From: Amyelois transitella
Lineage: Eukaryota; Arthropoda; Insecta; Lepidoptera; Pyralidae
Assembly (NCBI RefSeq): GCF_032362555.1
Contig: NC_083525.1
Span: forward strand, 7,859,501 to 7,923,500
Length of the DNA: 64,000 nucleotides
Direction: 5' to 3'
A model generated the notes under the pieces. It searched no databases. It was given only the letters and a program-made list of their open reading frames with translations, and had not been told where the DNA came from. Both the position numbers and the translations under genes were made by a program. This document shows positions 1-64,000 of this stretch, in pieces; the stretch's first letter is position 1, and the number at the start of each line of letters is the position of its first letter.

Positions 1-348
1 TTTTTTTATTGGTATTATACCGAGATTTGAACACACAATCTGGCACACGTAGGTTCCATATTTTATCTATGGCTGTAAGTACCAATAAAAAAAATGTCCA
101 GATAATCCCACGGGAACGGAAATGAACGGAATTTTATGTTTCACGAGTGCAGAGCCGCGGGAGTGTTATCGTATTGTAAAATACTATGTAAAAAGTCTTG
201 TATATTCAAATTCATATTTCCATATACTGAGTTCATATAACCATTCTTTTTTAATATCGCAAAAAATACGCCTGCCAAGGCGATGTTATTTTTTAATTTG
301 CGAACATTCTCCTCTATGGCGCGGGATGATGAATCGTCACTGTTCCAG

Positions 349-1695
349 TGCTCCAGCTGCAAAGAAAATGGCGGTCATTGCGGGACGCGTACAACCGGGA
401 GCTGAGGGCGCGGAGGACCGGTATACGGGTGAACAGGCGGGTGTACAAATACTTCAAGAAGATGAGCTTCCTCGGCGGGTTCACTGGGAATTTGAGCGAG
501 TGAGTGTTTTGGTAGCCAATTCTATATATATAATTTCATATTTATTTTCGCGACGTGTAGTTCCCGGCACCAATACAAAAAAAAAATAGGACCATTCAAT
601 CTCTTTCCCATGGATGTCGTAAAAGGCGAATAAGGGATAGGCTTACCAACTTGGGATTGTTTTTTAGGCGATGGGCTAGCAACCTGTCACTATTTGAATC
701 TGGCCATTCAGTCTTTTCAAGACTGTTGGCTCTGTCTACCCCGCAAGGGATATAAACGTGACCATATGTATGTATGTATGTATGTATTATGTTACTAGTA
801 CGCTCGTGGTTGCTGCCTATAAGGCGACTGGGAGGTTTCTCTGGGACGTTGAGCGAGTTAGTGTTTTGATACCAACTTCTACATTTTAATTTTGTTACCA
901 GCTGCAGCGCTTCCGTCGGAGTCACGATCTTCACTAGTTTCCTTTTGGTGAAAGTTTAGGTCATCATACATATAGTCGTCTATATCCTATGCGGGGTAGA
1001 CAGAGTCCACTGACTGAAGGCCAAGCCAAGGCCAAATAGTGCGAGGTTGCTAGCCCATCGCCTAAATGAATAATCCAGAACAAAGCTTTTTAACGACATC
1101 CACGGGAAAGAGATGGAGGGATAGCGATCTTATTCTTTTTTATATATATGAGATTAGGTTATCCTATAAGTATCCTAAACAAAGTTTGCCTGAATTTGGA
1201 TTATACGAACGAACTATACAAGGAACTATCAAGCGTACATTTCTAGTCTCCGCCGATCGTTCAGGAACAATGTGTGATTTCATTTCACGTTTCACTTCCA
1301 GAGAGGATGAAACAAACGACAATCAACGGGATTTCGAGGATGACCACGCACACTCAGACGACCAGGACATTGTGGACAAGAAGAAGAAGATCAAAGTGGA
1401 GAAGACACGTAAAAAGAAACGCACCCGACGACCGTCCGTCCAAATACCGCCTCCGGAAGAATTAGAAATACCTATGTTCCCTGTGGAGGTCAACAATGAT
1501 GACAGTGACAGTGATAAGTTGTTCCTCCTGTCTTTCCTCCCGGAAATGAGACAATTGCCGTTGAATATCAAGATGTGGGTGAGGGCCCAAGTGGCCAATG
1601 TGATGCAGGAGGCTGTAGCCTGCCATTATAACAACACGCAGCCTGGAACGGCCGAGAGGAACGGACTGGACGGTTTGAGGCATGACAGTGATTAG
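349..1695 (+). CDS. MADF/BESS-domain DNA-binding protein, last two exons (5' partial)
   Basis: Two exons can be read: 349-499, with acceptor ..ttccag and donor gtgagt, and 1302-1695, with acceptor ..cttccag and stop TAG. The splice phases agree (GA joins A to give Glu). The first exon encodes the second half of a MADF (Myb/SANT-like) domain, with WRSLRDAYNRELR, then the YKYFKKMSFL helix. The second encodes an acidic stretch, a basic KKKKIKVEKTRKKKRTRR segment that looks like a nuclear localisation signal, and near the C-terminus a BESS motif (KLFLLSFLPEMRQLP). This order is that of Adf-1-like insect regulators: MADF binds DNA and BESS mediates protein contacts. The start codon and first half of MADF must lie left of the window, since I see no exon for them in bases 1-348. 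A possible poly(A) signal is at 1942-1947. The intron holds a family A copy and a degenerate copy of the exon/donor junction. Confidence 0.85.
555..785 (+). repeat. Family A SINE-like element in MADF intron
   Basis: The copy runs from the gttcccggcaccaata head through the catggatgtcgtaaaaggcg and gcgatgggctagcaacctg blocks to ggctctgtctaccccgcaag, and ends in (TATG)n. The middle segment between ttgaatct and ggccattcag is deleted. Confidence 0.85.
805..890 (+). repeat. Degenerate duplicate of the MADF exon end and donor site
   Basis: The segment ctgggacgttgagcgagtta with its downstream gtgttttgataccaacttct resembles 482-530, which holds the last codons of the MADF exon, its donor gtgagt and the first intron bases. 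The copy keeps a GT at the equivalent donor position, in the form gttagt. It could be a decayed alternative exon or a partial tandem duplication. Confidence 0.55.
964..1065 (-). repeat. Family A fragment (reverse)
   Basis: It reads catacatatagtcgtctata, then gcggggtagacagagtcc and ttgctagcccatcgccta. This is the 3' half of family A on the minus strand, with an internal rearrangement. Confidence 0.75.
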
Positions 1696-2535
1696 TAGTG
1701 TTTTTATAGATTTCGGTTATTAAGTTTGAAATTTTATAAAATTATGGACAATTTGTCCGTGATTTTCATGCAAATGTATGCCTTAAGATAAATTGAGTGT
1801 TGGACAAGAGGATTTCCTGAAATATTAAGATATGTCAGTATGGGTATTTTTATCGTTGGCGGTTTTTATTTATCATCTGTGAAAATTAGTATAAATGGAT
1901 CTTAGGTAGGTAGGTATTAACATTGCTTTTTGTTAATTCGTAATAAATATTTGTTGTTCAAAAGAATAATTAATATACTTAGTCAGATTTCTTCTGCCTA
2001 CGGGCACCCAAAATTAAGAAATTTATCTTGTTTATAGATAATATACATTAAAGTATCGTTATTTACCTGTCACGGGTAGACAGAGCCGGCAGTCTCAAAA
2101 TAAGCCTAAAAGGCAGTTCTTGGGAGGATGTCAAATAGAAAATTGCAATCATTTTCCACAGATGAAACAGAGTTATCGTATTAAAGAACATTATTCATGT
2201 TGATTTGTTATTAAAATCAATAAAATAAAATCGTTGTTTTTTTTCCCTTGTAAAGTACTCATGAAAGTTTCCAGAAAAGAACTTATGTTACTGCTGAAGG
2301 TTTTGTCTTTGCCAAGACGAAATCGTGCCAAGTATAATCAAAATCGTTCCAGTTATATGTAACAAAAAAAAGACTAATTATAAATAAATAAGTATGGATT
2401 CGTTATTTGAAATAAAAAAAACACAAAAAAGCAGATTAGAGTGTGCCAACAACGGTAAAACTTTTTTGGCACGGACCCAAGACCTAAACGTCTCGGAAGA
2501 AATGTCTTAAACAGCTAAATTATATATGACGAGTT
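1696..2535. other. Intergenic, AT-rich
   Basis: It contains the 3' UTR of the MADF gene. A short family A scrap (ggtagacagagccggcagtc) lies near 2066-2120. I see nothing else that can be supported. Confidence 0.6.
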
Positions 2536-2546
2536 GGTAGTTCTTA

Positions 2547-2928
2547 GGTACCTACTAAGGAGCATCGGTGGTTGAATCGGTAAGGTGCCCGGTTCAAATG
2601 CGTGTTACGCTGAAAGGCACAGGTTCAATTCCCACCTCGGCCATGAACCAATGACTATTTTCAAAGTTATGTATATTAGTTTAAATAATAACCGATGCTC
2701 TGACGGTGAGGAAAAACATCGTGAGGAATCCTCCTCATTCAGGCAAGTGGATGTGTGACCATTTATTGTTAAATCCAATACGGGTTAGGTTTACCTGTAA
2801 AGGTTGCGGAGGTCACATGGGAGTAGCTTCGTGTAAAAACTTGACTCAGCCAACCTAGGATCCATGGTCAAAGGCATACCCCGGGCTTCTCCCCAGAAAG
2901 GTAAGGATGTAAACGCCAGGAGGAATAA
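2547..2928 (+). repeat. Family B tRNA-derived SINE, full copy with target duplications
   Basis: The 5' end resembles a tRNA, with an A-box-like tggttgaatcgg and a B-box-like aggttcaattccc. A body follows with aaaacatcgtgagg, cattcaggcaagtggatgtg and gtaaaggttgcggaggtcac. The element is flanked by the direct repeat ggtagttctta at 2536-2546 and 2929-2939, as expected for target-primed retrotransposition. Other pieces lie at 14293-14555 (-), 22890-23170 (+), 23455-23668 (mixed), 50160-50520 (-), 51005-51110 (+) and 60110-60240 (+). Confidence 0.88.
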
Positions 2929-2939
2929 GGTAGTTCTTA

Positions 2940-4020
2940 AATTGATAGCAGGAGTTGGAAGCCAGTATATTAGATCAAAATTAAAAAAATATGAAAAAAA
3001 AATCTATAACATAGGTATATTTATTTGCCTTGTCAAGCTAATGACACTTCAAATATTAAATTCACCAAGTCATTCAGACCGTATCATAGAACATGGAAAT
3101 CTCAAACACTCAAAACACGATCCTTTTATCGCAGTCGGGTAAAAATAATAAAATGTATCCCTCTCGAAATTCCAGTTGGCGGCGCGTATATTTTTGCTCT
3201 TAAATTTTACGACAGCAAGTTTTAGGCAACTTACATACTTTCTCACTGGCGAAAATAAATTCGAATTTCGCTCTTGGCGTCTACTGCATAAAATTAATTA
3301 TGCATTCTGGAAAGTTACCGCAATTAGTTTCTAACGTTATAACCTTACTTTTTAACGTTAATTTTAAAAATCATTTCTAGCAGCTGTGGCGTTCTAAACT
3401 CTACCCTTTCTTTTGGCTTTACGCGAGGCTTCGCCGCCGTGGGAATTCTAGAAAAAATGTTAATCTGTCTGTGCCACATTTCGTGACAATTAGTAGAGTA
3501 GTTAGTGTGTAAGTACCTACATTGTAGCCAATATATTATGCTGATTCAAATCAGTTCAGGAATTTTGCGTAGAAGAGTGAAAAATCATAATTTTTTTAAG
3601 CTTACCTATGTTATGTATAATTACACTTATGCACCCAACTTTTTGGGGTTAATAGGTATCACAAAAGAACTTAAATTAATTTGTAGCCTAAGTATATAAA
3701 GACTAGACTAGGTAATGTTTGTAACTAAAAAACTGAAAACCTATATGAACATCTCAGACAGAGATAGATTAAATCTGCCAACAAGCGAAGCCACGGCCTA
3801 TACTATAGTAAGTTATTACAAAGCAGATGTTTCTGCATGTGGTCGGAGCTTTAGAATTTCCGATTTTATCAAAGAAGCCTTTCTTAGCAAAAGGAAAATA
3901 TTGCCTGTTCAATAGAAATCATTGAAGGCAGGTTTTATATACAACTGTTAAATTTGATGTTTACCAAGAATCCAATGTCACAGTTTCAAGAAACACTCTT
4001 GTTACCAAATCTAAATAATA
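2940..4020. other. Intergenic, nothing recognised
   Basis: AT-rich spacer. Open frames of 60-90 codons at 2864-3142 and 3715-3915 have no recognisable motif, and I do not call them genes. Confidence 0.5.
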
Positions 4021-4110
4021 ACGGCGAGGTGGCAACAGCGCGGCGAAAGTAGCGGAACGGCAACAGCGCGCGATCGATAGACCGCGGGGGAGCGGCGGGC
4101 GCGGGCTGAC
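4021..4110. repeat. GC-rich island with CGGCAAC/GCGCG motif
   Basis: A roughly 90-bp CpG-dense patch in AT-rich DNA. It contains gtggcaacagcgcggcg and gaacggcaacagcgcgcg. Related patches lie near 10730, 12295, 12330, 25130, 25450, 30220 and 31540. Confidence 0.6.
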
Positions 4111-4261
4111 CCTTCCGATTTCAAAATGTAGACATGCATGAACGACATGACGCTGAATGTTATTATTGTATTTGTATGAACACGTGCAGTTTCAGTTTGG
4201 CATAGTCTAGTATTTTGTTGTGTCAGATTTTATTATAACCTGTTTGTAACATCAAATCATG

Positions 4262-5025
4262 TTTTTATCTCTTACTGGATAGACAGAGCCAAGTCTGGGA
4301 AAGGCCAAATAGAAATGGGATACACAAATTTTATAACAATAAGAATGATTGTGATGTTCTCTTGCAATTGGAACGCACGCAGTTTCTTGTGCATTTATGA
4401 AGTTGACAAAAACGTTATGATGGTGGTGATTTTTTAAATATTACTCAGAATTTTTCCATTCAAATTCAAAATTTTTTAAAATAATTAATATAATTGTCAT
4501 ATCGTTTAGTTTAAACGTCAAATAAATTACTTTTAAGTTTACTGCCGCTTCCAAAGCGTCAGTGCAGAAAAAGCGGTAACAAAGTGCACTGCAACATTTT
4601 CTTCAAAATCGTCAACTTCACAATTATTCAAACTTAGATTAGAACTGTGGACGAGAATTCTATCGTGTCAATCTCGTGTAAAATATAAAAAATAATAACT
4701 AATAATATTCTCTAGAAATAAGTGAGAACGTCGAATGTCCTGAGTTTGAAAGCTATAACTTCAACTTTTTGGCTTGAAGATTGAAAATTGAAATTCAAAT
4801 AGTGCCAGGTTGCCAGACTATTTCCTAAAAGAGGAATCCCAAGTTTATAAGAGTAATAAACCTATCCCTTCGTAGTTAGAAAGAGAAGGAGTGGTCCTAT
4901 TCTTTTTTATTGGTGCCGGGAACCACACGGCACGGCAAACTGAACGTGTCTTTTGGCTCTGTGTTCACCGCAAGGGATAAACACGTGGCTATATGTAATA
5001 TGTATGTATGTATGTATTAAAAGCT
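4262..5025. repeat. Cluster of family A and D fragments
   Basis: 4262-4312 is a reverse family A scrap. 4490-4610 is a reverse family D piece, containing actgccgcttccaaagcgtc. 4797-4938 is reverse family A, ending in ggtgccgggaaccacacggc. 4939-5020 is a forward A tail with (TATG)n, which makes the last two an inverted composite. Confidence 0.7.
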
Positions 5026-8000
5026 ATTTTGTAATCCAGTCGGTTTGTCTGAAAACACGTCGAAATTACTAAACTTACATGAAAATGCATACATTCTATA
5101 GTATAGTGCGGATTACGGAGAAGAACATAGGGTACATTTCAAGCTAGCAGACCCGCGGGCAAAATGTAGTGAATTTTAATAATTTTACCAATCAGAAAAA
5201 GTGCCAAGCAAAAAATTTTACAGTACCTCTAATATTGACATTTTAGAACATTGTATATTTTTAAATTCGAGGAAAAAAAAGGTAAAATATTTTTTACTCC
5301 GTAATTTTACCCCGAGGCGCGGTTTGGACAAGCACGGATTCCCGTTATAACAATATTATGATTCTCGAAGGGGATATTTGCGAAACGAAAATATAAGATA
5401 ACACAATGTTTGCTGGATGACTCTCTTGGTACTCCACAAAATATAGATATCACGGAAGAAAAACCAAATTGTCATTGACATAAAAAAAAATCTCAATTTT
5501 TTTCAAATTTCTCTTTAAATTGGAATGTCAGAAATTTTTTTTTTATAATATCGCACATAACTTGGGCTTGATAGGGACTAACTGTTAGTCACTAACATCA
5601 ACTTATGCTACAATTTTTTTTAATCACATTGTCCGTTACGTAACTGTAGAATCTGAGAGACATTAAAAAGAAGCGGCTTTAAACTTGCGAGAAAAATGTC
5701 TTTAACAAAGACCTAATTAGAGCAAAAGCTCTCCATTTATTCACATAAACAATACACGCCATAAAAATAAGCACAATGTATTTCTTGTATTTGTTCCGTT
5801 ACAAGCAGAACAATAAAATTTAACGCAGGTCTGAATCCGTGATAAATGTTGGAGCCTCGCACCTGCTTCTCACTGGAATGAAAAAAAAAACAACCGAGTT
5901 TTGTAACGGGGTGTATTCTGTTTATTTTAAAAAAGATAGTTTTAATCGCTTTTCAGTCAATTCGAGACCGTTGACGGTGTCTACTAAGTAAGGGATACAG
6001 ACGTTATTATATGTAGGTATGTATTTACGAATGTTGAATACTCACAATATGTTTTTAATTGAAGGTAATATGTTCTCTCTCTTTCTATCACTTTGGATAA
6101 CCTCAAAGCTAGAATGAGGGAGACGATAAGGAATATTACCATAAAACGTTCGTTGAATAAGTCCTCAGGGGGTTTGGGCCCCTCCCAATGGCGAGGTTAC
6201 TAAAACCTCTTTCACAAAATAGACCATACATTCTCCACCCGATGAGACCTATTACACTTTTATTCGATGTCAGCAAAAACTGTCACTTGCCCTTGACGCA
6301 AGAAGTCAAGGGCATATTCTTAGCCAATAATAAAAAATTAAAAAAAAACGAACACAAAACAAACGCTGGCCACACGCTCTACCAACATGAGGCACGATTA
6401 CCATTTTTTTCTTCAACCCCATAGCTTCGCACAGGCAATTTACTCAGAAACTAATAGTAGTATGAACCAGCTGTAATATATTTTCAGCAATTCCGTTGCA
6501 GATACCCTGAATCATCCGTGACCCAAATAAATAAACATCGCACCACTATGGCAGACAGGGTGGGCCAACTTGTGTACCGACGAAGTTTTGGCCATTCCCA
6601 AAACAAAATGTTGGCGCCCAACATTGGCGCCAATTCAGGCTGCGTCTTTGACTAAGCAAAGTCAAAAGTATTATGACGTTTTTTTATTTACTCTTGAACA
6701 GACAGTCGTAAGCAGATACGGAGTTTGTTTGTAGGGACTGGAAGGCAAATTCAACTTAGTAACGAATTAATTTCGTCCAAACCTTAGACCAACGCGGGCT
6801 TCCGTCCCGAGTCAGTAAGCCCGCTTTGCTGTAAGGTTCTAACTAACGAACGAGCTGAGTTTCTGTATTATCCCGATTACGCCAGAAGGTTGATTAATTT
6901 TAAGCCTATGAGTTATCAACCAATCTCTGTCTGATTCTGAATTCATTAAACCATCCAGCTTTATGTGGCTTCGTCTTCAGTATTTTCGAGACTGTTGCCT
7001 CTGTCTATCCCGTAAGGGATAAAGACGTGCTGTATGTATGTTTTAGCGCAGATCAACTGCATATACTGTGTTCATTTTACGTACAAACTCTTGGAATAGC
7101 GAATTTCGTGTAATCCATGTAGTTTCATTTAGTAAAACTTTTTACTTAACATCAACATTGTACTAGGATACAAAGCAAGAAATGTACAGAAATGAAGCAT
7201 TATTGCATATGCTTATAGGAATAAAAGGTTGATACCTACGCACAAAGTGTGTAAAATTATGACCTTATTCGTTCCCAGTAGTTTTATTGACATTCTAGCA
7301 AAAGGTCTGGTCAAGAGTACTCGTAACCGATAGTGGCAAGTGGAATGATGTAGTCTCTGCCTATCGGGAAAGAACGTGATTTATGTATGTACGTATGTAA
7401 CTAGATTTACTGAAGTTCGAACAGTTCCGATCCTTGGATCAAGGGTTGGTTTAGGTTTTCCCATTCCAAAATTCACCGTTTTCATACTCTCTCCTTGTAT
7501 ATTTTTGCTTAATTAATCTGCTTTCATCGATTTTATATTATTATCCAACAAAAAGTCGTTGACATACATATAAATCCTTTCTAACTTTATTGAAGGTGTC
7601 ATTTATATTTTCCATATTTTATGACAGAGCACGCCTTTTTTATAACGACGGTATAGCGTGGCTCAAACCAACTCTGTTGCCGACTGTACAGTCAACCGCG
7701 TAAAAATTATACATTATACTCTATGACGCAGTAATAGATTTTTCAAGACTATCTACGCCGCAAGGGATATAGACGTGATAATATGTACGTATGATATGCT
7801 GTTAACTGTACTCTGAAGGATCAATAGCACGATACTTAGTATATACATACATACACTTCTTTATCCCTTACGATACTTTGTAGTATTATGATTCCGGTCA
7901 AACTGGTTTGAGGAGCTATATTATCTACAATCATGCATGCTTCACCACATAGTAACAGAGTCGCTTCCCGAGTCTGTCCATAATGTCTGTATGTATGTAT

Positions 8001-8205
8001 GCTAAGATCTCATAAGTACACAATGGATTTTAATGCAGTTTTTTAAATAGATATAGTGATCAAAGAGAAAAGTTTTAAAGTATAAATGTTACCCGTGCAA
8101 AGCCTGGCGGGTCGCTAGTAAATCCTGTAATACTAAGCATGCATGTCAAGAACAGCGTTGGACCTAGATACGTTTATTGATAGTTAATAAAGTAATAGTT
8201 CTATA
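5026..8205. other. Intergenic with scattered repeat tails
   Basis: Short family A tails lie at about 6980-7042 and 7735-7790 (+), each ending in a TATG-type tail. An RTE-end remnant is near 7330-7395. The 78-codon frame at 6188-6424 shows no domain. Nothing else is supportable. Confidence 0.5.
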
Positions 8206-8209
8206 TTAT

Positions 8210-8556
8210 AGACGTAGAAAAAAAGGCGGACGGAGTTTTACTATACGGCAAAATGAAGCACCAATAGTAAGGAAGTCCACTGTGTATACTATAGTAAAAC
8301 CAACGGATACGTGACAACAACTTAAAATACATCCTATACAAGTGTTTCTTTTTTGTTCCTGAGGCATTGTTATACTCTATACATTAATCATTAATTATAA
8401 CATATACACGCCTCACGCACAAACTCTCACCAATAATGTCGCGCCAGTACGTCATAGATTATCTCATTTTCTGTCACTCACACATGCGAACAATGCCGCC
8501 ATTACGATGCTTCACTTTTTTATAAGAATACACTCTGTCCGCCTTTTTCAACGTCT
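8210..8556. mobile_element. MITE with about 25-bp terminal inverted repeats
   Basis: The left end reads agacgtagaaaaaaaggcgg followed by acggagt. The reverse complement of the right end reads agacgttgaaaaaggcggac followed by agagt. The element is about 347 bp with no coding capacity. No clear target duplication was found, so its superfamily is not assigned. Confidence 0.75.
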
Positions 8557-8685
8557 GTGTATCAAATCAACTATTATGCCCTAGGGGGAAATAATGTCGA
8601 CCTATTTGCGACAATGGGCCGCCAAGCAGATATACCTGAATGAGAAGATTTGACAAAAAAACGACGACTTCCTTACATCATACAT

Positions 8686-9608
8686 ATGGTCACGTCTATA
8701 TTCCTTGTGGGGTAGACAGAGCCAACAGTCTTGAAAAGACTGATAGGCCACGCTTACATCCAACCGCCGAAAAAATTAATAATCTATTCATATGAAAAAA
8801 TCTGTCTGCTTGACATGCGATCTGCTCACAGTTAGCGATAACGATTTTGATGTTTTTTTTTATAATGTTAGTTAATTTGACTAAGAGGCTACTTCGAAGT
8901 TCCTGGCATTTGTTTGTTGATAATATGTAATGCTATTTGACGTCCTCTTTATTATTCCTATACTAAATGTAATTAATTTAGTAAAAAAAACTCTTCTAAT
9001 AAAAGGCACGCGCTGAAAAAAAGGTCATTGTTTTGTACCAGCGCTGTATAATTAAAAATGTCTTTTGTAGAAAAAGTCGGTTAACGCAAGAAGCCTTCCC
9101 AGTTGACTTAATGAAATGATAAAAGTTGTGATTACAATTTTTATATCGTTACAGCTCCGTGTCTATAGCCTGCTCAGTATACTTCAAATCATTGTAATAC
9201 ATATATACATATAATCACGTCTTTATCCCTAAGGGAGTAGACAGAGCCAATAGTCTTTTGAAAGACTGAATTGCCACGTTCAGCTGTACGGCTTAATAAT
9301 GGAATTGAAATTAAAATAGTGACAGATTTCTAGCCCATCGCCTACAATCAGCAAATACGTCCAATCAGATTATCCTAGCGCTTTATCTTGACGCTAACCA
9401 TTGGCCATTTAGAGGTCGGCCATTTTGAACATTTCAGCTATCTGCTTTACTGCCGCTATTTCGTTTTATGGAACAGAGTTCCTAGTCCAATCTTCTAGAT
9501 CTGTGGGCGAGGCAGTAAATGCCATTTCCCATGTTCATTTACGGCCACTACACAATTTTTTGACAAGTTGCGTCATGAAGAGATTTATGAATGTGGATGA
9601 AGCAAAAT
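8686..9608. repeat. Family A reverse fragments and an RTE-end scrap
   Basis: 8686-8752 and 9200-9348 are reverse family A 3' halves (acatatggtcacgtctata; gagtagacagagccaatagt; tagcccatcgccta). 9570-9608 matches the RTE-end coding block (ttatgaatgtggatgaagc). Confidence 0.75.
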
Positions 9609-10725
9609 AAGTACCTATGCAGGGATTGTGACAAGTCAAAAGAAATCTGCCTTCTCTAGGAAAATGTATGTGCGATCATTGTTTTTTCATTGCATTCTAT
9701 TTTCGAATCAGTCACGCCTGACTGTTTTATAGAGATTTTTATGACAATTATGTCGAGACCCAAGTGAACTTTCCTATGATATTTTTATTTCGTTATTGTT
9801 CATGTATCAGATGGAACACCAGTATCTCTCTCCTTGTTATTTGATTCCAAACTGTCCTATAAATATAACAAAATATGGTTTTTAATTAAAACATTGGACG
9901 CCGATGATTGAGCTGCCATCACCGAGCTGGTTCGACCCACGCGTTATGTATGAAACTTGACTGATGGCGCCAGCCCTTGTAATCATGCCATACTTTCATG
10001 TTTAAATTATACTGAATAATATATCAATACCCAAGGAGTATGCTTGCTTTACGCAGACACCATAAAAATGTCAGGCAGAAAGAAGTTAAGCGGATTAGCA
10101 CGGAATTTTTAAAAACATAATTAGGCGGGTGCACTCAACTCAACTGTACATAGATAGGTACCTACCTATTTCATAACATGTAGTAACGCTAATAAACGAA
10201 GTTTAACTAACATAGCTTTACATTTAACAACAACAATTCATAAACAATATCTACATGTATGTAGGCTTACCACCTATGAATTCGATTTTAAAGATTACTT
10301 AAGAAATTATTTTTGGTCGATTATGCCAATAAGTAGGTACCTACACCATAATATGTGAAAATAAATGATTATCTCGGCCTTTTAAAAAGATATACATAAT
10401 TATATTGTATTAATTAAATAAATACACAAGGTGACTATTTATTTATTGATGGTTTGTTAATGGTCATTATCATAATTATGTAAACGTTCGTTATGTATAG
10501 ACAGACATAAGTAATTTGTTAAAACTTTTGCAACGATGTCAGATAACTTTACCCACCAAATAAACTTGCCTTCAAATGTCACCAAAAGATGAAAGGCACT
10601 TTGCAAAGGAAGCGTCGTTGCTTGCATAGTCGTAATGTATCTGTGAGTCCTTCAGAAAACAATAGTAAAAACGTCGGCCATTGCTCGGTGACGCAAGCCA
10701 GCGGGCGGGAAACATAATAAATAAT
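9609..10725. other. Intergenic, nothing recognised
   Basis: AT-rich. It contains the short palindrome TAGGTACCTA and close variants near 10155 and 10327, a motif scattered through the left half of the window. Confidence 0.5.
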
Positions 10726-10727
10726 AA

Positions 10728-10805
10728 TAGGCGGACGGAGCGGCAACGGCGCGCGGCGCCGAACGGCAACGTGGCGATCGATGTAGCTTGCCGTGCAGTT
10801 GCCGC
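10728..10805. repeat. GC-rich island, CGGCAAC motif twice
   Basis: It contains ggagcggcaacggcgcgcgg and then gccgaacggcaacgtggcg. It is the same motif as at 4021-4110, embedded in AT-rich spacer. Confidence 0.6.
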
Positions 10806-12290
10806 ATTTCTCGTGGTTTGTGTGAAGTTTCATATCCCGTTCCAGTTTTGCCATGTCGCTTTCACAGAGGGGAATGATAGGTACCTATTCTATTATATAT
10901 ATTTTTTAATTTTTATAACGTAATAAGAAATTGAAACATTGTAAAGCAGAAATTTTTGCACATGGTGTACAGAGACCAACGTAATTTTGCGAGTTTTGTG
11001 TTAGAAACGCAATCGAAGACAACTCAAAATGAGACAAATAGGTACCTACTCAAATTCAATTTGAGAATTAGTGATTTCCTTTCGAGCATGGGTGTCAAAT
11101 ACGTAGGTAGGTAACTGTTTCGTCACATCGATATCGACTGAAATTAATGTGTTTAAAAAAAATCTGTGAATCACCAATTAAAAAATAGACCGTGAAAACT
11201 AGCTAAAGTACTTTTTAATTAATAATCGTGTACTTTAAGTCTCTTTTCTACCTGAATAACTAAAACCTTACCGGTAAATCGAATCGATGAAATATTGTTT
11301 GGGAATTCAGACCTTTGCAATAATAATCAAACCAATGTACCTAAATTCACGTTTTTCACAACACGACTTAAAAAATGAGACTTATTTTTTTTATGTTGTT
11401 ACATTTCCTCTGTCTGCACTTGTCACACTCCCAATAATGTAACACAGGGACAATATCAAAATATCAATTTTATATTATGTAAATGTGGCTAAAAATATAT
11501 ATATTTTAAAAATAATGTAACCGTTAATAAAGCTAGGTGGAAGACTTTTATTGGGAAAAAATGCTATTTATTTTATTAAATGAACTTTTTTCCTATAAAG
11601 GTACCTACGAACACATGTTGTGATATAGGTACATAGGTTCTAATTCGCATTCTTCGTACGTCTGGCTGCTCGAGCATTTCTTATTCTTCCTACAAGTCAG
11701 GAACATTTAAATACTCAAATCCACAGCATCAACTCAGAAGAAATGTTAAAAGTAAATTCAAGTTTTTTTAAACTATTTTTGTGCCAGTTTTACATATATA
11801 CAGCACACTAGCTTTGATTGCATCACCTTAGCGAGTATTCTCAGTGCCACCTACCTACGCATTACGTCCTGTCTCAACTCCCAAGGTCTTTAGAATGCTA
11901 GACGTTCGGTCACGTAATCAGCAGAAAATAGGATCATTAGAAAACAATCAACGTTAGACATAATTAATATCAAAGGCACATTAAGCTCCCGAACTATTAT
12001 TCCGTTCTATAAGTAGGTTTCGGTTCGGTACGATTATGGTTAACTAACTGTCATGTGCCACCATAAAAAATATATCTTTAAATGCACTCACGTCCAGCGT
12101 ATTTTTTGCAAACGGCCAATTAAATACAAAACCAAAATTTTAAGTGGCCCAAACCCGTTCCGTTCTTAATTGATATCTCGAAACCGTTACAGAATACCTA
12201 CCCATAGCAAGGATGTATAGAATACTCCCATTTACGCCAACTTATCCAATTCGCAATGCCAAACAAGTTCGAATTTCGAATCGAATATTT
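10806..12290. other. Intergenic, nothing recognised
   Basis: Low-complexity AT-rich sequence with further TAGGTACCTA-like palindromes (near 10876, 11038 and 11586). No domain or repeat of known type. Confidence 0.5.
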
Positions 12291-12291
12291 A

Positions 12292-12352
12292 CTGCACGGA
12301 GCGGCAACGCTCCGTTCTCTCAATACGGCGAGGAGCGGCAACACCGCGCAGC
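12292..12352. repeat. GC-rich island, CGGCAAC motif twice
   Basis: It contains gcacggagcggcaacgctcc and gaggagcggcaacaccgcgc, two further instances of the dispersed GC-rich motif, 37 bp apart. The overlapping frame at 12256-12687 has no recognisable protein signature. Confidence 0.55.
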
Positions 12353-14070
12353 TAGCCCTCAGAATTTCTATACGCGATAGAATCAGCTGTATTCGAGCTT
12401 CGTGTTTACGTTCACACAACGATGGAGGAGTGTGTGCAAAAATACTTTTTCATCGAGTACCTATTCTATCCTGTATAATAAAACAAGTAGGCAAGTACTG
12501 CCGCTGTTTTATCGCGAATGGCATAATGCAACAATGTACTTTTATTGTTATCACTAGAATAACATTCCGCGAACAATGTTGGCTCATTCCTGCAGGAAGC
12601 ATCGTCTGCGATTCCGCGGAGGCAGGCGTGGGTATTATTTTGCATGGATATGATATACCTACACTTATCTCCCTTCTCAACTCATAAACTAGCAAGGTTT
12701 TTGTTCGATAGAATCAGAAGCAGTAAAAGTTGTACAAAGTTACACAATTATTTAGAATTTAAATATGACATACCACGGTATTCCTATTTCCCTTCTCAAC
12801 TTCGCAAGGTTTTCGTTCGACACATTTGGAAGCAGGAAAAGTGGTATAAAGTTTATCAAAAGTTATTAATTTATGTATTTAGAAAACTTGTTCTTCCACA
12901 TAGACATATATTATATGGAAGACCAACCCCTCTTACTTTACGAGGTAGACAGTCCAAGACTCTCAAGTATCAATGACCATTTTTTTTGCTCTAATATCAT
13001 ATTTTTGATTAAGGATGAGATTAAAATCGATAATTAAATACCATTAGAATACCACGTACCATCTGATAATCAACGTGATTGATATTTTAGTGATTATCAC
13101 CTTTTCTTATAGATATAGATTTTGAGTCATAAAATCAAACCGCTAGGTACCATAAGCAAAATTAAATAACCACCAGTACCACTACACAGTCTTAAAGGTA
13201 CCTAAAACTGAATTCGAGAATAGGTAAATATTTAAATTCAGTTCACAAAGATATAAAAAACATTAAAACATCAGCCCAACCACAATACTACGAGACATAA
13301 AACCAAAGTCCAAATATGTCTTACATTTCAATAGATTATCCCAAGAAAAACAGACTTCAGAACGTGCCAAGCGTTCGTTCGGAAGCAAGGCTGAATTTAT
13401 TTTAATTCAAAATCGATAGCTATTTGAGTGGAGCGTCTGTAAATACTCCGAACGTCCCACTTCAGGCAAGCTATTCCACTTACCATTCTAGAATTTTCGA
13501 TGACTTTCATGGTGTATTTATTCTTGAGATGCGGAAAATTTACTTGTTTATTTATTATTTTAGAACAAAAAAGCCTTTTATATTTTCGATGAATTCGTTT
13601 TCCACGTGGAGTAGAAAGTCAGTTTACTATTTTCCGCTTAATTGCGATATTGGTTTCTTAATACAAAAAACTACGCGTTAGATTAAACGATTTTTAGGTA
13701 AGTACATTTTATTATTTTTAATTCTCATTGGTTAAGGGTTTGATTATAATCTGTGGCGCCTCTTCGTTACCCATATATTTAATCAATGTTTATGTTATTT
13801 CTCTCACCCTTAGAATTTGAAAATGCGCGCTAGGTAAATATTATATATATAATATTATACAAGTTGCAATTGCTAGACTTTTCTATAAACAAAAATCATA
13901 TTCGATAAATCATTCGAATTCAACACCAGATGAAATGCAGACAGATTATTTTGGTCTGTCGCCGACCGTATCGATTTTTCATTAACGCAACGGGGTCACT
14001 GGCTAGAAATGGAGGTTTGTCGTCTAGGACCAGGGTTTGAGAGTAGCGGGAATACCATACACAAATAGAT
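12353..14070. other. Intergenic, nothing recognised
   Basis: The 110-codon and 85-codon frames here (12644-12976, 13424-13681) lack motifs. A possible family A scrap is at 12935-12975. Confidence 0.5.
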
Positions 14071-14072
14071 TT

Positions 14073-14292
14073 GCCGTGTGGTTCCCGGCACCAATAGAAA
14101 AAAGAATAGGACCACTCCATCTCTTTCCCATGGATGTCGTAGAAGGCGACTGAGGGATTTGCTTATAAACTTGAGATTTTTTTAGGCGATGGGCTTGTAA
14201 CCTGACACTATTTGAATCTCAAATCTATCGTTAAGCCAAATAGCTGAACGTGGCCTATCAGTCTTTTCAAGACTGTTGGCTCTGTCTACCCC
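14073..14292 (+). repeat. Family A SINE-like element
   Basis: Near full length, from gccgtgtggttcccggcacc to ggctctgtctacccc. The (TATG)n tail is missing because a reverse family B copy abuts directly. Confidence 0.88.
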
Positions 14293-14555
14293 ACCATAGA
14301 TGGATTTTACACGAAGCGTTTAACCTCCGTAACCTTCACAGAGGAACCTAACCCGTATTGGATCATATGGTTACACTTCCAGTTGCCTGAATGATGAGAA
14401 TCAGTAAGTATCCATATAATTAATTTAACCTCGAAAATAGTCATTGGTACTATACAGAAAGCCATTAAGAACATGGCCGAAGTAATCGAATAAAAACTTT
14501 TTGCACATCTCGCATTTTAACTGGGCACCTTTCCGATTCGATCACCTGCGCTCTA
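14293..14555 (-). repeat. Family B SINE (reverse)
   Basis: Minus-strand copy with the B body (cgtaaccttcacagaggaac, ctaacccgtattggatc), ending near the tRNA-like head at gggcacctttccgattcgat. Confidence 0.75.
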
Positions 14556-14589
14556 AATACAAGTCTTAACCTTACTACTACTAAGTAAA

Positions 14590-14890
14590 ACTCTTAAGAT
14601 AGACAGAGCCGACAGTTTCAAAAAACCTGAAATATCACGTTTAGCTTAATTAAAATATATATATATATCTTTTTTCAGAACGTGCAGCAAGGTCTCACCA
14701 ATCTTAATACCTTAATTGCTTAATGACGACATTGATTGAGATTCAAATAGTGACAGGTTGCTAGCCCATCGTCCACAAGAAGAACCTCAACATTTATGAA
14801 GCAGTGGAAAGATGTAGCCTCTGCGGGAAAAAGGCGTTAGATGTAGTATCAGCCTACCTCTCCGGGAAAAGGCGTGATTTTATGTATGTA
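14590..14890. repeat. Family A reverse fragments plus RTE-end fragment
   Basis: 14590-14640 and 14738-14775 are reverse family A pieces. 14800-14885 is a forward RTE-end remnant (gcagtggaaagatgtagcct .. aaggcgtgattttatgtatg). Confidence 0.65.
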
Positions 14891-15174
14891 TGCATTTACG
14901 AAGCCCTGACAATTGAAATTAATCCCTGAAGTATTCGGATGTAGGAACCAGGTAAAAATACCAAGGAACGAACCGGGAGACCAACCGGTTTTATTAGTGG
15001 TCGGTCTGTCTGACCGACAGATTGTAAATGCATATTAATTGACTGACTAGCTTTCCCCCGCGACTCTGTTCCGGTTTAGAAGGATTAGAGGTGTGCTTAA
15101 TTATACCTTTTTCTTTATAAGTATTGTACGACTTGGGAGTACTTATAAGAAATACTATTCCACGTAAACGTAGG

Positions 15175-15352
15175 TAGATACATACATACATATAATCAAG
15201 TTTATATCCCTTGCGGGGTAGACAGAGCCAACAGTGTTGAAAAGACTGATAGGCCACATTCAGCTGTTTGGCTTAATGATGGATTCAAATAGTGACAGGT
15301 TGCTAGCCCATCGCTTAAAAAAAGAATCCCAAGTTTATTAGCCTTTCCCGTA
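15175..15352 (-). repeat. Family A SINE-like element (reverse, truncated)
   Basis: It starts with the (CATA)n tail, continues through gcggggtagacagagccaac and gacaggttgctagcccatcg, and stops after the agcctttccc block, so the head is missing. Confidence 0.85.
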
Positions 15353-15534
15353 AAACAGGGTTTTAAAAATAATTAACGTCAAAGTTAATAATACGCGTAG
15401 GACGCCGAGATTTGGCATGCTCTTCAGGGATCGCAAGCGACTAAGAGAGGATTTTTAAGAAATCCCACAGAACACAGTAACCGGTTTAAGTGAACTTCAA
15501 ATTCTGGGCAAAGCTAGTATAGGAAATATGTTGA

Positions 15535-15808
15535 TACTAGTAGTGCCCGCGACTTCGTCCGCGTGGAATATTTATTTTTGGCATCATTGAAGCCCTCAAG
15601 GATGAAAATTTTTCCTCGTTTTTTTTTTCACATTTTCCATTATTTCTTCACTTCTAAAAGTTACAGCGTGATGTTATATAGCCTAAAGCCTTCTTCTATA
15701 AATGGTCGATTCAACACCAAAATAATTTTTCAATTCGAACCAGTAGTTCCTGAGATTAGCGCATTCAAACAAACAAACAAACTCTTCAGCTTCATAATAT
15801 TAGTTTAG
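15535..15808 (+). repeat. Family C interspersed repeat
   Basis: It contains cccgcgacttcgtccgcgtg, then the gccctcaaggatgaa block, ttgagattagcgcattcaaa-type sequence, and an end in ttcataatattagtttagat. Other copies lie at 40880-41165 (-), 48808-49230 (+, duplicated) and 57163-57312 (-). Confidence 0.8.
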
Positions 15809-16785
15809 ATGAGTAAAATATTTGCGTTTGAATAAAATATTATGAATAGACCTAATGAAGATTTCTATTATTATTATTTTAATTTTGTTCTTAAAAAAGG
15901 AAGTTCGTAACAGCTAGTCTTACATAAAATAAAACCACACAGATTGTCTTGGCAAGCGGTAACGACCACGTTGGCAAGGTTGTCAATTCGAACGCCATGC
16001 TCGAATTTAAAAAAATAACCAGCCAAGTGCGTGTCGGATTATCCATGGTATAAAATTTTAATATTTTAATGAAAATTTTAATGATTACTATTACAATGTC
16101 GTATTAAAGCCTGAAAATTAATAGTACTTACTGGTTTCAAAACAAAAAAAAACACATTTATGTAGGTATTACTAATTAATAGTATAATTGGTGTTAAAAA
16201 TAAGCACTCGATCGTAAAAAAAAAAACTTTTTATTCCTTTTTAAATCTCGAATGCAATCGAGTTTTCACTCGATCGCATTTATGGAATATTCAAAAACGT
16301 TAAGTATTGCATGAAATCGTTTCTTCGAAAAGCGTGTCAAGAGCATTTTTATTATATATATTTTTTTTTATTATCGATTCGATGCCACGGTTGGAAATGC
16401 GAGTCGATTGAGTCAACCTCGGCTGAGTCACGGTCGCGAATCGCTAATCGAAGAAGTGAAAATGATTTCCAAAATTACTTCAACCCGAAGAACTCTGTGT
16501 TTTTTTTAAATTTCGGTCCTAGAGAGGTGCTTTTTGCGTAAAAAATATATTTCGGGTATAATACACCAACTTTACTCCCGATTCTAAGCACCACATGATT
16601 CTTATGTATGTAATGCTACGCAGATAACGTCATAAAAGTGTATTTTTTAATTTTATTTATTCCTAAAGTCAAAAAATTTCTATCGTTTCAATGTAAGGTC
16701 TCTCTGTCCTCTCTCTGTATATAATAACACTATGTGAAACTGGGGTTATTCACAAACGGTGATAATATTTTAAAGGTAAAACAAA
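15809..16785. other. Intergenic with one small hairpin
   Basis: No gene. A 12-bp inverted repeat with one mismatch (aatgcaatcgag at 16251-16262; ctcgatcgcatt at 16269-16280) encloses a 6-base loop. A scrap of the ccaagtgcg SINE family is at 16018-16050. Confidence 0.55.
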
Positions 16786-17277
16786 AATAGTTTAAAAAAA
16801 ACTAAAAAACTACGCTTTTATTGCTAATCAAACTAAAAAATAGAAAATAAAAATTAATGACAAAGGAATTCAGTAGTAGCAAGTCGAACAATCAGTTATA
16901 GTCAGTTGTAGTAGTAATTACCTCGGATTAAAATTATAACAAAATTAAATTTATAAACAAAACAATTTAAATCAGAGTAAAAAGCGTGGGGTGCCTGATG
17001 TAGTAAATATTAAAATCATTCTATTAGCATATATTTATGACAAGAGAGTTATGAAAATGAAGTAAAATGCACCCCACGCTTTTTACTCTGATTTAAATTG
17101 TTTTGTTTATAAATTTAATTTTGTTATAATTTTAATCCGAGGTAATTACTACTACAACTGACTATAACTGATTGTTCGACTTGCTACTACTGAATTCCTT
17201 TGTCATTAATTTTTATTTTCTATTTTTTAGTTTGATTAGCAATAAAAGCGTAGTTTTTTAGTTTTTTTTAAACTATT
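16786..17277. repeat. Perfect 209-bp inverted repeat with 74-bp spacer
   Basis: The arms at 16786-16994 and 17069-17277 are exact reverse complements over all 209 bases, checked base by base. The spacer is 16995-17068. Immediately to the right, 17278-17340 repeats the outer end of the right arm in direct orientation with several substitutions. There is no open reading frame of note. It may be a foldback MITE or a hairpin RNA locus. Confidence 0.95.
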
Positions 17278-17504
17278 ATTTATTTTCTATTTTTTAGTTC
17301 GATTTGCAATAAAACGGGTAGTTTTTTAGTTTTTTTATACAATTATTTTTTGGAAGTTAACACTTCTGGTATAACTATCTTACTAGAAAAGACTTTTGCA
17401 ACCATGCGCCCATCGCCGGAGGTTTTCACAACTAACTTTCTTAAAGTTATATGTGGCCTGATTGGATTAAATCTCATAATATTCTCATCATCATGATTCT
17501 TTTT

Positions 17505-17650
17505 AAGGCGATGGGCTTGCAACCTGTCACTATTTGAATCTCAATTCTATCTTAAAGCCAAATAGCTGAACGTGGCCTATCAGTCTTTACAAGACTGTTG
17601 GCTCTGTCTACCCCGCAAGGGATATAGACGTGATTATATGTATGTATGAT
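17505..17650 (+). repeat. Family A SINE-like element (3' half)
   Basis: It begins at aaggcgatgggcttgcaacc and ends in gacgtgattatatgtatgta. It is 5'-truncated. Confidence 0.85.
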
Positions 17651-18189
17651 GATTGTTAAACCCAGTTGAAAAGAATTTTATAGTGATAAATCACTGTTAA
17701 TAATATTTTTGACTATCCAGCAAACATAATAATTTTCGATTGTGGCCTTGCCAGGAATCAAACCACAAGATTAAGAGGCAGATTGATACAGGAACAAAAA
17801 TATTTCAAACATACCTCCACTGCCTTTACAACCAGGAACGCAACAAAGTTTATCTGAAGACATCGTGGCACTTTTGTTGTAAAATCTGTCTTTCACAAAA
17901 ACAAACACAAACTTGGGACTCCTATCTCAAATAATAAGGTACTTTTTACAGGAGTCCTATCTCAAAATATCTGCACAACACAGTAAACACAGTCAGGGTC
18001 CAATCTCAGATGATAAAATCACACGAATATCCGGAAGAACAAAGCTCGACTGAACGGAACATTCCAAACTCCAAATAACGACAAGTTATCAGCACAAAAC
18101 AAAGTGCAAATAGGTAAATACACAGGCACCGGTAAAAAACAACAGAAAGAAAGTTTACAGGTGTTCGAATCGAATTCAATCAAAACTTA
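17651..18189. other. Intergenic, nothing recognised
   Basis: No motif-bearing frame. The 64-codon frame at 17740-17934 is not supported as a gene. Confidence 0.5.
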
Positions 18190-18197
18190 CTGCAAAA

Positions 18198-18843
18198 TAG
18201 GAATGTGAAAAAAAAATCGATTATGGAAAAAATCGATTAAAAATCGATTTTTTTAAAGGAAAAATCGATTTTTATACATGATTTTTTAAAAATTAATAAT
18301 CGATTAAAAATCGATTTTTATAATCATACAATAAATGCACTCCAACATTACGTTTTTGTCTTCTGGCTTGGAGCCCGGAACGCGAACTGCCAAAGAATAC
18401 TATCATAGCTCCATAATATTACATCAACGCCATCTGTGCATTCTTTCTGTGCTCTTAAAACAGTTTAGATAATTAATTTAATCAAACATTCTCTAGATGG
18501 AATTAGTCGATGAACAGTATTTTACCGACATTCGGTTGATATTTTATTCATTATTCGTTGCTGAAACTTCATTTTTCAAACTTGATTGTTAAAAACTTTA
18601 ATTTGTGTTGATTTTATAAGAACTTTCTATTTCTGTTGTTTATTTTTAATGAATAAATCTATTGATATAATGTAAATGGCGTTTATTTTGACATAAATTG
18701 AAAAATTAGGAAAAAATCTATCAATATAATAAAATCGATTATTTTCTTAAGAAAAATCGATTATTTGTTAATCGATTTTTCATACTTAAAAAATAAATCG
18801 ATTATATAAAAATCGATTTTTTATCAGCAATGTCACATCCCTA
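18198..18843. mobile_element. Non-autonomous hAT (Ac-like) element with AATCGATT arrays
   Basis: The ends are TAGGAATGTGA on the left and TAGGGATGTGA on the reverse complement of the right. The element is flanked by the perfect 8-bp direct repeat ctgcaaaa at 18190-18197 and 18844-18851. Eight-base duplications and TAGGGATG-type ends fit hAT elements. Inside, AATCGATT occurs six times near the left end (about 18213-18320) and five times near the right end (about 18731-18822). The middle is AT-rich and noncoding. Confidence 0.88.
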
Positions 18844-18851
18844 CTGCAAAA

Positions 18852-21800
18852 CTTATTTGACATAAAAAAACTGTCACTCATTTTCCCAACGAGTATTACA
18901 GTGTTGCTATTATAAATAGGCAAAAGATACCTAATGTTAATTCAAGAATTGCATTAATATGTTAAATACGTATTAAATATCGCAAAGTTCTGTAGGTAGT
19001 AACTTTATTCTTGTATTTTTGTAAATTTAGTTGTTCAATTTTCATTTATTACTTTTGTTTTATTACTTATATATTTTTTATTGTTTTAAAATATTCTACT
19101 AATTCTACTATGGTTTCTAATGGTAATTCTAAATGGAGCAATGCGATGAAATAAAGAAGCCTCAGGTTAATAGTAACATTATATGGAAATATATTACATC
19201 TCTTTTTGACTCATTATACGTCAGAACTTCTTGGTTTCTTGTATGGAGATTACTGGCACTGGTGCTATCTCTGTCTCTCTTACTCTCATACGAAGGATCT
19301 AAAAATGAATTTATTAATCCTGGCAGTTTTAATAAGGATAATGAGAAACTCTTATCAAAATATTGCATTGTCATCGGTCCTTGATACGTGTGCAAAGTTC
19401 CAAGTTCATCAGACGTTTAGAAATCAGTGAAAATTAAGCTCAAAGATTCCGTTACATACATACATACATACATACATACAACCCAAGCTAATAAAAGCGT
19501 AGTAAAAAGGGAAAAGTCATACCCACGTTCGTATTTATTGCCTCCGTAGGCCTCTCTTAATACGGTAAGGTACTTCGGCCGTTATTCACTTAGCAATTTC
19601 AATCACGTTCATACACATGACATCACTTTACATAATTAGAACAATTACAAAACTTTATTATTTGTTTACGAACAGGAAAACCTTCCCGATGAGACACGTA
19701 TGTGCTAAATATGCAAATTGTTTCGCGCCAAAAAGGCAATGAACTTGTTTTTCCGTCCGTTCCGTTTCACGCACAGTCGCACCGCGCACCTTGTTTTGAT
19801 TTTGGCTCGATTACGCTCCGTTTCATTTTATTTCCAAAATGGTATACCGAAATTGATACAATTGAAAAAAAAAACCAGTTGCACACTAAAAAGTAGCCTC
19901 GGTCATTCTATAGGTAATCATTCTCTTTTTAAATAGTCACTTTCGTGTTTAGATCATCAGAATATGTTGTGAAAGTTATTTTACAACTTCACTGATGTTA
20001 GTTATAATCTATACGATTTATGCGCTATCAATCGATCCTGTACTCCTTAGACAAGTGCTCTTTCGACATACATATTGTACCGTACCATTTAGGACCATTG
20101 TCGATGGCGTACCTATCATTTATATCGTGTGTTCTCCTCATATAATAGATGACTAACTGAGAAAGGCTTATAGACTTCAGATCGTTCTTTTAACCGATGG
20201 GCTTGCAGGTTACAACAGTTGCAAGTCGGTCACTATCTCTGACGTAGAAGATAGATTTAAACAAAATGGATGAAATATTGTTTACCTTTGTAGGTGCTAT
20301 TATTAATTCTGTGCCATTACCACTCGGGGTTGGAACTGTAACGGTAAAACCGGTAAGAGAGCCATTGTCCCTACTCGAATGCAATCTATAGAGCGCTGCA
20401 GCCCACTCCGCTCTGTGCTCTGTCAGTGTAACCCAAGCGAGACAACTCAGTGTGGGCAGTTGCCCGGTTTTATCTTGAATGCATCGTTGAGAATAAAAGA
20501 GAAGTTATTTTAAGAAAAAAACTCATTAAACTCACTAATGTTGTCATTTTTTTTTGTGACGTAAGAACCTTAAAATAAAAGTACAATTTCCAACCGCTCT
20601 ACAGGCAAGTTCAATCTGCCACAAAGGTAGATCAGACCTTTAGGAGAAAACAGTCTACTCCTTAAGGCCCCGGGTACAAGACAGTTTCTTACAACTGCGA
20701 ATATGATTTTATATGATTATATGATTATTTGTTACGGGCATATTGTGTTATTGGAAAAGAGATGCTACTTGCTAAAGGTAAGTGCGTAGTACTAGATAAA
20801 GAGGCAATGTTTCTTAGAATACGTAATCCGCCATTTTGTGGCAGCGGCCATTTTGACTTTCAAACTTTTAAATTTTGTAACCGGCCAGGAATTTATTTCT
20901 TTTTTTTTTTTATTGTTACCAACCTGTGCATCGGCTGAGTCCTTTGTGTGTACTGCGCCATGATCGGTGACAAGCGCGCATGGCTAGGCGACGCGCATGC
21001 CGTGCTTCGCGCCGCCGCTAGCTTCGCGCCATCTTGCGCCACAGACACTACACTGCACTGTCACTACACACACAGCCACTGGCACAACCTGTTGACAATG
21101 ACGCTGCATTAGTAAGGGAAGAGAATCTTCATGAGAGAAAGAAGTTGGGAAGATTTGTGGTTGTTTTTCAGAGGGCTATACTATTATTTCCTTGACACTA
21201 ACCAAAGCAATACATTTATCAAAGGATAGATCCCCAAAAGCAGCCAAAGGTACCACGTTAGTTTTAGAGTCTAAAGACGAATGAACGGGCAATGGTACAC
21301 GACCAGCATAACTCTTGATTACATTATTTTTCTGATTTCCTGTTGCCATTTGCCCCAGACTTTGAACCTGGGGTCCATATTGACCACGATTCAGAGAGTA
21401 AAAACGGCAAAGATATTCCTATATAGGGTATATGGGAATAACTTTGCCTTTTTTACTTTGGGCCTAACTTTACAATGAACTAACAAGGTTGTCGCACAAT
21501 GTTTCTATTCGTACTCCTACGACATCCAAGACAATGGAGACGGAGTGGACCTATTCTAAAGTAAGAGTGAAAACAAAGGTTATTCGAGATGATTTTGTCA
21601 GCGGGCAACCCTTACTTCATAAACTAAAGACCAAATTTTCCACATAGTTATGCGTCTGGAAAAAATGCGTGCGTTTGTAATAAACTAAATTTGACTGATA
21701 AAATGTACTAAATTCCTAATTTACCTGTTTACGTAGATTGTTAAATAACGTGGAATACCACAGAACATTCGATTAAGGAAAAATAAACAGACGTACATTT

Positions 21801-22885
21801 TCTTTCAATTTACGCATATGAGCGAATTGGCTAGTGTCCAGCGCATACGTAACGATACAAATCGGTGGTTTCTAAAAAAAAAACCTGGCGCTAGTAAATA
21901 TCCGAGATTAAAATTAGCGTTCGGATAAAACATTGCGCCGGTAAGGCTCCGGTTGAGAAGACAGCGACAAAAAATACGTATTTAAAAAAAAAACTTTATG
22001 GTTTTTCACAATGTTCAAATCACACACATGTATAGCCCATACAATTTAAGATAATGTTAACTTATTTAGTCCTTCTGTTGTGCATAAGTAAATTACTTTT
22101 CTTGCTATTACCCATCATCATCCTACCATCTCTGAAGAAGAACCCGAGTTGCACCTTTTGACTATGATTGTGAATTAGGTAAGTCAGGATCTACGGGCAG
22201 CGATTCCCGTCCGGCCTATTGGGCGATGATACAAGCCGCACTAGATGAATGTGCCTATTCCCTTAGTCGCCTTTTACGACTTCCATGGGAAAGAAATAGA
22301 ATGGGGCAAAAATACATTATCCATGTATGTGTACTATCGACGCGTTAAAATCCTGACACATAAATCTACCTGAGACACGTTATATTTTTTTCTTTCGTAA
22401 CGGTTCTCAGACCCATTTTGAAGTTACGTGGCTACCTCGGTTACTCAGAGTTTCAAATTTAAATTTGGAAGAGAGCTTTTTATTTCGTTTTTTTGTCGAT
22501 GGCAGGAAACACTTTCATACTTTTTTAAAATAATTTTGTATTTCGCCAACAAATGGATTATCAACATGAATTTTGCAGTACAAAAAAAATTTGTAATACA
22601 TCCTCCAATTTTCATTATGTTCAATACGTATTATGTAAGACGAACCTGAGTTTTGAAGAAAACGTCTGAATAAAATCGGTAATGAATAAGGAGAAATTAG
22701 AACAAAAAAGAGAGTATCGTCACAAGGAGGGTAAAACCCTAATTTTTTAACCGATTTCAATAAAAATAGGTTTCTCAATTCGACTGTAAGCCTTTTTCCT
22801 GGTTCGATCCCCAGTAATGTAAGAGTACCTACTTACCTACCTTAAATCGACGACATTGCATAATAAAAGCTATGAATGAGGAAAA
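18852..22885. other. Long intergenic stretch, no gene supported
   Basis: It includes a (CATA)n run at 19454-19480, a CpG-rich patch at 20960-21030 and a reverse family A scrap at 22252-22306 (agtcgccttttacgacttcc). Frames of 60-87 codons at 19133-19384, 19702-19936, 20190-20384, 21281-21478 and 22428-22778 show no conserved motif. Confidence 0.5.
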
Positions 22886-22889
22886 TAAT

Positions 22890-23170
22890 GAATTAATATT
22901 CAGGGATGTAGTTGGCTAATAGTACATCAGTTTGAATACTAACCGATGCTCTTACGGTGAGGGAAAAACATCGTGAGGAAACCTGCACATTCAGGTAACT
23001 GGATGTGTAACCAGGGATTCAATACGGGTTAGGTTTACCAGCAGAGGATGCGGAGGTCAGATGGGAGTCGCTTCGCCTAAAAACCTGACTCCCCCAATCC
23101 AGGATCCATAGTCAAAGGCTTACCCCGGGCTCCTCTCCAGAGTGGTGAGGATGCAACCTGGACTATAGCC
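22890..23170 (+). repeat. Family B SINE body (5'-truncated)
   Basis: It contains aaccgatgctcttacggtga, aaaaacatcgtgaggaaacc, the cggaggtcagatgggagtcg block and agtggtgaggatgcaacctg. The tRNA-like head is missing. Confidence 0.8.
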
Positions 23171-23454
23171 AGAAGAGGAAGTAGAAGATTCCAGTTATAT
23201 ATGCATGTAGGCAACCTTCTTTGTATACGCCATAGCAACGGTTGGCATGGTTTTTTTAAGTTAGAAATATTGACAAATATTTTCAATAATATAGTAATTT
23301 TAAACTGATTATTTCTCTTCTCTTTTCTCCTTCTATCTTCTGTAGGAATAACAACTATATTTCCTACAATGTAAGTCATGTCATAATAAAAATGACCCTT
23401 TTCATATTGGCTTAGGTCTTGGAAGTTAAGCTCCCAGTCTGACTTACATCTTCC

Positions 23455-24066
23455 TAGTAGTCCCGGTTAATTCCTCAACAGTCTGGAGAGGAGCCCGGGG
23501 TTCGCCTTTGACTATGCATCTCAGATCCTACCTCGGCCATGTACCAATCCCAATGAGCCTTTTCAGAGTTACAGTACACTAGTTTGAGTACTAACCGACG
23601 CCCTTACCGCGAGGGAAAACATCATGAGAAAACTTACACATTCAGTCAACTGAATGTGTAACCATGATCCAATATGTGCCGTGTGGTTCCCGGCACGAAT
23701 ACAAAAAAGAATAGGACCACTCCATCTCTTTCCCATGGATGTCGTAAAAGGCGACTAAGGGATAGGCTTACAAACTTTGGATTCTTATTTAGGCGATGGG
23801 CTAGCAACCTGTCACTATTTGAATCTCAATTCTATACATACATACATACATACATACATAAAATCACGCCTCTTTCCCGGAGGGGTAGGCAGAGACTACC
23901 TCTTTCCACTTGCCACGATCTCTGCATACTTCTTTCGCTTCGTCCACATTCATACCTAACTCTCTTCATACAAGCTCGATTCTATCATAAAGCCAAACAA
24001 CTAAACGTGGCCTTTCAGTCTTTTGAAGACTGTCGGCTCTGTCTGCCCCGTAAGGGGACGTGATTA
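23455..24066 (+). repeat. Nested repeats: family B pieces, family A, RTE-end insertion
   Basis: 23455-23520 is reverse B and 23525-23668 is forward B. 23678-24066 is forward family A, split by a reverse RTE-end copy (about 23834-23972). The inner copy appears flanked by attctat on both sides, consistent with insertion into family A and a short target duplication. Confidence 0.78.
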
Positions 24067-26728
24067 CATGGACGTGAGCACAGGTAAAAAGATAATATAA
24101 TTGTATAGAGTATACCACATGTTATGTTATGTTTTGGAGTGCCTTTACACGAGCGTGGCAGATGGGACTTGGAAAATTTTCGACGTTGAATTTTGAAGTC
24201 TAATTAATAATATTTTTTTATTGTTCCATTTGTTGGAAGATATAAAGAGAAGACTTTTTTGTATTTACACTTTATTCATGAGATTTACCGTTTTGGGTAA
24301 AATTCGTAAAAACCACGGAACGAAAGAAGTTAACTAGGTAAGTAATCTAGAGGCATATAAAAATCTCATGGGGTGAAAACTGATGGAAATAATTAAATGG
24401 TCGAAAATGTTACTTCTTAGTTATAATTAACGATGGTTGGTTAGTTTTTTTATAATAAATATCGATGAATTTCAACTAAATCATAAAAAGTTCTAAATTC
24501 AAATAAAAAGGAACGGAAAATACCAGCCAGTATCTTTTTAACTTTCACCAGAAGTCTGGTGTGCAGTGGTTCCGTCTGGTGCACCCAGTTGCGGTCTATT
24601 TTCACGAGCGCGACCAAAGGCCACCGACTAAAATAACGCTCAACATCGTGATAAGCTTATCATTCCTTACATAATCCAGGGTTTTGCACGTGCACTGAAC
24701 TGGCAAGTAGGTAACGCATTCCTCGTCTCGCCAACTGACGACCGACGATTTAACAGTTATTTGCGCAGTTAGGTCTACCTAGAACGCTTCGTTCTCAAGA
24801 GAAAACTAGAGGGCAATCACCTATCTCTATTTGAAGGAAAAGGCACGCTACACTAATTTAATCAAGTCCCTAAGCCAGAATATGATCACAGAACTCACCT
24901 ATATACTAGAAACTGCCTCGGAATCCTCCAACTGTACCGCGTTCACAGACTCATGCAGGGACCGCAACTAACACTAGATATCACAACAAAACGGTAATTT
25001 AACGATGTGCACCACTATTTTTCTATTCCCTACGTAAAACACGATGTTTCGATGTTATAGACGCGTTTTGAGTTTTCCAAAAGTACATTGAACTGTTTAG
25101 GTTGAAATTTACGTCCAGCGAAATTATTGGTACGGAGTGGCAACGTGTATTCGGTCCACGTAAAGTTTCGCGGAACCGCCGCGTGGTGGCGCCGCTGTCG
25201 GAGGAGGGCGGAGCTAGGCACGACGAGAACGCGCGCGAGCGAGACGTCATACAACACGGCGTCGCCACGTCGCAACTATTGTTTTTTTCACGCAATACTT
25301 TATTACCATGGTTTTCTGTGTCCCAAATAATCTAAAATACTTTGAAATTTCATGTTAAGGTTTTTTACGATGGTGAAGCAGTGGTTAGTGGCGAATGGTG
25401 ACCTTTTGGGAAACGCTGCGTCTGTAGATAAGACGAGGTCGTCGATCGTGAGTGGCACCGCGTTGCCACTTCGTGCGCTCCACGTTTCGAGGGATTACGA
25501 AAGTGTGGGCGAAATCCTCATCCCTTTGATACCTACTACAATGTAATACTTGGTAGGCACTATAGGTATACGTATACTATTCCTGGCTGGAATGGAACCA
25601 CTTCTATCCTGTCCCTAGCTGCCGGGTAAAAAGGTCCTACGAGTATAGGTAACCTCTTTTAAAATTGTGGCTATATTGGGATTTAAGTAGGTAGGTATTA
25701 ACCTACACAGTTATATACCTTAGGTAGGCTATAAATAAGGTAACTAATACTTTTTAAGAGCCAGACCTACGCTACTAATATTTAATGTGAAATACATATT
25801 TAGCATGTCCTATGTGTGTATTTATCGATATAAGTATTTATTATAATATAAATTACAGTTGAGTTAGTAGTCTTGTAAAACAAGTTAAGAACTTACTTCG
25901 ATGCTAACTCAATCCGTGTAATTTGTCCCGTATTAAAGAAAAATGCGAAAGTAATTTAATTTGCTTGTCTGTTTGTTTTCTCTTCACACGTTATCTATTG
26001 AACCAATCTTCTTGATATTTTGCGTTCCTACCTATATACATATAACTTTCCATTTCGGTTAAAAACCCCCAGTTCCATATGCAGGTGGTGCTAGAAACGC
26101 GCGGGAGAAGGTGCGGGTAAAAAAAACAAGTCTAAAAATTCAAACATTTTATTCATGGCAAAACTTTTTTTTTATTAATTAATAATAATTCAATTCCTAA
26201 ACTATACTTATAATAAATATACCTAATTTTAAAAAAAGTAAATTTCCTAAAATACAAATTAAAAAAAAATATTTTTTTTTAAATATTATTTTTTGGGACT
26301 GAATTATTATTATGACACATTTTAAAATCACTTAATTGTCATATCTTTTGGTTTCACAACATTGGTTGATGTCAAATATATAACTTAACACTTGTGTGTA
26401 CTTATTAATCTTTCACGCAAAAACTAACGGATTTTCATGAAACATGAAAAGCTTAGACATTGGAATAATACAAAAAGTTAAAATTTACATTTATTAAAGT
26501 CGGAATAAGTTAAAATTTACAAAGATTTAAGGCGAACGCCGTAGCAGGGAACAGCTTGAAAAAGTATATGTAGGTACAGAATCATATCTTCACTTAGCGA
26601 ATTGAGCCCGTCTCTAATTTCTAGTACACAGCGGGACTTCCGCGAAGGTCGAGTCACCCGAACTTCCCCCTCTTCATACAAGACCCCCCTCCCCCATCAG
26701 CACACCACCCAACTATCGTAAATTCAGA
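24067..26728. other. Intergenic with CpG-rich patches and repeat scraps
   Basis: GC-rich patches lie at 25130-25260 (gtacggagtggcaacgtg) and 25440-25490 (reverse motif cgcgttgccacttcgtgcgc). 25806-25935 is the tail of family F. 26326-26392 is a reverse family D scrap. Frames over 25023-25335 have no recognisable domain, and I do not call a gene. Confidence 0.5.
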
Positions 26729-27161
26729 ACCAGGATCAGCGGCGATTTCTCTATGATGGCGCTTATGGAGACGCCATACCATAATTTTTAAGCATTAAAT
26801 AAAATGTAAAAAATTGAATTCTTACAACTTAATTATTTAGACCTAGGTACAATAATTGCATTATACGAGCGCTGCGGTGTTCTATCACGAACGCAACTCG
26901 CGATTGTCGCGAGGCGAGCGATGCGCGTCTGCCAGCGCATGCGTAGTCCATACAAAGTCGTACCCCACGCCGCCCGTGGGCCTCTCACTGAGTTGAAACG
27001 CGGGTCTGGCACTGTGAATAGCGCACTACCTAACGATTATTTCACACATGTTTTTCACGATAGTGTAGATTTGTGATGGTTTTTGTTACGTTTTCTATCT
27101 TTCTATTGATTTAATTGACGTTTCATTTAGTTAAGTATTAGTTAATAACATACATGAAAAT

Positions 27162-29408
27162 ATGAGTGATTCAACAAAATCTGTGATACAAGAACTTTTA
27201 GAAAGACCATTCACGACGAGATCTTTTGCCGAAAAACGGTTGATAGTGGAAAATGGACGTCCTTGCCCTAAATTAAGCGGTTTAAAGACTGTGCACAAAG
27301 ATCGCATAAAAGAATATACTAGAAATTTCAAAGAGAGTCAGTATACCTTATATCCGTGGTTAACAGGTTGTGATAAACAAATGAAACTTTTTTGTTGGCC
27401 GTGTTTACTATTTTCAAAAGTTAAGTTAGCCTGGAACACGACAGGTGTGGGTAATCTTAACACTTTACAGACTTCTCAGAAAAAACATAAACAAAGCATT
27501 TCCCATTTGAAATGCGTGCTTAAGTTAACGGCATTCGGCAAGAAGAGAATCGATGAACCTCTTAGTACGCAAATTAGAATGCTGAATTCTCAGCATAATC
27601 TGCAGGTGAAAAAGAATCGCGAAGTACTGAAACGACTTATAGACGTGACTTGTTTCCTTGCAAAGCAGGAATTACCATTTGGAGGGCATGATGAACCTGC
27701 TAGTTCATTGGATCGAGGCAACTACGTTGAACTTCTAAATTTATTAAAACTTTACGATCCAGCACTCTCAGAGCACTTTCTTACCGCTACCGTCTTTAAA
27801 GGAACTTCGATGACAATTCAAAATGACCTAATCAAAGCTGTTGGTGAAGTACTAAATACTCACATTTGCAAACAACTTGAACATTCAGAATTTATTGCTA
27901 TTATGTTGGATGAATCTTCAGACATACAAATGAAATCACAATTATCTGTCGTTTTCCGCTACTACACAGATGACAAGATTCATGAAACATTCGTAGGATT
28001 CGTCGACGCGAACAGCGGGAGGTCATCAGATGATTTGTTTACGCTTGTGAAAACACTTTTGCAAAAATACGACATCATGCAAAAATTAGTCGCTCAGACT
28101 TACGACGGCGCGGCTGTTATGAGTGGTCAATTAAATGGCTTGCAAACAAAAGTTAGAAGTTTATGTCCGAACGCTCTTTTTGTGCATTGTTATGCCCATG
28201 TGCTAAACGTGGTTTTATCTCAAGGCTTGAATAATGTAAGAGAATGTAAAATATTTTTTAGCACATTGAATGGTATTGCAACCTTTACATCTCATTCCAG
28301 TAAAAGAACTAACTCTCTTAAAGAATATTTAAAACGAAAGATTCCCTCTTTGGCTACAACAAGATGGTCCTTCAGTTCAAGACTAATAAACGTAGTGCAT
28401 ACGTACAGGGACTCTATTTTGCAATATTTTGACAGCATTCAGAAAAACGATGACAGTGTTTGGGACAGTAAAGATCGTATGGCTTCAGCTGGTTATAGTA
28501 AATTTTTGAAGAACTTTGAAACAATTTTTCTGTTAAATACATTTTCAAAACTTTTTTCTCACTCAGATATATTATTTGATACCTTGCAAAATGAAAATAT
28601 TGATATAATTTTTTGTGTAGATCAAATAAAAAAATTTACCAGTTTTTTGGAAGTTCAGAGGGAAAACGGCTTTTCTGAAGTTTGGCAATCGACTTCGCAA
28701 TCGCAATCAAATAATGTATCAGCTCATGAACAAAGATGTACAGCTCAAATTGACCAATTTCATTCAAATGATGAGGCTAACTATAAGAAAATATTTTATG
28801 AGATTATAGACAATTTATTAATGCAACTATCAGAACGGTTTTCATCGTTGGAAAAACTAAAATATTTCGATTTATTAAATGGCAAGAACTTTAATGAATA
28901 CACGCAGAAAGATAAATTTCCCGAAAGTATATTAAAAAGTCTAATTGAGTTATACCCCGACACTTTTGAACACACTCAATTAAAAAATGAGTTGATGGTA
29001 TTATACGCGAGCAGTGAGAATATTCGACGTGATATTGCTTCTAAATCTACGAGGAAAGAATCCACTACCTCTACCACGGTCTCCTTAAAAAATATCACAC
29101 CTTTTGATGTATTGCTGTACATAGAAAAAAACAGTATAGCTTCAAGTTTTGAACAAGTATACAAATTATCTAAATTGATTTGTACAATACCCGCGACACC
29201 CGCTTCCGTTGAGCGCTCTTTATCGGCTTTTAAAAGAATAAAAACGTACCTAAGAAGTACGCAAGGGCAGGAGAGATTGAACTGTTTATCAGTTTTATCG
29301 ATCGAAAAGGCAATGTTAGTAGATTTGCAAAAAAATAATGATTTTTATGATCAAGTGATCGAAAAATTTGTATCCGTTGAACAGCGAATAGAGTTTATGT
29401 TTAAATAG
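27162..29408 (+). CDS. hAT-family transposase (ZMYM1-like, TTF zinc finger)
   Basis: A single uninterrupted frame encodes 748 residues. Order of domains: a TTF-type zinc finger near residues 60-125 (YPWLTGC.., CWPCLLFSK, later HKQSISH); a DUF4371-like RNase-H-fold core with Asp in AIMLDESSD near residue 250, Asp in QTYDGAAVMSG near 313 and the CxxH element HCYAHVLN near 343; and a C-terminal hAT dimerisation region (TPASVERSLSAFKRIK, then RLNCLSVLSIEKAM) near 678-730, whose Glu is the likely third catalytic acid. By family knowledge it cuts and pastes DNA carrying the matching TIRs. The first ATG is chosen because it precedes the zinc finger and follows stops. AATAAA is at 29419-29424. Complete TIRs and an open frame suggest a young, possibly mobile copy. 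A domesticated gene is less likely. Confidence 0.95.
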   Translation: MSDSTKSVIQELLERPFTTRSFAEKRLIVENGRPCPKLSGLKTVHKDRIKEYTRNFKESQYTLYPWLTGCDKQMKLFCWPCLLFSKVKLAWNTTGVGNLNTLQTSQKKHKQSISHLKCVLKLTAFGKKRIDEPLSTQIRMLNSQHNLQVKKNREVLKRLIDVTCFLAKQELPFGGHDEPASSLDRGNYVELLNLLKLYDPALSEHFLTATVFKGTSMTIQNDLIKAVGEVLNTHICKQLEHSEFIAIMLDESSDIQMKSQLSVVFRYYTDDKIHETFVGFVDANSGRSSDDLFTLVKTLLQKYDIMQKLVAQTYDGAAVMSGQLNGLQTKVRSLCPNALFVHCYAHVLNVVLSQGLNNVRECKIFFSTLNGIATFTSHSSKRTNSLKEYLKRKIPSLATTRWSFSSRLINVVHTYRDSILQYFDSIQKNDDSVWDSKDRMASAGYSKFLKNFETIFLLNTFSKLFSHSDILFDTLQNENIDIIFCVDQIKKFTSFLEVQRENGFSEVWQSTSQSQSNNVSAHEQRCTAQIDQFHSNDEANYKKIFYEIIDNLLMQLSERFSSLEKLKYFDLLNGKNFNEYTQKDKFPESILKSLIELYPDTFEHTQLKNELMVLYASSENIRRDIASKSTRKESTTSTTVSLKNITPFDVLLYIEKNSIASSFEQVYKLSKLICTIPATPASVERSLSAFKRIKTYLRSTQGQERLNCLSVLSIEKAMLVDLQKNNDFYDQVIEKFVSVEQRIEFMFK

Positions 29409-29557
29409 TGTTTAAGTAAATAAAGGTCTCATTAATTGTAAACTTTCATTTTTTATTCATTAATACATGTGTATTTCGGTTTAATATTAAGAAATAATGT
29501 AGGTAGATCGATATCTACAACGTGTGTCGTTGAATGCGCAACAACTAAAATTAAAAC

Positions 29558-29708
29558 CGTTTCTTCAGACCGTCAACCTGAACAACTTTAACTATGGGAC
29601 TAAAATCGCGAATAAATATCAGCTATTTCATACAAAAATGAAAATGCTAAAGTGTAGGTTCCTTAATGAAAGACTGAGAGTTGTTCAGATTGACCGTCTG
29701 AAGAAACG
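29558..29708. repeat. Imperfect hairpin in the hAT 3' region
   Basis: Arms at 29558-29587 and 29679-29708 are complementary at 28 of 30 bases, separated by about 91 bases, with weaker pairing extending outward (gcgcaa on both sides). It lies between the transposase stop and the right TIR and keeps a 74-codon frame open that I regard as noncoding. Confidence 0.8.
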
Positions 29709-29869
29709 ATTTGCAGGTTTTGCGCAATTAACAATACACCCTAAATAACAAAAGCAGGAGCCACCCCAATTATAAACAACAGGAATCGCCACTGATCAGG
29801 ATACTTCGAACTCGACTGGTTGAAATAAACGAGGCTTTTGTTGGAGAAAATTGTTTATTTATTTTAGCA

Positions 29870-30022
29870 TTCTGATGAAAATGCTGCAGTGTAGTTTATT
29901 CCGCCGCTTCTACACATGCGCTTTGGAAGCGGTAGTAGTTATAATTAGATTTAAGTGATGTGACGTCAATAAGTAATACCTTCTATCCAATTTTGAAAAT
30001 AAATCTATTCTATTCTATTCTT
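29870..30022 (+). repeat. Family E interspersed repeat
   Basis: It contains aaaatgctgcagtgtagttt, ccgccgcttctacacatgcg, ctttggaagcggtagtagtt and ends in (TCTAT)n. Other copies: 41525-41712 (+), 42552-42718 (-), 44470-44660 (+), 45590-45770 (+). Confidence 0.85.
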
Positions 30023-30154
30023 TATTGCCCAAAATCTTTCATATAAGTTTAGGCAAACCACAACCATATCCTTTGACTATTTGGGGAAATTCCCACAAGA
30101 GCGGAGCCGTGGCGCAAAAGCTAGTTCAAAATAAATAAGAACATTGAATCGAGT

Positions 30155-30248
30155 ATTCGACCCGGCCCGCGGCGCGGCCATTCTGCGGTGCGGCTTGGTT
30201 GCGGCTGTGTGCGGGCGGTGCACGGAACGGCAACAGCGCGCGACACGA
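30155..30248. repeat. GC-rich island with CGGCAAC/GCGCG motif
   Basis: CpG-dense stretch ending in gcacggaacggcaacagcgc gcgac. It shares gaacggcaacagcgcgcg with 4053-4070. Flanks are AT-rich, with no gene nearby. Confidence 0.6.
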
Positions 30249-30891
30249 AAATAAAGTATAGATTTAACCCCCAGCGTAAAACAGAAGTACTTTAAGTAAT
30301 ATGGGTCCTTACTGGGTCCCGTTAATTTTTATGGCTTAATTTGAAGATTGTATATTCGCATGAAGTTTTACAAATGTAAGTTTAGCAGAACGAAGAATGT
30401 ATGGGATTCTCTGTTGACCATTATAATAGAAATTTTTGTGTAATAAATTAACGTTGGATAATTCCATCAGTATAATGGCCCTCCTGCATATCACGTCTTT
30501 ATACTTTACGGGGAAGAAAGAGTCATCTTCGAAGTATCATAGTAGAATACTATCCGATCCAAAGCTAAGAATGCTGACCTCTTGATATACTATTGAATAG
30601 AAGGTAATAATAGAAGGTCCCATGCGGGTTGGTGCGTGGTAGGTGGTAGGCTTTAGAAGGCGCACATTCGCCTAAGTTTTTGTAGCTCAGAAGTTAAATA
30701 ACCCAGTTAAGTGATTAATTTAGCCCATAAATTTAGAGATTTGTAGTTAATACTGACCATAGTTTTTTTTGCTATTGAATTTGGAGATATTATGATAAAG
30801 ATGCTGGGGACCAGGGGATCGGTATAAATGGAATTTGAAAACAGAAAAAGTTATAATCATAATCTAATTTAGCAGGCCGTGTGCCGTGTGG

Positions 30892-31142
30892 TTCCCGGCA
30901 CTAATACAAAAAAGAATGAGGCCACTCCATCTCTTTCCCATGGATGTCGTAAAAGGCAACTAAGGGATAGGCTTACAAACTTGGGATTCTTTTTAGGCGA
31001 TGGGCTAGCAACCTGTGACTATTTAAATCTCAATTCTATCATTAAGCCAAATAGCTGAACTTGGCCATTCAGTCTTTTCAAGACTGTGGCTCTGTCTACC
31101 CCGCGAGGAATATAGACGTAACCATATGTTTGTATGTATGTA
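30892..31142 (+). repeat. Family A SINE-like element, near full length
   Basis: It runs from gccgtgtggttcccggcact through all internal blocks to ccgcgaggaatatagacgta and a TATG tail. Confidence 0.9.
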
Positions 31143-31269
31143 TCTACAGAAATAGAGAGAGGGATTGGTCCTATTACACTATACCAAGTGTAACTCATGA
31201 ACATAATCTTTTGTTTTAATTGAATTAGGATAGATTATGTCAGACATATTCTTATTTCAAATCGCAATT

Positions 31270-31880
31270 TTGTAAGCCTATCCATTAGTCGCCTTTTACG
31301 ACATCCATGGGAAAGAGACGGAGTGGTCCTATTCTATTTTGTATTGGTGCCGGGAACCACACGGCACATTCCTGTAGATTTACTTGAAAAAAAAAAACAT
31401 TGTAAAATATTTTCACAGAATATAAAATATCGTGACGTGTTTTTTTATACTCTATACCAACATTAAAATTAAATATGTTATATGTGGTTAGTTCGAGCTA
31501 AATCTGCGTGTGTAAGGGCCTTTACGTGGTGCGTTGCACGGTACGGCAACGCAGCGCGACTTGATATAAATAGGTAGGTTTGTTGCCAAGATAATCGGTA
31601 GCGCGTTCATTTTAACCCCTTCGGGAAAGAAAGTATATTTTCATTAAAATTTATACGTTTGCATAATTATAAAGCCATATAATATATTGTTTACATTTGT
31701 GCCGTGTTGTTCCCGGGACTTAAGAATAGGAGTACTCCCTCTTTTTCCCATGGATATTGTAAAAGGCGACTAAATGGTAGGCTTAATAAACTTGGGATTA
31801 TTCTTTTAGATAGCAACCTGTCAATATTTGGATCTCGATTATATCAATAAACCATACGTGGCTTTTCCTGTATATGGCTT
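31270..31880. repeat. Family A head (reverse), GC-rich motif, degenerate family A
   Basis: 31270-31370 is the reverse head of family A, ending in ggtgccgggaaccacacggc. 31527-31566 holds gcacggtacggcaacgcagc. 31700-31880 is a diverged forward family A copy (gccgtgttgttcccgggac). Confidence 0.8.
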
Positions 31881-32604
31881 AATGATGGAATTTAGATTCA
31901 AATAGTGACAAGTACATGGTGCTCTTTGTGGAAACGCGAATATAATTTATATTTAACATTGTCCACCATAGCTAGTCTGCAGTTAGTTACTTGTCCAATT
32001 TAGAAAAAGCTTTGTGCCATTAGCGCACGTGCCGCACGTGAATCATCTCGAATTGCCAGATTTACCAGTGTATTTAGTCATCATGTCGTTTCTGTGTGAA
32101 ATTGGCCAACACATCTCAGTTCTAAACCATTACGGGGTAAACAGAATTAATAACTACAAGCTTCGATCAACTATAAACAACTAGACAGTTCCGAGCAAAA
32201 TAAAACAAAATATCGTCCTCACCTCAAAACGTAATTACTACTACATATTACTTCGACTATTTGACAAAGTCCTATGTCCAAAAACAAGTGTATTGAAAAT
32301 TGAACCTTAAATGTTTTACAATAAGGCACGCAATCCTTAAAAAAACGTAGTTTGGTGTGACATGGTATTAACTCAATGTTTCATTTAGAACAAAGAGGCT
32401 AGTGGAGTGGCTTTGTTATTTTAAAAATTTTACCTTCACACACTTTAACATTTTGATACGAAATGCGTTGCAATAAAAATTGTCTATTGGATGTTAGAAG
32501 GAGTTTGTTTGGGTGTATGAGTGTTTGAATGTCTGTGATTATGTGTTGATTTGGATGAAAGTAGTTTATTTTTTACTTTACAGATAGTTCTTTTGTTTTT
32601 TGTC

Positions 32605-32835
32605 GACTTCTGTGGCCTAATGATCATCTTGCCTGACTGCCAAGTCGGAGGTCTCGGGTTCGATCCCCGGTTTGGTCAATCTGGAAAATGTATCTTTTAG
32701 ATGTTTGTTTGTAAGTATGTGAGGATGTTTGTTACTCAATCACGCAAATTCTACTGAACAGATTTCGATGTGATTTGGTTTAGGACAGGATAATTACTAC
32801 CCCAAAATTCTTACAGAAGCGAGGCTCCAGGGCGC
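32605..32835 (+). repeat. tRNA-derived SINE
   Basis: A tRNA-like head with B box gggttcgatccccggtt is preceded by tggcctaatgatcatcttgc. A body follows, with cacgcaaattctactgaac and tttcgatgtgatttggttta. The stem of a functional tRNA does not form and the body continues as in SINEs, so I do not call a tRNA gene. Confidence 0.65.
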
Positions 32836-33028
32836 AAATAGTGTTCGAAGTACTCTTATTTGATTGAGGGTCTATTCTGTTTATAGAGAACTATCAATTA
32901 ATTAAGAACGAATTAAAGTATATATATAAATCTTTTTTTAATTTGACAATAGTGACAATATAATATTACTATAATTAAAAGTGATTAAACAACAACAACC
33001 GATATTAATAAATACTACCACTTTTTTA

Positions 33029-33143
33029 ATGCCGGCTACAGATTATTGCCGTGAAGGTCTGCGAATAAGAGGCACAAGTTTTGCCGTGAATTCACGGCGA
33101 GAATTCGCGCTGTGAATTCGCGGCACTAATGTGTAGCCGGCAT
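33029..33143. mobile_element. Short MITE, 115 bp
   Basis: The ends atgccggctaca (33029-33040) and tgtagccggcat (33132-33143) are perfect 12-bp inverted repeats. Further internal complementarity (ttgccgtgaa; ttcgcggca) gives a palindromic element. Its right end overlaps the last codons and stop of the THAP gene. Confidence 0.8.
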
Positions 33144-34485
33144 AAAAGCAACAACCTTGTCGGCGTCATTACGCGAAATGAAATACGCGCATGAACAATT
33201 TTTACTTAAGGTTGAGAGGATATTTTTTAAGTTACTACACTTTTTCTTTAATCTAATATTTTTCTTCCGTAAATTATCAATCATCTTATTTTTTCTAGTT
33301 ATAAGTTTTCTGCAAACACTTAGTTCCTTTTTCATGGTTCTTGTTATTGGTGTATCTAAAATTGATGAAGTAGGGCTTTTAAGAACATCCGGACCTTTTA
33401 ATGTCACATTTATCTGAAACAGTGAATATTAATAATTAAACATATCGTCTGAATCAATCAATATGAAATAGATAAGCTAATTAACAAATAAAATAGATAA
33501 GATATAGATAAGTTATAACTCTTGAGTTGCATCAGTAGTAGCAAGTTCGTGGAAACAAATTATTTAATTTTTAATGATCTATAATTTTTTTTAACTTACT
33601 TGAGAAGAAGTACCGCACTCTTCCAGCGCACCTGTATTTTCTTCACTACTGCTTAACTGAAACATTGAAAATACACGAAGTTAATTTTACGCTTACGGTT
33701 TACAAGTATGTAATGAACTAAGAACAATTTGAAATGTTTATGCTTACGTTTAAAATAGGTTTTGCATTTTTATTAAGCCTTCTAAAACCTTTGACTGTCG
33801 TATGGATGTCTGATGGAAGAAAGTGTTCAGAACATACGACGGCTCCTTTTTGTGGCTTAAAAAACTCTTCACCTCGGTCTCTCGCTATAATAGAAATCCA
33901 TTCATTCCTCATTATGGCGTTCTGCGGAAAACTGAAATACACGTAAATTGTATGTTATTCTGTAAGGTTTTACTTGCGACTTCGTTGGCATGTGATTAGA
34001 ATTTACTAGATAGTCGTGTAATTGATGTAGTATCACCCCTTACCAAATTTTACTAAATCGTTTTAACAGGTACCATTTTCAGATAACATTACATATTTCC
34101 ATTCACCTCATTAAAAATAATTAATCAACCGAACTAGTATCAAAATAAAAAATCACAAACATAAAAAATAAAACAAAGCGACTCCACAACTTTATGTTCC
34201 TAGGCGAGCATCATGAAGCGCGGCGACAAAACTATATTTGTTTCGTAAACTCTTTAATATTTGTTGACCGCAAGAAAGAGATAGGCGCGGATAGTGCTAA
34301 ATGCCGAGTACCGTTAAGTTTTAAATATTTAATAAAATGATTTGATAGAAAACCAACAGCTAACTTATACTATTAAGTGCGATTACTTTAAAACTGAATT
34401 GTACTAACATGAAATAGGAAACGCCATCCTTTTTGAGAGCAATTCTTGGACAATTTTTACACTTTTTAACAGAGCACTTCGTCAT
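33126..34485 (-). CDS. THAP-domain protein, four exons
   Basis: Minus-strand exons are 34409-34485, 33748-33931, 33600-33656 and 33126-33413. Every intron has GT..AG ends and the phases agree, giving 201 residues. Exons 1 and 2 together encode a full C2CH THAP zinc finger: MTKCSVKKCKN, GVSYFIFPQN, NEWISIIARD, then VCSEHFLPSDI and the GFRRLNKNAKPILN tail, with the AVPTF-like box represented by AKPIL. Exon 4 is rich in Lys/Leu and forms a coiled coil (KMIDNLRKKNIRLKKKCSN), as in many THAP proteins. By family knowledge THAP domains bind DNA; they occur in host regulators and in P-element- or Kolobok-like transposases. I found no transposase catalytic region nearby. The last residues (MPATH) and the stop are encoded by a MITE end, so the original C-terminus may have been longer. 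Confidence 0.8.
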
Positions 34486-35509
34486 TGTGCGACGTTGTCA
34501 CTCGTGGACGGACGAAACGAGACTAGCCGAGAACTTTACTCACTTGAGCGTTGAGTAGAGTTTTGCCGCGGACACTTTTTTAGCGGGATTGTGAGTCTAG
34601 TTGTTTATAGTACGTCAATGACTACAAGACTCAAAGGCCACGTTTCATTAGATATAGATACCTATGATAGATTTGAAAATGAGAGATAATGTCAGGTCAG
34701 GTTGATAGTTTACGATTTCTCTGTTGACAAAGTATCTATATGTATAGGTCCCGGGCTTCTACCCAGGGGCTTAATCAGGACAAATCCTTGGATGATAGCT
34801 GATTATGGAAACCAGTGAAACGAAGACCAATAATTTTACCTAATCCTATTGTTTTCGAACATAGTGCGCCATCTATATTTATAATAGTAAGTTATTATTA
34901 CTTAAAGTGAAAGATACTTTTGTTTTGCATGCCTTATTACGCTTTTTATCAGTCTCATGAGTTCCGGATTTCACCGTTAGATGTCAGTACCTAAATCTTC
35001 ATAAATTTCCCAGTATCTTTGGTACCTACCTTCCTAAAAATCTAATAAAAGTATACCTACTATGTATGTAGGTCTAAGGCAAATCAGTCTAAGGTCTAGA
35101 TTAGACTATGGATGAACGATAGTTCTAGTTATAGGTAAAGTTAAAAGTTGGCTGCAATCTGTGTGTGTAGTTTGGTACAATTGTCGTGATTAGATTATCT
35201 ATTTTGTTTATATTTTTTTTTAGCTAGATTATACTTTAAAGTAACTAAAATTAAAATGCTTAAATTTAACTTATTACCGTGGGATTTTTCACACACACAC
35301 AATACTTATAACTAAGGGTAACAATAAAACAACAGATTTAACTTTAATTTATTGTAAAAGTATAAAATAGATTCCCTAAATACTATCCGGGACGTAACAT
35401 GCCCTAAGCCTACACAATGTACTTTGGTGAATAAAATTGTAATTTTGCCATACACGAATATAATATTTCTTCTATTGGCAGCACAGATTTATTTTTTACG
35501 GTAGCGTAC
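34486..35509. other. Intergenic, probable promoter side of the THAP gene
   Basis: 34486-34620 directly upstream of the THAP start is less AT-rich. Family B scraps lie near 34745-34775. Nothing else recognised. Confidence 0.45.
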
Positions 35510-35703
35510 TTAATTTACAGAATTATTTCTTTGGTTGACAGCATTTTGAAAGTTAGAACGGGTGTTTCCATTGCGCACTATATAGGTTCCTGGGTTGTCG
35601 TGTGGGGGTCTTTGCAGGCGGCCTGAGGTCGGCGGGGGCGGAGGCCTAGCCTCTTTCTCTGGGGCTCGATCAGGTGGAATGATGATATCTTGACGAGGCG
35701 GCA
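35510..35703 (-). CDS. Possible terminal exon, proline-rich
   Basis: On the minus strand a good acceptor (cttttccag) precedes a frame starting MPPRQDIIIPPDRAPEKE and continuing through a Pro-rich PPPPPTSGRL stretch to YIVRNGNTRSNFQN and a stop. AATAAA on the minus strand (35487-35492) follows 18 bases later. Local base composition is higher in G+C than the flanks. I cannot find an upstream exon with confidence and recognise no family. It could instead be a single short gene starting at the Met right after the acceptor, or chance. Confidence 0.35.
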
Positions 35704-37642
35704 TCCTGGAAAAGATGATGGTTTTACTATTTAAGGGTTCATCATTCTCCTGGTAATTCCCGGTTGCATCCTCAAATCTACGAAGAGAAATACGAGGTGC
35801 GCACATGAACACGACGATATACCCCAGCTTCTGAAGCCCCGTTTAAATCAAGCGTAAAATTATTCTGTTAGCTATTAATATACAAACTTACATATTCATT
35901 AAGACTGAGGGTAGACAGAATGAACATTCTCGAGAAGACAAAAGTCTACGTTTATTCTTAAATTAATATAATTTTTTTTTTAACTTTGGCAAAAATATAT
36001 TGAAAGCAGTTAATTATTAATATATCTCTGTCTTAATTAACAACGAAAGTGTTTTTCAATTTATCCGCTAAAAGGAAGCATCTAAAAATATAAATATTAC
36101 CTTTTTATAAAATTATTACTTAAGATGGATGGATTGGCTAGCAACCTGTCACTTTACATACGTAAAATCACGCCTCTTTCCCGGAGAGGTAGGCAGAGAC
36201 TACCTTTTTTTCACTTGCCACTATCTCTGCACTATTTGAATCTCAATTCTGTCATAAGGCCAAACAGCTGAGCGTGGCCTGTCAGACTTTTCAAGACTGT
36301 TGGCTCTGTCTACCCTGCGAGGGACATAGACGTAATTATATGTAAGTAAGTATGTATGGATTAGAGATGGAGTGTTCCAAAAAGATAGATCGTTTAGTAA
36401 TCACGTATCACATTTATGAGAATCATCCATACTTTGATAATGAAATGAGTCAAAATCTTACCTCAAATATATTCGGAAAGACTTGAATTCTTAAGTTGGA
36501 TTTAATTTCTCACTCTGATTACTATGTATGCTTCTTTAAGAATGTTATGAAGATGTGTTTTTGTAGCAGTTTATCTGAAGATAACATATCAGATTAGTGA
36601 TACTGAGTGGTGAGGTAAATAAATAATAATATGTTTATTTACTGGCAAATCACTAATATTGACGAATTCCATTCCGTCAGCTTCCATGCTGAAAAAATAT
36701 AGTAGTAGAAGCTAATAACTAAGGGATTCTTCTTTTTGACGGTGGGCTAGCAACCTGTCTCTATCTGAATCTCATTTCCACCAGTCGTAGCTGAACGTGG
36801 CTTACCAATATCTTCGAGACTTGGCTCTGTCTACTCCGTAAGGTATTGACTTATTCCTCTTAGCTGTCCTTATGGCACCTAGCCTAGCCAAATGCGCTTT
36901 GGCCATCTGATATTTGGAGACAGAGCCGTATGGGGTAGACTAGACAGAGAGCAGTCGCGAAAATACTGAATTGAGATTTGCTAGTGACTTAAAGAAGAAT
37001 CCTTGTTTTGTTTGTCTTTCCCTTGATTGACTATTACAATCAGCAAGAGAAAGAGAAGTTGCCATAATTTCTTTTTACACGATCGTATTTTTATGGACGG
37101 TGGTATGATTAATCTGAGTATAAAAGCTTGCACTAGATGATTCTACTCTATTTCCGTCGTCGCCTGTTACGACATCCATGAAAAGATATGGTTCTAAAGT
37201 AAACATAAAATTTAACAACAAATTATCGAAGTAGTAAAATTAAGTACCATTTGAATTCTACATTCAGAATATTGGTTATTCATTATGTAAATGTAAGGTA
37301 AAAGTGCGACTTCAAAATAAAATCTGAAGTCTTATATATAATACACGGTTTTATCAAAATTTATTTATGTGGCTTTGTAAATGTTATATCCGGGTCCATA
37401 ACATATACCTATTTAAAAAAAGCCGTCAGGCAAATTTGACTTTGACGTTGACAATCGTCGAAATCGAGCTACCTTCAAATAAATGCGAATTATTGTGTAA
37501 ATTCTAGAAAAGTTTAGAAAATACTGAGTAATTGTTCGTGATTCAACTTGTATTTTCTTCTCTTGCATCGGACGAACTAGCAAATTTTTCGTATTTATTC
37601 GAGTGAGAGTTGCACCAGTGAGTGTTTGATCAAAAGTTTGCA
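35704..37642. other. Intergenic region left of HSPBP1
   Basis: 36135-36355 is a forward family A copy split by a reverse RTE-end fragment, with cact on both sides. 36725-36845 is a diverged family A. 37160-37195 is a reverse A scrap. The HSPBP1 promoter presumably lies within about 300 bases left of 37643, but no core element stands out. Confidence 0.6.
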
Positions 37643-40600
37643 ATGGGTTCAAATCCACCCAACAATCAAATTGCTGGAGCGCTGACCTATCCAGCCTCCA
37701 GCAGCAGCAACGTTCAACGTCTTCCTGCACAGCCTCGCCAGCCCAGGAGTTTGCAAGTAAGTAACTGTTTTCATTCAAGTTCTTATGTGTAATGTAATTT
37801 TTAGGTTATGTTTACTGTTAATTCTTCTTGGAAGTAATTTGGGTAAATAATTCCCTGCTTGCTGATAATTTTAAAACTGATAAAAGTTACATCAAATTGA
37901 TGAAATGTATTATTATCGCATACAAATTGAAACTGCACTTTTGCATCATACATTTTGTCTTCTTTGTAAAGTTCTCTCTGTTTTTAAGAAGATTAGTTTA
38001 CTATAGAGAGTTATTAAATTAGCTGAGAGAAGCTGTAAATTTATATAATATTAACAAGTTTAGTTAACAAATTCCAATAAGTGAAGCAAAGACATAAATA
38101 ATACACACATATATCAACAACTTTAGTTAACCAATAAGGGAATGTTATGTTGTGAAAAAAGATAAAGTGACAGGAATTGAAAAGGCAATGCTCAGATGAA
38201 GTAGGTTGGTCAGGTCAAGAATACACTAAAGCACTGAGTTTGCATGAGAGAGTTATGAATGTGGATGAAGTGAAAGAAGTATGCAGGGATCTTGACAAGT
38301 GCAAAGTATTAGTCTGTGCCTACCCCTTCAGGAAAGATTACTAATTTATGTATGTATGTAGTTAACCAGTTACAATAACTTTCAGGGTCTTCTCAGATTT
38401 GCGATGGAGGCGACGAAAGCAGAAGATGCTCCTGGGAATTCAGAGCTGGGGCCTATGGATGAGGAGGTAAATTAGATTTGTTTATTAACCTATTAACTGC
38501 AGTACAGATGAAATTTACTGTGGTCATTTTCACCCTCATTTCATTAAATGGAAAGGTTCATCCATCCATCCATATACTCACATCTATACCTTAATATATA
38601 TTAAAAAAAACAATGAAGAAAGCACTCCATATCAAATATCTATAAAGAATACATCGCCAATTTGGCAGTTGTTTGAAATTGTAACATTTAATTTATACTC
38701 CTTTCATTATTATGATGTCAAATTATTATTATGAATGTCATTTATGAAGAGACACGAAGTTACGAAATTGATTGTTGGACAGTTATACGATCTGAAAGGA
38801 GAAGGTTAACAAATGTACAAACACAAAAAGGCACTCCTTATTTTAATTTGTAAACCTGCTTTCATTTATTCCAAGTAAGTCACAAGAAAAAAAAACAAAT
38901 GTCAAATTTTACATAAGTCTTATAAAGTAATTAAAAATAATTTACAAAATATGATGTGACTGGAAGACCATTTTTACAATAGTGTATGAATTATATGTAT
39001 ATTATGTACAAAGGTCAATTAAAACTCTGGTTAAGTGTTATCAACTGAACTGAATCCCTTAGTTGTACCTGTTAGTATTTTTTGATGTGCAATAGCTTGC
39101 CATACATCAGGACATGGGTTTTCAGTTTTTGTGTGCCTTTTGGCTCTGTCTAAGTAAGGAATAAAGACGTGTTTAATTGTATGAATATATGTATTTTATA
39201 CTTGTTGGTCTACCGTACACAACATTGCGACAATATATGTATAAATATTCTATTTAGAAATACAACATTGAATTTTAAAATGGTTCTAATAGGTGAATTA
39301 TAAACCCACCATTTTAAACTTTTAAAGTATTGTAGTTTCTTTAACATATTTTTTTTATATACACAAGCAAAATCACGTCTTCATTCCTTAGGGGGTAGAC
39401 AGAGCCAACATTCTCAATCATAATCATTTATTCCTAGATTCAAACGTTTATTTGCCAACTATGAGTCATAAATATAATGCAGGTGGTATGTATAATTTTT
39501 TTCGTATCATAGCAACTAACTCCTTGAACAAAAAGACCGAAAAACCATGTTTACCTTCTTTTTTATTAGTCAAAATATGTAATAAGTCAAAATATTGTGC
39601 CGTGAAGAATGGGACCACTCCATCTCTTTCCCATGGACGTCGTAAAAGGCGACTAAGGGATAGGCTTACATACTTGGGAATCCTTTTTAGGCGATGGGCT
39701 AGCAACCTGTCACTATTTGAATCTCAATTCTATCTTAAAGCCAAATAGCTGAACGTGGCCTATCAGTCTTTATAAGACTGTTGGCTCTGTCTACCCTGCA
39801 AGGGATATAGACGTGATTCTATGTATATGTATGCAAAATATGTAAATTTTAATTACACAATTTCAGCGCCGTAGATTCCTTGAGGAGGCGCTCAAGAGCC
39901 TCACGGTGAACGTAGCGGAGGTCCTGCAGAGGGCCATCAAGGTGCTCACGGACCGGGAGAAGGTAGACAGCGTCCAGTTCGGGGAGGGGCTGCCGGAAGA
40001 TGTCGCGAACTCGTTTGACAATCTGTCGGAGTACATTGACGATTTGGACGTCGCCAATGGTATGTGTACACACGTCTTTGTCCCCTCACAGCATAGACAG
40101 AGCCAACAATCTCAAACAATAAAATAAATAAATATATATGGGATAAATTACACGGATTGAGTTAGCCTTGAAGTTAGTTCGAGACTTGTGTTACGAGATA
40201 CTAACTCAACGATACTATATTTTGTAATAAATACTTTATATAGATATCCAAGACCCAGGCCAATCAGAAAAAGTTCTTTCCTCATCATGTCACAGACAAG
40301 CGTACTACCGCTGGGTCACAGCAGAAGCCGTCAATATCATTTATTCCTTTTACATACATAAATACATACATAAAATCACGCCTCTTTCCCGGAGGGGTAT
40401 GCAGAGACTACCTCTTTCCACTTGCCACGATCTCTGCATATTTCCTTCGCTTCATCCACATTCATAACTCTCTTCATGCAAGCTCGGCGGTTTCGTGTAC
40501 TTTTGACCTGACCCTTCACCATTTATTCCTTTTAAATTTTTTTAATTAATCAAACCACTCCTCTTTTGCAGACTTTTACAAAATGGGCGGCTTTGCCATC

Positions 40601-43358
40601 TTCCCGATATGCTACAGCAGTGAGAACGAGGAACTGCGCACCCGAGCCAGCGCGGTTCTGGCAGAACTGTGTCAGAACAACCCGTTCTGTCAGGCCAAAG
40701 CTTTAGAGTGCGGCCTGTTGGACGTTCTGCTGCATCTGGTGCAGTCAGAGCGCGGACAGGCCCTTATCAAATGTCTGTACGCTATATCTTGTAAGTTTTT
40801 TTTTTTAATTTTTTTATTAATATGTAAAGATTTGACAAAGTTAAAATTTAAGCAATATGAAGTGCGATATGAATCCTATAATCTATACTAATATTATAAA
40901 GATGAACAGTTTGTTTGTTTGTTTGAACGCGCTAATCTCAAGAACTACTGGTTCGAATTTAAGAATTATTTTTGCGTTGAATAGAACATTTATCGAGGAA
41001 AGCTTTAGGCTATACATATAACATCACACTGCAACTCTAAGGAGCAAAAAAGTAATAGAATATGTGAAAAAATACGGGGAAAATTATTTATCCTTGAGGG
41101 CTTTAATGATACCCAAAATAACTATTCCACGCGGACGATGTCGCGGGCACAGCTAGTATATATATAATAAATATTTTTTCTGATTGTTGGAACATTTTCT
41201 GTGAACTATATAGTTGTTTGCATGTAAATGAATTTGCCGTGTTGTTTTCGTCACTTTAGAATAAACACTCCAAATTTTTTTCATGGATGTCGTAAAAGGC
41301 GACTAAGGGATAAATGCTTACGAACTTCGGATTCTTTTTGTAGGCAATGGGCTAGTAACCTGTCAGTATTTGAATCTAAATTCCATTATTAAGCCATATA
41401 GTTGAACGTGGCCTTTCAGCTTAATACTGTTGGCTCTGTCTATCCCGCAAGAGATATAAGTAGACGTCATTATATGTGTGTATGTACTAATTTTTTTTTT
41501 CCAAGATTTAGATTTAATTTTATTTAGAATTAAGAGATCTATATTTGTATATTGACGTCCGATGAAAATGTTGCAGTGTAGTTTGTTCCGCCGCTTCTTC
41601 TACACATGCTCTTTGGATGCGGTAGTAGTTATAATTAGATTTTAGTGATGTGACGTCAATAAGTGATACCTTGTATCCAATTTTGAAAATAAATCTATTC
41701 TATTTTATTCAAGGTACATGCCGCGAATTCGAACCAGCGTGTCACGATCTCATAGAGAAGGGCGGATGCGACGTGTTGGCTGAGCTGCTGACTGCGCACG
41801 AGGAAGCCGCCAGGACCAAGGCGGCCTTCCTCATCAGATACCTCAGCCATCACTACCCTGAGGCCAAAGGTTAGTAGTGAGCTCTCGAAATCCTGTGGGG
41901 ATTTACAAAGCGTTGTGTGCTTTAAAATTGTACAGATTAAGATCCAGTTTTGAATGGTATTGAAAGAAATACATACATATAGTCACGTCTATATCCCTTA
42001 CGGGGTAGACAGAGCCAACAGTCTTGAAACGACTGATAGTCCACGTTCAGCTGTTTGGCTTTATGATGGAATTGAGATTCAAATAGTGACAGGTTGCTAG
42101 CCCATCGCCTAAAAAAAGGATCGCAATTTTATAAGCCTATCCCTTAGTCGCTTTTTACGACATCCATGGGAAAGAGATGGAGTGGTCCTATTCTTTTTTG
42201 TATTGGTGCCGGGAACCACACGGCACTTTTGATAAAAGAAATATATTTCTATATACAGGGTGTTTTGGTAAATAGCTTTACATATTTAAGGACGTAGTAA
42301 ATCAACAACAAAGTACTACTTTAAAAGATAAAAATAATCAAAACAGTGAACAGAGTCTCAGAATGTTTGGGACAATGTCCCGTGTTCGCGTTTCGCACTG
42401 TCAACTCGTCCTTTCTTTTACCCCGTGTTTTTAACCCCCTATTTTTTTAAATTACATACTTGAAACGTGAATCAGATACAGAGTGCCCCCTTTCCTTTTA
42501 CTTAACTTTTCCATTTATCAGACACCCTGTATAATATATGCCCTATTTTATGGTTTAACATAGAATAGAATAGATTTACTTTCAAAATTGGATACAAGGT
42601 ATCACTTGTTGGCGTCACATCACTTAAATCTAATTATAACTACTACCGCTTCCAAAGCGCATGTGTAGAAGAAGCGGCGGAAAAAACTACACTGCAGTAT
42701 TTTCACCGGACGTCAATTACCATACCTCGCAATATGTTTGGGTTGTGCGTTGATATGTCACTCAATAGTCAGTGTTCTCTTTTATTTATTAAATAAAAAT
42801 AATAATTCGGCTTCTGTGGCGCAGCGGTAGTTCGATTGTCTGTGACACCGAAGGTCCCGGTTTCGAATCCCGATGAGGGCATGATGAGAAAGGAACTTGG
42901 ATGTTTATCTATATAAAAGTATTTATTATAAAATATAGAAACGTTGTGTTAGTATCTTGTAACACAAGTCTCGAACTTACTTCGAGGCTCAATCAATCAG
43001 TGTAATTTGTCCCTTATGTATTTATTTATTTATATTTATTTAATTCCTTCCAGATAGATTTATCCAGAACAATTTGGTGGGAACAATCACTGACCAGGTA
43101 AAATGCGGTCGCGACTCCACCACGGAGCATTTGCTGAGCATCCTACACACTCTCATCGAAGGTTCGGATCCGAGGATCCTCAGACAATGCAGGGACCCCG
43201 CTATAGACTTGAAGAATGTTCTGGAAAACCATCTCAAGAGTAAAGACCTCCAAGATGATACCTATTTGGAGGAGAAAGAATATTGCCAACAGCTGTTGAG
43301 AGCGGTCTTTGAAAACTGTCCAGTAGAAGACTTGGATGAGGAAATAGCTGATAGATAG
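37643..43358 (+). CDS. HSPBP1: HSPBP1, Hsp70-binding nucleotide exchange factor
   Basis: Six exons: 37643-37756, 38386-38466, 39867-40059, 40572-40790, 41714-41869, 43054-43358. All junctions are GT..AG and the phases fit, giving 355 residues against about 359 for the human protein. After a Gly/Pro/Gln-rich start and LLRFAMEA, exon 3 gives RRRFLEEALKSLTVNVAEVL, and exons 4-6 encode armadillo repeats: FYKMGGFAIFPICYSSENEE, RASAVLAELCQNNPFCQ, GLLDVLLHLVQSERGQ, LIKCLYAISC, TKAAFLIRYLSHHYPEAK. These match the Hsp70-embracing fold of HSPBP1/Fes1. By family knowledge it binds the ATPase lobe of cytosolic Hsp70 and promotes ADP release. Introns are filled with repeats, and a family E tail ends exactly at the acceptor of exon 5. 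A likely poly(A) signal is at 44017-44022. Confidence 0.93.
38205..38355 (+). repeat. RTE-end fragment in HSPBP1 intron 2
   Basis: It reads gagagttatgaatgtggatg, aaagaagtatgcagggatct, tgtgcctaccccttcagga, and ends in (TATG)n. It is a diverged copy of the LINE 3' coding end seen intact at 54013-54468. Confidence 0.75.
39366..39835. repeat. Family A scrap (-) and family A copy (+) in HSPBP1 intron 2
   Basis: 39366-39415 is a reverse tail piece. 39599-39833 is a forward copy in which the head is shortened (gccgtgaagaatgggacc); all later blocks and the tail are present. Confidence 0.85.
40075..40530 (-). repeat. Family F tail and RTE-end copy in HSPBP1 intron 3
   Basis: 40130-40315 is the reverse body of the tRNA-derived SINE F (acggattgagttagcc, ccaagacccaggccaatcag). 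40365-40525 is a reverse RTE-end copy (aaatcacgcctctttcccgg .. caagctcggcggtttcg). Confidence 0.8.
40880..41490. repeat. Family C (-) and family A (+) in HSPBP1 intron 4
   Basis: 40880-41165 is reverse family C, ending in acgatgtcgcgggcacagct. 41233-41487 is a diverged forward family A (gccgtgttgttttcgtcac .. tagacgtcattatatgtgtg). Confidence 0.8.
41525..41712 (+). repeat. Family E copy abutting HSPBP1 exon 5
   Basis: The complete E body ends in aaataaatctattctatttt, then attcaag, and exon 5 begins at 41714. The repeat's pyrimidine-containing tail therefore forms the 3' splice-site region. Confidence 0.85.
41972..42234 (-). repeat. Family A SINE-like element, complete, with TSD
   Basis: Full reverse copy from the CATA tail to ggtgccgggaaccacacggc. 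It is flanked by aaagaaata at 41963-41971 and 42235-42243. Confidence 0.92.
42255..42540. mobile_element. MITE with ACAGGGTGT ends
   Basis: The ends acagggtgttttggtaaa and, on the reverse complement, acagggtgtctgataaa form an inverted repeat around 286 bp of noncoding DNA. The flanks are TA-rich, so a short TA-type duplication cannot be proved. Confidence 0.75.
42552..43030. repeat. Family E (-) and family F SINE (+) in HSPBP1 intron 5
   Basis: 42552-42718 is reverse family E. 42811-43030 is a full family F SINE: tRNA-like head with A box tggcgcagcggtag and B box ggtttcgaatcccg, then the gatgtttatctatataaa body and the aactcaatcagtgtaatttg-type end. Confidence 0.82.
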
Positions 43359-44100
43359 GGTTAAAGTTTAATGGAATGTTGTAACATGATCACTGTGACA
43401 GATGTCAAATGCTGACATTTTATGGTCTGTCTTTTTATGTCATGATAATTGTTCCATCTTGCTGTCATAGAGATCAAGTTATATTGATAATGACTACAGT
43501 TGTGTTATAAAAAACTGTAATAATTGTTTTAAATATGAAATTCTTAATTTAATTTTGAAATTCGTAATCTCCAGTATAAGATTTTTTTTTTAATTCGTAA
43601 TGGCCAGCTTTCTATTTTCTGTGCTGGCAAGTTATTAGAGATTGTTTTTTTTTATTTATTATCAAAAGAAATGCATAAAATGCCGATCTCAAAAGACATG
43701 AAGGCTTCGTTGCCGAGTACATTTTTCTTGACGGCCAGCGTGGGCGAAATTACTTTTTAATATAATTTTTTTTAAAGAAATCACTAACGTAGGCTTTATA
43801 AAATCTAAACTGACGCTTTTAAAATGAAGTGGTGTTTAGCAAAAGCCCGATTTGAGTTAATAATAATTGTTTTGTTAATCTTCAAAATTAAGCATAAACA
43901 AGAATGATTCATAAAACTTTCCAATGGGAGCTTCTTTGAAATTTTTCTGAATCTTCTTCTATGACGCGTTATTTTTAATTTTATTTAATTAAGCGATGTA
44001 AATAATTCCTGCAAACAATAAAAATGTTTTCCTTTTATACATGATATTTTGTTTCATGCTTGATTCTTTTATTCTATTCCTAAAGTACCACTCCATCAAT

Positions 44101-44662
44101 CAATAGGACCACTCCATCTCGTTCCCATGGATGTCGTAAAAGGCGACTAAGGGATAGGCTTATACACTTGGGATTCTCCTTTTAGGCGATGGGCTAGCAA
44201 CCTGTCGCTATTTGAATCTCAATTATATCATTAAGCCAAACAGCTGAACGTGGCCTATCAGTCTTTTCAACACTCTTGGCTCTTTCTATCCCAGAAGGGA
44301 TATAGACGTAATTATATGCATGTATGAAGAGAAGCAGCTGACCCACAATGTGTTTCTACGTTCTTTACTACCAGAAGTATTTTAACTTTATCTATTTGAC
44401 AAAATATTCGTATTGAAATAATTAGTTTTACATGCATTCATGTTTTTTAATGTGCATACGTCCACGATTTAGATTAAAAAGATCTATATTTGTAAATTGA
44501 AATCCGGTGAAGATGCTGCAGTGTAGTTTGTTCCGCCGCTTCTTTTACACATGCGGTTTGGAAGCGGTAGAAGTAATAAGTACATTAAAATGATGTGACA
44601 TCAATAAGTGATACATTGTATCCGATTTTGAAAATAAATTTATTCTATTCTATTCTAGACAA
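44101..44662 (+). repeat. Family A and family E copies between HSPBP1 and the protease
   Basis: 44101-44325 is family A without its head. 44470-44662 is family E, ending in (TCTAT)n. Confidence 0.85.
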
Positions 44663-44827
44663 GACATGAAAGTAGTGAGAGCATACAATGAGCATACAAT
44701 CATCTCATATTTACATTGAAGACAAACGGTGGTTTAAAAAAATCAAAACGGAAAACTAAATAATAAAACTGATCTTTATTTCAAAATACATATAAAATAT
44801 ATATATTTTTAATTTATTTCAGCATTT

Positions 44828-47800
44828 TTAAACGTTGACAATTATCGGCGTGTCGTAAGGCACCTCTACGAAGTTCGGCGCGTCGATATTAGGGACCTCT
44901 CCCGAGGGTTGCTCCTCCGAGTCCAGGGTCCAGTCGAAGTTGATTCCCGTCACCTCCAGGTACCAGTCGTGGTAGTGACCAGGGCGGACGTACGCTGGAG
45001 AATTTTCCATTTATTAATCTGTGATACTTTGTATACATACATACATATAATCACGTCTATTTCCCTTGCGGGGTAGACAGAGTCAACGGTCTTGAAAATA
45101 CAGATAGACCACGTTCAGCAGCTTGGCTCAATGATAGAATTGAGATTCAAATAAAGTGACAGGTTGCCAGCGCGTCGCCTAAAAGAAGAATCCCAAGTTT
45201 TAAAAGACTATCCCTTAGTCGCCTTTTATGACATCCATGGGAACGAGATGGAGAGGTCCTATTCCATTGTCTATGGTGCCGAGAACCGCACCACACTTAC
45301 TTGACTCCCCACAAAATATCTCTACCAAAAATCTGATCGGTGATTTTCAAGACAAAAATGCTAAAACAAACAAACATACATTCGGGTGGAATCACTCCTT
45401 CCAACTGGTATTTGTCCCGGCGTGGTGCAATTTTTGTCTACGATTCTGGATTGGATTAGTCATGTGGACCTACATATTTTATTTTAACTCTATCTTAATT
45501 TATTTGACGAAATATTCGTATTGATATAAGTAATTAGTTCTACAATCATTCATGTTTTTTAATGTAGACAATGTGCATTCGTCCACGATGTAGTTTTAAG
45601 AGATCTATATTTGTAAATTGACGTCCGATGAAAATGCTGCTGTGTAGTTTGTTCCGCCACTTCTACACATGCGCTTTGGAAGCGGTAGTACTTATAATTA
45701 GATTTAAGTGATGTGACTGTCAATAAGTGATACCTTGTATCCAATTTTGAAATTAAATCTATTCATGTTTTCTCACAAAGCTATTTTGGCAAGGTATCAC
45801 AAAGACGACATAGAAAGTGGATTGAAAACAGTACCTCCATTTTTTGGAATCGGTTAAAAATAAACACCAATTAAGTATTACCTGATGGGAAGGCACTGTT
45901 GCAGCCGGCTGTGGAGCCGAAGCTGACCACACCGATCATCGTGATCTCACCGTCTTCATCGATCTTGGTCAGAGGGCCGCCGCTGTCACCCTGAAATAAA
46001 AAAAAAAAAACAAATTTAAAAAAAAAGAAATTGGCGGGAAAACAAACGAGAAAAGTAAATGCTGGTACTTAACTTTGTGAATGTTGACCAGCAAAAAGAC
46101 ATGATGGACTTATGATTATGGCTAATAGATGGACCCTAAGGGTCAACGTAAGGGAACCAAGGGTAAACGGCTTGAGATTCAAATAGTGACAGATTGCTAG
46201 CCTACAAGAAGAATACATACATACATACATATAATCACGTCTATATCCCTTGCGGGTTAGACAGAGCCAACAGTCTTGTAAAGACTAATAGGCCACGTTC
46301 AGCTGTTTGGCTTTAAGATGGAATTGAGATTCAAATAGTGACAGGTTGCTAGCCCATCGCCTAAAAGAAGAATCCCAAGTTTATAAGCCTTTCCCTTAGT
46401 CGCTTATTACGATATCTGTATATATATACCTACCTGGCAAGAAGACTGTGCGGTATTATTGTAGTATTCCGCGCAGATAGTCTGGTCTTGGACGACGTTG
46501 GAAGTGCTATACCAGCGTCTGCATTCAGCGTTGGAGATCCCCCTGAGGTGGACCCATCGGAGGACCTCGGAGGTGGTGCCACCTGGTCAAAAGTCAAGGG
46601 TAAGGTCATCAGCATCATTCAGGAACTAAGCCCTTGGCAGGACTTCAATGTCATTTATAGATTAAACACAGTATTGTTAACTAACTGGTTAGTAAGAAAA
46701 TGTTTTGTGAAGTGCAAAAAACGTTTATTTATTTATATTAACTTGGGTCGAAACAACATTTTTTGTAAGTGTGTTTGGTACACGATATCGTTGGTCTGAT
46801 TTTGATGAAATTTAAAATGTGGTATGTAGAATCTGTTAATATATTTTTTTATTTTGTGAGACATCAAATAAAGTATATTTGGAGATATTGACAATTTTGT
46901 AAAAAAATTGTGTTCGCGAGGTCTAACTTCGCGGTGAACGACTTAGTAGTTAGAAATTCATGAAGGCTTTAGCCAGGCTTAGTCTTGTCTGGGGCGGCTG
47001 TACCGCGGCTCCGACGATATTGAGTCGGATGTTGCATTTATGGTCCAATCCATGAAATCTTTGATATCGCGATTTATACGCGCTGTGGTTGGTTGGTGGC
47101 GTGTGACGTTTGAGATGTCACCATAGTCAATTTTAAAAACTAACCGTTAATAGCATCGTCAGTCAACCCATAACCACTGACAGTAAGAACAACGCCGGTG
47201 TAGTCAATGTTGCGTTGTTGGCTGTTCTGTAACCGGCAAGGCTGGATGTATCCTGGAAAAAAATATTTATCAGTCGAGTCAAAAATTCATCGCTCCACTC
47301 TATAAACTCCTCTCTCCATCATTAAGCCATCTAATTGAATGTCTTTTCGAGACTGTCTACCCCGTAAGGTAAAGACATATAGGTACATAAGTATCGAAAA
47401 CCAAGAATATTTTTCTAAGATGTTTCCCTAGTCGAGAAAAACAATTACATTTTCGGCTTCCCGCCAAAAGCTTGACTTTTTTTTTTTATCAACACGAAGG
47501 CAACAACTTACTCCCATATGGTATGTGCTGCTGAACCCCAATCAAGGCGATGTCGTCAGTCTGTACCCCGGCCTGGATCTCGTTGTACCTCGGGTGGATG
47601 TATTTCCCTGAAGCCTCCACAATGTACTCAGGTCGGGTCAAGTTGGTCAGGCCGAAGCGTATGACGAAAGTGTTGCGACTGTGAAAGAAACATTTTATTT
47701 AATTAACTGTCAACGTCATCCTCCTTGCTTAATATGGCAACCACCTCATTCCAAAAGAGGATTAAGTTATACGAAGCACTATCAGTATAATATCATTAAT

Positions 47801-50617
47801 CATGTTACATAAGTTTGATAATAAGATAACAAATTCTCACATACAGATAAATGGCAAAACAACGGAAGCTACCATATGCATAAATCTGATCCAAATTTGA
47901 AAACAGAAATTTTGTAGAGAAATAAATAAATTATAAAAAAAATTGCTTTACACCACAGAGACAGAGCATGATCATAAACGGACGCTCACGCTTTACGGAC
48001 GCATTTATATAGGTATTGTTCGAAAATAAACCAGAATCCCCTTTTCTGTCTCATCTTTGCGTCTGTGTTTCTGTAATCTCTTTCCTGTTTATTAAGTCTG
48101 CAGCGCAGTTTTTCAATCATTGGCACGCATTTAAACTTTATCGACGTCCAGATTTTTATCTGCCTGCCTATCTACTTAACTAAGTACTACACAGATAGAT
48201 CAATCTTTCATCTTTTAACACGTTAGACGTCCACATTTCTATTCTGAATTTGGATAGTTGTGAAGTTGAAGTTGTTGAAGAAAATGCTGTAGTAGAGTTT
48301 GTTACCGCTTCTTCTGCACTGACGCTTTGGACGCGGCAACTTAGTTTAAAGTAATTTATTTAACGTCAACCAATGTTGTGAAACCAAAAGATGACAATTA
48401 TTAAGTGATATGAAGTGTCCTATAATGATAAAGAAATTTTGAATTTGAATAAATGAAAACCAACTTAGCCACGCAATGGGCAGCTGTGATGACCCAATTA
48501 TGGTGTATGATGGAACCTCCACAGGAAGAAACGCCGCCAGCGTTGCTGACCATGCGCAGACTGATCTGGTGAGGAATCTGACCATCAGCCGCTTCCCATC
48601 CTGCCACGATTCTGCCTGAAAGATAGAAGCTGTTGAACTCTAAGGTTGAGCTGAGGATTCAGCGACAATAAGGTCCAGGGAAGGGTGTAAGAGAGGGAGA
48701 GCTGATAGAGGAAGTCATTTAGACCATGAACTAAAGTTTTAACCGGAATTAAAGATACCCTATGTCCTTCTCCACCAGAGTCATAATTATATTCTAAGTT
48801 ACTTGACTAGCTGTGCCCGCGACTTCGTCCGCGTGGAATAATTATTTTGGGCATCATTGAAACCCTCAAGGATGAATTTTCCCCCATTTTTCACATTTTC
48901 CATTATTTCTTTGCTCCTTTTTTTATACATTTTTAATTATATTGAAAGTTACTTGACTAGCTGTGCCCGCAACTTCGTCCGCGTGGAATAGTTATTTTGG
49001 GTATCATTGAAGCCCTCAAGGATGAATAATTTTCCCCGTTATTTTTTCACATTTTCCATTATTTCTGTGCTCCTTATAGTTGCAGCGTGATGTTGTATAG
49101 CCTAAAACCTTCCTTGATAAATGGTCTATTCAACGCAAAAATAATTTTTTAAATGGAACCAACCAGTAGTTCCTGAGATTAGCGCGTTCAAACAAACAAA
49201 CTCTTCAGCTTATAATATTAGTATAGATATTTCAAGAAGATTAATTCAGTAGGTAAACCCGTAAGAGGTAATAAAAAAACAATTTTTTTTTTCGCATTTA
49301 TAGTACCTATTGGTTGGGATGGAATATAAAGGTCATAACGTTTTTGTGCCTTACCCTGTCTGACTTCTTCGATGATAGCAGGCTCAGACGTAGGAATGGG
49401 CTGCACCTGATAAAAAAGAGTGTCACGTCTTTATTACTTGCGAGGTTGACAGGGTCCTCTCACTTTTTATTGGAATATATCAATCTGATGGTATTCGCTC
49501 GATTGATCTTCCTTGGGAAACTCCTGGGGGCAGTCGATGTATAAGCACAATGATGAGTAAGTATATCGAAAATGTCACGAAAGACAGGAGTTTCAGTTAC
49601 CGTTAGTAATTCCGTAATGTAAAAAAACCGGCCAAGTGCGAATCGGACTCACGCACGAAGGATTCCGTACCGTCATCATGTTTGTTCCTTTAATATTTAT
49701 TTAAGTATATTCATGTTTCTACATGTTTATTAAAATCGACCAAAAAATTGCTTATAAATTAGTTGTGTAAACACTTTAATATTTACTTTATTCTAATATA
49801 ATTATTTATTTGAAAGGTAATATACAAGTCAATATTCTGTGAAAATTTTAGACATCCACCTGTTACCGTTATTAATATTGAGCAAAACATCACGAAACAA
49901 CTCACGTTATATTTTAACCCCATTAAATCCCATTAATTTATATATTTAAATCAATTTCTATTTTGTTAAAGCGGCAACGGTACCTAATACATAATTTGAG
50001 ATAATTTTCATTTTCTACTTTAACTTGGTGACAGACAGCTGAGACTTTGTAATAGCGTCCCGTTTTTACCTTTTGCGACGGAACCCTAAAAACAACGTAA
50101 CACACAAATTGATGATAATGCCATTAAAATTCTTGATGTCCATGATTGGACATTTTCTTCCTCCTGGCTTAAGTCCCGGTTGCATCCTCACCTCTCTGGA
50201 GAAGAGCCCGGGGTATGCCTTTGGTCATGGATCCTACAATTGGGTGAGTCAAGTTTTTACATGAGACTCCCATCTGACCTCCGCAACCTTTGCAGGTAAA
50301 CCTAACACATATTGGATCCAGGTTACACATCCAGTTGCCTGAATGTGCAGGTTTCATCACGACGTTTTCCCTCATCGTAAGAGCAACGATTAGTATTGAA
50401 ACTAATGTACCTACTTAACTTTGAAAATAGTCATTGATACATAGTCGAAGTCGGATTTGAACCTGTGCCTTTCTGAGCATCACGCATTTTAACCAGGCAC
50501 TTTACCGATTCGATTATCGACTCTCTGTTACAACCGATTGGACAAAGTCGTCGCTATAAATCTTACCTGACCAAACCCAATGAGACACAGCACACCAACA
50601 AAATATACGCCCTGCAT
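44828..50617 (-). CDS. Secreted chymotrypsin-like serine protease (S1 family)
   Basis: Eight minus-strand exons: 50567-50617, 49355-49406, 48465-48615, 47512-47678, 47145-47252, 46434-46582, 45882-45990, 44828-44994, all GT..AG and in phase, giving 317 residues. The signal peptide is MQGVYFVGVLCLIGFGQ. A short propeptide ends at the activation site GRIVAG (residues 35-40). The catalytic triad is His81 (ITAAHC), Asp127 (TDDIALI) and Ser229 (CQGDSGGPL). The S1 pocket base, six residues before Ser229, is Ser223, as in chymotrypsin rather than the Asp of trypsin. The usual SGWG is SGYG (166-169). After the final helix there is an acidic tail of about 30 residues not typical of digestive chymotrypsins. 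By family knowledge it is a secreted zymogen, possibly digestive or in haemolymph; the exact role is not decided by sequence. Minus-strand AATAAA signals lie at 44775-44780 and 44813-44818. Confidence 0.93.
45034..45770. repeat. Family A (-) and family E (+) in protease intron 7
   Basis: 45034-45296 is reverse family A, nearly full, with a diverged head (ggtgccgagaaccgcaccac). 45590-45770 is a forward family E. Confidence 0.85.
46206..46425 (-). repeat. Family A SINE-like element (reverse) in protease intron 6
   Basis: It runs from a long (CATA)n tail through the internal blocks and stops 9 bases before the donor of exon 6, so the head half is lacking. Confidence 0.85.
46955..47125 (+). repeat. 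Family H interspersed repeat in protease intron 5
   Basis: It contains gccaggcttagtcttgtctg, the gacgatattgagtcggatgt block and gatgtcaccat. It matches the repeat at 58490-58895. Confidence 0.65.
48275..48458 (+). repeat. Family D interspersed repeat in protease intron 3
   Basis: It contains ttgttaccgcttcttctgca, ctgacgctttggacgcggc, gtcaaccaatgttgtgaaac and ends in aaattttgaatttgaat, just before the donor of exon 3. It is related to family E through the paired ccgcttc / gaagcgg blocks. Confidence 0.8.
48796..49230 (+). repeat. Family C, partly duplicated in tandem, in protease intron 2
   Basis: The segment agttacttgactagctgtgc and its downstream cccgcgacttcgtccgcgtg block occur at 48796 and again at 48947. 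Only the second copy continues to the normal end (ataatattagtatagat). Confidence 0.8.
49621..50092 (+). repeat. SINE-like repeat (ggccaagtgcg family) in protease intron 1
   Basis: It starts aaaaccggccaagtgcgaat, cggactcacgcacgaagg, and ends gtttttaccttttgcgacgg aaccctaaaa. I know this start and end pair from widespread lepidopteran repeats. The internal part is AT-rich. Confidence 0.75.
50160..50520 (-). repeat. Family B SINE (reverse), nearly complete
   Basis: It contains cctcacctctctggagaaga, the cgcaacctttgcaggtaaac block, cacatccagttgcctgaatg and the head ctttaccgattcgattatcg. It sits in protease intron 1 between exons 1 and 2. Confidence 0.85.
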
Positions 50618-51370
50618 GATGGCCACCTAATTATCAACTGGTCTAATTACCTTAATTATAATTATCCGAATATTATCTGGCAGAATAATCAGGCAGGAAT
50701 AAGGATTATGGTCACGATTTATCTTAATTCCATGATTTTATTAAATGAGTGATTATGTTCAGAGTATGTTATTCGTCATAGATATGTAATTAAGTATATG
50801 ATAATAGAGATAATTAGAGTGACGTTATTCTAAGTTATGGATTAAGGTATTGGTAGGTACTTGGTAGCCGACTAAAAAGGGTGAAGGGTGGGAATCAAAT
50901 TTTGTACTTAGGGACTTACTTTAGGGAAAAAATCTTGAGGAAACATCTACATATACATAAGCAACTAGGTGTATCTTTACAGATAATCTTTACTTTACAT
51001 TATTTATTATTGTTGTTAGGCAGTACACCTACAAAGGTTGCGGCGGTCATACGGGAGTCGCTTCGTGTAAAGATCTGATTAATTGACGTAGTCATAGTCG
51101 TACCTTAGGCTTCTCTCCACAACTTAGAAATTTTATGGTTTAAGATATGTATGTCTCAAAAAGAATCTTTACAATTCATTTACATACATTAGACAAAATT
51201 TTTTTTACTCAAAGCAATCACCATTACGGAGTAGACAGAGCTTAGAGGTAGTGGAAACAAAGCCAATAAGATTTTATGGGCGTAAACATGGCCATAAAAG
51301 TTTACGGTATGATTTAGATGCCTTAGCGTAGCCCAACTAAAAACATGCGCATAAAATAACGTTAATCATT
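50618..51370. other. Intergenic, protease upstream region
   Basis: The protease promoter presumably lies just above 50617. A partial family B body is at 51005-51110. Otherwise AT-rich with no recognisable gene. Confidence 0.5.
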
Positions 51371-52096
51371 TTTTTTTTTTTTTGGAGTATAGTATATAGA
51401 ACTTTATTTATCAAAATATTACAAAATATTCACAACAGCTTCGTCAACATCAAGGTAATACAAAATAGAAACAATCACCAAACAAACAAATACATTTAAT
51501 CAAAAATACCACCCCGGACTGCACCCGGCTCAAAAGTACCCATTAAACTCGCCGCATTCCCTCTTTGGATAGCTATGGAGAGCCTTTGCACCAGGTACCA
51601 TCCCGAGCGGTAGTTATAACCACGTGCCCTTAAACGCCGTCCTATCTCACCAATAAAGAGCCTCGCCTGAGGACACCATGGACCGGCTGTTTCTACGGCC
51701 ACCGGAACAAACTCATACTGAGTTGTTAGAACCGAGTATTTATTAATCTTTTGTTCAGCAGCCATCTTAGCGGCTGCGCCGGGTGTACGCTCAGTGTTAG
51801 TGAGATAGGACGCCGCATACGTGCTAACGCACGTCGCGTCCCACAACAGGCAACGTCCTCTCTGCCACGGCACCAGAGTGAGTCCATCAGGTCGCTTCCC
51901 GTCCGTACGCGACAGGCCCGGCGGTTCCAGCTGACAAGGTATATTGGCAGATATTAAAGCCCTTCGTATAATGTCATTTAACGAGTGATGCCGCGACAGA
52001 CGACCCGCACAACGTGCGCACCCGAGAGCATGGTACCCATCGGCCTCCACCGTCTTCCCACAAATACAGAGAAGAGGTTGACACACAACGCACCCC
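51371..52096 (-). mobile_element. 5'-truncated LINE insertion with perfect 13-bp TSD
   Basis: Minus-strand element: T13 at 51371-51383 is its poly(A) tail, and the truncated 5' end is at 52096. The direct repeat aacgttaatcatt lies at 51358-51370 and 52097-52109 without a mismatch. This is the signature of target-primed reverse transcription by a 5'-truncating non-LTR element. Confidence 0.93.
51496..52095 (-). pseudogene. C-terminal part of a retroelement protein
   Basis: The open frame of about 200 codons has no real start because the element is 5'-truncated; the frame enters from the flank. It carries a Cys/His cluster (CICGKTVEADGYHALGC), then SRHHSLNDIIRRAL, GKRPDGLTLVPW, LLWDATCV and IGEIGRRLRARG. 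I know this combination as the C-terminal region of insect retroelement polyproteins downstream of reverse transcriptase. The spaced acidic residues of RPDG and WDATC recall a nuclease fold, which is inference. No in-frame stop interrupts it, so the insertion is young. Confidence 0.75.
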
Positions 52097-52367
52097 AACG
52101 TTAATCATTGTATGTCAATGTCGAAGTTGACTTTGACGTTTAGATCAGCTGGTAGCTAGTATTATGTTCATTGCATTTTAATTCATATTCCTTAAACCTT
52201 AAGCTGAAAATTTAAATAACCACAGATTGTTCATTTCACTGTATTTTACATTATTGCACAATTAAATATATACTTTGTTTTCTTCAAAAATTTATGTTTT
52301 GTATAGATGATGTTGCATTAATTAGTGACAAATGATATAAAGTTTATCTTGTAAATATATCGAACTA

Positions 52368-63525
<11,158 letters not shown>

Positions 63526-63564
63526 GTATAGTCGCCCATACATACATACATCCCGGCCAGGGCA

Positions 63565-64000
63565 AGATGAGACAAGAACTTTTTCTGATTGGCCTGGGTC
63601 TTGGATATTTATCTATATAAGTATAAGTATTTATTATAAAATATAGTATCGTTGAGTTAGTATCTCGTAACACAAGTCTCGAACTTACTTCGAGGCTAAC
63701 TCAATCAGTGTAATTTGTCCCGTATATATTTATTTATTTATTATACATACATAAAATCACGCCTCTTTCCCGGAGGGGTAGGCAGAGACTACCTCTTTCC
63801 ACTTGCCACGATCTCTGCATACTTCCTTCGCTTCATCCACATTCATAACTCTCTTCATGCAAGCTCGGCGGTTTCTGGTCGTCCATACTAATAATTTAAA
63901 TCGACGGCCTCTGTAGCGCAGCGGTAATACGCTTGTCTGTGGCACCGGAGGTCCCGGGTTCGAATCCCGGCCAGGGCATGATGAAAAAAGAACGTTTTCT
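63565..64000. repeat. Family F body (+), RTE-end (-), family F head (+)
   Basis: 63565-63735 is family F from cccggccagggcaagatgag to gtgtaatttgtcccgtatat. 63745-63890 is a reverse RTE-end copy. 63903-64000 is a second family F head with A box tagcgcagcggtaa and B box gggttcgaatcccgg, cut by the window end. It appears that the reverse RTE-end separates two tandem F copies. Confidence 0.82.

Follow-up and report, generated by a model that had tools for sequence, protein, structure and literature searches.

The window, a 64,000-nucleotide stretch of the Amyelois transitella genome (C21:7859501-7923500 of 327 Mb), is rich in transposable elements; Pfam recognizes in it a hAT-type transposase, a reverse transcriptase, and a BESS-domain frame, while a search of 17 window frames found no domain near the palindrome that is the subject of this analysis. 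The palindrome forms one end of a mobile element with the following features (strand is given where one is assigned):

16786..19503, minus strand: whole mobile element, with its 5' end at about 19503 and its palindromic 3' end at 16786, split by a later insert at 18198-18843
16786..16994, minus strand: left palindrome arm, 209 nt, the outermost part and 3' end; exact reverse complement of 17069-17277, with dispersed copies
16788..16804: stem-loop TAGTTT-AAAAA-AAACTA, 17 nt, at the 3' terminus, read from the sequence
16809..16822: terminal inverted repeat, 3' side (ACTACGCTTTTATT); 14-nt exact inverted match to the right end
16995..17068: spacer, 74 nt, of this length in 65 of 70 copies and inverted in 7 of 70
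17069..17277, minus strand: right palindrome arm, 209 nt; exact reverse complement of 16786-16994
17274..17340, minus strand: "third copy", a 67-nt tandem duplicate of the outer arm unit 17207-17273, found in 39 of 39 copies compared
17495..17659: SINE-like segment within the element, compared in all 39 copies, with many relatives elsewhere in the window
18198..18843: hAT-like insertion, 646 bp, with ends TAGGAATGTGA...TCACATCCCTA and an 8-bp duplication, CTGCAAAA
19453..19480: TACA/TATG microsatellite adjoining the 5' end
19490..19503: terminal inverted repeat, 5' side (AATAAAAGCGTAGT), with an A run after it; matches the 3' side exactly, in inverted orientation, over 14 nt

Among the perfect inverted repeats of the window whose arms lie within 5 kb of each other, the 209-nt arms are the longest, the runner-up measuring 68 nt. 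Alignment confirms the earlier description of two arms that are exact reverse complements around a 74-nt spacer, and exact pairing ends precisely at 16786-16994 / 17069-17277. The predicted RNA fold of 16778-17285 reaches −329.8 kcal/mol, as compared with an average of −79.4 for shuffles, and the 17-nt stem-loop sits within this long palindrome, a short 3'-end palindrome of the kind expected of HINE and DINE-1-like elements. No Rfam family reached its cut-off in the palindrome region; weak hits (e.g., MIR475, 35.4 bits against a cut-off of 70) were read as matches to hairpins in general. At 11763-11782, 20 nt are identical to a stretch of the outer left arm and its flank; their score of 40 is marginal, the highest among 40 shuffles being 38.

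The earlier note had described a diverged direct repeat beside the right arm as a decayed third copy of its outer end. The repeat itself is real, spanning 67 nt (17274-17340) and aligning in tandem register with 17207-17273 at 60 identities, 6 mismatches, and 2 gaps; the decay is not, because all 39 compared copies contain the 67-nt repeat, which is thus an ordinary part of the element and no decayed relic. Similarly, the interval 16786..17340 given for the feature does enclose the palindrome, but the mobile element is larger and reaches about 19503. Homology to the window in 39 oriented copies runs from about 16786 (later where truncated) to about 18197, and from about 18842 to, mostly, 19480-19510, delimiting a minus-strand element of about 2.1 kb. 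The hAT-like insert is private to the window copy and is absent from this site in the other 39 copies. On the minus strand the termini read TTTTTACTACGC... and ...AAACTATT, the 5' end of the window element reading TTTTTACTACGCTTTTATTAGC. The exact 14-nt match between the two ends of the window copy falls within the 12-15 bp of HINE/DINE-1-like subterminal repeats, and these inverted repeats are asymmetrical.

A genome search with the arm sequence, which the earlier note had proposed, returned at least 119 matches from the 40 candidates scored of 504, on contigs C1 to C14, and revealed a dispersed family carrying both arms, typically in opposite orientation with starts 283 nt apart. Additionally, the exact right-end 24-mer occurs 486 times in the genome (227 + 259), and its reversed control 0 times. 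Perfect arms adjoining a diverged repeat could reflect a one-off inverted duplication of recent origin, made by template switching, or an error of assembly; the earlier note had also raised a one-off duplication or misassembly. The numerous copies dispersed in the genome, which share arms, spacer, and junctions, together with the 486 right ends, contradict this reading and leave it virtually no credence. Outside this genome, palindrome parts, the arm-spacer junction, and the repeat unit gave 0 matches as DNA patterns in viral_contigs; the repeat unit gave 0 in genome_contigs, the SINE-like segment 0 in both collections, and blastn against phages and plasmids 0. A literature search for the sequence letters found none.

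Two sets of copies were assembled. The first comprises 40 places from the arm search and was hence chosen by arm identity; the spacer is present in all 40, and in 39 the sequence to the right of the palindrome gave the orientation (the exception being L018). To keep the arms out of the choice, the second set was drawn from right ends: of the 486, the first 70 were gone through, 9 already known copies and 1 overlapping neighbour were set aside, and 60 were taken as 800-bp stretches at the expected place of the palindrome. Both arms were found at 31 of these 60 right ends, one arm at 3, and no arm match of at least 100 nt there at 26, leaving out the 9 known copies having lowered the palindrome-bearing share. 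Eight of the 26 armless right ends were read further: L109, L115, and L116 have palindrome parts at a different distance, L112 begins at 17359 and lacks the palindrome, and the other four are body pieces only. Some copies are deletion derivatives; L115 consists of a single arm joined to the body, and in L109 and L018 the palindrome is joined directly, or almost so, to the 5' end. Beyond the arms, copies of the first set carry 188 private substitutions in 56,124 sites (U2, mid, and SINE blocks). With the Heliconius and silkworm mutation rates quoted in PMC10048334, this would correspond to an age of about 0.8 to 1.2 million generations, an estimate that leans young, since these copies were selected for arm identity.

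The two ends of the element behave differently. The right end is uniform, reading ...CCCAAGCTAATAAAAGCGTAG and then mostly TAAAAA in 35 loci and the window; it was found in 35 of 39 loci, and not within the fetched stretch of L031, L037, L038, and L046. The left, palindromic end, counted only in the 36 copies whose right end was found, starts with the first arm position in 25 and between positions 7 and 50 in 11. No target-site duplication is apparent in these 36 copies: the longest word common to a pair of flanks is on average 5.22 nt in own pairs and 5.22 nt in swapped pairs, and 100 of 200 permutations attain the own-pair value. A strict search for empty sites recovered 0 of 36. A looser search flagged 8 of 36, among which L016 and L043 are clear and L011 and L045 weaker (72-75% identity), all four without duplication; the flags for L022, L030, L034, and the window were dropped as too weak or as self-matches. 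The 25-nt flanks have A frequencies of 0.46 and 0.45, as compared with 0.32 farther out, though on both sides part of these 25 nt may belong to the ends of the element itself. Viewed from the other strand, these A-rich flanks correspond to the T-rich target and the T-rich, variable-length termini of HINE/DINE-1-like elements. The absence of target-site duplication in the 36 copies likewise agrees with the Helitron superfamily.

The same data bear on two more conventional interpretations. High copy number and long, near-identical arms would suit an ordinary MITE or a foldback DNA transposon with long terminal inverted repeats. However, the 2.1-kb element has its palindrome at one end and not at both, the few empty sites show no duplication, and the same palindrome follows a RepHel frame; bounding terminal inverted repeats combined with target-site duplication were not found (39 copies; 36 for the duplication). 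We therefore regard this explanation as very improbable, in keeping with the earlier remark that the feature does not look like an ordinary MITE. A 5'-truncated retroposon with an A-rich 3' end (AATAAA and then TAGTAAAAA) would explain why one end is uniform, with a short A run, and the other variably truncated, but would leave the missing target-site duplication, the inverted match between the ends, and the RepHel frame beside the same palindrome unexplained, and appears hardly more credible.

The RepHel frame lies on contig C11. Searching the genome for PF14214 (Helitron_like_N) gave 73 matches, 59 of them on contig C32, where many are interrupted by stops; C32 may, at a guess, be a sex chromosome or otherwise heterochromatic. 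The C11 locus contains a 1908-codon open frame without stops, with DUF6570 in its first part, PF14214 at 94054-94455 (E 1.3e-24), and PIF1 (PF05970) at 95698-96345 (E 7.4e-31). By frame arithmetic on L118 and L120 the frame ends near C11:97098, so that the stretch behind the PIF1 match is no longer than some 250 codons, which would leave little room for a fused AP endonuclease. A complete palindrome, oriented as a 3' end, follows some 120 bp downstream, at about C11:97219-97698, placing a RepHel (Rep plus PIF1-type helicase) beside the element end at this one locus, as in the Helitron superfamily. Its 203-nt arms are identical to each other and flank a 74-nt spacer; compared with the window arm they differ by 5 substitutions, a 6-nt insertion, and a 12-nt deletion, with the same changes in both C11 arms.

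Between frame and palindrome, the C11 sequence matches the 2.1-kb element only over part of the 67-nt unit. Because this interval lacks the element body, the C11 palindrome is not a whole non-autonomous copy that landed there. Upstream of the frame lies another palindrome, truncated, with part of the element body before it; the 2.1-kb element may thus be the form stopped at the first terminator, and C11 the form running to the second. The C11 RepHel is a putative partner that could move the 2.1-kb family. By comparison, a Helitron on C17 has no element sequence in the 2.2 kb upstream of its RepHel frame.

Comparison with described rolling-circle elements favors the HINE and Helitron2 types. 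Thomas et al. report ends of this kind, a microsatellite, and a stem-loop in DINE-1-like rolling-circle elements (PMC4067079). Like the DINE-1-like elements and HINEs of Helentrons in that account, the family is non-autonomous and of high copy number, with 12-15 bp inverted repeats near its ends, a short 3' stem-loop, a microsatellite, T-rich termini and target, and no target-site duplication. Helentrons are described there with an AP endonuclease fused to the C-terminus of RepHel, for which the C11 frame would leave little space; Helitron2, shown from Chlamydomonas, has a single RepHel frame without endonuclease, an organization that C11 may have as well, and shares asymmetrical terminal inverted repeats and palindromic ends with the element in kind, sizes not being compared (PMC4067079). 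Canonical Helitron ends (5'-TC / CTRR-3', with insertion between A and T) were not found in the element. Helraiser and Helibat, too, have a RepHel, a 3' hairpin as terminator (a putative role for the present palindrome), and 3' truncation and read-through, although Helraiser is described with TC/CTAG ends and an AT target (PMC4778049). In Helraiser the 19-bp hairpin near the 3' end acts as the terminator, and its deletion raises truncation and read-through (PMC4778049). The palindrome at the present locus, 492 nt, is some 25 times longer than that 19-bp palindrome, and the near-perfect palindrome of the last ~490 nt likewise sets the element apart from mite HINEs, with their 5-10 bp palindromes (PMC4067079). 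These are the lengths of 3' palindromes described in the two sources; we do not claim that longer ones are absent from print.

The arms themselves were compared in 70 palindromes, of which the first set supplied 38 loci plus the window and the second set 31. Aligned arms are identical letter for letter in 18 of the 70. The palindromes split into group A (48) and group B (22, entirely from the second set), whose majority sequences are separated by eight differing events, each in both arms; a 12-nt deletion, for example, is found in both arms of 22/22 group B copies and of 0/48 in group A. The majority arms of group A show no mutual difference, and those of group B differ at two loop-proximal sites only. 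In the 31 second-set copies, departures from the group majority comprise 42 two-arm, 42 one-arm, and 4 differing events; subgroups have many of the changes in both arms in common. Among rare variants in these 31 copies (present in at most 2 copies), 14 occur in both arms and 23 in one. When arm partners were shuffled within groups, two-arm rare events averaged 0.32, with a maximum of 2 in 1000 shuffles. Because rare changes coincide in both arms far above this level, the arms appear to exchange sequence. In the first set, rare changes number 0 in both arms and 15 in one, as expected of copies chosen by arm identity; for the same reason arm substitution rates in this set are biased low and were not used as evidence of exchange.

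Taken together, the 12-nt deletion, the C11 arms, and the 14 rare two-arm events support conversion-like exchange as what keeps the arms alike, in line with the earlier suggestion of gene conversion. The excess of rare one-arm (23) over two-arm (14) events counts against perfection of the arms at each jump. At loop-proximal alignment columns 204 and 210 there are 13 and 23 one-arm cells, many in group B copies; because these one-arm differences recur in many copies, exchange does not take place at each jump, and a model in which each transposition makes the arms perfect was discarded. Relative to the body, 4 group A and 3 group B copies have an inverted spacer, including L044, which is otherwise rearranged.

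We conclude, with a probability of roughly 0.75, that the palindrome is the oversized rolling-circle terminator hairpin of a non-autonomous, Helitron2/HINE-like Helitron, with arms homogenized by exchange. The observations behind this reading are the dispersal of the family, its ends, the lack of target-site duplication, the palindrome following a RepHel frame at one locus, the concerted arms, and the spacer flips. The analogy with Helraiser, the terminal position of the palindrome, and variable left ends that look like 3' truncations lead us to read it as a terminator; we also infer a single-stranded intermediate, a molecular route of exchange, and C11 as the mover of the family. A RepHel such as the C11-encoded protein would move the non-autonomous element, which would be peeled off as a single strand; its ~490-nt 3' end would then fold into a hairpin and stop transposition, as an oversized counterpart of the short Helitron 3' hairpin. 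Template switching at the hairpin, or gene conversion inside the palindrome, could provide the exchange from arm to arm, and the same exchange may occasionally flip the spacer. Template switching has been described as able to create and keep perfect stems (PMC8794818), although there it was inferred in RNA genes, whereas the arms in question are ~200-nt arms of a transposon.

A further step is conceivable. Parvovirus telomeres have a fold-back, self-copying end that flips its loop. Rolling-circle transposition might be coupled to a comparable rolling-hairpin-like step, in which the folded ~490-nt end is copied on itself, correcting the arms and flipping the loop; we hold this to be a speculative and rather unlikely extension. 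If it were true, the 3' end would be a self-correcting terminator. Irrespective of this step, hundreds of copies with truncations, flips, and co-changing arms form a natural experiment on the role of the hairpin and on the rate of exchange between inverted repeats, and the family may reveal how the near-perfection of a palindrome can persist from one subfamily to another without each base being under selection. Helitrons are described as having a loosely defined termination, to which gene capture is attributed (PMC4778049).

A transcript of the palindrome could alternatively serve as a source of endogenous siRNA, yielding long dsRNA to be cut by Dicer-2 and silencing its own family or a target of the same sequence. 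The perfect 209-bp predicted stem would be suitable; endogenous siRNAs occur in Lepidoptera, where predicted hairpins of T. ni are reported to account for less than 4.6% of mapped non-transposon siRNAs (PMC5844692), and young Drosophila hpRNAs are described as capable of having TE-derived arms and partial local duplications (PMC10317233). However, no Rfam family is found at its cut-off in the region, and the structure is already accounted for as a transposon end. An siRNA role thus seems doubtful, though it can hold alongside the Helitron terminator.

Two minor features of the window complete the description. Inside the element, 19133-19381 contains an 83-residue open frame with a hydrophobic stretch, and a tandem array of about 12 copies of a 22-bp unit occupies 59524-59793.
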